From the NCBI RefSeq assembly GCF_002188635.1, contig NZ_NINX01000038.1:62001-126000 (forward strand): a DNA stretch of 64,000 nt. The letters are read 5' to 3'. Positions 1 to 64,000 of the stretch are shown here, one piece after another (position 1 is the first letter of the stretch; the number at the start of each line of letters is the position of its first letter). The position numbers were made by a program, and so were the translations under genes. The stretch is from Pigmentiphaga sp. NML030171 (lineage in GTDB: Bacteria; Pseudomonadota; Gammaproteobacteria; Burkholderiales; Burkholderiaceae_B). Below the pieces are notes generated by a model that had not been told where the DNA came from, made no database searches, and saw only the letters and a program-made list of their open reading frames with translations.

Positions 1-231
1 CGAATCGGACGCGCCGACGAAATCCGCGCCATTGCCGCCGTCCGAGCCGTTGTGGTCATGGCAGCAGGAGCCATCGGCGCCCCGGTAGTCGTGGACGACC
101 TGGGCCTGCACGGTACCGGCCAGCGACGACAGGGCGGCCAGCGTCGCCGCCGCCAGGAGGTCCAGACGGAACGGCCGCCTGCAAGCGCCTTCGTTGCCGG
201 CGGCCGTCGGGGAATGCGGATACGTCGTCAT
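1..231 (-). CDS. Exported protein, N-terminal fragment (runs off window)
   Basis: The first 77 codons of a gene that continues beyond the left edge. The ATG at 231 opens a frame that stays open to base 1. After a polar, basic stretch (residues 1-23) comes a hydrophobic segment (about 24-40) and a likely signal-peptidase I site after VQA (about residue 43). An unusually long N-terminal region of this kind is seen in some autotransporter and large secreted-protein signal peptides. The mature part starts with a Gly/Asp/His/Ser-rich stretch containing a Cys pair (about 56-57). Export is well supported. An autotransporter or other surface protein is only a guess because the functional domain lies outside the window. 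It is read in the same direction as lon, 146 bp downstream of it. Confidence 0.6.
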   Translation of the reverse strand, partial: MTTYPHSPTAAGNEGACRRPFRLDLLAAATLAALSSLAGTVQAQVVHDYRGADGSCCHDHNGSDGGNGADFVGASDS

Positions 232-259
232 GTGCGTACGGGTCCCATGCGCGAGAACT

Positions 260-289
260 CGACAAACGAACGCAACCGTGCGTTTGTCG
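260..289. repeat. 9-bp inverted repeat between lon and the exported-protein gene
   Basis: CGACAAACG (260-268) and CGTTTGTCG (281-289) can pair as a 9-bp stem with a 12-base loop. Inside it, AACGCA and TGCGTT can form a competing smaller hairpin. There is no T-tract on the minus strand, so it could be a lon terminator, an operator for the exported-protein gene, or both. Confidence 0.4.
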
Positions 290-377
290 TACGCGAACGA
301 TCTTATTTGTCAGGATGCGGGCACCGCAATCCCTGCCGACGAATCGACACTGCCAGCCGACGAATGACATCAGGCCA

Positions 378-2807
<2,430 letters not shown>

Positions 2808-2851
2808 GGCTTCTTACCTGTCCCCGGTTCGAGTTGCGGCGTGCCGCCGGT

Positions 2852-3256
2852 CTATCCCAGCTTGAGCAGGGTCAGCAGGAGGCAGCCGTCCACCATCCTG
2901 TGCTCCCGGATTTCGAACGCGCCCGGCGGCAGCGCGATGCGCCGCTCGAAGCGGCCGTAGGGAATTTCTATGCGGCGGATGTGGGCCTCGGCCGGCGCCG
3001 GCAAGGGGCGTTCGCCCACCACGGTAAGCGTCGGCCCGTCGATCAGCACCTGGACCTGGTCGGGCGCGACGCCGGGCAGCGCGACCAGCACGGACAACGC
3101 CCGGCCGGTCTCGAAGATGTCGATGGGGGGTTCCCAGGTGGGCCCCTGCGGGCCGCCGTGGCCCGGACGGAAGAATTGGCGGTGCAGGTTGTCCGCCTGC
3201 TCCAGCAGCCTGACCGCGTCGATCCACATGGCGTTGGACGGTTTGCGATAGATCAT
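2852..3256 (-). CDS. Small heat-shock protein, Hsp20/alpha-crystallin family
   Basis: A 134-residue small chaperone that holds unfolding proteins in a refoldable or degradable state. The alpha-crystallin domain spans about residues 40-130 (from WEPPIDIFETG through the VALPGV and RRIALP strands to LLLTLLK). It resembles the short Hsp20s that lack the classical C-terminal IXI tail, and the protein ends almost at the last beta strand. The start has a good ribosome site (AGGACAAGGACC before ATG). It lies 39 bp downstream of the outer-membrane efflux gene and 44 bp upstream of lon, so a holdase and a protease are probably co-transcribed. Confidence 0.93.
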   Translation of the reverse strand: MIYRKPSNAMWIDAVRLLEQADNLHRQFFRPGHGGPQGPTWEPPIDIFETGRALSVLVALPGVAPDQVQVLIDGPTLTVVGERPLPAPAEAHIRRIEIPYGRFERRIALPPGAFEIREHRMVDGCLLLTLLKLG

Positions 3257-3271
3257 GGTCCTTGTCCTTGC

Positions 3272-3285
3272 TCGGGGCGCCCCGA
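3272..3285. promoter_or_regulatory. Perfect 14-bp palindrome just upstream of hsp20
   Basis: TCGGGGCGCCCCGA is its own reverse complement and sits 15-29 bp before the hsp20 ATG, in the gap after the efflux gene. It could be an operator or a processing or attenuating hairpin. No convincing sigma-32 promoter was found next to it. Confidence 0.35.
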
Positions 3286-3295
3286 TGGCTCCAAA

Positions 3296-4918
3296 TTAAG
3301 GCGGCGCGTGGCATCTGGCAATAGGGGATGGAAAGGCCGCACCCCGCCGCCGGGCCGGAACGCACGCGGGGCGCGGGGTCGCGGATTCGTAACAGATGTC
3401 GCAGTCAGTGGCGGGGACGCCCGGCGCCACCTGCCCGCCCCCGCCTATGGCCTTGTAGATCGCGACCAGCCCGATACGCAGTTGACTGTCGCTCTGCGCC
3501 AGGTCGCGCCTGGCTTGCGACAAGGTGCGCCGGGCGTCGAGTTCCGGCAGGAAATCGGTCATCCCGCCGGCGTGGCGGGCCCGGGCCAGTTCGAGAGCGT
3601 CGCTGCTGGCGCGCAGCCTGCGGCGCAGCTCGATATTGCGCCGGCGTTCGGCGCCGTACCCGGTCAGGGCATCGTCGATCTCCTGCCACGCCCGCAACAC
3701 CGTCTGCTGGTAGGACACCGCCGCCTCCTGCTGCGCCAGTTCGCGCAGCGCCACGGTGGAGCGTCGCCGCCCCCGGTCGAACAGCGGCAACGACAGGCTG
3801 GGACCGACCGACCAGCGCCGGCTGCCCCATTCGCCGAACCTGCCGTCCTTGAACGACTCGTAGCCGAAACTCGCGCCCAGCACGATGCGCGGATACAGGT
3901 CGGCCGTCGCGATGCCGATGTCGGCCGTGGCCGCATGCAGCCGCGCTTCGGCCGCCCGTATGTCGGGCCGGCGCAGCGCGACCTCGGAAGGCAGCCCCAG
4001 TGCCAAATCGGGCATGGGGGCGTCCGTGTCCCGGGTTTCCGCCAGCATGTCCCGCAGCGCCCCGGGAGGCTGGCCGGCCAGGAACCCAATGCGGTTGGCC
4101 GCCGCGGCCTCCTGCGCGCGCAGCGGCGCCAGCCGGCCGGTCAGGTCGGCCAGCAACGCCTGTTGCCGCGACACGTCCAGCGCATCGATCTGCCCGCCGT
4201 CCCGCCGCGCCTGCAAGATGTCCAGGGACTCCCGCGCCGCGGCGATATCCTCCTGCAACCATTGCAATTGCGCCTGGATGCCGCGCAGTTCGAAATAGTC
4301 GCGCGCGATCTCGCTGGCCACCGACAGCCGCGCCTGCGCCAGCGCCGCCGCCGATGCGTCCACGTCGGCATCGGCCGCCTCGATCGAACGTGCGACCCGG
4401 CCCCACAAGTCGATTTCCCAGGACATGTCGAAGCCCGCCTGGTACAGCGTGAACGGGTCGCTCAGCACCGAGACGAGCTGCTCGCGGTTGTCGGGCGCGA
4501 TCGCGTCCAGCAGGCGGGTGCCGGCGCCGTACTCGCTCTGGCGCTGGCGCGACACGCCCGCCGACAAGCCCACGTCCGGCCCGCGCTGCGCGGCCACGGT
4601 CTGCCGCATGAGCCGGCTTTGCGCGAAACGCAGCGCCGCGGTCCGCAGGTCCGGGCTCGCCTCGCGTGCCTGCGCCAGCAGCGCGTCCAGCCTCGCATCC
4701 TGGAAGGTTTCCCACCAGCGCTCCGATGGCGCCGCCGTGGAGACGGGATCGCGCAAGGCCTCGGGAGCGCCGCGCCAGCTGTTCCAGTCCGCGGGCTGCG
4801 CGGGGGCGGGCGCCGTGAAGTCCGGCCCCACGGCCGCGCAACCGCCCAGGCACGACACGAGCAAGGTCGCCTGCAGGAAAAAACGGGTCCCGGGCCGGCG
4901 GATCGGATCGCATGCCAT
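3296..4918 (-). CDS. Outer-membrane efflux lipoprotein (NodT/OprM family)
   Basis: A 540-residue TolC-like channel that would carry exporter substrates across the outer membrane. A signal sequence ends in the lipobox LGGC (Cys27), and the mature protein carries two OEP repeats (about 60-260 and 280-470) with the usual Ala/Leu/Arg-rich coiled-coil composition. The C-terminal ~60 residues after the second repeat are longer and more basic than usual, so the true stop might reflect a local difference. It begins 13 bp after the second permease gene. E. coli ybhGFSR lacks a linked outer-membrane gene, so here the whole three-part exporter is encoded in one operon. Confidence 0.93.
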   Translation of the reverse strand: MACDPIRRPGTRFFLQATLLVSCLGGCAAVGPDFTAPAPAQPADWNSWRGAPEALRDPVSTAAPSERWWETFQDARLDALLAQAREASPDLRTAALRFAQSRLMRQTVAAQRGPDVGLSAGVSRQRQSEYGAGTRLLDAIAPDNREQLVSVLSDPFTLYQAGFDMSWEIDLWGRVARSIEAADADVDASAAALAQARLSVASEIARDYFELRGIQAQLQWLQEDIAAARESLDILQARRDGGQIDALDVSRQQALLADLTGRLAPLRAQEAAAANRIGFLAGQPPGALRDMLAETRDTDAPMPDLALGLPSEVALRRPDIRAAEARLHAATADIGIATADLYPRIVLGASFGYESFKDGRFGEWGSRRWSVGPSLSLPLFDRGRRRSTVALRELAQQEAAVSYQQTVLRAWQEIDDALTGYGAERRRNIELRRRLRASSDALELARARHAGGMTDFLPELDARRTLSQARRDLAQSDSQLRIGLVAIYKAIGGGGQVAPGVPATDCDICYESATPRPACVPARRRGAAFPSPIARCHAPP

Positions 4919-4931
4919 GCTTGGCCTCCAG

Positions 4932-6047
4932 TCAAACCAGACGATGGCGGAACAGCCACGCCGCCAGCGGCAATGTGAGCGCGCCCAGGACGAACATGGG
5001 CACGAGGTTGCGCCACAGCGACGGCAGGCCCGCGCCCTCCAGGTACACGCGCTGCACGAGGTCGATGGCGAAGCGCAGCGGATTCGCCAGGGTAGCGACC
5101 TGCAGGGGATCGGGCATGTTGCGCACCGGCGTGGCCAGTCCCGACAACAGCATCAGCGGCATGATCAGCACGAAGGTGTAGAGCATGGCCTGCTGCATGT
5201 TGACCGAGACGGCCGAGATGGACAGCCCGATTCCCACGCAGGCCACGGTGAAGATCGCCAGTCCCGCGTAAAGCGTCGCCAGCGACCCGGCCATGGGAAT
5301 GCGGAACCAGAACAGCGCGACGCAAAGAATGATGGACGATTGCACGAGGCCGATCAGCACCGGCGGAACGGCCTTCCCGAGCATGATCTCCATGGGCGTA
5401 TAGGGCGTCACGAGCAACTGGTCGAACGTGCCCTGTTCGCGCTCGCGCGCGACCGAGAGCGCGGTCAGCATCAGGGTCTGCATCATGCTGAGCGCGGCGA
5501 TCAGGGCCGGCATGATGTTCCAGCGCGTCTCGAGGTTGGGGTTGTACCAGACGCGCGGCACGGCGGTGACCGGCATCCCACCGCCGCGCAGTTCGGCGTT
5601 GTAGGCCGCCACGATCTCGGCGACGTGGGCCGATGCCTGGCCGGCGGTGGTCGAGTTGCGGCCATCCAGGATGACCTGCAAGGGGGCCTCCTGCCCCTGG
5701 GCCAGCCGGGCCTCGAAGTCCGGCCCGAATTGCAGGACCAGCAGGGCGTCGCCGGCATCCACCACGCGCGCGATGTCGCGGGGCGCGGTCAGCGTGGCGA
5801 CGCGATGGAAGACCCCGGTGCCGTCCAGGCGTGCCAGCAGCCGGGCCGACGCCGCGCCCTGGCTCTGGTCCAGCACGGCGTATGGCACGTTGGTCAGGTT
5901 GTAGGTCGCGGCATAGCCGAACACGACGCTCTGGAGCAAGGCGGGAACGACCAGGATCGCCCGGTTGGCGGGATCCTTCAGGATGGCCAGCAGTTCCTTG
6001 CGGCACAGCTGGGCCAGGCGTCGCCAGAAGTCGATGAAGGCATCCAT
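4932..6047 (-). CDS. ybhR: ABC-2 type exporter permease (YbhR-like)
   Basis: A 371-residue inner-membrane permease. One N-terminal membrane helix (about 27-47), a large periplasmic domain (about 50-175) and five C-terminal helices (about 180-370) match the ABC-2 permease layout (YhhJ/YbhR/YbhS). FDQLLVTPYTPMEIMLGK is the typical coupling region after the second helix. It starts 3 bp after the stop of the preceding permease gene, so the two are translated together and probably form a heterodimer with the dual ATPase. Confidence 0.93.
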   Translation of the reverse strand: MDAFIDFWRRLAQLCRKELLAILKDPANRAILVVPALLQSVVFGYAATYNLTNVPYAVLDQSQGAASARLLARLDGTGVFHRVATLTAPRDIARVVDAGDALLVLQFGPDFEARLAQGQEAPLQVILDGRNSTTAGQASAHVAEIVAAYNAELRGGGMPVTAVPRVWYNPNLETRWNIMPALIAALSMMQTLMLTALSVAREREQGTFDQLLVTPYTPMEIMLGKAVPPVLIGLVQSSIILCVALFWFRIPMAGSLATLYAGLAIFTVACVGIGLSISAVSVNMQQAMLYTFVLIMPLMLLSGLATPVRNMPDPLQVATLANPLRFAIDLVQRVYLEGAGLPSLWRNLVPMFVLGALTLPLAAWLFRHRLV

Positions 6048-6050
6048 GCG

Positions 6051-7190
6051 TCAGTCCAGCCTCTTGCGCGTGACCAGGCGCGCCACGCCCAGCAGCACGA
6101 CGGCGTAAGCCGCCAGGATGGCGCAGTTCCTGGCCACCAGCGGCCAGTTGTTCCCGGCCAGGAACAGCGACTTGATCAACTCCATGAAATAGGTGGCGGG
6201 CAGGATCTGCCCGATCACCCGTATGGCCGTCGGCACGTTGCGCAGGTCGAACATGAATCCGGACAGCATCAGGGCCGGCAGGAAGCTGGCGATCAGGGCC
6301 ACCTGGCTGGCCAGGAACTGGTTGCGGGTCACCGACGAGATCACCAGGCCTATGCCCAGCGCGACCAGCAGATACAACATGGCGCTGAACAGCAGGACCG
6401 GCAGCGATCCGTACATGGGCACGTGGAACAGGAAGGCCGCGGCGGCCAGGCACAGCGCCAGCCCGATCATTCCCACGCAGAAATAGGGAATGATCTTGGC
6501 CAGCAGCACTTCCACCGGCCGCACCGGCGTGACGAACAGCGACTCCAGCGTACCCCGTTCCCACTCGCGCGCCATGACGAGCGCCGTCAGGAAGGCCCCC
6601 ACCAGCGTCATGATCAGCACGATCAGCCCGGGCACGAGGTACCACGTGCTGTCGTTGGCGGCGTTGAACCACATGCGGTCGACCACCTGGACCCGGCCCG
6701 CGCCCGGCCCCGCAGCCTCGCCGCGGTCGGCCCGCTTCTGGCTCCACGAGGCCAGCGCGCCGGCGACGTAGCCGCGTATCATGGTCGCGCGGCTGGCGTC
6801 CGCGCCTTGCAGCAGGACCTGCACCTGCGCGTCGCCGGCGGCCAGCCGCCGCGAGAAATCCGCCGGCACCAGCACGGCGGCATCCACCTCCCGCGCGCGC
6901 ATCAGCGCGTAGGCCTCGTGCGCCGAGCCCACCACGCGGGGCGCCAGGTAGCCCGGCGTGGACAGCCCGGCCACCACGTCGCGCGCGACCGGCGAGGCAT
7001 CGTCCAGCACCACCGCCACGGGCGCGTTCCGGACATCCAGCGACAATCCATAGCCGAAGATCAGGATCAGGACGATGGGCAGCGCGATGCCCATCATCAG
7101 GTTGGCGCGATCACGCAGCAACTGCCGCACTTCCTTGCGCGTCAGCGAGACCAGGCGCCGCCAGAAGCCGCCGGACCGGGATTCGCTCAT
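6051..7190 (-). CDS. ybhS: ABC-2 type exporter permease (YbhS-like)
   Basis: A 379-residue inner-membrane permease paralogous to its downstream neighbour, with an N-terminal helix (about 29-49), a periplasmic loop domain and a C-terminal five-helix bundle. It has the conserved WERGTLESLFVTPVRPVEVLLAK stretch. The ATG at 7190 was chosen because it overlaps the stop of the ATPase gene by 4 bp (ATGA) and because homologues begin at this point; the open frame upstream of it is the opposite reading of ATPase sequence. Confidence 0.94.
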   Translation of the reverse strand: MSESRSGGFWRRLVSLTRKEVRQLLRDRANLMMGIALPIVLILIFGYGLSLDVRNAPVAVVLDDASPVARDVVAGLSTPGYLAPRVVGSAHEAYALMRAREVDAAVLVPADFSRRLAAGDAQVQVLLQGADASRATMIRGYVAGALASWSQKRADRGEAAGPGAGRVQVVDRMWFNAANDSTWYLVPGLIVLIMTLVGAFLTALVMAREWERGTLESLFVTPVRPVEVLLAKIIPYFCVGMIGLALCLAAAAFLFHVPMYGSLPVLLFSAMLYLLVALGIGLVISSVTRNQFLASQVALIASFLPALMLSGFMFDLRNVPTAIRVIGQILPATYFMELIKSLFLAGNNWPLVARNCAILAAYAVVLLGVARLVTRKRLD

Positions 7191-8947
7191 GCCGTGGCCT
7201 CCGCGGTCTCCTGCCTGCGGCCACGCTCGACGATGCCGATGAATGCCTCTTCCATGTTCATGCGATGCGCGGCCGTCTCGCCCGCCTGTTTGCGCACCTG
7301 CTGCGGCGTGCCCAGCGCCAGCAGCCGCCCGGCATCCTGAATGACGATGCGATCGCAGTACTCGGCCTCTTCCATGAAATGCGTGGTCACCACGATGGTG
7401 GTGCCGTCGGCGGCCAGCGTCGTGATCCGGCGCCAGAACTCGCGCCGCGCCAGCGCGTCGGCGCCGCTGGTGGGCTCGTCCAGGAACAGGATGTCGGGCT
7501 CGTGCAGCAGGCCGACCGCCATCGCCAGCCGTTGCTTGTAGCCGCCCGGCAGGCGTCCGCTGGCCGCTCGTGCCTGGGTTTCGAGCCCGAACTGCGCCAG
7601 CACCGCCGCGATGCGCGCGCGCAGGCGCTCGCCATGCAGGCCGTAGGCGCTGCCGAAGAACGTCAGGTTTTCCATCACGCTCAGGTTGCCGTACAGCGCG
7701 AACCGCTGCGACACGTAGCCGACGCGGCGCCGGGCCCGCGCCGGCGCCGTACGCAGGTCCACGCCCGCCACGCGCAGGAAACCGCTGCTGGCGGGCAGCA
7801 GTCCGCACAGCATGCGGAAGGTCGTCGTCTTGCCCGCGCCATTGGGGCCGAGCAGGCCGAATATCTCGCCCTTGTTCACCGTGAAGCTGGTGCGGTCCAC
7901 GGCGACGAAATCGCCGAACTTGCGCACCAGGTCGCGGACCTCGATGATGGCTTCGCCGCTGGCGGCCGTCGCGCTCGGCACGGGCAACGGCGCTGCCTCG
8001 GCTTCCGGCCGGCGTTCTCGAAGCAGCACCATGAAGCCGTCTTCCAACCTGGCCGCGACCGGCCGCCAGGCCAGGGAGCGTCCTGGCTCTTGCGCGGGTT
8101 CGCCCCGCGCCGCCGGGCGACGGATCACGCGCACCTCTCCCCCCTCTGGCACGGCATCGATGACGCGGGCCGTGTCGTCCAGCAGGCGCGCCTGCAGCAG
8201 CCGGGCCGGCTCGCCCGGCGGCGGCGCCGCCACGAAGCACAGCCCGCGCGCGGGCCGGCGGATATCCTCGGGCCCACCCTGCGCCAGCAGCCTGCCTTCA
8301 TGCAGCACGAACACGCGGGCGCAGCGCTCGGCCTCGTCCAGATAGGTGGTGCTGACGATCACGGACAGGCGCTCGTCGTCGACCAGTTGCCGGACGATCT
8401 CCCAAAGCTCCCGGCGCGACAGGGGATCCACGCCCACCGTGGGCTCGTCCAGCAGCAGCAGTTCCGGCGACCGGACCAGCGTGCAGGCCAGCCCCAGCTT
8501 CTGCTTCATGCCGCCGGACAACTTGCCCGCCGGGCGGGCGGTGAACCGGCCGAGATCGGTCATCTCCAGCAGGCGCGCATAGCGCTCGCCCCGCCGTTGC
8601 CGGGGCACGCCATGCAGGTCCGCGTACAGGTCCAGGTTCTCCTGCACGCTCAGGTCCTCGTACAGGCCGAAGCGCTGCGGCATGTAGCTGATGCGGTTCT
8701 GCACGGCCTGGGGATCCGCGGCGACGTCGATGTCCAGCACCCGCAGTTGTCCCTCGGCCTTCATCAGCCCCGCGACCAGGCGCAGCAAGGTCGTCTTGCC
8801 CGCCCCGTCCGGCCCGACCAGCGCGGTCAGCGCGCCCGCGGGCGCGTCCAGCGAGATGCCGTCCAGCGCCACGACCTCGCTTCCCCCGCGCGCGGCCGGA
8901 AAACGCTTGCGCACGCCGCGCGCCACGACGACGGCGGCCTCGCTCAT
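7187..8947 (-). CDS. ybhF: Fused dual ATP-binding subunit of ABC exporter (YbhF-like)
   Basis: A 586-residue protein with two ABC ATPase domains in one chain. NBD1 has Walker A GPDGAGKT (45-52), signature LSGGMKQ and Walker B LLLLDEPTVG. NBD2 has Walker A GPNGAGKT (about 366-373), Walker B ILFLDEPTSG and a degenerate signature, LPGGYKQ, where Pro replaces the usual Ser. A linker (about 230-330) joins them. The start at 8947 gives the homologous N-terminus and a 4-bp overlap with the membrane-fusion gene. Energises the two permeases downstream. Confidence 0.95.
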   Translation of the reverse strand: MSEAAVVVARGVRKRFPAARGGSEVVALDGISLDAPAGALTALVGPDGAGKTTLLRLVAGLMKAEGQLRVLDIDVAADPQAVQNRISYMPQRFGLYEDLSVQENLDLYADLHGVPRQRRGERYARLLEMTDLGRFTARPAGKLSGGMKQKLGLACTLVRSPELLLLDEPTVGVDPLSRRELWEIVRQLVDDERLSVIVSTTYLDEAERCARVFVLHEGRLLAQGGPEDIRRPARGLCFVAAPPPGEPARLLQARLLDDTARVIDAVPEGGEVRVIRRPAARGEPAQEPGRSLAWRPVAARLEDGFMVLLRERRPEAEAAPLPVPSATAASGEAIIEVRDLVRKFGDFVAVDRTSFTVNKGEIFGLLGPNGAGKTTTFRMLCGLLPASSGFLRVAGVDLRTAPARARRRVGYVSQRFALYGNLSVMENLTFFGSAYGLHGERLRARIAAVLAQFGLETQARAASGRLPGGYKQRLAMAVGLLHEPDILFLDEPTSGADALARREFWRRITTLAADGTTIVVTTHFMEEAEYCDRIVIQDAGRLLALGTPQQVRKQAGETAAHRMNMEEAFIGIVERGRRQETAEATA

Positions 8948-9960
8948 CTGGCCGGTGCTCCGTCGTCCCGCCGGTCCGGCGCGATGCGCACGGTGGCCGG
9001 CATGCCCAGCCGCAGCCGGTCCTGCGGGTCGTCCACGAGCACACGCATCTCGTAGACCAGGCTGGTCCGCAACTCCTCGGTCTGCACGTTCCTGGGCGTG
9101 AATTCGGCCACCGACGAGATGTAGCCGATACGTCCGGCGATGGGCCGGTCGGGCTGGCTGTCGGTGAATACCTCGGCCGCCATGCCCGGCCTGACGCGTC
9201 CCAGTTGCGGCTCCGACACATAGACACGCACCCACTTGGGATCGGCGATCGCCAACGTATAGGCGGGACGCTGGGGCGAGGCCATGTCGCCGGGTTCCAG
9301 CAGCCGGGCGCGCACGACGGCGTCGGCCGGCGCCTTCAGTTCGGTCTGCTCCAGGCGGTAGGCGACCAGCGCCAGCTCGGCCCGCGACACCTCCAGTTGC
9401 GCCTCGGCCTGCGCGATGTCTTCCCTGCGCGGTCCGACACGCGCAAGTTGCAGTCCCTTGCTGCGGCTGTCCCATTGTGCGCGCGCCACCCGCAGGCGCG
9501 ATTCGGCATTGTCCAGGTCCTGCTGGCTGACCCCGCGTCCGCCGGTGTTCGCGGCGATGCCCCGGAGGCGCGCGAGCTGCTGCTGCGCCAGTTCGACCTC
9601 GGCCTGGGCCGACGCCACCTGTGCCTGCGCCTGCGCCACTTCCTCGGGCCGGGTGCCGTTGCGCAGCCGCAGCAGCGCCTGCTCCTGCACCGCGATACGC
9701 GCGCGGGCCTGGACCTCCTGCAAACGCAGCGAACGGTCATCCAGCACCGCCAGGACGTCGCCGGCCTTGACGCGGTCGCCTTCCTCGACCCGCATCCGGA
9801 CCACCCTGTCGCTGCCGTCGAACGCCAGCGTCACCTGCCGGATATCGACGTTGCCGTATAGCGTCAAGCCATCCTGTGCGGGCGCCGGGCGCAAGACATA
9901 CCACGCAGCCCCCGCCAGCACCGCCGCCACCAGCACGCCCCCTGCCAGCACCTTCTTCAT
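8944..9960 (-). CDS. ybhG: HlyD-family membrane fusion protein (YbhG-like)
   Basis: A 338-residue periplasmic adaptor anchored by an N-terminal helix (about 4-24). It has a biotinyl-lipoyl half-motif (VVRMRVEEGDRVKAGDVLAVLDD), a long coiled-coil hairpin (about 80-210) and a beta-barrel region. It would link the permease pair to the outer-membrane lipoprotein. It is the first gene of the minus-strand operon and diverges from the TetR gene. The gene order ybhG-F-S-R with an adjacent cecR-type regulator matches the E. coli ybhGFSR system, whose substrates are reported to include antibiotics and cations; the substrate here is unknown. Confidence 0.93.
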   Translation of the reverse strand: MKKVLAGGVLVAAVLAGAAWYVLRPAPAQDGLTLYGNVDIRQVTLAFDGSDRVVRMRVEEGDRVKAGDVLAVLDDRSLRLQEVQARARIAVQEQALLRLRNGTRPEEVAQAQAQVASAQAEVELAQQQLARLRGIAANTGGRGVSQQDLDNAESRLRVARAQWDSRSKGLQLARVGPRREDIAQAEAQLEVSRAELALVAYRLEQTELKAPADAVVRARLLEPGDMASPQRPAYTLAIADPKWVRVYVSEPQLGRVRPGMAAEVFTDSQPDRPIAGRIGYISSVAEFTPRNVQTEELRTSLVYEMRVLVDDPQDRLRLGMPATVRIAPDRRDDGAPAR

Positions 9961-10002
9961 CGCCGCCGCCCTTGGAAACCGTCGGTCGGCAAATTATATA
10001 AC

Positions 10003-10018
10003 TCAAATTTCAATTTGA
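10003..10018. promoter_or_regulatory. Dyad between exporter operon and cecR-like gene: likely TetR operator
   Basis: TCAAATT-TC-AATTTGA is a perfect 7-2-7 inverted repeat, flanked further out by ATA/TAT. It lies in the only AT-rich stretch between the divergent genes, right at the proposed cecR start, and would cover both promoters. Binding by the adjacent TetR-type protein is inferred. Confidence 0.6.
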
Positions 10019-10755
10019 TGTATGATTTTTACATGCCCACTCCCGCGTCCCCGGCGCCTTCCCGCATGGCCGTCACGTCCCGACCGTCGATCCCCGCCCG
10101 CTCTCCACGCATGGACGGCGAAGCCACCCGCGCCCGCATCCTGGAGACCGCCGGGCAACTGTTCGCCGAGCGGGGCTACGCGGACACCACCAGCAAAGCC
10201 ATCTGCGAGCGGGCACAATGCAACATGGCCGCGGTCAACTACCACTTCGGCAGCCGCGACGGTCTCTACCTGGCTTTATTGAAGGAAGTCCACAAGCATC
10301 TGATCAGCCTGGACTACCTGACGCGCCTGGCGCACAGCGCCCAGCCCCCGCGGCGCAAGCTCGAGGAATTCCTGGACGGACTGACGGCCAGCCTGCTCAA
10401 TGCCGACAGCTGGCACATCCGCCTGTGGGCACGCGAGGTGCTGGCGCCCTCGCCCCACCTGGACGGCATCATCGAGGCCGAGGCCCTGCCGAAGTTCGGG
10501 CTCATCAGCGCCATCATCGGCGAGATCACCGGCATCCCCGCCGGGGACCCGGCGCTGACCCGGTGCGTGCTGAGCGTCATGGCGCCCTGCATGGTGCTGC
10601 TGATCGTCCACCGCGACATGAACAGCCCCATCCAGGCACTGTTCCAGCAGCCGGCGGCGGACCTGGCCGCGCACCTGAAGACCTATGCGTTCGCGGGACT
10701 GGATGCCATCGTCGCCACCCGCCCCCCGCGCCGGTCCGCGCGCAAGCCGCGCTGA
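10018..10755 (+). CDS. cecR: TetR-family regulator, CecR-like
   Basis: About 245 residues if read from the ATG at 10018; an ATG at 10033 is an equal candidate, because no clear ribosome site favours either and both lie in or next to the dyad. The TetR DNA-binding region runs from TRARILETAGQLFAERGY to NYHFGSRDGLYLALL (about 35-85), and the C-terminal ligand domain resembles the CecR/YbiH type. It is divergent from the ybhGFSR-like operon, the same pairing as in enterobacteria, so it most likely represses that operon and itself. Its stop is 3 bp from the convergent Bug gene. Confidence 0.88.
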   Translation: MYDFYMPTPASPAPSRMAVTSRPSIPARSPRMDGEATRARILETAGQLFAERGYADTTSKAICERAQCNMAAVNYHFGSRDGLYLALLKEVHKHLISLDYLTRLAHSAQPPRRKLEEFLDGLTASLLNADSWHIRLWAREVLAPSPHLDGIIEAEALPKFGLISAIIGEITGIPAGDPALTRCVLSVMAPCMVLLIVHRDMNSPIQALFQQPAADLAAHLKTYAFAGLDAIVATRPPRRSARKPR

Positions 10756-10758
10756 CGC

Positions 10759-11751
10759 CTACTCCGCCTGCAGGCCGTGGCGCGCGACCACGTCCTTCCA
10801 GCGGGCGAATTCCTTGCGGTTCAGTTCCGCGAATTCCTCGGGCGAAGTCAATACGACGTCATAGCCCTTCTCGAGCAGGTCCTTGCGCATCTGCGGCGCC
10901 CCCATGATCGCGCCGATCTCGTCGTGCAGGCGCTGGACGATGGCCTTGGGCGTGCCGGCCGGCGCGTACATGCCCACCCAGATCGACAGGTCGTAGTCGG
11001 GATATCCCGACTCGGCCACCGTGGGCAGATCGGGCACCAGTTGCGAACGCAGCCTGCCGGTCTGGGCCATGGGCTTGAGCTTGCCCGAGGCCACGTTCGC
11101 GCGCGAGGCCTCGACCGTGCTGATCAGCATGGTCGAGCTGTTCTGCATGACGTCCATGGCCGCCACGCCCATGCCATTGGCCGGGATGTGGCGCATCTTC
11201 GTTCCCAACATGTCCTGCAGCACCAGGGAATACAGATGGGTGGTCGAGCCCGGGCCCGGCGAACTGTAGCTGACCTCGTCGCCCATTTTCTTCAAATAGG
11301 CGACGAATTCCGGAAAGGTCTTGGCCGGCACGGACGGGTGCGTCAGGATCAGCATCTGGCCCGAGGCGATCTGCCCGATGGGCGCGAAATCCTTGACCGG
11401 ATCGTAGGGCGTCTTGCGCGAAGCCGGGGTGATGACATGCGTGTTCAGGGACATCATCAACGTGTAGCCGTCGGGCGCGGCCTTGGCCACGTAGGCGGTG
11501 CCGATGGCGGCCGCCGCGCCGGGCTTGTTCTCGACCACGACGCTCTGGCCCAGCCGCGCCGCCAGCTTCTCGGACAGCAGGCGGGACAGCGTGTCGGCGC
11601 TCGTGCCCGGCGTATAGGGCACGACGATCCGGATGAGCCGGGAGGGGTAACCCCCCTCCGACTTGCCCGCCGCCTGCCCGTGGGCCGCCGCGGTGCCCAG
11701 CACCAACGTCAAGGCGAGCGCGAGCCGCGATGGGAAAAGGACGCCTTTCAT
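10759..11751 (-). CDS. Tripartite tricarboxylate transporter receptor (Bug family)
   Basis: A 330-residue periplasmic solute-binding protein with an N-terminal signal peptide (cleavage near AHG-QAA, about residue 25). The family core PIGQIASGQ...VKDFAPIG and IRIVVPYTPGTSADTLSR, NKPGAAAAIGTAYVAKAAPDGYTL is intact. Bug proteins bind small carboxylates or amides. No TctA/TctB membrane genes are nearby, which is normal for the many orphan members in Bordetella relatives. The ligand cannot be told from sequence. Confidence 0.92.
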   Translation of the reverse strand: MKGVLFPSRLALALTLVLGTAAAHGQAAGKSEGGYPSRLIRIVVPYTPGTSADTLSRLLSEKLAARLGQSVVVENKPGAAAAIGTAYVAKAAPDGYTLMMSLNTHVITPASRKTPYDPVKDFAPIGQIASGQMLILTHPSVPAKTFPEFVAYLKKMGDEVSYSSPGPGSTTHLYSLVLQDMLGTKMRHIPANGMGVAAMDVMQNSSTMLISTVEASRANVASGKLKPMAQTGRLRSQLVPDLPTVAESGYPDYDLSIWVGMYAPAGTPKAIVQRLHDEIGAIMGAPQMRKDLLEKGYDVVLTSPEEFAELNRKEFARWKDVVARHGLQAE

Positions 11752-11833
11752 GCTTTTGTCTCCTGACGATGTTCTGGGTCGCCCGCCGCGGCCGGTTCAT
11801 GCCGGCTCATGGCTCCTGCACTCACTCTAACAC

Positions 11834-11846
11834 ACATACAGTATGT
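11834..11846. promoter_or_regulatory. Perfect palindrome in promoter region of the Bug gene
   Basis: ACATAC-A-GTATGT is a perfect 6-1-6 dyad about 83 bp before the Bug start in a local AT-rich segment (11829-11870). This is GntR- or TetR-operator-like. No adjacent regulator other than cecR is present, and it differs from the cecR dyad. Confidence 0.45.
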
Positions 11847-11956
11847 TTTTATAAACAGTTAGGGTTTTCTAGGAACCCCGCCTTGTCTCCAAGATGTTCA
11901 TGCGTCACGCCGCGCCCGCGGTTGCGATGCACGGCGCCGTCCCCATATAGTCAGGC

Positions 11957-14900
11957 ATGACCATCGCCCGCCACCCCGTCGACGCTTTGCACGGCTTCCA
12001 TCCGGCCGTGGCCGCCTGGTTCCGCCAGGCGTTCGGCTCGGCGACGGAAGCCCAGCGCCGCGCCTGGCCGCATATCCGCGCCGGCCGTTCGACGCTCGTG
12101 GCCGCCCCCACCGGTTCCGGCAAGACGCTGACCGCCTTCCTGGCCGCCATCGACGAGCTGGTGCGAATGGGCGTGGACGCCGGCGGCGCGCTGCCGGACG
12201 CCACCATGGTCGTGTACGTCTCGCCGCTGAAGGCGCTGTCGAACGATATCCGCGTCAACCTGCAGGCGCCGCTCGAAGGCATCGCCGCGGAACTCGACCG
12301 CATGGGCCTGCCCGACCCGGGCATCCGTACCGCCGTGCGCACTGGCGACACCGAGGCGCAGGCCAGGCAGGCGATGCGCAAGCGGCCGCCGCACATCCTG
12401 GTGACGACGCCCGAATCGCTGTATGTGCTGCTGGGTTCGGACGGCGGGCGCCGCATGCTCGCCGACGTGCGCACCGTGATCGTGGACGAAATCCACGCCA
12501 TGGCGGGCAACAAACGGGGCAGCCACCTGGCCCTCACGCTGGAACGGCTTGACGCCCTGTGCGGCAGGCGTCCCGTCCGCATCGGGCTCTCGGCCACGCA
12601 GAAGCCACTGTCGGCCGTGGCACGCTTCCTGGCCGGGCCGGCCCACGCGGACGACTGCGCGATCGTCGACGTCGAACACGTGCGGCGCCGCGACCTGGAC
12701 CTGGAGCTGCCGCCCGTCCCCCTGGAGGCCGTCATGGCCACCGATGTCTGGGACCGCGTGTACGACCGCATGGCCGAACTGGTGGGGCAGCACCGCACCA
12801 CGCTGGTCTTCGTCAACACCCGCCGCATGGCAGAACGCGCTGCCCGCCACCTGGCCGACCGCCTGGGCGAGGAAGCGGTGGCCGCCCACCACGGCAGCCT
12901 GGCCAAGGAACACCGGCTCGACGCCGAACAACGGCTCAAGCGCGGCGAACTGCGCGTGCTGGTCGCCACCGCCTCGCTGGAACTGGGCATAGACATCGGC
13001 GACGTCGACCTGGTCTGCCAGGTCGGCTCGCCGCGCACGATATCCGCCTTCCTGCAACGGGTGGGCCGCTCGGGCCACCACGTGGGCGGCATCCCCAAGG
13101 GACGCCTGTTCCCGACCTCGCGCGACGAGTTGATCGAATGCGCAGCGCTGCTCGACTGTGTGCGGCGCGACGAGCTGGATGCGCTGCACGTGCCCATCGC
13201 GCCGCTGGACGTGCTGGCCCAGCAACTGGTGGCCGAGGTCGCCTGCCAGGAATGGAGCGAGGAAGCCCTGTACGCGCTGGTGCGGCGCGCGGCGCCCTAT
13301 GCGGACCTGGAGCGGCCGGCGTACGACGCGGTGCTGCGCATGCTGGCCGAGGGCTACACCGGCCGCCAGGGCGTGCGCGCGGCCTACATCCACCGCGACG
13401 TGGTGACGGGCGCGCTGCGCGGGCGGCGCGGCAGCAAGCTCACGGCGGTCACCTCGGGCGGTACCATCCCCGACAACGCCGACTACACCGTGCTGCTGGA
13501 ACCGCAAGGGCTGATGGTCGGCACGGTCAACGAGGACTTCGCGGTCGAAAGCCTGGCCGGCGACGTCTTCCAGTTGGGCAACACGTCCTATCGCATCCTG
13601 CGCGTGGAAGCCGGCCGCGTCCGCGTGGAGGACGCGCACGGCGCCGCGCCCAGCATCCCGTTCTGGCTAGGCGAGGCGCCCGGCCGCAGCGACGAACTGT
13701 CGGCCGGCGTCTCGCGCCTGCGCGCCAGGGTCGAAAGCCTGCTGGCGCGCTCCGGCGACACCTCGCCCGACGTCGAGGGCGCCATCCAGGCGCTGATGGA
13801 CGAGATCGGCTTGAACACCTCGGCAGCGCGCCAGATCGTCGAGTACCTGGCGCGCGCGAAAGCGGCGCTGGGCCGGCTGCCCACCCATGACGCGCTGGTC
13901 ATGGAACGTTTCTTCGACGAGTCGGGCGGCATGCAGCTGGTGGTGCACTCCCCCTTCGGCAGCCGGCTCAACCGCGCCTGGGGCCTGGCCCTGCGCAAGC
14001 GCTTCTGCCGCAGCTTCAACTTCGAGTTGCAGGCCGCGGCCACCGAGGACGCCATCGTGCTGTCGCTGTCCACCAGCCACAGCTTCCCGCTGGACGAAGT
14101 CTGGCGCTACCTGCGCTCGAACACCGCCGAGCACCTGCTGGTGCAGGCCTTGCTGGACGCACCGCTGTTCAACGTGCGCTGGCGCTGGAACGCCACCACC
14201 GCGCTGGCGCTGCCGCGCTACGTGGGCGGCCGCAAGGTCGCGCCGCAGTTGCAGCGCATGAAAAGCGACGACCTGCTGGCCGCGGTTTTCCCCGACCAGG
14301 CGGCCTGCCTCGAGAACGTGGTCGGGGAACGCGAGATCCCCGACCACCCACTGGTCGCGCAGACCATCGGCGACTGCCTGCACGAGGCGATGGACGCCGA
14401 AGGCTGGCTCGCGCTGCTGCGGCGGATCGAGAAGCGGGAAATCGAATTGGTGGCGCGTGACCTGCCCACCCCATCGCCGCTGGCCATGGAGATACTCAGC
14501 GCGCGCCCCTACGCTTTCCTGGACGACGCGCCGCTGGAGGAACGCCGTACCCAGGCCGTGCAGGCTCGCCGCTGGACCGATCCGGAATCGGCGGACGACC
14601 TGGGCGCCCTGGATGCCGGCGCCATCGAAGCGGTGGCCGCCGAAGCCTGGCCGCAGGCGCGCGGCACCGATGAAATGCAGGAGGCGCTGGCAAGTCTGGC
14701 CTGCGTGACCGAAGCCGAGGCGGCGGCCAACGACGGCTGGCGGGACTGGCTGGGCGCGCTGGCGGACGAAGGGCGGGCGACACGGCTGCGCCTGGGACCC
14801 GGCGCCGCCCTGTGGGTACCGGTCGAGCGCCTGGCCTGCGTGCGCGCCCTTTACCCCGGAGCTCGCGCCGAACCGGACATCGCCCTGCCCGCCGGCTGCG

Positions 14901-16294
14901 ACGAACCGTGGGAGGCCGACGCCGCCCTGGTCGAAGTCGTGCGCGCGCGGCTGACCGGATTCGGACCGCTCGAGCTGCCGCGCATCGCCGCCGACCTCCG
15001 GCTGCCCGAGACCGTCGTCGCCGCGGCACTCGCCCGGCTCGAGGCCGAGGGCTACGTCATGCGCGGCCGCTTCCACCCGCAGGCACGGCAGGAAGAATGG
15101 TGCGAACGGCACCTGCTGGCCCGTATCCACCGCTACACCATCAAGCGCCTGCGCCGCGAGATCGAGCCGGTCGAACGGCAGGACTTCATGCGCTTCCTGC
15201 TGGCGTGGCAACACGTCGCGCCGGACGCCCGCCTGCAAGGCCCCGGCTCCCTGCCACAGGTCATCGACCAGTTGGAAGGCTACGAAGCCGCTGCCGGAGC
15301 CTGGGAATCGGACATCCTGCCGGCGCGGCTCGACGCCTACTCGCCCGGCTGGCTGGACGGGTTGAGCCAGGCCGGCAAAGTGGTCTGGATGCGCCTGGCG
15401 AGCCAGGGCAAGTCCACGGCCGGACCGGTGCGCGCCACGCCCATGGTACTGCTGCCCCGGCGCCACCTTGGCCCCTGGCAGGCGCTCGTGCCGCCGGACC
15501 AGCAGGCCGAATTGTCGGCACGCGCGCAGCGGGTGCGCGAGGCACTGGCCAGCCACGGCGCGATGTTCTTCGACGAACTGCTGGGCGACACCCGCCTGCT
15601 GCCCAATGAACTGGAAACGGCGCTGGGCGAACTGGTCGCGGCGGGCGCCGCGAACGCCGACAGCTACGCCGGCCTGCGCGCGCTGCTCGTCCCCGCGTCC
15701 CAGCGCACCGCCCACCAGCGTCGGCGTTCGCGCCACGGCACGGCCCCGAACCAGATGGACCAGGCCGGCCGCTGGGCGCTGCTGCGCCGGCCCGCCGCCA
15801 CCGACCCCGCGCCCCCCGGCAAACGTACGCGTACGGATCCGCAGGTCCTGGAACACATCGCCCAGGTCCTCCTGCGCCGCTACGGCGTCGTCTTCTGGCG
15901 CCTGCTGGAACGCGAGGCCCGCTGGCTGCCGCCGTGGCGCGAGCTGCTGCCCGTGCTCCACCGCCTGGAGGCCCGCGGCGACGTGCGGGGCGGCCGCTTC
16001 GTGGCCGGCCTGGCGGGCGAACAGTTCGCGCTGCCCGAGGCCATCCCGCTGCTGCGCGGCATCCGGCGCCGCGAGCCCGGCGGCGAACTGGCCTGCGTCT
16101 GCGCCGCCGATCCGCTGAACCTGGCGGGCGTGCTGCTGCCCGGGGAAAAGATACCCGCGCTGGCCGGCAACCGCGTACTGTATCGCGACGGACTGCCCGT
16201 GGCCGCCGCCGTCGCGGGCGACATCCGCTATCTGGTCGAGGCCGCGCCCGACGAGCGCGAGCGGCTGCGCGCGGCGCTGGTGGCGCGACGCTGA
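11957..16294 (+). CDS. lhr: Large superfamily-2 helicase Lhr
   Basis: A 1445-residue ATP-dependent DNA/RNA helicase. The SF2 core has motif I PTGSGKT (51-57), motif II DEIH (about 177-180), motif III SATQ and, in the second RecA domain, QRVGRSGH (motif VI). This is followed by the winged-helix/Lhr-core domains and the long Lhr C-terminal extension, so it is a full-length Lhr rather than the ~850-residue Lhr-core form. The Asp-Glu-Ile-His box and the SATQ motif are characteristic of Lhr. It is implicated in DNA repair in other bacteria. It stands alone between the Bug gene and the LigJ-like gene. ATG follows no strong Shine-Dalgarno. Confidence 0.96.
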
Positions 16295-16487
16295 AGTCCC
16301 CCCGGCGGCCCCTCCCGGCCGCGCAAACCCGAAAAGCAGAAATGCGGAAAACAGCGGGTATCGCGCAAGTGTAAGCGGCTACAATTGCGCGTTGCGTAGG
16401 CGGCCCACGGGCCGTCCGGATTCTCCCCCATCGATGGCCCCGCGGCCCCGGCCGACGCCATCCTTCGCCACACAGGAATTGCGCAGC

Positions 16488-17510
16488 ATGATCATCGATT
16501 GCCACGGTCACTACACGACCTCGCCTGCCGCCCACAACCAATGGCGCGACCAGCAGAAGGCCAACTTCAAGGCCGGCGGCGACATCGACCCGGCCTATCC
16601 CGATATCTCCGACGACGAGATCCGCGAGACCATCGAGAAGAACCAGCTGCGCCTCCTGCGCGAGCGCGGCGCCGACATGACCATCTTCTCGCCCCGTGCC
16701 TCCGCCATGGAGCCCCACGTCGGCAACGAGAACGTCAGCCAGGTCTGGGCCCGCCGCTCGAACGACCTGATCAAGCGCGTCGTCGACCTGTACCCCGAGA
16801 CCTTCATCGGCGTCTGCCAGCTGCCGCAATCGCCCGGCGTCTCCATCGCCAGTTCCATCGCCGAGCTCGAGCGTTGCGTCACCGAACTGGGCTTCGTCGG
16901 CTGCAACCTCAACCCCGACCCGTCCGGCGGCAGCTTCAGCGCCCCGCCGCTGACCGACCGCTCGTGGTATCCGTTCTTCGAGAAAATGGTCGAGCTGGAC
17001 GTGCCGGCCATGATCCACGTCTCGGGTTCGTGCAACTGCGCGATGCACGCCACCGGCGCCTACTACCTGGCCGCCGATACCATCGCCTTCATGCAGTTCA
17101 TCGAAGGCGACCTGTTCCGCGACTTCCCGACGCTGCGCTTCATCATTCCCCATGGCGGCGGCGCCGTGCCCTACCACTGGGGCCGCTACCGCGGGCTGGC
17201 CGACATGCTCAAGCGCCCGCCGCTGGCCGAGCACGTGATGAAGAACGTCTACTTCGACACCTGCGTCTACCACCAGCCCGGCATCGACCTGCTGTTCGAG
17301 GTCATCGACGTCGACAACATCCTGTTCGGATCGGAAATGGTGGGCGCGGTGCGCGGCATCGACCCCCAGACCGGGCACTATTTCGATGACACCAAGCGCT
17401 ACATCGACGCGCTGGACATCCCGGCGGAAGACAAGCGCAAGGTGTTCGAACTGAACGCGCGCCGGGTCTATCCGCGCCTGGACGCGCAACTGAAGGCACG
17501 GGGACTGTAA
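16488..17510 (+). CDS. ligJ: LigJ-like 4-oxalomesaconate hydratase / amidohydrolase
   Basis: A 340-residue member of the amidohydrolase-fold family. The N-terminal metal motif is HGHY (His6, His8), followed by FSPRAS, LNPDPSGG, MIHVSGSCN, HGGGAVPYHWGR and FDTCVYHQPGIDLL, all of which match 4-oxalomesaconate hydratases (LigJ) of the protocatechuate 4,5-cleavage pathway. It adds water to 4-oxalomesaconate to give 4-carboxy-4-hydroxy-2-oxoadipate. The ATG at 16488 follows CAGGAATT; the frame extends further upstream without homology. No ligAB, ligC, ligI, galB or aldolase gene is nearby, so the true substrate may be a related tricarboxylic ring-cleavage product. A stem-loop follows. Confidence 0.82.
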   Translation: MIIDCHGHYTTSPAAHNQWRDQQKANFKAGGDIDPAYPDISDDEIRETIEKNQLRLLRERGADMTIFSPRASAMEPHVGNENVSQVWARRSNDLIKRVVDLYPETFIGVCQLPQSPGVSIASSIAELERCVTELGFVGCNLNPDPSGGSFSAPPLTDRSWYPFFEKMVELDVPAMIHVSGSCNCAMHATGAYYLAADTIAFMQFIEGDLFRDFPTLRFIIPHGGGAVPYHWGRYRGLADMLKRPPLAEHVMKNVYFDTCVYHQPGIDLLFEVIDVDNILFGSEMVGAVRGIDPQTGHYFDDTKRYIDALDIPAEDKRKVFELNARRVYPRLDAQLKARGL

Positions 17511-17534
17511 ACCGCGGTTTCCCCCTTGCCTGAC

Positions 17535-17571
17535 GGGGCCTGCCGGCGTCATCGACGCGCCGGCAGGCCCC
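17535..17571 (+). terminator. 14-bp GC-rich stem-loop after the LigJ-like gene
   Basis: GGGGCCTGCCGGCG (17535-17548) pairs perfectly with CGCCGGCAGGCCCC (17558-17571) around a 9-base loop, 24 bp after the stop. No T-tract follows, so it may be a Rho-assisted or weak terminator, or a stability hairpin. It separates the LigJ-like gene from the next transcription unit. Confidence 0.6.
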
Positions 17572-17595
17572 ATGTGCATTCCGGCCTCCAAAGGC

Positions 17596-17626
17596 CTCCA
17601 CCGATACTTGTCAGGTATCGGTGGAG
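17596..17626. promoter_or_regulatory. 12-bp inverted repeat upstream of FAH/extradiol operon, likely LysR site
   Basis: CTCCACCGATAC and GTATCGGTGGAG form a perfect 12-bp dyad with a 7-base centre (TTGTCAG). The inner part, CGATA-N9-TATCG, recurs at 22441-22459 next to the LysR gene at 22462, on the other strand with AGGTATCG also conserved. It is 106 bp upstream of the FAH start, a sensible distance for a LysR activator site. Confidence 0.65.
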
Positions 17627-17732
17627 AAAACCCGCCATCTTTTCCCCATCGCTCCCCCGCCTTACGCTTGCATCGGGCACAAGGGCGTGCTCATTCTTCC
17701 CGCACGCCCCATAACAGAGACAGGAATCCCCG

Positions 17733-18569
17733 ATGCGCTACGTCCGCTTCCTCCATGACGGCACCCCCTACCTCGGCACCCGCGAGGGCAACAAGATCCG
17801 GATCCTGGGCGAGGAATCGATCGAATCCCTGCTGGTCGCCGACACCGACCTCGAAACCTACGCCGGCACCCGCGGCGGCGGCAAGCTGGTGGACGAGGCC
17901 GACGTCGCCTACCTGCCCGTCGTCGAGCATCCGGCCAAGATCTTCTGCATCGGCCTGAACTACGCCGACCACACCAAGGAAAGCAAGTACGAGCAGCCCG
18001 CCTATCCCACCATCTTCCCGCGCTACGACACCAGCCTGGTCGGCCATGGCCAACCCATCGTCCGCCCGCGCGTGTCCGACTCCCTGGACTTCGAGGGCGA
18101 ACTGGCGGTGATTCTCAAGCGCGGCGGGCGGCACATCAGGAAGGAAGACGCGCTCGACTGCATTGCCGGCTATGCTCTGTTCAACGACGGCTCGGTGCGC
18201 GAATACCAGTTCCTGTCCCCGCAATGGACGGTGGGCAAGAACTTCGACGCCACCGGCGCCTTCGGTCCGGAACTGGTCACCGCCAGCGAAGTGCCGCCCG
18301 CGGCGCGCGGCCTGCGCCTGGAAACGCGCCTGAACGGCGAAGTGGTCCAGTCGGCCAGCACCGACGACATGATCTTCGACATCCCCACGCTGATCAGCGT
18401 CATCAGCGAGGCGATCACGCTGGAACCCAGCGACGTCATCGTCACCGGCACGCCCGCCGGCATAGGCTGGGCCCGCACGCCCAAGCTGCTGATGCGCGCC
18501 GGCGATGTCTGCGAAATATCGGTGACCGGCTTCGCCACCCTGCGCAACCCGATCGCCGACGAAGCCTGA
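17733..18569 (+). CDS. Fumarylacetoacetate hydrolase (FAH) family enzyme
   Basis: A 278-residue protein with a short N-terminal region and the FAH fold (about 70-278). The metal site is set by FEGELAVIL (acidic residues near 120) and the conserved IFCIGLNYADH, SPQWTVGKNFDATGAFGP and GTPAGIGWAR motifs. Such enzymes cleave C-C bonds of acylpyruvates or act as hydratases/decarboxylases in aromatic catabolism. The next gene, an extradiol dioxygenase, starts 34 bp after its stop, so the likely substrate is the ring-cleavage product of that enzyme. Its own preceding region carries the CGATA-N9-TATCG dyad. Confidence 0.9.
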   Translation: MRYVRFLHDGTPYLGTREGNKIRILGEESIESLLVADTDLETYAGTRGGGKLVDEADVAYLPVVEHPAKIFCIGLNYADHTKESKYEQPAYPTIFPRYDTSLVGHGQPIVRPRVSDSLDFEGELAVILKRGGRHIRKEDALDCIAGYALFNDGSVREYQFLSPQWTVGKNFDATGAFGPELVTASEVPPAARGLRLETRLNGEVVQSASTDDMIFDIPTLISVISEAITLEPSDVIVTGTPAGIGWARTPKLLMRAGDVCEISVTGFATLRNPIADEA

Positions 18570-18603
18570 ACGTCCGGCCACGGCCGCACGACGGAGGAGA
18601 CCC

Positions 18604-19545
18604 ATGAGCATACAGACCCAGCATGGCGCGGGCACCCGGCAAGCCGCGGTGCATTCCATCGACCACTACGCGTTGATGGTTCCGGACCTGCCCCTCGCCC
18701 GCCATTTCCACGAGGCCTTCGGCCTCACGGTCGAGGACGAGGGCCATGGCCTGGCGCTGCGGGCGCGGGACGGACACGTCTCGGCCCGCCTCCACGCGGG
18801 CCCGCGCAAGGCGCTGGCCTACCTCAGCTTCAATTGCTATGCCGGCGACCTGGCGGCCATCCGCGCTCAGCTGGAGCAGGCCGGCGTCGCAACGGCCGCC
18901 GGCGTGCCGCACGCCACCGCCGAGGGCATCTGGTTCCACGACGCGGACGGCAACCTGATCCAGGTCAAGGCCGGCCCCAAGATCACGCCGGACGCCAAGA
19001 GCCCGCTGGACGACATCCACGTGCAAGCCGACGCGCGCGGCGCCCGCTTCCGCAGCCAGGTCGCGCAGGTCCGCCCGCGCCGCCTGTCCCACGTACTGCT
19101 GTTCACGCCCGACGTCTCGCGTGCGCTGGCTTTCTATGAAAAGACGCTGGGCCTGAGGCTGTCCGACCGGTCCGGCGACGGCATCGCCTTCACCCACGCC
19201 CCGCATGGCTGCGACCATCACCTGGTTGCCTTCGCCCGCAGTTCGGCACGCGGCTGGCATCACTCGGCCTGGGACGTGGCCAGCATCGACCAGGTCGGCC
19301 AGGGAGCGGCGCAGATGGCCGCAGCGGGCTACACGCGCGGATGGGGAACGGGCCGGCACGTGCTGGGATCGAACTTCTTCCACTACGTGCGCGACCCGTG
19401 GGGTTCGTACTGCGAATACTCGGCCGACATCGATTACATCTCGGCCGAGCACGGGTGGCCCTCGGGAGATTTCCCGCCCGAGGACAGCCTGTATCAGTGG
19501 GGGCCGGACGTGCCGCCGGACTTCATTCACAACACCGAGGCCTGA
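18604..19545 (+). CDS. Type I extradiol dioxygenase (two-domain VOC family)
   Basis: A 313-residue protein of two vicinal-oxygen-chelate domains. The catalytic C-terminal domain keeps the three iron ligands of catechol 2,3-dioxygenase types: His163 (LSHVLLF), His219/His220 (GWHHSAW) and Glu271 (YCEYSAD). It should open a catecholic ring next to one of the hydroxyls. A strong ribosome site (GGAGGAGA, 6 bp before ATG) and a 34-bp gap link it to the FAH-family gene, which probably processes the product. The substrate ring is not identified by the sequence. Convergent with the flavin hydroxylase, 123 bp apart. Confidence 0.88.
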   Translation: MSIQTQHGAGTRQAAVHSIDHYALMVPDLPLARHFHEAFGLTVEDEGHGLALRARDGHVSARLHAGPRKALAYLSFNCYAGDLAAIRAQLEQAGVATAAGVPHATAEGIWFHDADGNLIQVKAGPKITPDAKSPLDDIHVQADARGARFRSQVAQVRPRRLSHVLLFTPDVSRALAFYEKTLGLRLSDRSGDGIAFTHAPHGCDHHLVAFARSSARGWHHSAWDVASIDQVGQGAAQMAAAGYTRGWGTGRHVLGSNFFHYVRDPWGSYCEYSADIDYISAEHGWPSGDFPPEDSLYQWGPDVPPDFIHNTEA

Positions 19546-19668
19546 TCGAGCATACATGCCGGTCGATGCGACCGGCATGCAGACTCCACCCCACTGCTGG
19601 CCCTGGCCAGCGAAATACGCGAAGCGGTCGAGGACGGTGCGTTCGCGCAATGGTGCCGCCGGCGGCGG

Positions 19669-21357
19669 TCAGCCCATCCGCCCCCGGCCTGTCGCCCGGG
19701 CCAGCGTCGACCGCGCATCGGCCCCCGCCCGCCCCCGCCAGGCGATATGGTGGTCCGGCCGGATCAACACCCGCTCGGCGCCATAAAGCGCCTGCGCGGC
19801 GTCATCGTCGAGCTCCAGCACCTCCAGGCCCAGGCCGTACTCGTCCGCCACCGCGTGCCACGCCTGGCGCTCGCCGGCCGGCAGCGCGCCAAAGGCAAGC
19901 AGCGTGAAGTCGCGCCCGAACAAGTCGAACAGCACCTTGCCGCGCACGACGGCATGCGGCGCGCGCGACCCCGGCAAGGCCAGGGGCACGTAGCGGTTCG
20001 GATCGTCTTGCGGCGCGGGACCTGGCTCGACCGCGACGATGGGACTGTCCAGGTAGCGCACGCCTAATTGCAGGCCGGGAATGTTGAACTCGCTGGCCAC
20101 GTGCGCGGCCAGGCGGCGGCCGAGCTCGGCGCGCGCCCGCACGCCGGCCTCGCTCTCTTCCTCGATGTCGGCGCCGGCGCGCAGGTTGCCGATGCTGTCC
20201 GCCATGCTGCGCGCGAAGGCCGTATTGCGCAGCGCCATGGGCCGGCGTTCGCGCTCGTAGCTGTCCAGCAGCGCGGGCGGGGCCGCGCCCTGGATGACGG
20301 CGGCCAGTTTCCAGCCCAGATTCACCACGTCGTCGATCGAGGTGTTGTAGCCCATGCCTCCGGTGGGCGTGAAAAGATGCGCGGCATCGCCCGCCAGGAA
20401 CACGCGGCCACCGGCCATCCTGTCCGCCACCAGCGTATAGCCGGCCACCCAGGGCAGGCGATCGATGAGTTCGAAGTCGAATTCCCTGCCCACCACGGCA
20501 TGGGCGGTGGCGACCGGATCGATGTCGCCAGGCGCCTGGCCGGGGGCCAGTTGCACGGCAAGGAGGAAGGTCTCGATGCCGTCCACGGCGATCAGCAGCC
20601 CCCGCTGGCGCGCGTTCACGGCCCAATACTGCCAGGCGGGCTGCTTGCCGATCGCGTCGTAGAGCCGCCTGGACCGGAAGTAGATGGACAACATCTGGCC
20701 GCCGAAGAAATCGCGCTGCTCGCTGCCCTGTCCGGAATAGCCCACGCCCAGCGACTTGCGCACCAGGCTGCGGGGACCGTCGCACCCGACGAGGTAGCGC
20801 GCTTGCAGTTGCCACGCCTGACCACCGCCTTCGGGTTCGACCGTGGCCGTGACGCCCTGCTCGTCCTGTTCGACGGCCACCGCGCGCTGCCCCAGGCACA
20901 GCCGCACGCTTGGATACGCGGCCGCGCGCCGGCGCAGCACCGGCTCGATCAGCATCTGCTGCACCCGATGCGGCAGCTCGGGAGTCGGCCACGCATCGCT
21001 GCCGTAGTCGCCGGCATTGTCCGGAGCATGGCCGCCGGCCTCGCTGCGCCGAGCCGCCTCGCCGCGGCTCGGGATCCTGAACCGCGCCAGCTCGTGCTCG
21101 GCCAGCTGCGTGCAATAGACCACGTCCTGCGGATAATCCGGCGGCAGGCCCAGGGCCCGGATCTCGTCGGAGAAACCCCGCCGGCGATAGTGCTCCATGG
21201 TCCGGGCCGAGGTCGCGTTGGCCTTGGGAAAGGCCGGCGGATCGGCATCCTCTTCCAGCAGGACGCAGGGAATGTCCCGGCACCCGAGTTCGATGGCCAG
21301 CATCAGGCCGGCGGGACCGCCGCCGACGATGGCGACTTCTGTCTGCATGGTATTCAC
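19669..21357 (-). CDS. FAD-dependent aromatic hydroxylase
   Basis: About 562 residues from a GTG at 21357, which has AAGGAAG at good spacing; an ATG at 21348 (559 residues) is the alternative. It is a class A flavoprotein monooxygenase (PheA/TfdB/HbpA-like): GGGPAG (about 12-17) for FAD, VGCDGPRSLVRKSLG (the DG motif) and GDAAHLFTPTGGMGYNTSIDDVVNLGWKL. A C-terminal thioredoxin-like tail (about 440-562) is the family's dimer domain. It would hydroxylate a phenolic substrate to the catechol needed by the extradiol dioxygenase. It follows the Bug gene by 13 bp. Confidence 0.88.
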   Translation of the reverse strand: MNTMQTEVAIVGGGPAGLMLAIELGCRDIPCVLLEEDADPPAFPKANATSARTMEHYRRRGFSDEIRALGLPPDYPQDVVYCTQLAEHELARFRIPSRGEAARRSEAGGHAPDNAGDYGSDAWPTPELPHRVQQMLIEPVLRRRAAAYPSVRLCLGQRAVAVEQDEQGVTATVEPEGGGQAWQLQARYLVGCDGPRSLVRKSLGVGYSGQGSEQRDFFGGQMLSIYFRSRRLYDAIGKQPAWQYWAVNARQRGLLIAVDGIETFLLAVQLAPGQAPGDIDPVATAHAVVGREFDFELIDRLPWVAGYTLVADRMAGGRVFLAGDAAHLFTPTGGMGYNTSIDDVVNLGWKLAAVIQGAAPPALLDSYERERRPMALRNTAFARSMADSIGNLRAGADIEEESEAGVRARAELGRRLAAHVASEFNIPGLQLGVRYLDSPIVAVEPGPAPQDDPNRYVPLALPGSRAPHAVVRGKVLFDLFGRDFTLLAFGALPAGERQAWHAVADEYGLGLEVLELDDDAAQALYGAERVLIRPDHHIAWRGRAGADARSTLARATGRGRMG

Positions 21358-21370
21358 GGTAAGGCTTCCT

Positions 21371-22354
21371 TCAGTCCGTCGTCGCCCCCGTGCGCCGCAC
21401 CATCTCGGCATAGCGGGGAGTGTCCTTGCGCATCCACTCGGACACCGTCGCGCCGGGAACGGCGGCGGGCACGAATCCGAACGTGGCCATCCTGGCCTTG
21501 ACCTCGGGCACGTCCAGCGCCGCGCGCACCGCGCGCGAGATCGCCTCGACCCGCTCGGCCGGCGTGCCCGCCGGCGCCACCAGGGCGACCCAGGTGGAGG
21601 CATCCACGCCCCGGGGTCCGCCCGCCTCTTCCAGCGTGGGCACGTCGGGCAGGGCCGACGATCGCTGGCCGTCGGCCACCGCCAGCACGCGCAGCTTGCC
21701 GGCCTGGATCAGCGCGCCGGCAGTGGCGTACGAACCCAGCGCCCAGGTCACTTCTCCGTTGGCCACGGCCGCGTACAGTTGCGCGGTGTCCTTGAACGGC
21801 ACGTGCAGCATCTGCGTGCCCGTGGCCGCCTCGACCTGCGCGGCGCCCAGGTGGCCAGGGCTGCCGACCGCCCACGAACCGTACGTCACCTTGCCCGGCG
21901 AAGATTTGGCCGCGGCGATCAGCTCGGCCACCGACTTGACCGGACTGCCGCTGGAGACCACCACGAAGAACGAGGTCCGGTACAGCCCGCCGACGGGGAC
22001 ATAATCCTTGACCGGGTCGTAGGGCAGCTTGCGGAACAGGCTGGGATTGATCGCCATGTGGCCCACGTCGACGACGCCCAGGTCATAGCCGGTGGCCGCG
22101 GCGCGGCGCACCGCCTCCATCGAGATGAAGCCGTTGCCGCCCGGCCGCGGTTCCACCACGACGGCCTGGCCCCAGTCCTTGGACAACTGCTCGCCCACCA
22201 TGCGGGCTACGGCATCGGGGCCGCTGCCCGCCGGAAACGGGCTCAGCAGCCGCACCGGCCGGGTGGGAAAGGCATCCGGCTGCGCCGCGCCGGCGGCCAT
22301 GGGCTGCAATGCCATGGCGCAGAACAGGGTTGCCGCGAATCTGGCTAGGGTCAT
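21371..22354 (-). CDS. Tripartite tricarboxylate transporter receptor (Bug family)
   Basis: A 327-residue periplasmic binding protein with a signal peptide ending near AGA-AQP (about residue 24). Family motifs include PTRPVRLLSPFPAGSGPDAVAR, EPRPGGNGFI, NPSLFRKLPYDPVKDYVPVGG and GSWAVGSPGHLGAAQVE. It is transcribed just ahead of the aromatic hydroxylase and diverges from a LysR gene, so it may sense or import the aromatic acid of this pathway. No TctA/TctB partner is present in the window. Confidence 0.92.
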   Translation of the reverse strand: MTLARFAATLFCAMALQPMAAGAAQPDAFPTRPVRLLSPFPAGSGPDAVARMVGEQLSKDWGQAVVVEPRPGGNGFISMEAVRRAAATGYDLGVVDVGHMAINPSLFRKLPYDPVKDYVPVGGLYRTSFFVVVSSGSPVKSVAELIAAAKSSPGKVTYGSWAVGSPGHLGAAQVEAATGTQMLHVPFKDTAQLYAAVANGEVTWALGSYATAGALIQAGKLRVLAVADGQRSSALPDVPTLEEAGGPRGVDASTWVALVAPAGTPAERVEAISRAVRAALDVPEVKARMATFGFVPAAVPGATVSEWMRKDTPRYAEMVRRTGATTD

Positions 22355-22399
22355 GGTTTGTCTCCGTAATGGGGTACTTGTTGTCGGAGACGAGTCTAG

Positions 22400-22416
22400 G
22401 TAAGGTCAGTGCTTAC
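22400..22416. promoter_or_regulatory. GTAAG-N7-CTTAC dyad between Bug and LysR genes
   Basis: A short inverted repeat (22400-22404 and 22412-22416) sits in the 107-bp divergent region, about 46 bp before the Bug start. It may be the promoter-proximal part of a two-site LysR regulatory region, together with the dyad at 22441-22459. Confidence 0.35.
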
Positions 22417-22440
22417 AGAAAGATGGCAAAATCCTTCCAT

Positions 22441-22459
22441 CGATACCTAGGCGTTATCG
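22441..22459. promoter_or_regulatory. CGATA-N9-TATCG dyad just before the LysR start: likely autoregulatory site
   Basis: CGATA (22441-22445) and TATCG (22455-22459) repeat the core of the larger dyad at 17596-17626. It ends 2 bp before the LysR ATG, as expected for self-repression, and it also lies in the divergent promoter region of the Bug-hydroxylase operon. Confidence 0.6.
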
Positions 22460-22461
22460 AC

Positions 22462-23355
22462 ATGAAACTGCACCACCTGCGCGACTTCGTCGCCATCGCC
22501 GACGCGCACAGCGTGCGCGGCGCCGCGCGGGCGCTGGGCCTGGCCCAACCCGCGCTGACCCGCAGCCTGCGCGAACTGGAAGGCGAACTGGGCACGCCCC
22601 TGCTGGAGCGGCACGCGCGCGGCGTGGTGCTCACCCCCATCGGCCAGGCCTTCTACGGCCGCGCGCACGCCGCCATGGCGGAACTCCAGCGCGGGCGCGA
22701 AGAAGTGGCGCAGTTGCTGGGCACCCCATCGGGCACGGTCACCGTCGGCCTGTCCAGCGCGGTCTGGCTGGTCATGGCGGCGCGGGCGCACCAGGGGTTC
22801 CGCAAGAAATATCCAGGCGTGCGGCTGCGCATGATGGAAGGCTTCTTCTCCATGCTGGAAGGCCGCCTGCAGGACGGTACCCTGGATTTCTTCATCGGTC
22901 CCCGGCCCGCGCGCCCCATCGGCGACGGCTACAAGGTGGACCTGCTGTTCCACAATGACCGGGTGGTCGTGGGCCGCAAGGGCCATCCCCGGCGCCACGC
23001 CACCAGCCTGGCGGAACTGGTCGACGAGGACTGGGTCCTGACGGGCGTGCGCGAACGCGTGGAGGCCGAATTCGAGGATGCCTTCGCCAGCCAGGGGCTG
23101 CCCCCGCCGGTGCCCATGACCCAGGCCGAATCCATGGTGGGCGTGGCGGCGCTGCTCAGCTCGACCGATGCGCTCGCCATGCTGCCGCGGCAGTGGCTGC
23201 AGGCCCGCCTGTTCGAAGGGGTGATCGAGGCCATCCCGGTGCGCGAGCACATCGAGGGCCCGGACATCGTGCAGATCTCGCGCGCCGGCGTACCCTTGAC
23301 GCCGGCGGCGGCCTATCTGTCCACCTTGTTCGAACGCGCCGCGGTCTCGATGTGA
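22462..23355 (+). CDS. LysR-family regulator of the adjacent aromatic genes
   Basis: A 297-residue LysR protein. The winged HTH (about 1-62, LRDFVAIADAHSVRGAARALGLAQPALTRSLRELEGELGTPLLER) is followed by the two-lobed ligand domain. The ATG at 22462 fits the family N-terminus (MKLHHLRDF); the frame is open further upstream but without family similarity. It diverges from the Bug-hydroxylase pair. The shared CGATA-N9-TATCG dyads here and at 17.6 kb suggest that it also controls the FAH-extradiol operon. The inducer is unknown. Confidence 0.92.
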   Translation: MKLHHLRDFVAIADAHSVRGAARALGLAQPALTRSLRELEGELGTPLLERHARGVVLTPIGQAFYGRAHAAMAELQRGREEVAQLLGTPSGTVTVGLSSAVWLVMAARAHQGFRKKYPGVRLRMMEGFFSMLEGRLQDGTLDFFIGPRPARPIGDGYKVDLLFHNDRVVVGRKGHPRRHATSLAELVDEDWVLTGVRERVEAEFEDAFASQGLPPPVPMTQAESMVGVAALLSSTDALAMLPRQWLQARLFEGVIEAIPVREHIEGPDIVQISRAGVPLTPAAAYLSTLFERAAVSM

Positions 23356-23364
23356 CCGCGGCCC

Positions 23365-24396
23365 TCAGCCCGCCTGCTCGCGCCAGATGTCCAGGCTCTG
23401 CTGCGCCGGCCGGTCCGAGAAACTGAACAGGACGGTATCGGCATCCGCATGCAGGGTGTAGGGCATCCATGACGGGCAGACGAACACGTCGCGCTGGCCA
23501 AAGCGCAGTTCCCGTCCGCCTATGCGGCACGTCCCGCTGCCTTCTCGCACGGCATAGACGGTGGCGTCGGTCGAACGATAGGCCGCGCCGTCGAAACCGG
23601 CCGGCAGGTACTGCAGGAACGTACCCATGGTCGGCATGGGCCACCCGCCGGTGACGGGGTTGACGTATTGCAGCTTGTGGCCCCAGCACGGATGCGGCGC
23701 CTGCGACCGCGCGAAGGCCAGCAAGGCCTCGCGGCTGCGCGCGTACGGGTACCAGCACAGCGGCGAGGTCCGGCTGGCCGGCTCGAAACCCACCGGCTTC
23801 ATCGTCGCGCCGAAGGCCGCCAGGTTGTCCGCGCCATCGCCGCCCTGCCCCGACGGCGCGGCCTCGCCCTTCTCCATGAATTGCGCGTCGAACAGTTCCA
23901 CGATGGGCACGTCCAGCCCGTCCAGCCAGACCATGGGCTCGTCGGAGGGATTGCCGTGGTCGTGGAAGGCCCACGACGGGGTGATGACGAAGTCCCCCTC
24001 CTCCATCGCGATCCGGCGTCCGTCCACCGCCGTATAGGCGCCCTTGCCCTGCAGGACGAAACGCATGGCCGACTGCGAGTGGCGATGCGGCGGCGCCACT
24101 TCGCCGGGCAGGATGAGCTGCAGCCCCGCATACAGGCTGTGCGTGATGCGGGACCGGCCGCGCAGCCCCGGGTTCTCCAGCACCAGGACCCGGCGCTCGG
24201 CCTCTTCGGCGCTGATCAGGTTGCCCGCGTCCCGCAGGTAGGGCCACATGGTTGCCCACGGCCAATGGCAAGGCTGGCAGGGCGTGGACGGCGTGGGCGT
24301 GATCAGGCCGTGCAGCACTTCCCACAGCGGCGTGCAATGGCTGGCGTCGATGCGGCCGTAGAACGCCTCGCGCCGCGCGCGCATGTCGTCCGTCAT
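23365..24396 (-). CDS. Gentisate 1,2-dioxygenase-like bicupin
   Basis: A 343-residue bicupin enzyme that would cleave gentisate (2,5-dihydroxybenzoate) to maleylpyruvate with an Fe(II) centre. The first cupin carries PPHRHSQSAMRFVLQG (His104, His106) and FHDHG (His145/His147), the pattern of gentisate dioxygenases. A second cupin (about 265-335) is less conserved. The start at 24396 has GGAGAT at good spacing and overlaps the hydroxylase stop by 4 bp (ATGA). It is the last gene of the gentisate operon. 1-Hydroxy-2-naphthoate or salicylate dioxygenase, close relatives, cannot be excluded. Confidence 0.87.
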   Translation of the reverse strand: MTDDMRARREAFYGRIDASHCTPLWEVLHGLITPTPSTPCQPCHWPWATMWPYLRDAGNLISAEEAERRVLVLENPGLRGRSRITHSLYAGLQLILPGEVAPPHRHSQSAMRFVLQGKGAYTAVDGRRIAMEEGDFVITPSWAFHDHGNPSDEPMVWLDGLDVPIVELFDAQFMEKGEAAPSGQGGDGADNLAAFGATMKPVGFEPASRTSPLCWYPYARSREALLAFARSQAPHPCWGHKLQYVNPVTGGWPMPTMGTFLQYLPAGFDGAAYRSTDATVYAVREGSGTCRIGGRELRFGQRDVFVCPSWMPYTLHADADTVLFSFSDRPAQQSLDIWREQAG

Positions 24397-25583
24397 CGCG
24401 GAATCTCCTTCGGGTCGTACATCCAGGCCATGCTTTCCATGGTCTGCTCCGCCGTCCTGGCGCCCAGGAACGCGTTGCGCAAGTCGCGCGTGGCGCCCGC
24501 GGCGTGGTAGGCATGCCCATAGAGCCGCGCCGTCAGCTGCGTGCGGGCGGTGCGCAGGTAGCGCGCCTGCTGGTAGTCCAGGAACGCGGCGGCCATGTCG
24601 CCCCGATGGGCCTGCACCTTGCCGGCCAGGCACACGGCATCTTCCATCGCCATGCAGGCGCCCTGCGCCAGGTATTGCAGCATCGGATGCGCGGCATCGC
24701 CCAGCAGCGTGACCCGCCCTTTGCTCCAGTTGGCCACGGGTTCGCGGTCGCACAGCACCCACATGCGCCAGGACTCGATCTTCTCGAGCATGCCCAGGAC
24801 CAGGGGATGCGCGCCCTGGAAGCGCAGGTGCAGTTCCTCCGGGTCGCCGTAGGTATCCCAGCCGTCCTCGTAGCGATCGCTGTGGAACACGGCCACCAGG
24901 TTGAACAGCTCGTTGCCGCGCAGGGGGTAGTGGACCAGGTGATACTTGGGCCCCATCCAGACCACCATCGCGTTCAGCCGATTGCTGTCGGGCACTTCGT
25001 CGGCGCGCAGCACCGCGCGGTAGGCGATATGGCCCGAGACGCGGGGCTTGCCGTCGCCCACGATGCCCGCGCGGATGGTGGACCAGAGCCCGTCGGCGCC
25101 GATCAGGGCCGCGCCAGTGAACGTCTCCTCACGCTGGGTACGGACCACGACGCCGTCCGGCGTGTCTTTGTAGTCCTGCACCTTGGTGGCGGCATGCAGC
25201 GTGACGCGCCCGCTTTCGCGGCAGGCTTCCAGCAGGACCGCATGCAAATCCGCGCGGTGGATCAGTCCGTAGGGCCGGCCGAAGCGTTGCGGGAACAGGC
25301 GGGCGACGGGCAGTTGGACCAACCGTTCGCCGGACAGCGCGTCCATCGCGACGATGTCGTCGGGAAACGAGGCCAGCCGGTTCACCTTGTCGGTGATGCC
25401 CAGCGCATCGAAAGTATGGAAGGCGTTGGGGCCCAGCTGGATGCCGGCGCCGATTTCCTTGAAGGTCTCGGCCTGCTCGAACACCGTCGCCGGGCGCCCG
25501 GTGCGCGCCAGCGCCAGCGCCGCTGCCAGACCGCCTATGCCGCCCCCCGCCACCAGGACCCTGGATGTATCGTCCGCGCTCAT
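24393..25583 (-). CDS. 3-Hydroxybenzoate 6-hydroxylase-like FAD monooxygenase
   Basis: A 396-residue class A flavin monooxygenase: GGGIGG (13-18) for FAD, GADGLWSTIRAGI (DG motif), GDAAHPMLQYLAQGACMAMEDAVCLA for FAD/NAD(P)H. Length and motifs match 3-hydroxybenzoate 6-hydroxylase / salicylate hydroxylase relatives. Between a maleyl- or fumarylpyruvate hydrolase gene and a gentisate dioxygenase gene, the likely reaction is 3-hydroxybenzoate to gentisate. Salicylate 5-hydroxylation is normally a Rieske reaction, so is less likely. It overlaps both neighbours by 4 bp. Confidence 0.88.
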   Translation of the reverse strand: MSADDTSRVLVAGGGIGGLAAALALARTGRPATVFEQAETFKEIGAGIQLGPNAFHTFDALGITDKVNRLASFPDDIVAMDALSGERLVQLPVARLFPQRFGRPYGLIHRADLHAVLLEACRESGRVTLHAATKVQDYKDTPDGVVVRTQREETFTGAALIGADGLWSTIRAGIVGDGKPRVSGHIAYRAVLRADEVPDSNRLNAMVVWMGPKYHLVHYPLRGNELFNLVAVFHSDRYEDGWDTYGDPEELHLRFQGAHPLVLGMLEKIESWRMWVLCDREPVANWSKGRVTLLGDAAHPMLQYLAQGACMAMEDAVCLAGKVQAHRGDMAAAFLDYQQARYLRTARTQLTARLYGHAYHAAGATRDLRNAFLGARTAEQTMESMAWMYDPKEIPR

Positions 25584-26455
25584 GCCGGGTCTCCCGCCTG
25601 CGCCTGGCGCACGGCCACCGTCATCCGGCCCACGCCGGCCACCTCGACGTCGATGACGTCGCCCGCCTCGACCGGCCCGACGCCTTCCGGCGTCCCCGTG
25701 AACAGCAGGTCGCCGGGATGCAGCGTGTAGAACGACGAGGCCAGCTCGATCAGCTCGGGTATCCCCAGCACGAGGTCCCGGGTATTGGCCCGCTGGCGCG
25801 GCTGGCCGTTCACGGTCAGCCAGAAATCCAGGTTGGCCGGATCCGGTACTTCGTCGGGCGTCGCCATCCATGGTCCCAGGACCGAATAGGTATCGATGGA
25901 CTTGCGCAGGCTGCGCTCCTCCGGCCCGCGGGTGGTCATGTCCAGCCCCACGCAATAGCCGGCGATGTACTCGTACGCCCGCGCGGCGGGAATGTCGCGG
26001 CCGCGCCGGCCGATCACGACCACCACCTCGGCCTCGTGGTCGTTGCGGCGATCCGGATGCTTCAGGGCGACCCCCGCGGCCGGACCGACCAGGGAACTGG
26101 TGGCCTTCAGGAACAGGCCCACGCGCTGGATTTCGCCGACCTGGTTGCGATGATGGATTTGCGCATCGCTCCGGGCTTCGTCCAGGTGCTTCAGGTAGTT
26201 GACCGGCGCCGCGATGATCTTGCCCGGGCTGGCCACCGGGCTCAGCAGGGAAACGTCCTTCAAATGCAGGCTGGGCGCCCCCGGCAACAGGTCGCGGATG
26301 CAGCGCCGGACCACGTCCAGGTTGGCGATCAGCGGGTCGAAGGGCGGCAGCGGATAGGTATGGGCGGGCAGGACGGCAAGAGCGGGCGTGACGTCGCGGA
26401 CCCGGTCCCCTTCCACCAGCCCCAGCCGGTCCGCGTCGAAGCGGCAAAGCAGCAT
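25580..26455 (-). CDS. FAH-family hydrolase, probable maleylpyruvate/fumarylpyruvate hydrolase
   Basis: A 291-residue FAH-fold enzyme with KIIAAPVNYLKH, HEAEVVVVIGRRGR (metal ligands near 140), GLDMTTRGPEERSLRKS and FTGTPEGVGPV. The first gene of the gentisate operon. In the gentisate pathway such enzymes split fumarylpyruvate, or maleylpyruvate directly, to pyruvate and fumarate or maleate. No maleylpyruvate isomerase gene is seen in this operon, so direct maleylpyruvate hydrolysis or an isomerase elsewhere must be assumed. Divergent from the LysR gene at 26571. Confidence 0.88.
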   Translation of the reverse strand: MLLCRFDADRLGLVEGDRVRDVTPALAVLPAHTYPLPPFDPLIANLDVVRRCIRDLLPGAPSLHLKDVSLLSPVASPGKIIAAPVNYLKHLDEARSDAQIHHRNQVGEIQRVGLFLKATSSLVGPAAGVALKHPDRRNDHEAEVVVVIGRRGRDIPAARAYEYIAGYCVGLDMTTRGPEERSLRKSIDTYSVLGPWMATPDEVPDPANLDFWLTVNGQPRQRANTRDLVLGIPELIELASSFYTLHPGDLLFTGTPEGVGPVEAGDVIDVEVAGVGRMTVAVRQAQAGDPA

Positions 26456-26519
26456 GGATGTCTCCTTGCAGGAATGTCAGGCAGGAAGACTAGGGATGCC
26501 GCACTATTGCGTCAATCGA

Positions 26520-26556
26520 CTAGAATTTATTCATCATATTTAAAAATACAATATCC
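26520..26556. promoter_or_regulatory. AT-rich divergent promoter region of gentisate operon and LysR gene
   Basis: The 115-bp gap (26456-26570) holds an AT-rich core. TATT (about 26527) and AATA (about 26546) are arranged as an imperfect dyad of the T-N11-A type bound by LysR regulators. The exact half-sites are uncertain. Confidence 0.4.
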
Positions 26557-26570
26557 CTTTCTCGCCCTCC

Positions 26571-27464
26571 ATGAGCAAACTCGACCTGACGGACCTGCGC
26601 CTTTTGCAATCCCTGGGCCAGACCGGCACCGTATCGGCCACGGCCGACGAACTGGGCCTGAGCCAGCCGTCGGTCAGCATCCGGCTGGGCAAGCTGCGCC
26701 GGCACTTCAAGGACCCGCTGTTCGTGCGCACGTCCGCCGGCATGGTGCCCACGCCCCGCGCCGCCTCGCTCACCTCCGCGGTGCAGGGCGCGCTCGCCCT
26801 GTTCGACGGTACGGAAGGCCGGGACCCGGACTTCGATCCCGCCACGTCCGACCGGGTGTTCCGCATCTGCATGACCAACACCGGCCAGATGGTCGTCCTG
26901 GCCCGTCTGCTGAACCGCCTGGCCGAGATCGCCCCCCACGTACGCCTGGAGATACGAGACCTGGATCCGGACACGCCGCGCCGCCTGGAAACCGGGGATG
27001 CCGACCTGGCCATGGGCTACACGACCAGCATGCAGGCGGGTTTCCACCAGCAGACGCTGTTCAGCGAACACTATGTCTGCCTGGTCCGTGCCGGCCATCC
27101 GCGCGTCAAGGCGAAACTGACGAAATCCCAGTTCCTGTCGGAGTCCCACGTGGCCGTGATGACCACCGGCACGGCCCACTGGCTGCTGGACAAGGCGATC
27201 GACGACGCCGGCATCGTCCGCAAGACGGCCTTGTGGGTACCGTCCTTCCTGGGCCTGGAGGAAATCGTCGCCAGGACCGACCTGCTCGCGCTGGCCCCCA
27301 TTCACCTGGCTCGCATCCTGGCCGCCCACGGCACGATCCGCTACCTGGCGGTGCCGTTCGATCTGCCGTCCTACCTGGTGCGCCAGTACTGGCACGAGCG
27401 CTATCACCGCGATCCAGGCTGCAAATGGCTGCGGGCGGTCGCGGCCAGCGTGTTCCAGGAGTAG
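26571..27464 (+). CDS. LysR-family regulator (NodD/NahR-like) of gentisate operon
   Basis: A 297-residue LysR protein with N-terminal HTH (LDLTDLRLLQSLGQTGTVSATADELGLSQPSVSIRLGKLRRHFKDPLFVRT) of the NahR/DntR/NodD subgroup and a co-inducer domain (about 90-297). It diverges from the gentisate operon across a 115-bp gap, the usual place for its activator. An aromatic carboxylate such as 3-hydroxybenzoate or gentisate is the likely inducer; this is inferred from context. Confidence 0.92.
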   Translation: MSKLDLTDLRLLQSLGQTGTVSATADELGLSQPSVSIRLGKLRRHFKDPLFVRTSAGMVPTPRAASLTSAVQGALALFDGTEGRDPDFDPATSDRVFRICMTNTGQMVVLARLLNRLAEIAPHVRLEIRDLDPDTPRRLETGDADLAMGYTTSMQAGFHQQTLFSEHYVCLVRAGHPRVKAKLTKSQFLSESHVAVMTTGTAHWLLDKAIDDAGIVRKTALWVPSFLGLEEIVARTDLLALAPIHLARILAAHGTIRYLAVPFDLPSYLVRQYWHERYHRDPGCKWLRAVAASVFQE

Positions 27465-27525
27465 CGGGCACGGCGTTTGCTAAGGGTCCCCACCTCAGTG
27501 AGAGGGGCACTCTGGAGAAACCCTT

Positions 27526-28002
27526 ATGAACAAATCGACCATACCGGCCCCGCAAAAGGCCGCCCTGAGCCTGTTGCTGGACGACCATCGCAATGCCAAG
27601 AAGCTGTTCAAGCAGTTCAAGGACGCGGGATCCGACGCGGAAAAGGAAGAAATCGCCCAGACGGTCTGTAAAGAATTGACCATCCATACCAAGCTGGAAG
27701 AGGAAATCTTCTATCCCCTGGTCCGGCAGGAAGGCGGGGAACCCTTTGCAGACCTGCTGGACGAGGCGGTCGTGGAGCATGCCAGCGCCAAGGAATTGAT
27801 CGCGCAGATCCAGGCGATGAAGCCCACCGACGAGATGTACGATGCCAAGGTCACCGTCCTGGGCGAATACATCAACCATCACGTCAAGGAAGAAGAAGAG
27901 GAACTGTTTCCCAAGATCGTCAGCAAGAAGATCGACCTGCGGGAAGCGGCGGACATGATGGCAACGCGCAAGGAAGAGCTGATGGGCACCGTCCCGGCCT
28001 GA
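27526..28002 (+). CDS. Hemerythrin (HHE) domain protein
   Basis: A 158-residue four-helix cation-binding HHE protein. Candidate di-iron ligands lie in LLDDHRNAKK, TIHTKLEEEIFYP, EHASAKELI and INHHVKEEEEELFP. Proteins of this kind bind oxygen, NO or iron and are linked to oxidative or nitrosative stress. It is preceded by GGAGAAACCC and followed by a large stem-loop, so it seems to be its own unit. Next to it lies a second, different hemerythrin. Confidence 0.92.
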   Translation: MNKSTIPAPQKAALSLLLDDHRNAKKLFKQFKDAGSDAEKEEIAQTVCKELTIHTKLEEEIFYPLVRQEGGEPFADLLDEAVVEHASAKELIAQIQAMKPTDEMYDAKVTVLGEYINHHVKEEEEELFPKIVSKKIDLREAADMMATRKEELMGTVPA

Positions 28003-28008
28003 CGGCCG

Positions 28009-28043
28009 GGCAGCCGGGCGGGAGGCTTCGCTGCCCGGCTGCC
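28009..28043 (+). terminator. 11-bp stem-loop after the hemerythrin gene
   Basis: GGCAGCCGGGC (28009-28019) pairs perfectly with GCCCGGCTGCC (28033-28043) around a 13-base loop, 6 bp after the stop. Only a short CCCCAAAA follows, so it is a terminator candidate without a T-tract. Confidence 0.6.
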
Positions 28044-28096
28044 CCCAAAAGCGGGGTACCATGTCCACCTGCTTGTCGATACTACCCAGAAGCCCC

Positions 28097-28576
28097 ATGA
28101 AGCAAGAACCGACTTTGCGCGACGACAGCGCTCCTCGCCCGGAAAGCGACACCAGCTTTCTTTGGTCCGATGCCCGGCTGCTCGGATTCCACCCCATGGA
28201 CGAGTCGCACAAGGAGTTCTACGACGTCGCCTTCCGGCTGCTGACCTGTACCCAGGACTCCGCGCCGGCCGCGCTGGACGCGTTCGAGGAACACGTGAAA
28301 TCGCACTTCGGCCAGGAAGAAGAGTGGATGCGTACCACCGACTTCCCGCCGTCCGACTGCCACGTGCAGGAACACGAAGCGGTCATGAAATCCACCCGCG
28401 AGGTGCGCGAACTGTTCCTGAGCGGGCAGGCCGACGTGGCGCTGGTGCACGACTTCGCCCTGCACCTGTTCCAGTGGTTCCCCGGCCATGCCGACTACCT
28501 GGACGCGGCGCTGGCCGCCTGGATGAGCAAGCGCGCCTACGGCGGCAAGCCCATCGTGCTGCGGCGCAAAATATAA
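28097..28576 (+). CDS. Bacteriohemerythrin
   Basis: A 159-residue O2-binding hemerythrin. Ligands fit the family: HPMDESHKEFYD, VKSHFGQEEEWM (HxxxE), CHVQEHEAVM and FPGHADYLDAAL. The start at 28097 (MKQEPTLRDD) was preferred to an upstream in-frame ATG at 28061, which lies within the leader and lacks similarity. Paired with the HHE gene upstream but separated by a stem-loop. May buffer O2 for the oxygenase-rich neighbourhood; this is a guess. Confidence 0.92.
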   Translation: MKQEPTLRDDSAPRPESDTSFLWSDARLLGFHPMDESHKEFYDVAFRLLTCTQDSAPAALDAFEEHVKSHFGQEEEWMRTTDFPPSDCHVQEHEAVMKSTREVRELFLSGQADVALVHDFALHLFQWFPGHADYLDAALAAWMSKRAYGGKPIVLRRKI

Positions 28577-28607
28577 GGTGGAAATATAAGGCGGGAAGGC
28601 CGCCGCG

Positions 28608-29990
28608 CTACGCCAGCGGCGGCAGCAGGTTCATCAGCAGCACCATGGCCAGGCCGACCACGGCCACGATGGACTGCACCACCGAGATCGTCTTCGTCGC
28701 CTCGCCCATGGTCATGCCGAAGGACTCCTTCACCATCCAGTAGCCGGCGTGGTTCGCGTAGTTGAAGAACAGCGATCCGCAGCCGATCGACAGGGCCAGC
28801 AGCGGCAGGTTCAGCGTCGGGTCGGCGCCGGCCAGCGGCGCCAGCAGGCCCGAGGCGCCCACGATGCCCACTGTTGCCGAGCCGGTGGAGACCGACAGCA
28901 GCATGGAGATCATCCACCCCAGTACCAGCGGCGGCAGCGCGAAGGCCTGGGTCAGGTGCACGATGGCATCGCCCACCTTGGCGTCGGTCAATACCTGCTG
29001 GAACGCCCCGCCGCCGGCGATGATGAGCAGGATGCCGGCCACCGGCTTCAGGCTGGCGCCCAGCGCATCGCGCAGCTTCTCGGCGTCGCCGTGCCGGGCG
29101 TAGACGAGCACGATGGCCGCGAACAGCACGCCGATCAGCATCGCGATGATGGGATTGCCCAGGAAAGCCGCCATCTTGAAGGTGAACGAGGATTTGGGCA
29201 CCAGCATCTCGGCCAGCGCGTGCACCAGCATCAGGATGGCCGGCAGCAGCGCCACCAGCACGCCCAGCCCGATCCCGACCGGCCGGCCGGGGTCCGCCTT
29301 GCCCACCGAGAACTGGTCCACCAGCGCCTGGTCGGGCCGCACCGTCAGCCGCGGCGCGATGAAGCGGGCATAGACCGGGCCACCCAGCACGATCGAGGGT
29401 ATCGCCGCGATGAAACCGTAGATCATGGTGGCGCCCACGCTGGTCTTGAGCGTGGCGATGGCGGTCAGGGGCCCGGGGTGCGGCGGTACCATGCCGTGCA
29501 TGGACGCCAGCGCGGCGATGACCGGCACGCCCACGTAGACGTAGGCGGAGCCCTTGATGGCCTTCTGCTCCTCCAGCTTGCGGGCCACGCTGAAGATCAG
29601 CGGCAGCAGCACCACCAGACCCACCTCGAAGAACATGGGGATGCCGACGATGAAGGCCACCAGCGCCATGGCCCATGGAATGCTGGATGGCGACGCCTTC
29701 GTCAGGATGGCCCCGGCCAATCCGTCCGTCACCCCGGTGTCCGCCAGCACCTTGCCCAGCATCGCCCCCAGGGCGATGACGACGCCCACGGCTCCGAGCG
29801 TCTTGCCCGCCCCGTTGGTGATGGCCTTGACCAGGGTGTCGGGCGCCATGCCGGTGGCGAACCCCACCCCCACGCACACCACCAGCAGCGCCAGCAAGGG
29901 ATGCAGCCGCAGCCGCGACACGATGAGCCCGACCAGCGCCAGCACGCTGATCAGGGCGGCCACCAGAAGCTGAATATCGTCGTGGGTCAT
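28608..29990 (-). CDS. GntP-family gluconate/organic-acid permease
   Basis: A 460-residue inner-membrane permease with about 12-14 hydrophobic segments and the family signature of small loops such as VPPHPGPLTAIATL, GGGAFQQVL and FNYANHAGYWMVKESFGM. Members import gluconate, other sugar acids or carboxylates. The start at 29990 (MTHDDIQLL) has GGGAAA ahead of it. It diverges from mobA across 119 bp. Confidence 0.94.
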   Translation of the reverse strand: MTHDDIQLLVAALISVLALVGLIVSRLRLHPLLALLVVCVGVGFATGMAPDTLVKAITNGAGKTLGAVGVVIALGAMLGKVLADTGVTDGLAGAILTKASPSSIPWAMALVAFIVGIPMFFEVGLVVLLPLIFSVARKLEEQKAIKGSAYVYVGVPVIAALASMHGMVPPHPGPLTAIATLKTSVGATMIYGFIAAIPSIVLGGPVYARFIAPRLTVRPDQALVDQFSVGKADPGRPVGIGLGVLVALLPAILMLVHALAEMLVPKSSFTFKMAAFLGNPIIAMLIGVLFAAIVLVYARHGDAEKLRDALGASLKPVAGILLIIAGGGAFQQVLTDAKVGDAIVHLTQAFALPPLVLGWMISMLLSVSTGSATVGIVGASGLLAPLAGADPTLNLPLLALSIGCGSLFFNYANHAGYWMVKESFGMTMGEATKTISVVQSIVAVVGLAMVLLMNLLPPLA

Positions 29991-30109
29991 GGTTTCCCTG
30001 TGGATGCCGAAGCCGTAGGAAAGAACTCGTACCGTTGCCCAGTCTATACGAAACACCCGGGGGGATAACTGAGATAATGACAGGGTCACTTTGCCGAATC
30101 CGATGCGCC

Positions 30110-32053
30110 ATGCAATTCCATCTGAACGGGTTCAAGCCCGGCGACCCTGAAATCTCCGAACCTGCCGGGCACGCCGCGGGCCCGCGCGCCGACGCGCTGC
30201 CGGACGAGGTCGACATCCTGATCGTGGGCAGCGGCCCCACCGGCCTGACCCTGGCCACGCAACTGGCGGCCTTTCCCGACCTCAAGACCTGTATCGTCGA
30301 ACAGAAACCCGGTCCCCTGCGACTGGGCCAGGCCGACGGCATCGCCTGCCGCACGGTCGAGATGTTCGAGGCCTTCGGCTTCAGCCGGCGCGTGCTCAAG
30401 GAAGCCTATTGGGTCAACGAGACCTCGTTCTGGAAGCCCGACGACGAACAGCGCGACCACATCGTTCGCAGCGGCCGCATCCAGGACACCGAGGACGGAC
30501 TCTCGGAGTTCCCCCACGTGATCCTGAACCAGGCCCGCGTCCACGACTTCTACCTGGACGTCATGCGCAACGCGCCGTCGCGGCTCGAGCCCCACTACTC
30601 GCGCCGCCTGCTGGACCTGGCCGTTGCCGAATCCCCGGCCGGCGGCACGCCCACCCACCCGGTCACGGCGCGCTTCGAACGCACCGATGCCGGACACGAA
30701 GGCCAGGTCGAGACCGTGCGCGCCCGCTTCGCGGTCGGCTGCGATGGCGCCCACAGCGCGGTGCGCAAATCGCTCGGACGCGCGCTGCACGGCGAATCCG
30801 CCAACCAGGCTTGGGGCGTGATGGACGTGCTGGCCGTCACCGACTTCCCCGACATCCGCATCAAGTCGGCCATCCACTCGGCCAGCGAAGGCAGCGTGCT
30901 GATCATCCCGCGCGAGGGCGGCTACCTCGTGCGCCTGTACATCGAACTCGACAAATTGAACGAGAACGAGCGCGTCGCCAGCCGGCAGATCACGTCCGAC
31001 CGCCTGATCGCCGCCGCCCAGCGCATCCTGCGCCCCTACACCCTGGACGTGAAGGAAGTCGCGTGGTGGTCCGTGTACGAGATCGGCCAGCGCCTGTGCG
31101 ACAAGTTCGACGACGTGCCCGAACAGGAAGAACACGCCCGCCTGCCCCGGGTCTTCATCGCCGGCGACGCCTGCCACACCCACAGCCCCAAGGCGGGCCA
31201 GGGCATGAACGTCTCGATGCAGGACGGCTTCAACCTGGGCTGGAAACTCGCCGCCGTCCTGCGCGGCCAGAGCACGCCCCAGATCCTGCATACCTATTCC
31301 AAGGAACGCCAGACCGTCGCCAAGGAACTGATCGACTTCGATCGCGAGTTCGCCAAGATGTTCAGCGCCGCGCCCAAGGATCCTTCCAGGGACGACAGCG
31401 AAGGCATCGACCCGGCCGAATTCCAGCGCTACTTCGTCAAACAGGGCCGCTTCACCGCCGGCACCGAAACCCGCTATTACCCGTCCATCATCAGCGCGGA
31501 GCCGACCCACCAGGAACTGGCGCGCGGCCTGACCATCGGCATGCGCTTCCACTCGGCCCCGGTCATCCGCCTGGCCGACGCCAAGCCCATGCACCTGGGC
31601 CACGCGGTCAAGGCCGACGGCCGCTGGCGCGTGTTCGCCTTTGCCGATGCCGCGGACCCCGCCGCGCCGTCCTCGGCCATCGGGGAACTGTGCCGTTTCC
31701 TGGCCGGATCAAGCCAGTCGCCGATCCGCAAATACACGCCCGCAGGGGCCGACGTCGACGCCGTGATCGATGTGCGCGCGGTCTTCCAGCAGGGCCATCG
31801 CACGCTGGCGCTGGAAACCATGCCGTCCTTCCTGCTGCCGCGCAAGGGCCGCCATGGGCTGATCGACTACGAGAAAATGTTCTGCCCCGACCTCAAGAGC
31901 GGCCAGGACATCTTCGACATGCGCGGCATCGACCGCCGGCGCGGCTGCGTGGTGATCGTGCGGCCGGACCAGTACGTGGCGCACGTGTTGCCGCTGGATG
32001 CCCACGCCGAACTGGCGGGGTTCTTCGACGGCTTCATGGTGGAGGCAGGCTAG
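30110..32053 (+). CDS. mobA: 3-Hydroxybenzoate 4-monooxygenase (MobA-like)
   Basis: A 647-residue phenol 2-monooxygenase-family flavoprotein. GSGPTGL (about 40-46) binds FAD; VGCDGAHSAVRKSLGR is the DG motif; GDACHTHSPKAGQGMNVSMQDGFNLGWKLA completes the FAD site; the C-terminal thioredoxin-like domain spans about 440-640. The N-terminus MQFHLNGFKPGDPEI matches MobA of Comamonas, which turns 3-hydroxybenzoate into protocatechuate. The ATG at 30110 was chosen on this basis; an in-frame ATG at 30077 is possible. With the gentisate operon this gives a second potential route for the same substrate. Confidence 0.92.
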   Translation: MQFHLNGFKPGDPEISEPAGHAAGPRADALPDEVDILIVGSGPTGLTLATQLAAFPDLKTCIVEQKPGPLRLGQADGIACRTVEMFEAFGFSRRVLKEAYWVNETSFWKPDDEQRDHIVRSGRIQDTEDGLSEFPHVILNQARVHDFYLDVMRNAPSRLEPHYSRRLLDLAVAESPAGGTPTHPVTARFERTDAGHEGQVETVRARFAVGCDGAHSAVRKSLGRALHGESANQAWGVMDVLAVTDFPDIRIKSAIHSASEGSVLIIPREGGYLVRLYIELDKLNENERVASRQITSDRLIAAAQRILRPYTLDVKEVAWWSVYEIGQRLCDKFDDVPEQEEHARLPRVFIAGDACHTHSPKAGQGMNVSMQDGFNLGWKLAAVLRGQSTPQILHTYSKERQTVAKELIDFDREFAKMFSAAPKDPSRDDSEGIDPAEFQRYFVKQGRFTAGTETRYYPSIISAEPTHQELARGLTIGMRFHSAPVIRLADAKPMHLGHAVKADGRWRVFAFADAADPAAPSSAIGELCRFLAGSSQSPIRKYTPAGADVDAVIDVRAVFQQGHRTLALETMPSFLLPRKGRHGLIDYEKMFCPDLKSGQDIFDMRGIDRRRGCVVIVRPDQYVAHVLPLDAHAELAGFFDGFMVEAG

Positions 32054-32072
32054 GAAGGCTGCGGCGCGCCAG

Positions 32073-32816
32073 CTACATCATGGACGCCACGCCCTGGATC
32101 AGGTAGACGGTCCCGATTCCCAGCACGATCGTCCGGGTCCAGCGGCGAAACTGCGCGTCGGTGATGCGTTCGAGCACGGCCCGGCTCAACGAGGTGCCGA
32201 CCACGGCGCACCCGATGATCGCCCCCCAGTGCCACCATTGGGCCGACAGCTCCGCCGCGCCCAGCGCGCCGCCGAAATACGCCAGCTTCGAGGCATGTCC
32301 CAGCACCTGGCACGTTGCCTTCGTCGCCACCACGGTCCGGCGGTCCATGGTGGTCGAGCGCACGAAGAAAATATCCAGCAGCGGCCCAGTGACGCCACTG
32401 AGCAGATGCATGACCTGGCACACGAAGCCGCATATTTCCGCGGCCATGCGCCGCTCCGCCTGGGGCGCCAGGCGGGCCGGCACCGCCAGCGCGATGAAAG
32501 GGCTCAACCCCAGCACGATCAGCGCCAGGCTGCGGCTGGGAACGAACCGGACGCTGAACATCAGCGCAAACGCGACGGCGGCCCCCATGGCGAAACGCCC
32601 CACGATCCGCCAATCGGTATGCGCGCGCCACAGCACCGCGCGCCAGACGTTCGACGCCAGCAAGGCCACGCTTTGCACGACCATGGCCGCCGAGACCGGC
32701 ATCAGCAACAGCAAGGCGCCCATCAGCACCATGCCGCCCGCCATGCCGAATACGCCCGACAGGAAGGCGGCAAATACGGTCAACAGGCTGACAATGGCGA
32801 AAATTCCAGCCGTCAT
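32073..32816 (-). CDS. TSUP/TauE-SafE family permease
   Basis: A 247-residue integral membrane protein with about 7-8 helices and the FLSGVFGMAGGMVLMGALLLLMP opening typical of TSUP (sulfite exporter TauE/SafE-like) permeases. The start at 32816 has GGGGGAGC before it. It is convergent to mobA (19 bp gap) and faces away from the ars operon. A Fur-like box lies about 95 bp upstream. The substrate is unknown: sulfite, organosulfonate or other anion would be usual for the family. Confidence 0.88.
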   Translation of the reverse strand: MTAGIFAIVSLLTVFAAFLSGVFGMAGGMVLMGALLLLMPVSAAMVVQSVALLASNVWRAVLWRAHTDWRIVGRFAMGAAVAFALMFSVRFVPSRSLALIVLGLSPFIALAVPARLAPQAERRMAAEICGFVCQVMHLLSGVTGPLLDIFFVRSTTMDRRTVVATKATCQVLGHASKLAYFGGALGAAELSAQWWHWGAIIGCAVVGTSLSRAVLERITDAQFRRWTRTIVLGIGTVYLIQGVASMM

Positions 32817-32910
32817 GGCTGCTCCCCCATGGAACCGTTTCATTACGGTTCTTTTTTCGCCGGCGAGTATAGCCCCGCCGCAACCCTGCTGGCCGCACTG
32901 CAAGAACAAT

Positions 32911-32929
32911 AATGCGAATCGATATCATT
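32911..32929. promoter_or_regulatory. Fur-like box upstream of the TSUP permease gene
   Basis: AATGCGAATCGATATCATT agrees at 15 of 19 positions with the shifted Fur consensus AATGATAATCATTATCATT. It lies 95 bp before the permease start and well apart from arsR (218 bp). Iron regulation is inferred. Confidence 0.6.
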
Positions 32930-33100
32930 TTGTGAGAAAATAGGAGAATTTCCTTGACCCTGTAAGGGGAACGCGTGTCCCGACCTGCCGACAGTGCCGC
33001 CAGTCAAGCGCTCGGCGGCATCTACGTCCAGCACAGCCAATGGTGAAACTTCAGCCGTTCACCTGACGCAACTGGCACCGTTCCGCTTTCCAAAACCTGC

Positions 33101-33136
33101 AACATATTACTCACACAATAGTTCAATGAATGTTGT
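33101..33136 (+). promoter_or_regulatory. Putative arsR promoter/operator
   Basis: CAACAT and ATGTTG bracket an AT-rich stretch ending 12-13 bp before the arsR ATG. The arrangement fits an ArsR autoregulatory site; exact -35/-10 elements are not clear. Confidence 0.4.
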
Positions 33137-33147
33137 ATCGTAGAATA

Positions 33148-33474
33148 ATGAACGAGATCCAAGCCATCAATGCGCTCTCCGCCTTGGCCCATGCCCAACG
33201 GCTGCGAACCTTTCGCGCCCTGGTCGTGGCAGGGCCGGCCGGACTGACGCCGAGCACCCTGGCAGACCAGCTCCAGGTCGCCCGCAATACCCTGTCCTTT
33301 CACCTGAAAGAGTTGGCGCACGCTGGCCTGGTGACCGTGGAGCAACAGGGGCGCAACCTGATCTATCGCGCCGACTTCGCCCAGATGAACGGGCTGCTCG
33401 GCTATTTGACCGAACACTGCTGCCAGGGCGCCGCCTGTGAAATCTCCGGCGCCGACGCATGCACCGCATGTTGA
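33148..33474 (+). CDS. arsR: ArsR-type arsenite-responsive repressor
   Basis: A 108-residue winged-helix repressor (HTH about 30-75, LTPSTLADQLQVARNTLSFHLKELAHAGLV). There is no CxxC metal site in the DNA-recognition helix of the R773 type. Instead, five cysteines lie at the C-terminus (91, 92, 97, 105, 108), in a tail resembling the ArsR group that binds As(III) with C-terminal thiols. The ATG at 33148 was chosen; an in-frame ATG at 33130 would add six residues. First gene of the ars operon. Confidence 0.92.
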   Translation: MNEIQAINALSALAHAQRLRTFRALVVAGPAGLTPSTLADQLQVARNTLSFHLKELAHAGLVTVEQQGRNLIYRADFAQMNGLLGYLTEHCCQGAACEISGADACTAC

Positions 33475-33505
33475 TTTCCCAATGAACTGCGCTCGCGAGA
33501 CCCCC

Positions 33506-33997
33506 ATGGAAAACAAGGCCTACAACGTTCTGTTCATCTGCACCGGCAATTCGGCTCGATCCATCCTGGCTGAAGGCTTGCTCAACGGACTGGGCAAGGG
33601 ACGCTTCCGCGCTTACTCGGCCGGCAGCCATCCCAAAGGCGAAGTGCACCCGCAGGCACTGGTTACCTTGGAGCGCTTGGCTTTGCCGACCACGGGATAT
33701 CGCAGCAAGAACTGGGACGAATTTGCGCGTGCCGATGCCCCGCCGCTCGATTTCATCTTCACCGTCTGCGACAACGCGGCGGGAGAGGTTTGCCCGATCT
33801 GGCCGGGCAAGCCGGTATCGGCCCATTGGGGCGTGCCCGACCCCGCCGCGGTGGAAGGGGATGATGAACAGCGCAAGGCCTTCCACGATGCAGCCATCGC
33901 GCTCAAACGCCGCATCGAGCTATTCCTGGCGCTGCCGATCCAGAAGCTGGACGGTATGTCTTTGCAGCACGAGCTGCAGAGCATCGGCAAGCGGTAA
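33506..33997 (+). CDS. arsC: Arsenate reductase, low-molecular-weight-phosphatase type
   Basis: A 163-residue arsenate reductase of the LMW-PTPase fold. The P-loop CTGNSARS holds nucleophile Cys12; Cys88 and Cys96 (TVCDNAAGEVC) are the further thiols of this class, which is usually coupled to thioredoxin or mycothiol-type reduction. An in-frame ATG at 33482 would add MNCARETP. It starts 31 bp after arsR and ends 9 bp before acr3. Reduces arsenate to arsenite for export. Confidence 0.9.
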   Translation: MENKAYNVLFICTGNSARSILAEGLLNGLGKGRFRAYSAGSHPKGEVHPQALVTLERLALPTTGYRSKNWDEFARADAPPLDFIFTVCDNAAGEVCPIWPGKPVSAHWGVPDPAAVEGDDEQRKAFHDAAIALKRRIELFLALPIQKLDGMSLQHELQSIGKR

Positions 33998-34006
33998 GGG
34001 GCCGGC

Positions 34007-35074
34007 ATGTCTGCGCAGAATCCCGCGCTGGGATGTGCCACACCGGCGCCTTCAATGAGCATTTTCGAGCGCTACCTCACCGTCTGGGTACTGCTGTGCA
34101 TCGTCATCGGTATCGCAGCAGGCCAGATCGCCCCCGGCATCTTCCAAGCGATCGGACACATGGAGGTCGCCCAGGTCAACCTGCCCGTGGGCCTGCTCAT
34201 CTGGATCATGGTGATCCCGATGTTGGTCAAGGTGGATTTCGCTGCGTTGGGCCAGGTGCGCCGGCACTGGCGCGGCATCGGCGTCACCCTGTTCGTCAAC
34301 TGGGCGGTCAAGCCCTTTTCCATGGCCTTCCTGGGCTGGCTGTTCGTGCGGCAGGTATTCGCCCCCTGGCTGCCGCAGGACCAGCTCGACAGCTACATCG
34401 CCGGCTTGATCCTGCTGGCCGCCGCGCCCTGCACCGCGATGGTGTTCGTCTGGAGCCGACTCACCGGCGGCGATCCCGTGTTCACGCTTTCGCAAGTAGC
34501 GCTGAACGACGCCATCATGGTGTTTGCGTTCGCGCCCATCGTCGGCCTGCTGCTGGGAATCTCGTCCATCACCGTACCCTGGGATACCTTGCTGACTTCG
34601 GTCGTGCTCTACATCGTCATCCCCGTGCTCCTGTCGCAGCTCTGGCGGCGCGCGCTGCTCAAGCGGGGCCAAGCCGCCTTCGAGCGCGCCATGGCCCGCA
34701 TCGGCCCGCTGTCCATCGCGGCCCTGCTACTAACGCTGGTCCTGCTGTTCGCGTTCCAGGGCCAAGCCATCATCCAGCAACCGCTGGTCATCGCCATGCT
34801 GGCCGTCCCCATCCTGATCCAGGTCTTCTTCAACTCCAGCCTGGCCTACTGGCTCAACCGGCGTGTCGGCGAGAAACACGACATCGCCTGCCCCTCCGCC
34901 CTCATCGGCGCATCAAATTTCTTCGAGCTGGCCGTGGCGGCCGCGATCGCCCTGTTCGGCTTCCAGTCCGGCGCTGCATTGGCGACCGTGGCAGGCGTGC
35001 TGATCGAAGTTCCCGTCATGCTGCTGGTGGTGCGCGTCGTCAACCGGTCCCGTAACTGGTACGAGCGTGCCTAA
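34007..35074 (+). CDS. acr3: Acr3-type arsenite efflux permease
   Basis: A 355-residue inner-membrane As(OH)3 exporter of the bile/arsenite/riboflavin superfamily, with about ten helices. The family cysteine is in AAPCTAMVFVWS (Cys142), with the conserved acidic residue in LIEVPVMLLVV near the end. It has AAGGGG before the start and sits between the two arsenate reductase genes. Not the ArsB type. Confidence 0.96.
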   Translation: MSAQNPALGCATPAPSMSIFERYLTVWVLLCIVIGIAAGQIAPGIFQAIGHMEVAQVNLPVGLLIWIMVIPMLVKVDFAALGQVRRHWRGIGVTLFVNWAVKPFSMAFLGWLFVRQVFAPWLPQDQLDSYIAGLILLAAAPCTAMVFVWSRLTGGDPVFTLSQVALNDAIMVFAFAPIVGLLLGISSITVPWDTLLTSVVLYIVIPVLLSQLWRRALLKRGQAAFERAMARIGPLSIAALLLTLVLLFAFQGQAIIQQPLVIAMLAVPILIQVFFNSSLAYWLNRRVGEKHDIACPSALIGASNFFELAVAAAIALFGFQSGAALATVAGVLIEVPVMLLVVRVVNRSRNWYERA

Positions 35075-35095
35075 CATCCCACCTGGACCACTCCC

Positions 35096-35518
35096 ATGAG
35101 CAACGTCACCATCTATCACAACCCGGCTTGCGGCACGTCGCGCAACACGCTCGCCATGATCCGCAACAGCGGCGAAGAACCCATCGTTATCGAATACCTG
35201 AACGAACCGCCGTCGCGCGAAACGCTCTCTCGGCTGATTGCCGACGCGGAACTGACAGTCCGGGAGGCGTTGCGCGTCAAGGGCACACCCTACGACGAGC
35301 TGGGCCTGGACGACCCAAAGTGGACCGACGAACAGTTGCTCGACTTCATCGGTAAGCATCCGATCCTGATGAACCGGCCTTTCGTGGTGACGCCGCTCGG
35401 CACCCGCCTGTGCCGGCCGTCCGAAGCAGTGCTGGACATCCTGCCTCGTCCACAGCAAGGGGCGTACACGAAGGAAGACGGCCAGGTCGTCGTGGATGCG
35501 GAGGGCCGTCGTGTCTGA
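35096..35518 (+). CDS. arsC: Arsenate reductase, glutaredoxin-dependent
   Basis: A 140-residue ArsC of the thioredoxin-fold (R773/E. coli plasmid) type. Catalytic Cys12 with His8 lie in [11 protein letters not shown], and the arginine-rich [16 protein letters not shown] region supports arsenate binding. A different family from the LMW arsenate reductase earlier in the same operon, so two separate electron routes are carried. Its stop overlaps the arsH start. Confidence 0.95.
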
Positions 35519-36236
35519 ACGTTGGCCAGACTTGCCGAATATTGACGAAACGCTTTTCACTCGTCCGGAGCTGGGCCAGTTTCAGTTCCCCTGGTCGCGG
35601 TCTGGGCAACCGCCCAGATTCCTGGTGCTATATGGCTCCGTTCGTCAACGGTCATACAGCCGGCTTCTGGCTCAAGAAGCCCGCCGGCTCTTCCAGGCCA
35701 TGGGCGGAGAGACCCGGATTTTCAACCCTGTCGGACTTCCCCTTCCGGACAGCGTACCGGACTCCGACGCCAAGGTCCAAGAGCTGCGCGATCTCGTCCA
35801 ATGGGCCGACGGCATGGTCTGGGTCTCGCCGGAGCGCCATGGCGCGATGACCGGCATCATGAAGGCCCAAATCGATTGGATCCCTCTATCCCTCGGCGCC
35901 GTCCGTCCTACACAGGGCAAAACGCTGGCGGTCATGGAGGTATCGGGCGGCTCGCAATCGTTCAATGCCGTCAACCAGATGCGGCTCCTGGGGCGCTGGA
36001 TGCGGATGCTCACGATTCCCAACCAGTCTTCGGTGCCCAAGGCCTTCCTGGAGTTCGACGAGGCAGGACGCATGAAGCCGTCGAGCTACTACGACCGCGT
36101 GGTGGATGTCATAGAGGAACTGATGAAGTTCACGCTGCTCACACGCGGTGTTCGGGACTACCTGGTGGATCGATACAGCGAACGGAAAGAGAGTGCGGAG
36201 GAACTATCGAAGCGCGTGAATCAGCGATCGATCTGA
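35511..36236 (+). CDS. arsH: ArsH organoarsenical oxidase / NADPH-FMN reductase
   Basis: A 241-residue flavodoxin-like FMN protein ([14 protein letters not shown] near 40-55, [22 protein letters not shown]) of the ArsH type, which oxidises trivalent organoarsenicals and handles oxidative stress. The GTG at 35511 overlaps the arsC stop (GTGTCTGA) and has GGAGGG 5 bp ahead, so it is preferred to an ATG at 35496. Last gene of the ars operon, followed by a bidirectional terminator. Confidence 0.95.
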
Positions 36237-36307
36237 CGAACCAAGCATCACCGGGCTTCTCATTCAGGCGCAACACTTTGGCTCACGCCAGGCGACGGCG
36301 GGCAAAG

Positions 36308-36342
36308 AAAAAGCCGCTTTCCCTGGGGAGAAGCGGCTTTTT
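36308..36342. terminator. Bidirectional terminator between arsH and tRNA-Ser
   Basis: AAAAAGCCGCTT (36308-36319) pairs with AAGCGGCTTTTT (36331-36342) around an 11-base loop. Read on the minus strand it gives a GC stem with T-tract (TTTTTCTTT) for the tRNA; read on the plus strand a TTTTT run follows it for the ars operon. Confidence 0.88.
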
Positions 36343-36373
36343 GGGCAACGGGTGCTAACCGTTGCGGTGTCCT

Positions 36374-36463
36374 TGGCGGACAGGGTGGGATTCGAACCCA
36401 CGATACGCTTTCACATATACACGCGTTCCAGGCGTGCGCCTTCAACCACTCGGCCACCTGTCC
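36374..36463 (-). tRNA. tRNA-Ser (anticodon GGA)
   Basis: 90 nt including the encoded CCA. Acceptor stem GGACAGG/CCTGTCC with G discriminator; D-loop with GCCGAGTGGTTGAAGGC; anticodon loop CTGGAAC giving GGA, which reads UCC and UCU; a long variable arm typical of class II serine tRNA; T-loop GGTTCGAATCC. A promoter and terminator flank it. Confidence 0.97.
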
Positions 36464-36497
36464 TTGCTACCCAAGAGGCTGGGCAGAAGAGCCCGCA

Positions 36498-36527
36498 ATA
36501 ATACCAGATTGCGGGCCATGCAGCCAA
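36498..36527 (-). promoter_or_regulatory. Sigma-70-like promoter of tRNA-Ser
   Basis: Read on the minus strand, TTGGCT (36522-36527) and TATTAT (36498-36503) are spaced by 18 bp, 35 bp upstream of the tRNA 5' end. The -10 element lies in a 9-bp inverted repeat (GCCCGCAAT 36491-36499 / ATTGCGGGC 36508-36516). Confidence 0.6.
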
Positions 36528-36691
36528 GCCCCGCCATAAGGCCGAGCAAAAGCGTCCAGCATGGCACATTGCAATGCACAAAACCGTGCCACGCGGCAAG
36601 ACGGGAACCAGAATGGGGAGTGAGCCGGGCACCAGATCGAACGATTTGGCGAGAATGGAGGAGACCGCTGCGCCTTGCCGTTATTGCCACG

Positions 36692-36719
36692 GCGGCCGAC
36701 GCTCTAGGTCGTCGGCCGC
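36692..36719 (+). repeat. 10-bp perfect stem-loop of unknown role downstream of acs
   Basis: GCGGCCGACG pairs with CGTCGGCCGC around CTCTAGGT. On the plus strand GCGGGCGTTTTGCTTTT follows, a terminator-like T-rich tail, yet no plus-strand gene precedes it. It could end a small plus-strand RNA between the tRNA and here. Confidence 0.5.
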
Positions 36720-36887
36720 GCGGGCGTTTTGCTTTTCTAAAGACTGCAGGGGTTTTGTCTCCTCCACTGCATAACGATATTCTGCGCCCGCAATTGGACT
36801 GTGACACTAGGGATTGACCCCTATTATGGTGCGGTGCGCACCACAGCTTTGGATACAAATGCACCAAATCCGTGCATTCTACGTCAA

Positions 36888-38867
36888 TCAGAGCGCCTTG
36901 CCCAGCTGCTCCAGGATGGCCGGGTTCTCCAGCGTGGAAACGTCCTGCGTGACCGATTCGCCCTGGGCGACCACGCGCAGCAGGCGGCGCATGATCTTGC
37001 CGGAGCGGGTCTTGGGCAGGTTGTCGCCGAACCGGATTTCCTTGGGCTTGGCGATGGGGCCGATTTCTTTGGCGACCCAGTTGCGCAGCTCCTTGGCGAT
37101 CTCGGCGGCCTCGGCGTCGTCCGGCCGGGAACGCTTCAGCACCACGAAGGCGACCACGGCCTCGCCGGTCAGGTCGTCCGGGCGCCCCACCACGGCGGCC
37201 TCGGCCACCATGGGATGGGCCACCAGCGCCGACTCGACCTCCATGGTTCCCAGGCGGTGGCCCGAGACGTTCAGGACGTCGTCGATGCGGCCCATGATCC
37301 AGAAATAACCGTCGGTGTCGCGGTTGGCGCCGTCGCCGGCCAGGTAGTAGGTGCCGCCCAGTTCCTCGGGGTAGTAGCTCTTCTTGAAGCGCTCGGGATC
37401 GCCCCAGATGGTGCGGATCATGGCCGGCCACGGACGCTTGACCACCAGGAAGCCGCCCTTGCCGAGCTCGACGTCCTCGCCGGTCTCGTCCACGATGGCG
37501 GCCATGATGCCCGGCAGCGGCAGGGTGCAGGATCCGGGCTTCAGGCCGGTGGCTCCCGGCAGAGGCGTGATCATGTGGCCGCCCGTCTCGGTCTGCCACC
37601 AGGTGTCGACCACCGGGCAGCGCTCGCCGCCGACATTGTTGTAGTACCACATCCAGGCTTCCGGATTGATGGGCTCGCCCACCGATCCGATGACGCGCAG
37701 GCTGGACAGGTCGTACTTCTTCGGGTGGTGGTCGGGGCTGGCCTCGGCCGCCTTGATCAGCGAGCGGATGGCGGTGGGCGCGGTATAGAAGATGGAGCAG
37801 CGGTGTTTCTGGATGGTCTCCCAGAAGCGGCCGGCGTTCGGATAGGTGGGCACGCCCTCGAACACGATCTGGGTAGCCCCCACGGCCAGCGGGCCGTAGG
37901 CGATGTAGGTATGGCCGGTGACCCAGCCTACGTCGGCCGTGCACCAGTAGACGTCGGACGGCTTGAGGTCGAAGGTCCACTTCATGGTCAGCGCGGCCCA
38001 CAACAGGTAGCCCGCCGACGAATGCTGGACGCCCTTGGGTTTGCCGGTGGAACCCGAGGTGTAGAGCACGAACAGCGGGTGTTCGGCCTCGACCTGGACC
38101 GGCTCGCACTGGTCGGACTGGCCCTTCTCCACGTCGTGCATCCACAGGTCGCGGCCTTCGGTCCAGGCCACCTTGCCGCCGGTGCGGCGATAGACGACGA
38201 CGTTCTTGACCGCCTCGCAGCCGCCCATGGCGAAGGCTTCTTCCACCGCGGGCTTGAGCGGGATGGTCTTGCCGCCGCGGACCTGCTCGTCGGCGGTGAT
38301 GACCAGCGTCGCGCCCACGTCGACGATGCGCTCCTGCAGGCTCTTGGCCGAGAAGCCGCCGAACACCACGGAGTGGGTGATGCCCAGGCGGGCGCATGCC
38401 TGCATGGCGACCACGGCCTCGATGGACATGGGCATGTAGATGATGGAGCGGTCGCCCTTCTTGTAGCCCAGGGCCTTGATGCCGTTGGCGAAGCGCCCCA
38501 CGCGGGCATGCAGTTCGCGGTAGGTGACCTTGGTGACGGCGCCGTCATCGCTCTCGAAGATGATGGCGACCTTGTCGGCGTTGCCGTTGGCCAGGTTGAC
38601 GTCCAGGCAGTTGTACGAGACGTTCAGCTCGCCGTCGTCGAACCACTTGTAGAAAGGGGCATTGCTCTCGTCCAGCGTCCGCGTGAACGGCTTGCTCCAT
38701 TGCAGGGTTTCACGCGCCAGCCGCGCCCAGAACCCCTCGAAGTCGCGCTCGGCCTCGTCGCACAGGGCCTGGTAGGCGGCCATGCCGGGAACGTTCGCCT
38801 GCTTGACGAACTCCGCCGAGGGTTGGAAAACACGCGTCTCGGTCAGCACTGAATCGATGGTAGACAT
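36888..38867 (-). CDS. acs: Acetyl-CoA synthetase
   Basis: A 659-residue AMP-forming acetate-CoA ligase that activates acetate to acetyl-CoA. It has the AMP-binding P-loop [11 protein letters not shown], the WWQTETGG and [11 protein letters not shown] motifs, and the C-terminal [14 protein letters not shown] with the lysine that is acetylated for control in other bacteria. ATG at 38867 with AAGG just before it; the frame runs further upstream into the repeat. Scavenging of acetate or acetyl units from aromatic and fatty acid breakdown is the likely role. Confidence 0.97.
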
Positions 38868-38961
38868 CGCCTTGCGTCCTTTGATGGAAGTGATAGGGAG
38901 CGGATACCCATAGGTTACCGAAAGCCGGTGGTCCGTACGCGCTGCACTGCAACAAACCCAC

Positions 38962-39040
38962 CCAGGGCACAGCGGATCCGGCTCCGCCGGTCCGCCAGTG
39001 CCGCCCCCTTGAGGGGGCGCGCGAAGCGCGTAGGGGGTGG
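38962..39040. repeat. ~78-bp intergenic repeat, copy 1
   Basis: CCAGGGCACAGCGGATCCGG... to ...CGCGTAGGGGGTGG, with internal hairpins (CCGCCCCCTTGAGGGGGCG; GCGCGCGAAGCGCG). Copy 2 at 41325-41402 is its near-perfect reverse complement. It lies between the acs start and the YqhA-like gene. Confidence 0.88.
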
Positions 39041-39106
39041 TCCTTCCTCTTGGCATACAATTCCCGCCAAACCGTTATTCTGCGCGCCCCAGCCTACCTG
39101 GAAAAC

Positions 39107-39745
39107 ATGTCTTCCCCTCTCATGCCACCGGGGCTTTCCCGGACGGAACCCCTGCGCCCGCTGCCCAAGCTCATCTTCATGAGCCGGTGGCTCCAGTTGC
39201 CGCTCTACCTTGGTCTGATCGTCGCCCAGGGGGTGTACGTCTACCATTTCTGGGTCGAGCTGGTGCACCTGATCGAAGCGGCCTTCGGCAACAAGGAGGC
39301 CATTGCCATGCTGGCCGAGGCCGTGATGCCGGTCGTGCCCGGCGCCGCGCCCGCCGCACCGCCCACCAAGCTGACCGAGACCACCATCATGCTAGTGGTG
39401 CTGGGGCTGATCGACGTGGTGATGATTTCCAACCTGCTCATCATGGTCATCGTGGGCGGCTACGAAACCTTCGTCTCGCGGCTGCACCTGGAAGGCCATC
39501 CCGACCAGCCGGAATGGCTGTCCCACGTCAACGCCTCGGTCCTGAAGGTGAAGCTGGGCACCGCCATCATCGGCATCTCGTCCATCCACCTGCTGAAGAC
39601 CTTCATCAACGCCGCGCACTACGACGCCAAGACCATCCTGGCGCAGGCCGGCATCCACCTGGCCTTCCTGCTGTCCGCAATGGCGATCGCCTATTGCGAC
39701 CGCCTCATGGCTCCCATGCTCAAGCAGGACGCCCACGGACACTGA
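39107..39745 (+). CDS. YqhA/UPF0114 family membrane protein
   Basis: About 212 residues from ATG 39107; an in-frame start at 39050 would add 19 residues that partly overlap the repeat. Four hydrophobic segments (near 30-50, 93-125, 145-170 and 180-200) around a conserved [30 protein letters not shown] stretch match the TIGR00645/YqhA family of inner-membrane proteins of unknown function. It precedes class I fumarase by 67 bp, a pairing that may be functional. Confidence 0.88.
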
Positions 39746-39812
39746 CAGCACGACCACAACCTCCTGGCGCGGCGGCATGCCAGCGCCCCACCCTTCTCTT
39801 TTCGGAGCGCCC

Positions 39813-41324
39813 ATGACTACCGTCATCAAGGAAGAAGACCTGATCCAGTCGATCGCCGACGCGATCCAGTTCATCAGCTACTACCACCCGGTCGACTACA
39901 TCCGCCACCTGGCCCGCGCCTACGAGCGCGAGCAGAACCCGGCGGCCAAGGACGCGATCGCCCAGATCCTGACCAACTCGCGCATGTGCGCCGAGGGCAA
40001 GCGCCCCATCTGCCAGGACACGGGCATCGTCAACGTGTTCATGAAGATCGGCATGGACGTGCGCTTCGACACCCGGCGCACTCTGCAGGAACTGTGCGAC
40101 GAGGGCGTGCGCCGCGGCTACCTGAACCCGGACAACAAGCTGCGCGCCTCGGTGCTGGCCGATCCGCAGTTCGAGCGCAAGAACACCCGCGACAACACGC
40201 CCTGTGTGCTGAGCGTGGAGCTGGTTCCCGGCAATACCGTGGACGTGCAGGTCGCGGCCAAGGGCGGCGGCTCCGAGAACAAGACCAAGTTCGTCATGCT
40301 CAACCCCAGCGACTCGCTGGTGGACTGGGTGCTCAAGACCGTGCCCCTGATGGGCGCCGGCTGGTGCCCGCCCGGCATGCTGGGCATCGGCATCGGCGGC
40401 ACGGCCGAGAAGGCCATGCTGATGGCCAAGCAGTCGTTGATGGAAGACATCGACATGTACGAACTGCTCGAGCGCGGCCCCAGCAACAAGCTGGAAGAAC
40501 TGCGCATCGAGCTGTACGAGAAGGTCAACGCGCTGGGCATCGGCGCCCAGGGCCTGGGGGGCCTGACGACCGTGCTGGACGTCAAGATCAGCATGTTCCC
40601 GACCCACGCCGCTTCCAAGCCGGTGGCCATGATCCCCAACTGCGCCGCCACCCGCCATGCGCACTTCGTGCTGGACGGTTCGGGCGCGGCCATCCTGACG
40701 CCGCCGTCGCTGGACGAGTGGCCCGACGTGCACTGGGCGCCGGACTACAACAAGTCCACGCGCGTCAACCTGGACACGCTGACCAAGGAAGAAGTCGCCT
40801 CGTGGCAGCCGGGCCAGACCCTGCTGCTGTCGGGCAAGATGCTGACCGGCCGCGACGCCGCGCACAAGCGCATCCAGGACATGCTGGCCCGCGGTGAAAA
40901 ACTGCCGGTGGACTTCACCAACCGCGTCATCTACTACGTCGGCCCGGTCGATCCGGTGCGCGACGAGGTCGTCGGACCGGCCGGCCCCACCACCGCCACG
41001 CGCATGGACAAGTTCACCGACATGATGCTGGAGCAGACCGGCCTGATCTCGATGATCGGCAAGGCCGAGCGCGGCCCCGTCGCCATCGAGTCCATCCGCA
41101 AGCACAAGTCGGCCTACCTGATGGCGGTCGGCGGCTCGGCCTACCTGGTGTCCAAGGCGATCCGCGGCGCCAAGGTCGTGGGCTTCGAGGACCTGGGCAT
41201 GGAAGCCATCTATGAGTTCGACGTGCAGGACATGCCCGTGACCGTGGCCGTGGATGCCAACGGCACGTCGGTGCATGAAACCGGGCCGAAGACGTGGAAG
41301 GTCAAGATCGCTGAGATGGCTTGA
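39813..41324 (+). CDS. Class I fumarate hydratase (4Fe-4S)
   Basis: A 503-residue oxygen-sensitive fumarase of the homodimeric FumA/FumB type, converting fumarate and malate in the citric-acid cycle. Cluster cysteines include Cys67 in RPICQDTGIVN, with a further one in PNCAATRHAHF; the C-terminal beta domain (about 330-500) has the ...GPTTATRMDKFTDMML signature. ATG at 39813 with CGGAGC ahead. Its stop touches the second copy of the intergenic repeat, which may end transcription. Fumarate is also a product of the gentisate and maleylpyruvate routes in this window. Confidence 0.96.
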   Translation: MTTVIKEEDLIQSIADAIQFISYYHPVDYIRHLARAYEREQNPAAKDAIAQILTNSRMCAEGKRPICQDTGIVNVFMKIGMDVRFDTRRTLQELCDEGVRRGYLNPDNKLRASVLADPQFERKNTRDNTPCVLSVELVPGNTVDVQVAAKGGGSENKTKFVMLNPSDSLVDWVLKTVPLMGAGWCPPGMLGIGIGGTAEKAMLMAKQSLMEDIDMYELLERGPSNKLEELRIELYEKVNALGIGAQGLGGLTTVLDVKISMFPTHAASKPVAMIPNCAATRHAHFVLDGSGAAILTPPSLDEWPDVHWAPDYNKSTRVNLDTLTKEEVASWQPGQTLLLSGKMLTGRDAAHKRIQDMLARGEKLPVDFTNRVIYYVGPVDPVRDEVVGPAGPTTATRMDKFTDMMLEQTGLISMIGKAERGPVAIESIRKHKSAYLMAVGGSAYLVSKAIRGAKVVGFEDLGMEAIYEFDVQDMPVTVAVDANGTSVHETGPKTWKVKIAEMA

Positions 41325-41402
41325 CCCCCCCTACGCGCTTACGCGCGCCCCCCAGGGGGCGGCACTGGCGGACCGGCAAAGCCGGATCCGCTGTGCCCTG
41401 GC
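41325..41402. repeat. ~78-bp intergenic repeat, copy 2 (inverted relative to copy 1)
   Basis: Begins directly after the fumarase stop and is the reverse complement of 38962-39040 apart from a few changes (TTTG for TCCG-type differences, CTGG for TTGA in the loop). Together the two copies bracket the YqhA-like gene and fumarase. Confidence 0.88.
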
Positions 41403-41508
41403 AACTGCGGAGGCAACGGCGAGGCGGATGGAATTGTCCGACCCTATGCCCGCAGGATCGAGATGTTGCCTATGATCGCTCCTCGTTCTACGATCGAGAG
41501 CCGGCATC

Positions 41509-41907
41509 GTGCATGTTGAACTTTTTACCTCGCTGACAGCTGTGGGCGTATCGGAAGAGCGCGCCAAGGCCGTCGTGCTTGCCATGGACTCCGCTATGGA
41601 TGCGAAAATCGACTATGGGCAGGAAGGCATGCGGCGGGACATCGAGAGCCTGCATCGGGATATACAGGCTCTTGATCACAAGATAGATCTCGGCTTGAAC
41701 GCCCTGCGGGGCGAGATGAAATCCATGGAGCAGCGCACGGATGCCTCGCTGGCCGGACTGCGCGGCGAAATGCGCGCCATGGAAAGCCGGCTCGACACCA
41801 AGATCGATTCGGTCGGGCGTGAAATCGGTTACGTCAAGTGGTATGCCGCCTCGGCGGTGCCGGCGACCGCGCTGGTGCTCGGTCTGCTCAACTACCTGAA
41901 GGCGTAA
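41509..41907 (+). CDS. Small coiled-coil protein with C-terminal membrane helix
   Basis: 132 residues from a GTG at 41509. The N-terminal part (LFTSLTAVGVSEERAKAVVLAM) resembles the opening of DUF1640/CCDC90-like proteins. A heptad-rich coiled coil follows (about 30-105, with repeats of LRGEM and MESRLDTKIDSVGREI), and one membrane helix (about 110-130) ends the protein. Function unknown. It overlaps the convergent transporter gene by 20 bp. Confidence 0.8.
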   Translation: MHVELFTSLTAVGVSEERAKAVVLAMDSAMDAKIDYGQEGMRRDIESLHRDIQALDHKIDLGLNALRGEMKSMEQRTDASLAGLRGEMRAMESRLDTKIDSVGREIGYVKWYAASAVPATALVLGLLNYLKA

Positions 41908-43222
41908 GCCCTTCGGCCTCGTGGCCCCGCTTGACGCCGCGGGCCATGTCGACGTGCCGCAGCACCGCCAATCCGATCACGAAGAACAGTCCGGTGGACA
42001 GGATGCCCAGGCGGTGGTTGCCCTGGGTGGCCCAGGTCACGAGGCCGTAGGTCAGCGGGCCGATGATGGACGCGAGCCGGGTGGCGAAGGTCCACAGGGC
42101 GAAGAATTCGGCCAGGCGGGAAGCCGGTGCCAGGGCGCCGGTCATCGCCCGCCCGGCGCTCTGGCTGGATCCCATGCACAGTCCGGCGATGGTGGCGGCT
42201 GCCCAGAAGCCGCCCTGGCTGGTGGCGAAGAAGGCGATCAGCACCATCGCGATCCAGCCCAGCAGCGTGGCGGCCAGGGCCCGTTGGTGGCCGATGCGGT
42301 CCTCGACGAAGCCGAAGGCGAAGGCCCCGGCGGCGGCCGCGATGTTGACCAGGAACACCAGGGTCATGATCTGCGTCTGGCCGAACTTCATGACCTGCTC
42401 GGCATAGACGGCGGCCAGCGTGATGACGACGGCGATGCCGGCCTGGTAGAAGACGCCGCAGATCAGCAGCCGGCGGAAATCGGGGAAGGCACGCGAGTCG
42501 CGCCACGAAGCCGCGAGCTGGCGCATGACCGGCATGAAGCCTGGCCGCCCGCCAGCCGCGCGCGCGGGCCGGGCGCGTTCGCGCAGGAACAGGAAGACCG
42601 GCACGGCGGCGGCGGCGAAGACCGCGGCGGTGACCAGCATGGTCCAGGGTACGAAGTCGGTGGCGGGCCGGCCCGCCGCCTGCGCCGCGATCACGACCGC
42701 CAGCGACAGTCCCAGGGTCAGCATGCCGCCCACGTAGCCGAAGCTCCACCCCCAGCCTGAAACGCGGCCCAGGTACTGGGGCCGGGCGAGCTCGGGCAGG
42801 AAGGCGGCGATGACCGATTCGCCCACGCTGTAGCAGACGTTGGAGATGATGATCGCGGGTACCGCGATCCAGAAGCCGCCCGGCCCGGCAAGCGCCAGGG
42901 CCGCCGTGGCCGCCACGCAGCCCACGGTGCTGGCCGCCAGCAGCCGCTTCTTGGCGGCCTGGGCATCGGCCCAGGCGCCCAGGCCGGGCATGGCCAGCAT
43001 CACGATCAAATAGGACAGCGACAGGGTCGCCGTCCACGCCAGCGTGGCCCAGTGGGCATTGCCCGCCACCACGCCGACGAAATAGGCATTGAAGACGGCC
43101 GTCAGGACGACCGTCGTGTAGCCGGAGTTGGCGAAGTCATAAAGCGCCCAGGCGAAGACCTCGCGCCGGCGGACGCCCGGGTTCAGGGCGCCGCGCATGG
43201 ACGGCCCGGACATGGCGGCCAA
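41888..43222 (-). CDS. MFS transporter of the UMF1 (Vps22/Atg22-like) family
   Basis: A 444-residue inner-membrane protein with 12 helices. FAWALYDFANSGYTTVVLTAVFNAYF is the UMF1 N-terminal signature, followed by GAWADAQAAKKRLL and ...FGFVEDRIGHQRAL loops. It may move amino acids or related solutes; the bacterial members are not well characterised. A start at 43213 is also possible. It begins 14 bp after the end of the HbpS-like gene, so the two may be one unit. Confidence 0.9.
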   Translation of the reverse strand: MAAMSGPSMRGALNPGVRRREVFAWALYDFANSGYTTVVLTAVFNAYFVGVVAGNAHWATLAWTATLSLSYLIVMLAMPGLGAWADAQAAKKRLLAASTVGCVAATAALALAGPGGFWIAVPAIIISNVCYSVGESVIAAFLPELARPQYLGRVSGWGWSFGYVGGMLTLGLSLAVVIAAQAAGRPATDFVPWTMLVTAAVFAAAAVPVFLFLRERARPARAAGGRPGFMPVMRQLAASWRDSRAFPDFRRLLICGVFYQAGIAVVITLAAVYAEQVMKFGQTQIMTLVFLVNIAAAAGAFAFGFVEDRIGHQRALAATLLGWIAMVLIAFFATSQGGFWAAATIAGLCMGSSQSAGRAMTGALAPASRLAEFFALWTFATRLASIIGPLTYGLVTWATQGNHRLGILSTGLFFVIGLAVLRHVDMARGVKRGHEAEGLTPSGS

Positions 43223-43236
43223 CCCGGCTGGCGGAC

Positions 43237-43644
43237 TCAGATTCCGAGCGCCGCGATGCCCGCGCGGGCGATCTGCGCATCTTCGTTGGACTTCACGCCG
43301 GACACGCCCACCGCGGCGATGGTCTCGCCTTCCACCACGACCGGCACGCCGCCTTCCAGCATGCCATGGATGGTGGGCACGGACAGGAACGAGGTGCGGC
43401 CATTGTTGACGACGTCTTCGTAGACCTTGGATTCACGGCGGCCCAGCGCGGCCGTATGGGCCTTGGAGGGGGCGATGTGGGCCGAGATCGCGGGAGCGCC
43501 GTCCAGCCGCAGCAGGCCCAGCAGGTGGCCGCCGTCGTCGACCACGGCGATGGAAACGGCCCACTTGTTGGCGAGCGCCTCGGCTTCGGCGGCGGCCAGG
43601 ATTTTCTTGACGTCGTCGGCGGTCAGGACGTGCTTGGTCTTCAT
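43237..43644 (-). CDS. GlcG/HbpS family (DUF336) heme-binding-type protein
   Basis: A 135-residue protein of the GlcG/HbpS fold (AAEAEALANKWAVSIAVVDDGGHLLGLLRLDGAPAISAHIAPSKAHTAAL; GGVPVVVEGETIAAVGVSG). Members bind heme or act near glycolate and other oxidation genes. No signal peptide, so it is cytoplasmic. Divergent from the NlpC/P60 gene; probably co-transcribed with the MFS gene. Confidence 0.92.
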   Translation of the reverse strand: MKTKHVLTADDVKKILAAAEAEALANKWAVSIAVVDDGGHLLGLLRLDGAPAISAHIAPSKAHTAALGRRESKVYEDVVNNGRTSFLSVPTIHGMLEGGVPVVVEGETIAAVGVSGVKSNEDAQIARAGIAALGI

Positions 43645-43800
43645 GGAGCGGAATCCTCGTTGGGGAAAAACGGGGATTGTAGGGCGTCCCCATGCCGGAT
43701 TTATAGCTTTGCACGCACAAGTGCATTGACCTGGGCGCCGCCAAAGAGGTATCTTAGCGCCACTTTTGTATCATCTTGTGCCCAGCGTCCCCCTATACGA

Positions 43801-44532
43801 ATGAAAAAGGCCCGCATTCCCCTTCGCCTCCCTGCATCCCGGCCACGATTCCCGGCCGGCGGGGCGAAGGTCCGGAAAGCGGGTGGGAAGCTGGCCATGC
43901 TGGTCGGGTCCGCGATACTGGCCGGCTGCGCCACGCAATCGCCGCCCTCCCCGCAGAACGGTCCCTCGGCCGCTGCCGATACGCCCGCCAAGCGCGTGGC
44001 GCGGTACAGTCTGCCCAGCCACCCCGTTCCGTCGTGGAAAGACAGCATCTCCCCCGTGCCGTCCCGCACCGAACCGCTGGATCCGGAAAAGATCCTGTCG
44101 GGCCAATGGCAGGACGACAAGTCCGACGCCACCGTGGGCGGCCAGGCCGAACTGGCGGCCTACGCCCTGAATTACCTGGGGGTGCGTTACCGCCTGGGCG
44201 GCTCGTCGCCCGAGGCCGGCTTCGATTGCAGCGGGCTGGTAGCCTACGTCAGCCGTGAAGTCCTGGGCCTGCAACTGCCGCGCCGGGCCGAGGAAATCAG
44301 CCGGGTGGGCGACCCCATCGACATCGACGACCTGCAACCCGGCGATCTGGTGTTCTACAACACCCTGCGCCGGAAATTCTCGCACGTGGGCATCTACCTG
44401 GGCGACGGCCGCTTCGTGCACTCCCCCTCGTCGGGAGGGGTCGTGCGGGTCGAAAGCATGGACATGGCCTACTGGAAGAAGCGCTTCAACGGCGCCCGCC
44501 GCCTGGCTTCCTCGGAATCAGCTTCACGCTGA
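43801..44532 (+). CDS. NlpC/P60 peptidoglycan endopeptidase lipoprotein
   Basis: A 243-residue lipoprotein with a basic N-terminus, hydrophobic segment and lipobox LAGC (Cys43). The C-terminal NlpC/P60 domain (about 115-240) has the cysteine nucleophile in FDCSGLV (Cys143), His195 (FSHVGIYLG) and His207 (RFVHSPS). It cuts stem peptides in cell-wall growth or turnover. No linked regulator. Ends on top of the convergent DUF2325 gene: its last 47 bp overlap that reading frame's end. Confidence 0.93.
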   Translation: MKKARIPLRLPASRPRFPAGGAKVRKAGGKLAMLVGSAILAGCATQSPPSPQNGPSAAADTPAKRVARYSLPSHPVPSWKDSISPVPSRTEPLDPEKILSGQWQDDKSDATVGGQAELAAYALNYLGVRYRLGGSSPEAGFDCSGLVAYVSREVLGLQLPRRAEEISRVGDPIDIDDLQPGDLVFYNTLRRKFSHVGIYLGDGRFVHSPSSGGVVRVESMDMAYWKKRFNGARRLASSESASR

Positions 44533-44872
44533 CTTCTTCCTGCGCGAGGCGGGCGCACGGCGCGCCCGCCTCGGCGCCGCACAATCCACAGTTCTCGAGC
44601 GCCTGCTGCATCGAACACACCGATCGCCGGCACGCCACCACCTGTATGCCCGCGCGCTGGGCGGCCTGGCGGAAGGCCTTCATCACGTTGTGCCCGAGGA
44701 AATCGGTCAGCAGGATCAGCAACTCCGTGCCCGACGGCAGTTGCAGCGTCTTCTTCTGATGCGCCGGATCCCGCCCGCTGATATGGTGGGTGATGGCGAT
44801 GTTGTGCCCCTTGAGCAGGTCCGGGATGTTGCCTAGCCGGTCTGCCCCGACCACGACTGCGCTGACTGCCAT
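44486..44872 (-). CDS. DUF2325 family protein
   Basis: 128 residues from ATG 44872, which has GGAGAT 6 bp before it; an upstream in-frame ATG at 44905 would add 11 residues. The protein is a single DUF2325 domain (VVVGADRLGNIPDLLK..., ITHHISGRDPAHQKK, LLILTDFLGHN) with a C-terminal run of cysteines (VACRRSVC, NCGLCG, PCARL). Family function is not known. It overlaps the end of the NlpC gene by 47 bp. A Fur-like box 30-48 bp upstream suggests iron control. Confidence 0.85.
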   Translation of the reverse strand: MAVSAVVVGADRLGNIPDLLKGHNIAITHHISGRDPAHQKKTLQLPSGTELLILLTDFLGHNVMKAFRQAAQRAGIQVVACRRSVCSMQQALENCGLCGAEAGAPCARLAQEEVSVKLIPRKPGGGRR

Positions 44873-44901
44873 GACGATCTCCGTGATGTCGATTGCTTTC
44901 G

Positions 44902-44920
44902 CCAAATGATAATCATTCTC
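44902..44920. promoter_or_regulatory. Fur box upstream of DUF2325 gene
   Basis: CCAAATGATAATCATTCTC matches the Fur consensus GATAATGATAATCATTATC at 15 of 19 positions, with the central ATGATAATCATT intact. A weaker similar element is at about 44937-44956. It would block the promoter of the DUF2325 gene under iron-replete conditions. Confidence 0.75.
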
Positions 44921-44999
44921 GTTATAGAGTCAACAAGAATGATATGAATTCTCATTTGATTAAACTGATCGACATCGCTCCGGAGATAGGAAAAGCCTG

Positions 45000-45947
45000 T
45001 CAGCCCTGGTCCGATGGCTTGATCGCATTCTGGACGACTTCCCGCGTCAGGCTGGGCGCCAGCAGTTCGACGAAGGTGTAGACGTAGTCCCGCAGAAAGG
45101 TGCCGGACTTCACGCCTATCCGGCTGGTGTGCATGCCGAACAGGCGCCCCACCGGCAGCCCGACCAGTCCGGTGTCGCGTCGGGGGTCGTAGGCGACCCC
45201 GGCGATGATCCCTATCCCCAGTCCCAGTTCCACGTAGGTCTTGATGACGTCGGCATCGATGGCCTCGAGCACGAAGTCCGGGTGGACATCCTGCGAGCTG
45301 AAGGCCTGGTCGATCGCGCTGCGGCCGGCGAAGGCGCGGTCATAGGTGATGACGGGATATTGCGCGAGCTGCTCCAGCGTCAGTTTCTTGGCCTGGGACG
45401 ACGTCAGCTGGGCCAGGGGATGGTCCGGCGTGACCACCACCACATGCTCCCAGGTATAGCAGGGCAGCGTCACCATGCCGGGAGTCAAGGCCAGCGCCTC
45501 GGTGGCGACCGCCAGGTCGGCCTGCTCGTTCAGCACCATGTCGGCCAACTGGCCCGGACTGCCCTGGATCAGCGACAGATGGACCTTGGGAAACAGCTTG
45601 CGGAAGGCGGGAATCACCTGCGGCAAGGCGTAGCGGGCCTGGGTGTGGGTGCAGGCGATGGTCAGGCCGCCTTCGTCGCGCCGGGCATATTCGTCGCTGA
45701 CCTTCTTGAGGTTGTCGACCTCGCGCATGATGCGGTCGACGATCTGCGAGACGGCCAGGCCGGGCTTGGTCAGGCCCTTGATGCGCTTGCCATGGCGTTC
45801 GAAGATCTTCACGCCGAGTTCGTCTTCCAGTTCGATGATGGCCTTGGACACCCCTGGCTGGGACGTGTAGAGCATCCTCGCGGCTTCCGTCAGGTTGAAG
45901 TCGCGGCGCACGGTTTCCCGGACGAATTTGAATTGCTGCAGGTTCAT
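45000..45947 (-). CDS. cysB: CysB-like LysR regulator of sulfur assimilation
   Basis: A 315-residue LysR protein with the distinctive CysB N-terminus (MNLQQFKFVRETVRRDFNLTEAARMLYTSQPGVSKAIIELEDELGVKIFERHGKRIKGLT) and the GLGIGIIAGVAYDPRRDTGL inducer-domain motif. In relatives it activates cysteine-biosynthesis and sulfonate genes with N-acetylserine as inducer. ATG at 45947, as in CysB. It is downstream of lptF on the same strand, with an AT-rich gap of 159 bp that carries its own promoter. Confidence 0.95.
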   Translation of the reverse strand: MNLQQFKFVRETVRRDFNLTEAARMLYTSQPGVSKAIIELEDELGVKIFERHGKRIKGLTKPGLAVSQIVDRIMREVDNLKKVSDEYARRDEGGLTIACTHTQARYALPQVIPAFRKLFPKVHLSLIQGSPGQLADMVLNEQADLAVATEALALTPGMVTLPCYTWEHVVVVTPDHPLAQLTSSQAKKLTLEQLAQYPVITYDRAFAGRSAIDQAFSSQDVHPDFVLEAIDADVIKTYVELGLGIGIIAGVAYDPRRDTGLVGLPVGRLFGMHTSRIGVKSGTFLRDYVYTFVELLAPSLTREVVQNAIKPSDQG

Positions 45948-46027
45948 GGTGCGATTCACTATGGATCTGCCATCCAACCCGGACGGATGGGCCGTGGCAA
46001 CCCATAGATCATAATGTAATATACAAC

Positions 46028-46057
46028 ATGCTATTTATTATATTTAGTAATTAGCAT
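46028..46057. promoter_or_regulatory. AT-rich promoter/operator region of cysB
   Basis: ATGCTA (46028-46033) and TAGCAT (46052-46057) flank an A/T run in the 159-bp gap before cysB. LysR proteins usually bind such AT-rich dyads at their own promoters. Confidence 0.45.
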
Positions 46058-46106
46058 AGTCGGATTTCGCAGCATGGAAGCCACGGAACCTGCGCAGCCC
46101 CCGCGG

Positions 46107-47186
46107 CTAGGCCCCTTTCGGCGCCTTCACCCTGAGGCGGAAATACATCAGGGCCGCCGTCAGCGCGGCGACCGCCCCGTGCAACCCGACCAGGGCGACG
46201 AAGAAGTCCACCCGGCCGTTGTTCACCCAGGCCTTGGCCAGGTTGACCATGTTCAGGTAGAACAGGGCCACCAGCAGCGCGATCACGATGTCGCCGGAGC
46301 GGCCCAGCCGCGGATTCACCGCGCCCAGCGGAATGGCCAGCAGCGCCAGGTTGATGGCCAGCAGCGGCATGCTGACGCGCCAGAGCAATTCGCCGGCGGC
46401 GCCCTGCCCGCCTTCGCGCAGCAACTGCATGGTCGAGCGCGCCTTGGTGGACAGGTCATCGGCGGAAGGCGGGCCCTTGCTCTCCATCCGCACGCCGTAT
46501 TTCTCGAAACTCATCAGGCGGAACTGCGGCGTGCCGGGTACGAATTCGTAGCGATGGCCGGATTCCAGCACCATGAAGCGGTCGCCGTTGGGCTGGTCCT
46601 CGAGCATGCCCCCGCCCGAGACCAGCACGTTGAGCCGGCCGTTCTCTATCCAGCGCGCGAACACGTTGCTGACCCGGTCCACGGCGTCGTTGGCGGACTC
46701 CACGTAGAACACCCGGTCGATCCCGCTGGACTCCAGGAACTGGCCCGGGGTGACCTTGGAGACGTCGGAACGCTGCTCGTAGCGCTGGCGGTACTCGGCG
46801 ATCTGTTTCTGGGCCCAGGGCGAGGCGGCCAGGGTCAAGGTGGCGATCAATACCGCCGACGGAATGGCGAAGCGCAGGATGGGCCTGAACCAGTCGGCCA
46901 GGCTCAGGCCGCTGGAGAACCAGACCACCATCTCGGATTCGCGGTAATTGCGGGTGACCGTGGTCAGCACGGCGATGAACACCGAGACCGCGATGATGGT
47001 GGGCAGGGCGTTGATGGATGAGAACGCGGCGATGCCCGTGACCACGTCGGCGCCGATGCGGCCGGCCGCCGCCTCGCCCAGCAGGCGCACCAGCAGCACG
47101 CTGATCCATACGACCACGAGCGTGGAGAATACGACGCTGGCATGGCTGGTCAGTTCGTCTTTGACGGAGCGCTGGAACAGGAACAC
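46107..47186 (-). CDS. lptF: LPS export permease LptF
   Basis: A 359-residue LptF/LptG-type permease of the LptB2FG complex that lifts lipopolysaccharide out of the inner membrane. It has three helices near the start (about 10-120), a periplasmic beta-jellyroll domain (about 125-265), and three more helices at the end (about 280-350). N-terminal VKDELTSHASVVFSTLVVVWISVLLVR is typical of LptF. Its partner lptG, often the next gene, is not downstream here; cysB follows instead. Divergent from pepA by 76 bp. Confidence 0.94.
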   Translation of the reverse strand: MFLFQRSVKDELTSHASVVFSTLVVVWISVLLVRLLGEAAAGRIGADVVTGIAAFSSINALPTIIAVSVFIAVLTTVTRNYRESEMVVWFSSGLSLADWFRPILRFAIPSAVLIATLTLAASPWAQKQIAEYRQRYEQRSDVSKVTPGQFLESSGIDRVFYVESANDAVDRVSNVFARWIENGRLNVLVSGGGMLEDQPNGDRFMVLESGHRYEFVPGTPQFRLMSFEKYGVRMESKGPPSADDLSTKARSTMQLLREGGQGAAGELLWRVSMPLLAINLALLAIPLGAVNPRLGRSGDIVIALLVALFYLNMVNLAKAWVNNGRVDFFVALVGLHGAVAALTAALMYFRLRVKAPKGA

Positions 47187-47207
47187 GGTACTGGCCTGTG
47201 CGAGGGG

Positions 47208-47221
47208 CCCGCATCTGCGGG
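47208..47221. promoter_or_regulatory. CCCGCA-TC-TGCGGG dyad next to pepA -10
   Basis: A 6-2-6 dyad directly before GATAAT (about 47221-47226), which is a plausible -10 for pepA. It may be an operator for pepA, or a hairpin in the leader of the divergent lptF. Confidence 0.35.
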
Positions 47222-47262
47222 ATAATTGACAATCTCGCGACTACATACAGGAAGAATCGCGC

Positions 47263-48771
47263 ATGGACTTTAGCACACAGACCTCCGCCCCCGAGAAAAT
47301 CAAGACCGCCGCGCTGGTGGTCGGCGTGCACGCCGACGGCGTGCTGACGCAGGCGGCCGATGCCGTCGATCGGGCGGCCCAGGGCGCGGTGCGCGCCGCC
47401 GTCAAGACCGACTTCAAGGGCAAGGCGGGCGAAACGCTGGTGCTGAGGTCCCTGCCCGGCGTGGCGGCCCAGCGGGTCGTGCTGGCCGGGCTGGGGTCGC
47501 AGGAGGCCTTGTCGCCCAAGGCGCTGGCCGCCGCCCATCGCGCCGCCCTCGCCGCCGTCGCGGCGCTGGGCGTGACCGAGACCGTGTCGGCCCTGGCCGC
47601 CGTCCCCATGCAGTCGGCCGACGTCCGCACCCGCGCGCGGCTGGCTGCCATCGCGGCGGGCGAAGTCACCTACCGCTTCGACGCCACCTTCGGCAAGCGC
47701 GATGCCGTCAGCCGGCCCAAGCTGGCGCGCCTGGTCCTCGCGGTCGAGCGATCCGAGGCCAGGGAGGCCGAGGCCGGCCTGCGCGAAGGCAGCGCCATCG
47801 CCAACGGCATGTCGCTCGCGCGCGACCTGGGCAACCTGCCGGGCAACGTCTGCACCCCCACCTACCTGGGCGAGACCGCCAAGAAGCTGGGCAAGTCGCA
47901 CAAGCTCAAGGTCGAGGTGCTGGACCGCAAGCAGATCGAGGCGCTGAAGATGGGCTCCTTCCTGTCCGTGGCGCGCGGCTCGGACGAACCGCCGAAGTTC
48001 ATCGTGCTGCGCTACGAAGGCGCCAGGCAGAAGCCCGCGGGGCGCGGCAAGGCAGCCGCCGGCGGCCCGGTCGTGCTGGTCGGCAAGGGCATCACGTTCG
48101 ACGCGGGCGGCATCTCGCTCAAGCCGGCCGCCGGCATGGATGAAATGAAGTACGACATGTGCGGCGCCGCCAGCGTGTTCGGCACGCTGCGCGCCGTGGC
48201 CGAGCTGGGCCTGCCGCTGGACGTGATCGGCGTCGTGCCCGCGTGCGAGAACCTGCCCAGCGGCCGGGCCAACAAGCCGGGCGACGTGGTGACCACCATG
48301 TCCGGCCAGACGGTCGAGATCCTGAACACCGACGCCGAGGGCCGGCTGATCCTGTGCGACGCCCTGACCTACGTCGAGCGCTTCAAGCCCTCCACCGTCA
48401 TCGACATCGCCACCCTGACGGGGGCCTGCGTCACGGCGCTGGGCCACGTCAACACCGGCCTCTTCACCCCCGACGACGCCCTGGCCGACACGCTGACCAG
48501 CCTGTCGCGCCAGGCGCTGGACCCGGTATGGCGCCTCCCGCTGGACGACGACTACCAGGAACAGCTCAAGTCCAACTTCGCCGACATGGCCAACATCGGC
48601 GGCCCGCCGGCCGGCGCCGTCACCGCCGCGTGCTTCCTGTCGCGCTACGCCAAGGGCTATCGCTGGGCGCACCTGGACATCGCCGGCACGGCCTGGCGCA
48701 GCGGCAAGGACAAGGGCGCCACCGGCCGCCCCGTCCCGCTGCTGACGCAGTACCTGCTGTCCCTGGTCTGA
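47263..48771 (+). CDS. pepA: Leucyl aminopeptidase PepA
   Basis: A 502-residue M17 metalloaminopeptidase that removes N-terminal residues from peptides. The N-terminal domain (about 1-170) is followed by the catalytic domain with [24 protein letters not shown] and the signature NTDAEGRL (355-362). Divergent from lptF, the same arrangement as in many beta- and gammaproteobacteria, and ahead of holC by 13 bp. Confidence 0.97.
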
Positions 48772-48784
48772 CGCCGTCCCGCCC

Positions 48785-49216
48785 ATGACCGAAATCGACT
48801 TCGCCTTCAGCGCCCCCGACCGGCTGCGCACCGCCTGCCAGATCGCCACCCGCCGCCACCAGGCGGGGCACCGGCTGGTGGTGTACTGCCGCGACACGGG
48901 GCGCCTGAACGCCTTCGATCAGATGCTCTGGGCACTGGACGACATTTCCTTCATCCCCCACGTCCGCGTCAACGATCCGCTGGCGGCCGACACGCCCATC
49001 GTGCTGACCGCCTCGGACGCGCCCACGCCCCACCACGACTGGCTGTTGAACCTGGACGACACCTGGCCGCCCATCTACACCCGCTTCCAGCGCGTCATCG
49101 AGATCGTCACCAACGATCCCGCCGACCGCGAAGCGGCACGGGCACGCTGGCGCTTCTACCAGGAGTGCGGCCACAACATCGTGCGGCACGACGTGTCGCG
49201 CCACCAGTTGCCCTGA
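48785..49216 (+). CDS. holC: DNA polymerase III chi subunit
   Basis: A 143-residue HolC protein. It contacts single-stranded-DNA-binding protein and the psi subunit in the clamp loader. The family pattern is visible: IDFAFSAPDRLRTACQIATRRHQAGHRLVVYCRDTGRLNAFDQMLWALDDISFIPH and IVLTASD...LLNLDDTWPP. It sits between pepA and valS, as in most proteobacteria. Confidence 0.95.
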   Translation: MTEIDFAFSAPDRLRTACQIATRRHQAGHRLVVYCRDTGRLNAFDQMLWALDDISFIPHVRVNDPLAADTPIVLTASDAPTPHHDWLLNLDDTWPPIYTRFQRVIEIVTNDPADREAARARWRFYQECGHNIVRHDVSRHQLP

Positions 49217-49222
49217 GCCGAT

Positions 49223-49627
49223 ATGCAAGCCCCTTCTTTCCCTCCGCGCGACGACGCCGGCATCCCGCTCCTGACCGAAGTCCTGGACCTGCCGCAGCCG
49301 GCCAGGAAGGCGGAGCCGGCCCCTTTGCCGCCCGCTCCATCCTGGCCCGTGGCCGCGCCTGCCGCCGCCCCCGCCGCCCCGCCCGGTCCGGATGACGAAG
49401 ACGGCATCGAGGCGCTGCGCGCCGCCATCCTGCAGGACCTGCTCGACCGGGTGGAACCCCTGCTGAAGACCCGCATGCGGGCCTCGCTGGAAGTGGCGGC
49501 CGCCCGCGCACTGGAAGACATCGCCTACAACCTGCGGGAAGAACTCGGCCGGCTGGTGGACGAGGCCGTCCAGAAAGAACTGATCCGGCGCGCCGCCGTC
49601 GAGAGCAAGCCCCTTTCCCCGCGCTGA
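49223..49627 (+). CDS. Small conserved protein between holC and valS
   Basis: A 134-residue soluble protein. The first half is rich in Ala/Pro (about 25-58) and likely unstructured; the second half is a charged helix (ALRAAILQDLLDRVEPLLKTRMRASLEVAAARALEDIAYNLREELGRLVDEAVQKEL). It resembles the DUF2486-type proteins of betaproteobacteria. Starts 6 bp after holC. Function unknown. Confidence 0.8.
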   Translation: MQAPSFPPRDDAGIPLLTEVLDLPQPARKAEPAPLPPAPSWPVAAPAAAPAAPPGPDDEDGIEALRAAILQDLLDRVEPLLKTRMRASLEVAAARALEDIAYNLREELGRLVDEAVQKELIRRAAVESKPLSPR

Positions 49628-49735
49628 AGAGACGCCGGCCGCCTGCCGTCAGCCTCTGAAGAATCCACTAAAATCCTCGGTTTGGCGCCTGCGGCGCACC
49701 GCCGCGCGCCCGACCGACGTATTTCCGGAACACCG

Positions 49736-52585
49736 ATGACCTCAGCCTCTCCCCAACCTCAAACCGAGACCGACGAACTGCCCAAGAGCTTCGAGCCGGC
49801 CGCCATCGAGGCGCGCTGGTATCCGCTGTGGGAACAACGGGGGGACTTCAAGGCCGGGGTACACGTCCAGGGCCCCGACAACGGCCGGGCCTTCACCATC
49901 CAGCTGCCGCCGCCCAACGTGACGGGCACGCTGCACATGGGCCACGCCTTCAACCAGACCATCATGGATGGCCTGACGCGCTACCACCGCATGCGCGGGT
50001 TCGACACGCTGTGGATCCCGGGCACCGACCACGCCGGCATCGCCACGCAGATCGTGGTCGAGCGCCAGCTCGACGCGCAGAAGGTCAGCCGCCACGACCT
50101 GGGCCGCGACAAGTTCGTCGAGAAGGTCTGGGAATGGAAACAGCACTCCGGCGGCACCATCACCGGCCAGATGCGCCGGCTGGGCACCTCGCCCGACTGG
50201 ACGCGCGAATACTTCACCATGAACGAGGACATGTCGCGCGGCGTGGCCGAGGTCTTCACGCGGCTGTACGAGCAAGGCCTGATCTATCGCGGCAAGCGCC
50301 TGGTCAACTGGGACCCCAAGCTGCTGACCGCCGTCAGCGACCTGGAAGTGGTCAGCGAGGAAGAAGACGGCCACCTGTGGCACATCCGCTACCCGGTCGA
50401 CGGCAGCGATGCCGCCATCGTCGTGGCCACGACCCGTCCCGAGACCATGCTGGGCGACGTCGCCGTCATGGTCCATCCCGAGGATGAACGCTACCAGGCC
50501 CTGATCGGCAAGCAGGTCCGCCTGCCGCTGACCGGCCGCCTGATTCCCGTCATCGCCGACGACTACGTCGACCGTGAATTCGGCACCGGCGCGGTCAAGG
50601 TCACGCCCGCGCACGACTTCAACGACTATGCCGTGGGCCAGCGCCACGGCCTGCCCATGATCTCCATCCTGACGCTGGACGGCCGCATCAACGACGAGGC
50701 GCCCGAGGTCTACCGGGGGCTGGACCGTTTCGAGGCCCGTACCCGCATCGTGGCCGACCTCGAGGCCCAGGGCCTGCTGGCCGAGGTCAAGAAGCACAAG
50801 CTGATGGTGCCGCGCGGCGACCGCACCAACGCCATCATCGAGCCCATGCTGACCGACCAGTGGTTCGTCGCCATGAGCAAGCCGGCGCCCGAGGGCACCC
50901 ACCATCCCGGCAAGTCGATCACCGACGTCGCGCTGGAAGTGGTGGCCGACGGCCGCGTCAGGTTCTACCCCGAGAACTGGACCACCACCTACAACCAGTG
51001 GCTCAACAATATCCAGGACTGGTGCATCTCGCGCCAACTGTGGTGGGGCCACCAGATTCCCGCCTGGTACGCCGACGACGGCCGCATCTTCGTGGCCCGC
51101 AACGAGCAGGAAGCGCGCGACAAGGCCGCGGCCGCCGGCTACGCCGGCGCGCTCACCCGCGACCCTGACGTGCTGGACACCTGGTTCTCGTCGGCGCTGG
51201 TGCCGTTCACCACGCTGGGCTGGCCCGAACAGACGCCCGACCTGGCGCGCTACCTGCCCTCGTCGGTGCTGGTCACCGGCTTCGACATTATCTTCTTCTG
51301 GGTCGCCCGGATGGTCATGATGACCACGCACTTCACCGGCCAGGTCCCGTTCAGGCACGTCTACATGCACGGCCTGATCCGCGACGCCGAAGGCCAGAAG
51401 ATGAGCAAGTCCAAGGGCAACACCCTGGACCCGGTCGACCTGATCGACGGCATCGACCTCGACGGCCTCCTGGCCAAGCGCACCACCGGCCTGATGAACC
51501 CCAGGCAGGCCGAGAGCATCGCCAAGAAGACCCGCAAGGAATTCCCCGAGGGCATTCCGGCCTTCGGCGCCGACGCGCTGCGCTTCACCATGGCCGCCTA
51601 CGCCACGCTGGGCCGCAACATAAACTTCGACCTGAAGCGCTGCGAGGGCTACCGCAACTTCTGCAACAAGCTGTGGAACGCCACCCGCTTCGTGCTGATG
51701 AACGTCGAAGGCAAGGACTGCGGCGTGGAAGCCGGCGCGGCGGTGGAATTGTCGGTGTTCGACAAGTGGATCATCAGCCAGTTGCAGCGCACCGAGGCCG
51801 AGGTCGCCAAGGGCTTCGACGACTATCGCTTCGACAACATCTCCACCGCGCTGTACCGCTTCGTCTGGGACGAATACTGCGACTGGTACCTGGAGCTGGC
51901 CAAGGTCCAGCTGCAGACCGGCAACGAAGCCCAGCAGCGCGGCACGCGCCAGACGCTGATCCGTGTGCTGGAAACCGTGCTGCGGCTGGCGCATCCCATC
52001 ATCCCGTTCATCACGGAAGAACTCTGGCAGAAGGTCTCGGTGGTGGCCGGCAAGCGCCGCGCCGGCGAATCCACCAGCGTGGGCGTGCAGCCCTACCCCG
52101 CCGCCCAGGCCGAGAAGATCGACGAGGCCGCCGAAGCCGCGATGGCCGAGCTCAAGGCCCAGGTCGACGCCGTGCGCGCGCTGCGCGGCGAAATGAACGT
52201 GCCGCCCTCGCAGAAGGCGCCGCTGAACGCCACCGGCAACCGCGCCGCCCTGGAACGCAATGCCCCCTACCTGGCGGCCCTGGCCCGGCTGACCGAGGTC
52301 AAGGTGGTCGACCGGTTGCCCGACGTCGTCGGCGCCCCCGTGCAGGTGGTCGGCGACGCACACCTGATGCTGCACATCGAGGTCGACGTGGCCGCCGAGA
52401 AGATCCGCCTGGACAAGGAGATCGCCCGCCTGGAAGGCGAGATCGCCAAAGCCAACGGCAAGCTGGGCAACGCCAGCTTCGTCGACCGCGCCCCGGCCGC
52501 CGTGGTGGAGCAGGAACGCGCCCGGCTGGCCCAGTTCAGCGATACGCTGGACAAGGTGCGGGAGCAGCGGGCGAAACTGGGCTGA
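49736..52585 (+). CDS. valS: Valine-tRNA ligase
   Basis: A 949-residue class Ia aminoacyl-tRNA synthetase. The HIGH-like motif lies in [11 protein letters not shown] (about 64-67), the KMSKS motif at 555-559 and an editing CP1 domain between; the anticodon-binding domain (about 660-870) and the C-terminal coiled coil complete it. The ATG at 49736 ([21 protein letters not shown]) was taken; the frame is open to 49682 without similarity. An intrinsic terminator follows. Confidence 0.98.
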
Positions 52586-52607
52586 CAGCGGATTTTCGAC
52601 CGGCGAG

Positions 52608-52634
52608 AACGGCCCCTTCCGGGGCCGTTTCCTT
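52608..52634 (+). terminator. Intrinsic terminator after valS
   Basis: AACGGCCCC (52608-52616) pairs with GGGGCCGTT (52621-52629) around TTCC, followed by TCCTT, 23 bp after the valS stop. Confidence 0.9.
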
Positions 52635-52717
52635 ATCCGCAACGCCCTCCCCCTGAACCGAAGGATGACAAAAAGATCACCCCGACGGTTGAAATATCGC
52701 TGCATGCTTGACAAACT

Positions 52718-52735
52718 GTCTCCACGAGGAGACAC
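52718..52735. promoter_or_regulatory. Inverted repeat overlapping the toxin ribosome-binding site
   Basis: TGTCTCC (52718-52724) and GGAGACA (52729-52735) form a perfect 7-4-7 dyad. GGAG in the right arm is the toxin Shine-Dalgarno, 9 bp before the ATG, so the element may be an operator for the antitoxin and/or an RNA hairpin that hides the ribosome site. A TTGACA lies at 52708-52713. Confidence 0.6.
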
Positions 52736-52740
52736 TTGGC

Positions 52741-53049
52741 ATGCTGATCATCAAGAGAACGAACCAGTTCGCGGAATGGCTGCATCGGCTGAAAAGCCCA
52801 AGCGACCGTGGCGCCATCCTGATGCGGCTTCTGCGCGTCCAGCACGGGCTCTTTGGCGACATGCGTTCCATCGGCGAAGGCATCCACGAACTTCGCCTGC
52901 ATATCGGCCCAGGCTACCGGCTCTACATCGCACGGGAGGGTGCCGACATCTACGTCCTGCTCTGTGCGGGCATCAAGGACACGCAGAAACACGATATCGA
53001 ACTCGCCAGGACCATCTGGCGGGACTTGAAGCGGGAGCGACACGCATGA
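52741..53049 (+). CDS. RelE/HigB-like type II toxin (Gp49-like)
   Basis: A 102-residue protein: KRTNQFAEWLHRLKSPSDRGAILMRLLRVQHGLFGDMRSIGEGIHELRLHIGPGYRLYIAREGADIYVLLCAGIKDTQKHDIELARTIW. This is the pattern of the phage-derived Gp49-like/HigB family, an mRNA interferase fold with conserved GPGYRLY and LLCAG...K. ATG at 52741 with GAGGAG ahead. Its stop overlaps the antitoxin ATG (ATGA), the usual toxin-first order of such pairs. Confidence 0.9.
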   Translation: MLIIKRTNQFAEWLHRLKSPSDRGAILMRLLRVQHGLFGDMRSIGEGIHELRLHIGPGYRLYIAREGADIYVLLCAGIKDTQKHDIELARTIWRDLKRERHA

Positions 53050-53348
53050 TAGCGCCGACAAAAACAACCACCGCCGAATTCGATGCGGCTGAATTCCTGC
53101 GAGACGAAGCTAGCATCGCCTGCTTTCTCGCGGAAGCGGCCGGCGACGCAAACCCCGACGTCTTTCTTGCCGCGCTGGCAGCCGTGGCGCGTGCGCGCGG
53201 CATGAGCGACATTGCGCGCAAAGCCGGACTGGGCAGGCAAAGCCTGTACAAAGCCCTGGCTCCAGGGGCCAATCCGCACTATCTGACCCTGCGCAAGGTC
53301 ATGGACTCGCTCGGTGTCGTCTTCACCATTGCAGCCAAAGCCCCGTGA
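53046..53348 (+). CDS. HigA-like antitoxin (helix-turn-helix)
   Basis: A 100-residue protein of the addiction-module antitoxin type: EFLRDEASIACFLAEAAGDANPDVFLAALAAVARARGMSDIARKAGLGRQSLYKALAPGANPHYLTLRKVMDSLGV, with the helix-turn-helix at about 50-75. It overlaps the toxin by 4 bp. It should neutralise the toxin and repress the promoter at the dyad 52718-52735. Convergent with the GDSL gene by 17 bp. Confidence 0.9.
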   Translation: MIAPTKTTTAEFDAAEFLRDEASIACFLAEAAGDANPDVFLAALAAVARARGMSDIARKAGLGRQSLYKALAPGANPHYLTLRKVMDSLGVVFTIAAKAP

Positions 53349-53365
53349 CGCTCGCCCTGCCCGGC

Positions 53366-54499
53366 TCAACGAGCCGTCGTATCCCTGGCCACCCGGACCG
53401 GCTTGACCACCGCGCCAAAGCGATCGTGGATGAAGGCCGCCACCTTCTCCCCCCATAGCCGGTGCCCGGCCGTGGTCGGATGCATGGAATCCGCGAACAA
53501 ATAGTGCTGGTCCGCGTCCGGCTCCACCAGCGTGGCGGGGGTGCACAGCAGTGCATCCACCTCGCCCTGCGACGCATCGTAATTGGTGCAGGCGGGCTTG
53601 TCGGTCACGGTCAGGCCCACCGCGGCGGGGTCGTCGACGGCATCGTCGATCAGGCCGGCCAGGTCGAACACCTGCACGCCCGTTCCCGACAGCCCGCCGG
53701 CCACGAGTTCGTTGTAGCCCTCGGACACGTCGGTGGCCAGGTCTTCCAGCTCGGTATTGCGGATGAACGGCAGCATGCCCAGGTCGGGAAGGTTGACGTA
53801 TACGATCCGCTTGGCGCCGGCCGCGGACAGACGCTTGAGCTGGGCCACCATGGCGGCCGCCTTGGCCCGGACCAGCGCCTCCATCCGGTCGTCGGCATCG
53901 GACGCGGGTTCGGGCTCGGTGTCTCCCAGGGTCTGGAAGGCATCGAGGAAATCGTTGCCGCCGCCCTGCACCAGCACCAGTTCCGTCCCGTCGAAGCCTT
54001 TGTGCGTGGCCAGGTAGCGGTCGATCTGGGCCTTGATGGAAACGGCGGTCTCGCCCTGGAGTCCGCCATCGGCCGGGATGCCATCCGGAGCCGGCGCCGT
54101 CGCGGCGTCGGTCTCGATATGGGCACCGCCCTGCGCATAGCCATTGCCGCCCAGGTCCACGATGCGGCCGCCTTGCCCGCGCGGACCGAAATCGACCTGC
54201 TGGTTCGGCTTGATCGGCAGGCCCAGCGCGTCGGCCACCACTTCCACCCAGACCTCCCCAGGCTTGGTCGTGAAACGCTGCCCTGCCGCGCTGCGCGTGG
54301 CCGGGTCGGGATAGGTTGCGCCGGGATTGTAGGTGCCGACGTCGCTCAGGCTGTCGCCAAAGGACACGATGGCGCTGATCGGCCCGGTCACGATCGGGCG
54401 CACGGCGCGGTCGCGGAAGGCCATTGCCGCCAAGCCGCCCACGACGAGCAGCGCCAGGACCAGAAGCCAACGCAATGACGGTAGCCGCATGGGGGTCAC
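53366..54499 (-). CDS. SGNH/GDSL-type esterase, exported
   Basis: A 377-residue hydrolase with an N-terminal hydrophobic segment (about 10-28) that acts as a signal peptide or anchor. GDSLSD holds the nucleophile Ser50; GGNGYAQGG and QGGGNDFLD supply the oxyanion Gly and Asn; DSMHPTTAG near 340 holds the Asp and His. The composition fits an autotransporter-less GDSL lipase/esterase. The substrate is unknown. It follows tusA on the same strand after 99 bp. Confidence 0.92.
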   Translation of the reverse strand: MTPMRLPSLRWLLVLALLVVGGLAAMAFRDRAVRPIVTGPISAIVSFGDSLSDVGTYNPGATYPDPATRSAAGQRFTTKPGEVWVEVVADALGLPIKPNQQVDFGPRGQGGRIVDLGGNGYAQGGAHIETDAATAPAPDGIPADGGLQGETAVSIKAQIDRYLATHKGFDGTELVLVQGGGNDFLDAFQTLGDTEPEPASDADDRMEALVRAKAAAMVAQLKRLSAAGAKRIVYVNLPDLGMLPFIRNTELEDLATDVSEGYNELVAGGLSGTGVQVFDLAGLIDDAVDDPAAVGLTVTDKPACTNYDASQGEVDALLCTPATLVEPDADQHYLFADSMHPTTAGHRLWGEKVAAFIHDRFGAVVKPVRVARDTTAR

Positions 54500-54598
54500 C
54501 TTGGGGAGAACGGTCGCGCCGGCGAACGCCAGCTGCGGTATGACACGCCGCCCGACGGCAGGTTCAGCGCCGCGGGCGGAGAAAGTACCTGTAGCCCG

Positions 54599-54841
54599 TC
54601 AGCGGCGTTTCATGTAATGCACGAACACTTCGCCATCGTCGGTCTGCGCCAGCAGCTCGTTGCCGGTCTGCTTGGAAAAAGCCTGGAAGTCACGCACCGA
54701 CCCCTTGTCGGTGGCCACCACCTTCAATACCTGCCCGCTCTCGAGCGTGGCCAGCGCCTTCTTCGCACGCAGGATGGGCAAGGGGCACTTGAGCCCCTTG
54801 GCATCCACCTCCAGATCGAACGCCACCGGTTCGGTACTCAT
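54599..54841 (-). CDS. tusA: Sulfurtransferase TusA
   Basis: An 80-residue persulfide carrier with the CPxP motif (KCPLPILRAKKAL, Cys19), which supplies sulfur for tRNA 2-thiouridine and related routes. The ATG at 54841 has GGAGAAGG at good spacing; a GTG at 54868 overlapping the alaS stop is a weaker alternative. Tightly downstream of alaS, so the two are probably co-transcribed. Confidence 0.95.
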   Translation of the reverse strand: MSTEPVAFDLEVDAKGLKCPLPILRAKKALATLESGQVLKVVATDKGSVRDFQAFSKQTGNELLAQTDDGEVFVHYMKRR

Positions 54842-54864
54842 TGCGCCTTCTCCCGCCGCACCGC

Positions 54865-57480
<2,616 letters not shown>

Positions 57481-57644
57481 CGCTGCACGCAGGTAGGGGG
57501 ATGAATCGCCAACTGCACCCGTTTGCATCCCCGGATAGATATCGAATCGTCAATTATAGAGGGACGGCGGCCCCGGGGTGCGCGCCCGGGCCGGAACGGG
57601 GAAAACGGGGGCGGATCGCCGGACCGGCGAGCGCCGGAGCCGGG

Positions 57645-57836
57645 CTACCGGCCTGCCATCGCCTTCTTGATCTTCTGATCGGTCTTGTACTGGCTGAGCG
57701 CGTAGACCGACCAGATCGCGGCCGGGATCCAGCCGATCAGCGTCAATTGCAGGATCAGGCAGAAGATGCCGGCGAAGGGGCGGCCGATGGTGAAGAACTG
57801 GAGCCAGGGAAGGAGCAGCGCGAGAAGCAGACGCAT
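57645..57836 (-). CDS. YqaE/Pmp3 family membrane peptide
   Basis: 63 residues from ATG 57836. Two hydrophobic segments (about 3-22 and 27-50) around GRPFAGIFCLILQLTLIGWIPAAIWSVYALSQY match the Pmp3/YqaE proteolipid family. Such peptides associate with membrane stress and ion balance. An upstream in-frame ATG at 57866 would add ten residues. Stands alone upstream of alaS. Confidence 0.9.
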   Translation of the reverse strand: MRLLLALLLPWLQFFTIGRPFAGIFCLILQLTLIGWIPAAIWSVYALSQYKTDQKIKKAMAGR

Positions 57837-58034
57837 GGGACGGAATGGAAACGGTGATGCGGACATTCTACCGGTAAGGCAGGACGCCAGCCGGGCGACC
57901 CCTCGGCAACCACGTACGTGGAGCCCCGTATCTTGTGTCGGGCCAAGGACCCGTTAGACCGGATATCCCCCGGCTAGGGGCTCATTCGCCGCCAGCGGGA
58001 TCGCTCCCAAGACGGCATCGCACCAAGGCTAGTC

Positions 58035-59069
58035 ATGAAACATCCGGCACGACCCGCTGGCCCGGGATCCTTCCCCGGCCTCATCTGCACACTTCCACTC
58101 ACAGCGGTACTGGCCGCCTGCGGCGGCGGAGGAGAAGGAGGAGGTTCCCCTCCTCCTGCCCCTCCTGCTCCCCCACCCGGCCAGGAAATCACCCAGCCCA
58201 TCACAGAGATGCCTACGTCGAGCCATACGGGGGACAAACTCGCTGCCTTTGTGCGGCTGAACGAAGCCCGATTGGCGGCGGGGGTTGGCGCTGTAAAGCA
58301 GAATGCCCAATTAGACGCGGCTGCCCAGGCTCATGCGACGTATCAGGTTAGGAATTATGTGGTCGGACACGGTGAAGACCCGAATAAACCGTGGTTCACG
58401 GGGACAAACCATGCAGCAAGAGCCATAGCCCAGGGATATTCGGGAAGAGTCATGGGAGAAGTCATCACTCACGCCCCTCCGGGAACCGAAGCCATAGAAT
58501 CCTTCTTGCATTCGGTGTACCACCTGTATGGATTACTGGAGCCTCGTGCTAACCAAATCGGATTGGGTATTGATCAAATTACCCTTCCCGGTCCTCTAAA
58601 CAGCACCAGCATTACGCTCGGGGCCACGGCCCCCGGACTTCTTCCCGTTACTCCCGTCTGGCACTGGCCCGTCGATCGACAGACTGACGTCGCCCCCCGT
58701 TTCCTCCCATCTGGAGAATCACCAAACCCTGCGCCTGACTTGGCTGTCACCGGCACACCAATCATGTTCTGCGGCTCGGAAGGCAACTATGCCCCGCTGC
58801 ACGTCCTTCGGGTGGCGGTTAGGAAAGAGCATGAGTCCAATGAGCTACCACTCCGGCTTCTGCGCCACTCAACTGTGGAAATCGGAGAAGGAGTCAATGC
58901 CGAAGTAGTCATCGACTCCAATCTCGGTACCATTCATCAAGGATGCATTTTCCTGCTTCCCATTGTTGAACTCGAATCTGGCAAGACCTATGAAGTAAGA
59001 CTCGAAGCTTCTCAGGCGGGGAAAAACGTCGAAAAAACATGGACGTTCTCAACCCGACATGTTCATTAG
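58035..59069 (+). CDS. CAP-domain (SCP/PR-1-like) lipoprotein
   Basis: A 344-residue lipoprotein with lipobox LAAC (Cys29), a Gly and Pro-rich linker (about 30-55) and a CAP domain (about 65-205: LNEARLAAGVGAVKQNAQLDAAAQAHATYQVRN...VVGHGED; GEVIT). The C-terminal part (about 215-344) looks like a beta-sandwich. CAP domains act in adhesion, peptidoglycan or sterol binding. The GC content from about 58.2 kb is lower than in neighbours. Convergent with the pilus operon's last gene, 29 bp apart. Confidence 0.85.
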   Translation: MKHPARPAGPGSFPGLICTLPLTAVLAACGGGGEGGGSPPPAPPAPPPGQEITQPITEMPTSSHTGDKLAAFVRLNEARLAAGVGAVKQNAQLDAAAQAHATYQVRNYVVGHGEDPNKPWFTGTNHAARAIAQGYSGRVMGEVITHAPPGTEAIESFLHSVYHLYGLLEPRANQIGLGIDQITLPGPLNSTSITLGATAPGLLPVTPVWHWPVDRQTDVAPRFLPSGESPNPAPDLAVTGTPIMFCGSEGNYAPLHVLRVAVRKEHESNELPLRLLRHSTVEIGEGVNAEVVIDSNLGTIHQGCIFLLPIVELESGKTYEVRLEASQAGKNVEKTWTFSTRHVH

Positions 59070-59098
59070 ATTGCAAGAGGGGAGTCCCCTCCCAAGAT

Positions 59099-59758
59099 CT
59101 ACCCTGGCATCTCGTAATAACAAGATGATTGAAAACTTCCGCTCTGGAAGAAATAGCCGGAATATCCGTTATTAACGGATTGTTGGTAACGGTTCTGGTT
59201 GGAGAATTTGCCAGAACTGGCGCTGTACTGCTCCCATGTATAAGTGGCCCACGCATTGGCGCTCCCATTAGTCCAGGCGGAGCAGGAGGCGCCTACGATC
59301 GTAATTGCCGAACTACTGATCTCCATTACAAGGTTCACATTCAATGAGCCAGGCGAGAAAACGCAGCGAGTGTTCGTCGGGTTCAAGACACACACCGGAG
59401 CCCAGTAGTTGTTCCACTGACCATGCGATTGAATTTCTGCCCCATCTCCTCTCACCTCGACGCGCAAGACTGCGGGAAGCTCGTTCCAGCCACTCCGACC
59501 ATCCCAGATTTCCCGAAAATACAGTTGGACACCGTTCATTCGATCCAATAGCTCCTGAATACTGGCCGGGCTTACTGGCCCTGGTGTTATATCCGGCGGC
59601 GGAGACGTGACCGGACTATCCGGCATCACCCTCTTCGCCACCCCCGTTATATGCGTGGAATCCACCCAAGGTGTCCGCATCTGCGGCGGTGCCGGTTGCG
59701 CGCCGGCGTTCCATGAAACCAGGACGCAGCCCGCGCCCGCGGCGATGATTCGCTTCAT
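59099..59758 (-). CDS. Unrecognised exported protein closing the pilus operon
   Basis: A 219-residue protein with a signal peptide (MKRIIAAGAGCVLVSWNAGA, cut near residue 20). No known family was recognised. The mature part has a Pro-rich opening (22-65), a region with FREIWDGRSGWNELPAVLRVEV, and a C-terminal half rich in Ser, Asn, Tyr and Trp with four cysteines (about 125, 133, 161 and 214), which could form disulfides. Codons are more AT-rich than in pilV. It starts 9 bp after the pilV stop, the same gap as between the preceding pil genes, so it is probably co-expressed. Could be a pilus-associated adhesin or minor component; this is inferred from position only. Confidence 0.7.
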   Translation of the reverse strand: MKRIIAAGAGCVLVSWNAGAQPAPPQMRTPWVDSTHITGVAKRVMPDSPVTSPPPDITPGPVSPASIQELLDRMNGVQLYFREIWDGRSGWNELPAVLRVEVRGDGAEIQSHGQWNNYWAPVCVLNPTNTRCVFSPGSLNVNLVMEISSSAITIVGASCSAWTNGSANAWATYTWEQYSASSGKFSNQNRYQQSVNNGYSGYFFQSGSFQSSCYYEMPG

Positions 59759-59767
59759 TCTTCCTCC

Positions 59768-61336
59768 CTAGTATTTGCAATAGACCTGGGCGATGGCCTT
59801 GGCGGGACCGCCAAGAACCGTTCCGTCGTAGTCCAGCAGTTGCACCTGCCAGCCCGTCCCGGCGTCCACTGCCTTGCGGGTGAACGACGAAGCCTTGGAG
59901 GACTCGATCTGGGGCAACAGATAGATGAGCGGTGTGCCGGCGGCGGTACCAAGCCGGCCGCAGGCGGGTTTCTGGACGGTGTCGCCGGACGCGACGATCT
60001 GGCTGCCGGTCATGACGTAGCTGGACAGCAGGTCGTCGGCGCGCATCCAGACGCCAAGGCGGCAGACCAGGCCGGTGCCCGAGGCGGAGTCGGTGGCGAA
60101 CGCGCCGTTGGGGGCGCAGGCGGTGCCGGTCGATGCCATGGCTGCCAGTTCGCGCCATGTGCCGCCGGCGCAGACCAGGAGGCCTCCGGCCGACGTGCGG
60201 GCGAATTCGGCGTTGGCGCCGGCCTCGGTGGATATCCGTGAGAGGCAGGGGGTGTTGGCCGCGGCCACCTCCCTGACGCCCAGCCGATCGACGGACACGC
60301 CGGCATGTCCGACGAGGTCGCGGCCGACGACCGAGAGCGCAAGGCCGGCCCCGGTCGCAACGATCATCTGGCCCGTGTTCACGCGCAAGGTGGGCTGCGC
60401 GTCGGCGGCGTCGAAGATCGATCCCCGGTCGGTGGACAGTCCCGCGGCGGCACGGACCCGCTGGCTGGCGACGATGCCCGAGACTGGATCGATCTGGACG
60501 ATGCTGCCGTTGTCGGCCCGGAACAGGCCGGTCTTGGTCTGCAGCACGCCGGCGCACTGCACGGTCAGCACGCCGGTGTTGGTCGCCGTCAGGCAATCGC
60601 CGGCCGTACCCCGCAGCGCCAGGGAATCGTGCAGCCGCACGCCGCCTCGCACATCCAGGCTCCCCTGCAGGTCGGGATTGCGGCTATCCCGCATGCGCAC
60701 GAACTGCTGGAACAAGGTCGTATCCAGGCTTGCCAGGGCTCCCACGACACCCGCCGTCGCGCCCAATGGATTGGGAAGGACGTGTGTCGCGCCGCGCATC
60801 AGCGCCGGCTGGTCGGGATAGGCGGCGGCGCCGTATCCGGCGGTGGCCATGACGACCTGGGCCAGGATGCCGGGATCCGGCTCGGAAGCCCCCGGCGCGC
60901 GCAGCGGCGTGGCGGTATGCACCAGCGCATCCACCCTGCATCCGGTCCCTGGGCAGGAGCCGCTGCGCTCGACACGGATGGCGACAGCCTGGTTGAACGG
61001 CGTGCGATCGGGAAATCCGCGCTGCAGCAGGCCGGCCTCCCTCAGTTCGGCCAGGGTGGGCGCGAATGCCTGCGCCACGCCGGCAACGGGTGCTCCGCCG
61101 GCCAGCGCGTCGTAGTGCCGGACCAGGTAGCCATCCATGGCTCCCTTGATCGCGAGCAGGTACGTCCCCGTCGCCTGGGCCGCCGCGTCGTCCACCTCGC
61201 GCACCAGGCGGCTCCCCGCCAGGACGGCCAGCACCATGGCGATGCTGGCGGCGATGGCCAGTTCGATCAGGGTCCATCCGCGCTGGCGTGCCGCGCGGGC
61301 AGCCGGCGCGGCATGGAGAGCCGTCGTATGCGACAT
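59768..61336 (-). CDS. pilV: PilV-type minor pilin / tip adhesin (type IVb)
   Basis: A 522-residue prepilin-like protein. The class III leader ends in RQRG-WTLIELAIAASIAMVLAVLAGSRLV: cleavage after Gly20, Glu at +5 and a hydrophobic helix (about 21-42). The rest matches PilV/shufflon-N-terminal proteins of R64-type thin pili, where PilV is the tip adhesin that selects recipient cells. The C-terminal part (about 430-522, ending ...AKAIAQVYCKY) is the likely receptor-binding part. Starts 9 bp after pilS. No shufflon invertase or alternative C-terminal segments seen. Confidence 0.85.
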   Translation of the reverse strand: MSHTTALHAAPAARAARQRGWTLIELAIAASIAMVLAVLAGSRLVREVDDAAAQATGTYLLAIKGAMDGYLVRHYDALAGGAPVAGVAQAFAPTLAELREAGLLQRGFPDRTPFNQAVAIRVERSGSCPGTGCRVDALVHTATPLRAPGASEPDPGILAQVVMATAGYGAAAYPDQPALMRGATHVLPNPLGATAGVVGALASLDTTLFQQFVRMRDSRNPDLQGSLDVRGGVRLHDSLALRGTAGDCLTATNTGVLTVQCAGVLQTKTGLFRADNGSIVQIDPVSGIVASQRVRAAAGLSTDRGSIFDAADAQPTLRVNTGQMIVATGAGLALSVVGRDLVGHAGVSVDRLGVREVAAANTPCLSRISTEAGANAEFARTSAGGLLVCAGGTWRELAAMASTGTACAPNGAFATDSASGTGLVCRLGVWMRADDLLSSYVMTGSQIVASGDTVQKPACGRLGTAAGTPLIYLLPQIESSKASSFTRKAVDAGTGWQVQLLDYDGTVLGGPAKAIAQVYCKY

Positions 61337-61345
61337 GGGCGCGCC

Positions 61346-61930
61346 CTATCGTGCGGTGAACGAGAAGGAGTTCGTATCGCCGCTGGTGCAGGCGGCGTCC
61401 GCGCCGGCGGCGTTATAGGTGCCCGCCGCTCCGCCGGTGCCCGGCTGCTTGACGGTGACACTGTTGATGACGATGCGCTCGGACACTCGCTGCATGACCG
61501 CGGCCAGCGCCGGGCATGCCGCTTCGTTGACCTTGTCCAGCGTCAGTCCGAAGGCATCCCCGGACGAAGTCAGGGTATCGGCAGCGAGCACGATCCTGCC
61601 GTCCGTGGCGCCCAGGCCATGCCGGACCGTGGCCGTGGCCCCCGAGCCCGCGACGGTGATGACGCTGCTGCTGCGCAGCGAATTGGCGAGCTGGGCGATT
61701 CCTATGCCCGTATAGGGCGTGTTGCCCAACCCCTGGCTGGAGACCTTGGTGCGCGCGATGAAGCGATGCAGTTCCTGCCCCACCGCCGGCACCTTGTTCT
61801 CGATGACATAGCCGTTGATGGCGGGAATGCCGATGATGGCGGCGATCAGGACGATGGCGGCGACGATGGCGACCTCCACCAGGGTGAAGCCCTGCTGGCG
61901 CCCGGGACGAACGTGAAGAAAGCGAGACAT
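61346..61930 (-). CDS. pilS: PilS-type major prepilin (type IVb)
   Basis: A 194-residue pilin. The leader MSRFLHVRPGRQQG (cleavage after Gly14) is followed by FTLVEVAIVAAIVLIAAIIGIPAI with Glu at +5. The globular region (about 45-194) has two C-terminal cysteines (near 146 and 185) for the D-loop disulfide, and resembles PilS of R64/TcpA-like pili. Preceded by the platform-protein gene by 9 bp and followed by pilV after 9 bp. Confidence 0.88.
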   Translation of the reverse strand: MSRFLHVRPGRQQGFTLVEVAIVAAIVLIAAIIGIPAINGYVIENKVPAVGQELHRFIARTKVSSQGLGNTPYTGIGIAQLANSLRSSSVITVAGSGATATVRHGLGATDGRIVLAADTLTSSGDAFGLTLDKVNEAACPALAAVMQRVSERIVINSVTVKQPGTGGAAGTYNAAGADAACTSGDTNSFSFTAR

Positions 61931-61939
61931 GGGAATACC

Positions 61940-63043
61940 TCATCGGCTGGAGTAATAGTTGGTCAAGGCGGAACGCATTTCGTTGACGACGCCGACATGC
62001 CAGAAGACCAGGGACAACGCGACGCCTACGGCGGCCAGCAGCAGCACCCAGCGGGCGGCGGCCGCTTTCCTGGCAACCTGTCCCAGCGACCGCGCCTCCA
62101 GGCGCACGCGCGTCTGCTGCAAGGCGCTGTCCATGCCGCGGGCCGAGATCAGGTCGGCCAGGAACCACAAGGTCTCGGGCTCGACGATGCCGGTGTCGAA
62201 GGTGGCGCTGCCCACGCGGCCGTCGTCGATATTCGCGATCATTCTTTCCAGGTGCCAGCGCCGCCACGGATTGGCGCCCTCCACCTGCAGTTCCAGAGCT
62301 TCGCGCAGCGCGGTACTGACGTTGCCGCGCCGCTTCACCATGGTCGCCAGCGACGCCAGGAAGCGTATGCCCTGCAGGTCCCGGTACAGGCGCCAGACAA
62401 AATACCGGTCCAGCACACGGCGGACACGGCCGGTAAGGTTGGGCATGGACCAGGCCACGAAGTAGACGGCCAGGCCCACGGCCAGCGCGGACACGAACAG
62501 GTGCGCCTGGACGAGTTCGGCGAAGGCATAGAGACGCCGGGTCAGGCTGCCCAGGAACTCGTCGGGAACCGCACCGAACGCCCGCTTCAGGCGCGGCACG
62601 GTGAACATGGGCACGGCGACGATCATGCCGAACGAGACCAGCACGGCGGCAAGGGCCGCCGACAGCGTGGCGGACAACGTGCGCCGTGCCTCGTCGGCCA
62701 ATCTCGTCACCGCCGCCACGTCGCGCAAGGTCTGTTCGAGCGCACCCGCGCCGCCTCGCTGGGCCATGCGAAGCAGGACCAGGTCGTCGTCCGGCAGCGT
62801 CGAACGCAAGGTCTCGTGGAGATCGCCGCCCGCATGCTGATAGCGCGCCGCCCAGTACGCGGACAACACGCCCCGCGGATGGTCTCCATAGCGCCGGGCG
62901 TCGTCCAGGAAGATATCGCGCAATGTCTTGCGGCCATTGCAGGCGTCCATGACATCGGCCAGATAGTCGTAGTAATCGGCGCGGCCGGGCCGGAACTGCG
63001 CCGCGCACCACGCGATGCGCGCGCGTTCGCGAAGCGTGTTCAT
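61940..63043 (-). CDS. pilR: Pilus inner-membrane platform protein (PilR-type, GspF family)
   Basis: A 367-residue GspF/T2SSF protein of the R64 PilR type, with two cytoplasmic helical bundles (about 60-115 and 240-330) and three membrane helices (near 118-145, 175-200 and 340-360). Start at 63043 overlaps the ATPase stop by 4 bp. It anchors pilus assembly in the inner membrane. Confidence 0.87.
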   Translation of the reverse strand: MNTLRERARIAWCAAQFRPGRADYYDYLADVMDACNGRKTLRDIFLDDARRYGDHPRGVLSAYWAARYQHAGGDLHETLRSTLPDDDLVLLRMAQRGGAGALEQTLRDVAAVTRLADEARRTLSATLSAALAAVLVSFGMIVAVPMFTVPRLKRAFGAVPDEFLGSLTRRLYAFAELVQAHLFVSALAVGLAVYFVAWSMPNLTGRVRRVLDRYFVWRLYRDLQGIRFLASLATMVKRRGNVSTALREALELQVEGANPWRRWHLERMIANIDDGRVGSATFDTGIVEPETLWFLADLISARGMDSALQQTRVRLEARSLGQVARKAAAARWVLLLAAVGVALSLVFWHVGVVNEMRSALTNYYSSR

Positions 63044-64000
63044 GCCGGACGGCCTCCCCGTTCGGCATCCCGGCGGCGCCCGAGCGGCGCCTGCACCCGG
63101 CCGGAGGCCAACCTGCGGGGCCGCCTGCGCCCAGGCGGCACCTGTGGCGCGCGGGTCCTCCGCAGTTCGACGGTCTCGAAACTGACGAATCTCGGTTCGA
63201 TGTCGCGCGGATCGACCAGCCCTTGCGACGCCTTGTAGATCGCGCACTCCATCGCCGTCTTGCCCGTCATGTCGGCATGATCGAACGCGCTGCGCCGCTG
63301 GAACCGGAAGTAGTCGCGCAACGCCAGCGTGTCCGCGTCGCGCACCAGCCGCAGGAACCCGTCGTCGACGGTGGGATCGATCATTTCGGCGGCGACGGTG
63401 CGCCCGGCGTAGCCATGCAGTTCCGGCAGGGTGCTCTGCCGGCAGGCGGGGCATCCATCGGGATTGCGGACCTTCAGCGCGTTGACGTCGATGGCGTACA
63501 AGGCATGGAGCCGATCGGCATAGCGTCGCCAGTGATCGGGCTCGTGGCTGGCCATGCCGCCCCCGCCGGCCCGGTCGAACAGGCTGGACAACGGCAAGGC
63601 GCAGGCGGGGCACAACGCCGGCAACAGCGTCTGATAGACCAGGAGCTTCAGTATCCCGGGCGTCGCCAGCAGCCTTCGGGAAACGCCGATGAAGTCCGAG
63701 GCCAGGCGGTCCGGGATCAGGGCCGCGCCGCCCGCATGCGTCGTGGTGTACAGGTTGCTGCCCGAGCTGGCGAGGTCCATGAACGCCCTGCCGGTGGAGC
63801 GATCGCGTATCTCGCCGATGAGCAGGTCGTTCATGGCCGATCGCTTGATGGTCTTGAGCTTGGCGTCGAACTCGTTGGAAACCGAACCGTCGAGCGACCG
63901 GCTGACGCTGTTCTGCAGCGCGTTGGGAATGAGATATTCGACCGGGTCCTCGAGCGTGATGACCTTGCGGGTGGACGGGATGCGGGACATCATCGAGGCG
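63040..64000 (-). CDS. Type IVb pilus assembly ATPase, C-terminal part (runs off window)
   Basis: The C-terminal 320 residues of a GspE/PilB-type secretion ATPase (PilQ in R64 naming). Visible are STRKVITLEDPVEY (before the Asp box), LLIGEIRDRSTGRAFMDLASSGSNLYTTTHA (Walker B and His box), and two CPxC pairs (CPAC near 146, CPAC near 196) of the C-terminal zinc-binding region. The Walker A part lies beyond the right edge. It energises pilin assembly and begins the visible part of the pil operon. Confidence 0.88.
   Translation of the reverse strand, partial: ASMMSRIPSTRKVITLEDPVEYLIPNALQNSVSRSLDGSVSNEFDAKLKTIKRSAMNDLLIGEIRDRSTGRAFMDLASSGSNLYTTTHAGGAALIPDRLASDFIGVSRRLLATPGILKLLVYQTLLPALCPACALPLSSLFDRAGGGGMASHEPDHWRRYADRLHALYAIDVNALKVRNPDGCPACRQSTLPELHGYAGRTVAAEMIDPTVDDGFLRLVRDADTLALRDYFRFQRRSAFDHADMTGKTAMECAIYKASQGLVDPRDIEPRFVSFETVELRRTRAPQVPPGRRRPRRLASGRVQAPLGRRRDAERGGRPA

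Follow-up and report, generated by a model that had tools for sequence, protein, structure and literature searches.

Previous studies have described the hcdABC genes of Pseudomonas mandelii 7HK4, accompanied by hcdR, as a pathway for 7-hydroxycoumarin and 3-(2,4-dihydroxyphenyl)propionate (PMC6222606, PMC7913881). The latter substrate is a resorcinol ring; in the available parts of the report, HcdB exhibited no activity with plain 1,2,4-benzenetriol and cleaved several plain catechols, and the products of HcdC hydrolysis are not identified there (PMC6222606). Flavonoid A-ring pathways have been reported for Herbaspirillum seropedicae (fde) and Variovorax (ifc) (PMC11069340, PMC8552027), and a FAH protein has been proposed for the final step of the kpi cluster (PMC7356986).

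In the present study, we analysed a window of 64,000 nt (the whole stretch of DNA considered) from the soil bacterium Pigmentiphaga sp. NML030171 (GCF_002188635.1, NZ_NINX01000038.1, positions 62,001-126,000, forward strand). All six genes at 16488-23355 were found where the first-pass annotation had placed them, and their Pfam families agreed with it (in gene order, PF04909, PF01557, PF00903, PF01494 + PF21274, PF03401, and PF00126 + PF03466). It had also described a gene order unlike that of classical meta-cleavage operons, with no dehydrogenase, decarboxylase or aldolase gene, and both points were borne out; by Pfam, the six genes likewise include no alpha/beta C-C hydrolase, semialdehyde dehydrogenase, or hydratase plus aldolase of an mhp/xyl-type operon. 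The enzymes that characterize an hcd-type pathway, namely a class A FAD hydroxylase, a type I extradiol dioxygenase with its ligands and a FAH-family hydrolase, were all present, and such a triad accounts for the absence of dehydrogenase, decarboxylase and aldolase genes. The features of the locus were as follows.

16488-17510, + strand: LigJ-type 4-oxalomesaconate hydratase (PF04909), judged to lie outside the unit
17535-17571, + strand: perfect 14-bp hairpin without a U-run (arms 17535-17548 and 17558-17571), between LigJ and the FAH operator
17601-17641, + strand: predicted operator 1, dyad CCGATAC-N7-GTATCGG (17601-17621) with T-N11-A, and GCCATCTT at 17634-17641
17733-18569, + strand: FAH-family hydrolase (PF01557, 3e-64)
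18604-19545, + strand: type I (VOC) extradiol ring-cleavage dioxygenase (PF00903; ligands; model matches solved type I enzymes)
19548-19586, no strand given: hairpin with 18-nt arms, 83% complementary, where the dioxygenase and hydroxylase genes converge
19669-21348, - strand: class A flavin-dependent aromatic hydroxylase, RebC-like (NF004780/PRK06126; PF01494 + PF21274)
21371-22354, - strand: Bug/TctC periplasmic solute-binding protein (PF03401, 1.4e-59)
22420-22460, - strand: predicted operator 2, dyad TCGATAA-N7-GTATCGA (22440-22460) with T-N11-A, plus GCCATCTT
22462-23355, + strand: LysR-type regulator (PF00126 + PF03466), its start abutted by the operator

We propose that the LysR, Bug, hydroxylase, dioxygenase and FAH genes, without LigJ, probably form one unit that encodes an hcd-like pathway for a resorcinol-type aromatic compound with a RebC-like hydroxylase. 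No clear indication of the substrate came from the surrounding genes within the 64-kb window. A 3-hydroxybenzoate/gentisate gene set begins directly beyond the end of the 16488-23355 interval.

The dioxygenase had been described as carrying all iron ligands, and the alignment agreed: all 88 rows, in which a few genomes appear twice, share H163, H219/H220 and E271, as well as H205/H206 and Y261. We take the ligand histidine to be the one indicated by homoprotocatechuate dioxygenase numbering. The predicted structure (pLDDT 91.5) matched solved type I extradiol dioxygenases, the best match being 3b59, a protein without an assigned reaction. In the FAH protein, H80, E83, E121, E123 and K169 were identical in 71 of 71 rows, and position 152 was occupied by D in 59 of these and by E in the other 12. 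The enzyme would act as a 2,4-dioxo-acid (acylpyruvate-type) C-C hydrolase. Alternatively, the locus may degrade an ordinary catechol-yielding phenol, such as a hydroxyphenyl acid, with the FAH protein acting as an isomerase, decarboxylase or hydratase and not as an acylpyruvate-type hydrolase. The best-scoring named NCBIfam models, HpaG isomerase/decarboxylase for the FAH protein (level with dioxo-rhamnonate hydrolase) and HpaD for the dioxygenase, belong to the homoprotocatechuate (hpa) meta pathway and point in this direction, as does the cleavage of several plain catechols by HcdB (PMC6222606, in part). However, both scores were far under the curated cut-offs of these named functions (165.6 bits against 276.4 for HpaG, and 75.9 against 321.4 for HpaD), other hpa-type genes are absent among the six, and so are the semialdehyde dehydrogenase, alpha/beta C-C hydrolase and aldolase. 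We consider a catechol-yielding substrate unlikely and continue with the resorcinol-type ring.

The hydroxylase scored 625.2 bits against the NF004780/PRK06126 model (cut-off 445), and the best ten Foldseek matches were all RebC (TM 0.80-0.86). RebC, from rebeccamycin synthesis, was its closest solved relative in both fold and sequence (30% identity); RebC is biosynthetic and acts on an indolocarbazole, whereas the hydroxylase here adjoins a ring-cleavage enzyme. PieE, which acts on the pyridine ring of piericidin, was also among the closest structures. The ring could be a hydroxypyridine or another N-heterocycle, as in the kpi cluster of Arthrobacter sp. IN13, in which a flavin monooxygenase and a ring-opening dioxygenase likewise occur together with a FAH protein (PMC7356986). 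According to the available text, however, the kpi dioxygenase belongs to the amidohydrolase family and not to VOC, and the kpi pathway involves an alpha/beta hydrolase, KpiB, of a kind that the present unit does not contain (PMC7356986); we regard a heterocyclic substrate as very unlikely. The solved enzymes closest to the hydroxylase act mostly on multi-ring metabolites. We tentatively raise the possibility, on which we would not rely, that the RebC-like group (NF004780) catalyses the entry step of a so far undescribed catabolic pathway, present in Burkholderiales and Alphaproteobacteria, by which a larger phenolic natural product, e.g., a coumarin-, flavonoid- or polyketide-derived resorcinol, is degraded. 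If one substrate of the RebC-like version were known, a family that at present is called "hypothetical protein" (NF004780) would gain a function. The Bug gene lies 22 nt upstream of the hydroxylase gene, and its product would serve as an uptake or sensing component.

LysR-type sites follow the T-N11-A rule, and a T-N11-A dyad near a divergent promoter was present in both predicted operators. Operator 1 lies about 120 nt upstream of the FAH start codon, and operator 2 lies between the Bug and LysR genes, ending 1 base short of the LysR start codon; the spacing from the dyad to GCCATCTT is identical in the two. The same type of site precedes the FAH and dioxygenase genes (17733-19545, +) and the Bug and hydroxylase genes (22354-19669, -). 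Within the window, the pattern GTATCGNTGG-N9-GCCATCTT matched exactly at 2 positions and with 3 mismatches at one more, and none of 100 shuffled controls gave more than one match at ≤3 mismatches. Across the 5.86 Mb genome, these 2 were the only exact matches, the next best having 2 mismatches. The dyad YCGATA-N9-TATCGR, with ≤1 mismatch, retrieved only operators 1 and 2 in the window. Seventeen sites from 11 genomes could be aligned, with 0-3 mismatches each; G009 and G010 were judged from their loci and not from a whole-genome pattern scan, and the upstream stretch of L149 begins one codon early. A control pattern with a spacer 1 base longer gave 0 exact matches in the 11 genomes and in the window, and 24 matches with 1-2 mismatches among the matches listed for the 11 genomes.

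The shared sequence might instead be an RNA hairpin or a chance repeat, with the genes controlled separately. The dyad at 17596-17626 can form a near-perfect hairpin (z -5.2), and a terminator scan marked 17620-17636, with a T-rich tail. In contrast, the same pattern at the same spacing precedes the opposite transcript, T-N11-A is kept in L012 and L014 although the dyad arms are partly mismatched there, and the same type of site adjoins the related LysR genes of L190-L192; a structure of this kind in place of a LysR operator is accordingly most improbable. The first-pass annotation had joined all the genes under one LysR. With the operator reading, this is supported for the hydroxylase, dioxygenase, FAH and Bug genes, given the predicted shared site and the co-directional run in two relatives, and not supported for LigJ. 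Judged from sequence, the LysR protein would activate both transcripts and control its own gene. Two further hairpins may mark transcript ends: the one at 17535-17571 is possibly the end of the LigJ transcript (17525-17590 folded at -39.1 kcal/mol, z -4.2), and that at 19548-19586 is possibly a two-way boundary (19540-19600 folded at -23.4 kcal/mol, equalled by 5 of 200 shuffles).

Comparison with relatives indicated that the five-gene unit recurs with its site, while LigJ travels with a helicase gene. In L191 and L192 (genomes G004 and G005), a LysR gene (60% identity) diverges from Bug-hydroxylase-dioxygenase-FAH, all in one direction, and the LysR/Bug gap holds the site with 2 and 3 mismatches, respectively. 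The LysR gene of L074 (41%) diverges from hydroxylase-dioxygenase-FAH-Bug. At 70 of 80 loci, a FAH gene (at least 40% identity) and the dioxygenase gene were on one strand and no more than 3.5 kb apart, the other 10 having no FAH gene nearby. A related flavin hydroxylase (at least 24%) lay within 6 kb at 56 of the 80. The halves of the unit are separated by 33 kb in G003 and by 5-9 kb in G006, G008 and G009, and in L013 the stretch from hydroxylase to LysR yielded no Bug gene. The FAH proteins of L191 and L192 share 35-36% identity with the present one and 36-38% with that of the gentisate set. Since the FAH-dioxygenase pair recurs next to differing flavin hydroxylases in Burkholderiales and Pseudomonas, these results suggest that it is a general cassette for 1,2,4-trioxygenated rings, with the substrate set by the entry enzyme. 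Gene positions and identities in relatives were rechecked by tblastn, as codon-bias gene calls were unreliable in length and strand (e.g., L148 2885-6206) and missed the dioxygenases of L191, L192 and L074. From their equal coordinates, L009-L013 and L064 were presumed to be the same records as G003, G006, G009, G007, G010 and G002, respectively.

The remaining gene encodes a LigJ-like protein that scored 617.9 bits over residues 1-340 against solved 4-oxalomesaconate hydratases. It belongs to a family of the protocatechuate 4,5-cleavage pathway (LigAB, LigJ, LigK), but the unit holds no other gene of that pathway. The first-pass annotation had counted LigJ as a working member, in which case a carboxylated ring would be opened and the product hydrated by LigJ. 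Consistent with this, a close copy of LigJ (at least 91%) is present in 8 genomes, and in 6 of them the dioxygenase gene shares its strand at a distance of 1.0-1.7 kb; in G010, LigJ is followed instead by a further set of aromatic type, with one Bug and two FAH proteins at 44%. However, LigJ follows a large helicase gene in all 8, with 77-95% identity to the one at window 11957-16294, and in G002 and G010 LigJ stays with it although the dioxygenase is on another contig. We take this helicase to be Lhr; its best NCBIfam models were both ATP-dependent helicases, below cut-off. In G002, LigJ is 95% identical, against 65% for the dioxygenase. LigJ was close to only 4 of the 80 dioxygenase loci, and no copy of it was found among the co-directional genes of the units in G004, G005 and L074. 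Upstream of LigJ, the best match to the LysR-type site had 5-7 mismatches, and the 17535-17571 hairpin separates it from FAH. The statement that ligAB is absent was right for the cluster, as none of the 16 LigB and 6 LigA matches in the genome fell in the window, and wrong for the genome, in which ligAB-type pairs occur at C12 and C55 and ligK-type genes on contigs other than that of the unit. Membership of LigJ in the pathway is therefore highly improbable, and the gene is most likely a mere neighbour. With LigJ outside the unit and ligAB pairs elsewhere, the puzzle of a LigJ step without ligAB dissolves and is replaced by a testable unit of a defined predicted operator and five genes.

Computation established the gene families, the conservation of active-site residues, the shared site and the retention of the genes as a unit; from there we infer LysR binding, the order of the steps, the resorcinol-type ring and the FAH reaction. 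LysR would occupy both copies of the bipartite site and, with an aromatic inducer, switch on the Bug-hydroxylase and FAH-dioxygenase transcripts; the copy next to its start codon may let it limit its own expression. Bug may contribute to capturing or sensing this compound. The hydroxylase would add a hydroxyl group beside an existing one on a ring with two meta oxygens (resorcinol type), giving a 1,2,4-trioxygenated ring, which the dioxygenase would open by extradiol cleavage. The third oxygen would make the product a 2,4-dioxo acid; direct C-C hydrolysis by the FAH enzyme could then yield a pyruvate-type fragment together with another acid. Such a direct split would make dehydrogenase, decarboxylase, hydratase and aldolase steps unnecessary.

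Several described systems were compared and set aside, each as far as the available text describes it. In fde and ifc, the A-ring is likewise opened by a flavin hydroxylase and a glyoxalase-type dioxygenase, but ifc differs in its alpha/beta hydrolase and cupins and fde in its Rieske partner FdeD; both were rejected as direct homologues, as no FAH protein is mentioned there. The isopropylphenol ipp cluster has a FAH-like gene (candidate role) but uses a two-component monooxygenase and a hydroquinone dioxygenase, and the riboflavin lum cluster involves P450, Rieske and aldolase steps. DntD/DntG (2,4-dinitrotoluene) was considered as a precedent and not used as evidence. A gene-level orcinol pathway with the hydroxylase, extradiol and FAH triad was not found in the literature searched, and orcinol was dropped as a named substrate and kept as one example of a resorcinol-type ring. 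The pathway had been called undescribed; its enzyme triad is known from hcdABC, and neither a form in which LysR and Bug accompany a RebC-like hydroxylase nor its substrate was found in the literature searched. Likened by enzyme family, hcdABC shares with the Pigmentiphaga unit the minimal ring-opening set of class A flavin hydroxylase, type I extradiol dioxygenase and FAH protein; the available text describes its genes as co-induced, and here a predicted site stands at both promoters. In contrast to the three hcdABC genes on one strand, the Pigmentiphaga unit comprises two transcripts plus Bug, and its hydroxylase belongs to the RebC-like PRK06126 group.

The six genes named by the first-pass annotation were all present and complete according to gene calls and Pfam/NCBIfam profiles, and they lie with two putative operators on contig C2 of the 5.86 Mb genome:

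16488-17510, plus strand, LigJ-like hydratase
17601-17641, putative operator before the FAH gene
17733-18569, plus strand, FAH-family hydrolase
18604-19545, plus strand, extradiol dioxygenase
19669-21348, minus strand, flavin hydroxylase
21371-22354, minus strand, Bug/TctC protein
22420-22460, putative operator between Bug and LysR
22462-23355, plus strand, LysR regulator

The dioxygenase was assigned by Pfam family to the type I (VOC) extradiol enzymes, and the expected active-site residues were identical in 88/88 aligned rows. Its predicted structure (pLDDT 91.5) had the type I extradiol fold; the best PDB match was 3b59, a glyoxalase-type protein of Novosphingobium, followed by catechol, trihydroxybiphenyl, biphenyl and homoprotocatechuate dioxygenases, with identities of 16-24% among the 50 matches listed. 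A Pigmentiphaga kullae dioxygenase was 93% identical to it, on which basis the host was assigned to Pigmentiphaga. The hydroxylase belonged to the NF004780 subfamily of class A flavoproteins, with RebC as its closest match (30% identity; model pLDDT 83.9), and LigJ matched solved 4-oxalomesaconate hydratases over its full length.

The LigJ/FAH and Bug/LysR gaps were found to share one sequence, a T-N11-A dyad and then, at the same distance in both gaps, GCCATCTT. The dyad occurred at two places in the window with 0 mismatches at both, and two matches at ≤1 mismatch arose in 1 of 100 shuffles. The longer pattern (dyad plus GCCATCTT) gave two exact matches in the window and one with 3 mismatches, against a maximum of one in any of 100 shuffles; in the whole genome there were exactly two exact matches, and the runner-up had 2 mismatches. 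At ≤3 mismatches, matches in the genome numbered 19 and the reversed control pattern gave 13, which leaves only exact or near-exact matches as meaningful. Control by a single LysR protein, as first proposed, would therefore be retained for the hydroxylase, dioxygenase, FAH and Bug genes, with the predicted site before both transcripts, but not for LigJ, upstream of which the best match had 5-7 mismatches.

The putative site was conserved across species: 17 sites from 11 genomes aligned (0-3 mismatches each; consensus.cgATA.C...caGgtATCG.tgGg...A....GCCATCTtt..), eight before FAH (window, L009-L014 and L152, L014 being a Cupriavidus locus) and nine beside LysR (window, L011, L012, L013, L152, L193, L191, L192 and L190). 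The L190 site adjoins a hydroxylase paralogue (39%) and not the unit itself. In genome G002, two further LysR relatives (46-47%; in the regions L190 8555-11273 and L194 6829-7770) adjoin sites of the same type with 1 and 2 mismatches, and this kind of operator may be shared across the LysR subfamily.

In the related genomes G004 and G005 (L191, L192), a LysR relative (60%) diverges from Bug (59-60%), hydroxylase (64-65%), dioxygenase (51-52%) and FAH (35-36%); the intergenic region carries the site. Similarly, on a Comamonadaceae contig (L074), LysR (41%) diverges from hydroxylase (36%), dioxygenase (52%), FAH (49%) and Bug (54%). LigJ was not found in any of these three units. Among 80 dioxygenase loci (the best 80 of 100 confirmed relatives; several contigs were short, so some misses are possibly contig ends), 70 had FAH near the dioxygenase and 56 had a related flavin hydroxylase within 6 kb; within 10 kb, a hydroxylase of the window subgroup (at least 34%) was present in 16, LysR (at least 38%) in 7, LigJ (at least 55%) in 4 loci (L009-L012, each from the Pigmentiphaga group) and Bug (at least 45%) in 3. 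The LysR and Bug counts indicated that regulator and Bug are tied to the unit only among close relatives. The dioxygenase and hydroxylase halves are apart in G003, G006, G008 and G009 (L152 and L193-L196), where roughly 5 to 33 kb of intervening genes, including several Bug genes, lie between them; the operators are still recognisable. In G003 the halves lie 33 kb apart, yet the sites are kept with 2 and 0 mismatches.

Membership of LigJ in the pathway, as originally suggested, was not borne out. LigJ occurred at ≥91% identity in 8 of 11 genomes of the genus, in all eight downstream of the same large helicase gene (11957-16294 in the window; 77-95% identical in the other seven). The FAH-dioxygenase pair came next in six; in G002 and G010 other genes followed (in G010 including two FAH proteins, 44%, and a Bug protein, 38%), with the dioxygenase on a separate contig. 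In G002, LigJ was 95% identical, versus 65% for the best dioxygenase. Between LigJ and FAH lies a perfect 14-bp hairpin that lacks a U-run. By helicase synteny, separate contigs, the hairpin and the poor upstream site match, LigJ is most likely a neighbour and not a unit member. The apparent puzzle of LigJ without ligAB disappeared, as two LigA-LigB pairs are present elsewhere:

C12:72406-73621, LigA-LigB pair
C55:3276-4362, LigA-LigB pair

The beta subunits of both pairs passed the same two models of class III extradiol subfamilies, and that of C12 additionally passed the gallate dioxygenase model. Of the alpha subunits, that of C12 passed a protocatechuate 4,5-dioxygenase model, and the C55 fragment passed no model in the profile search. 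LigK-type genes scored above cut-off on C10 and C18, the latter with a second LigJ (65%) about 1.3 kb away. Because of these genes, the window LigJ is most simply read as a scattered member of the protocatechuate 4,5-cleavage pathway. The genome also gave 16 LigB-family (PF02900) and 6 LigA-family matches and, by these counts, looks like a holder of many ring-opening dioxygenases.

A second FAH-dioxygenase cassette of the same genome (L148, G000:C34:40000-54000; dioxygenase 53%, FAH 49%), with LysR and a flavin hydroxylase, has related loci in L019, L021 and L044, and encodes homologues of the L019 Amidohydro_1 (81%) and Abhydrolase_3 (68%) proteins. The kpi hydroxypyridine cluster uses an amidohydrolase as ring-opening enzyme (PMC7356986); the L148 gene mix recalls that cluster, with the VOC dioxygenase as an extra. 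Beside the window unit, a profile search found a 3-hydroxybenzoate route:

23365-26455, minus strand, 3-hydroxybenzoate route genes
26571-27464, plus strand, LysR of this route

It comprises gentisate 1,2-dioxygenase (486.7 bits, cut-off 442.1), 3-hydroxybenzoate 6-monooxygenase (544.5 bits, cut-off 459), an FAH hydrolase and its own LysR. In L012, L152 and L193 this set keeps its place next to the LysR-Bug-hydroxylase half, and Herbaspirillum lusitanum (L044) has a similar set near its FAH-dioxygenase pair.

FAH enzymes act on 2-oxo acids having a nearby second oxo group, which they cleave or rearrange, and extradiol cleavage yields a 2,4-dioxo acid if a third ring oxygen stands para to either vicinal hydroxyl. 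By analogy with hcdABC, the hydroxylase likely makes a trioxygenated ring, which the dioxygenase would open to a 2,4-dioxo acid for FAH to split; such a scheme would do without a dehydrogenase, decarboxylase or aldolase and so account for their absence. The window hydroxylase subgroup shares 24-30% identity with the flavin hydroxylases beside many other cassette copies, a difference that fits a common lower pathway to which different entry enzymes can be attached. In the hcd pathway, HcdA converts 3-(2,4-dihydroxyphenyl)propionate to a 2,3,5-trihydroxyphenyl acid whose ring HcdB then opens, and in cells also carrying HcdC the cleavage-product derivative was no longer detected, although the hydrolysis products were not identified (PMC6222606); in a later report, 7-hydroxycoumarin induced hcdABC and hcdR about 1000-fold (PMC7913881). 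The pathway had been called undescribed: the enzyme triad is already known as such, while the LysR/Bug/RebC-like version is new in the literature searched, no description being found in the portions covered of open-licence PubMed Central papers. The hcdABC genes provide the precedent for the hydroxylase, extradiol dioxygenase and FAH set of the window.
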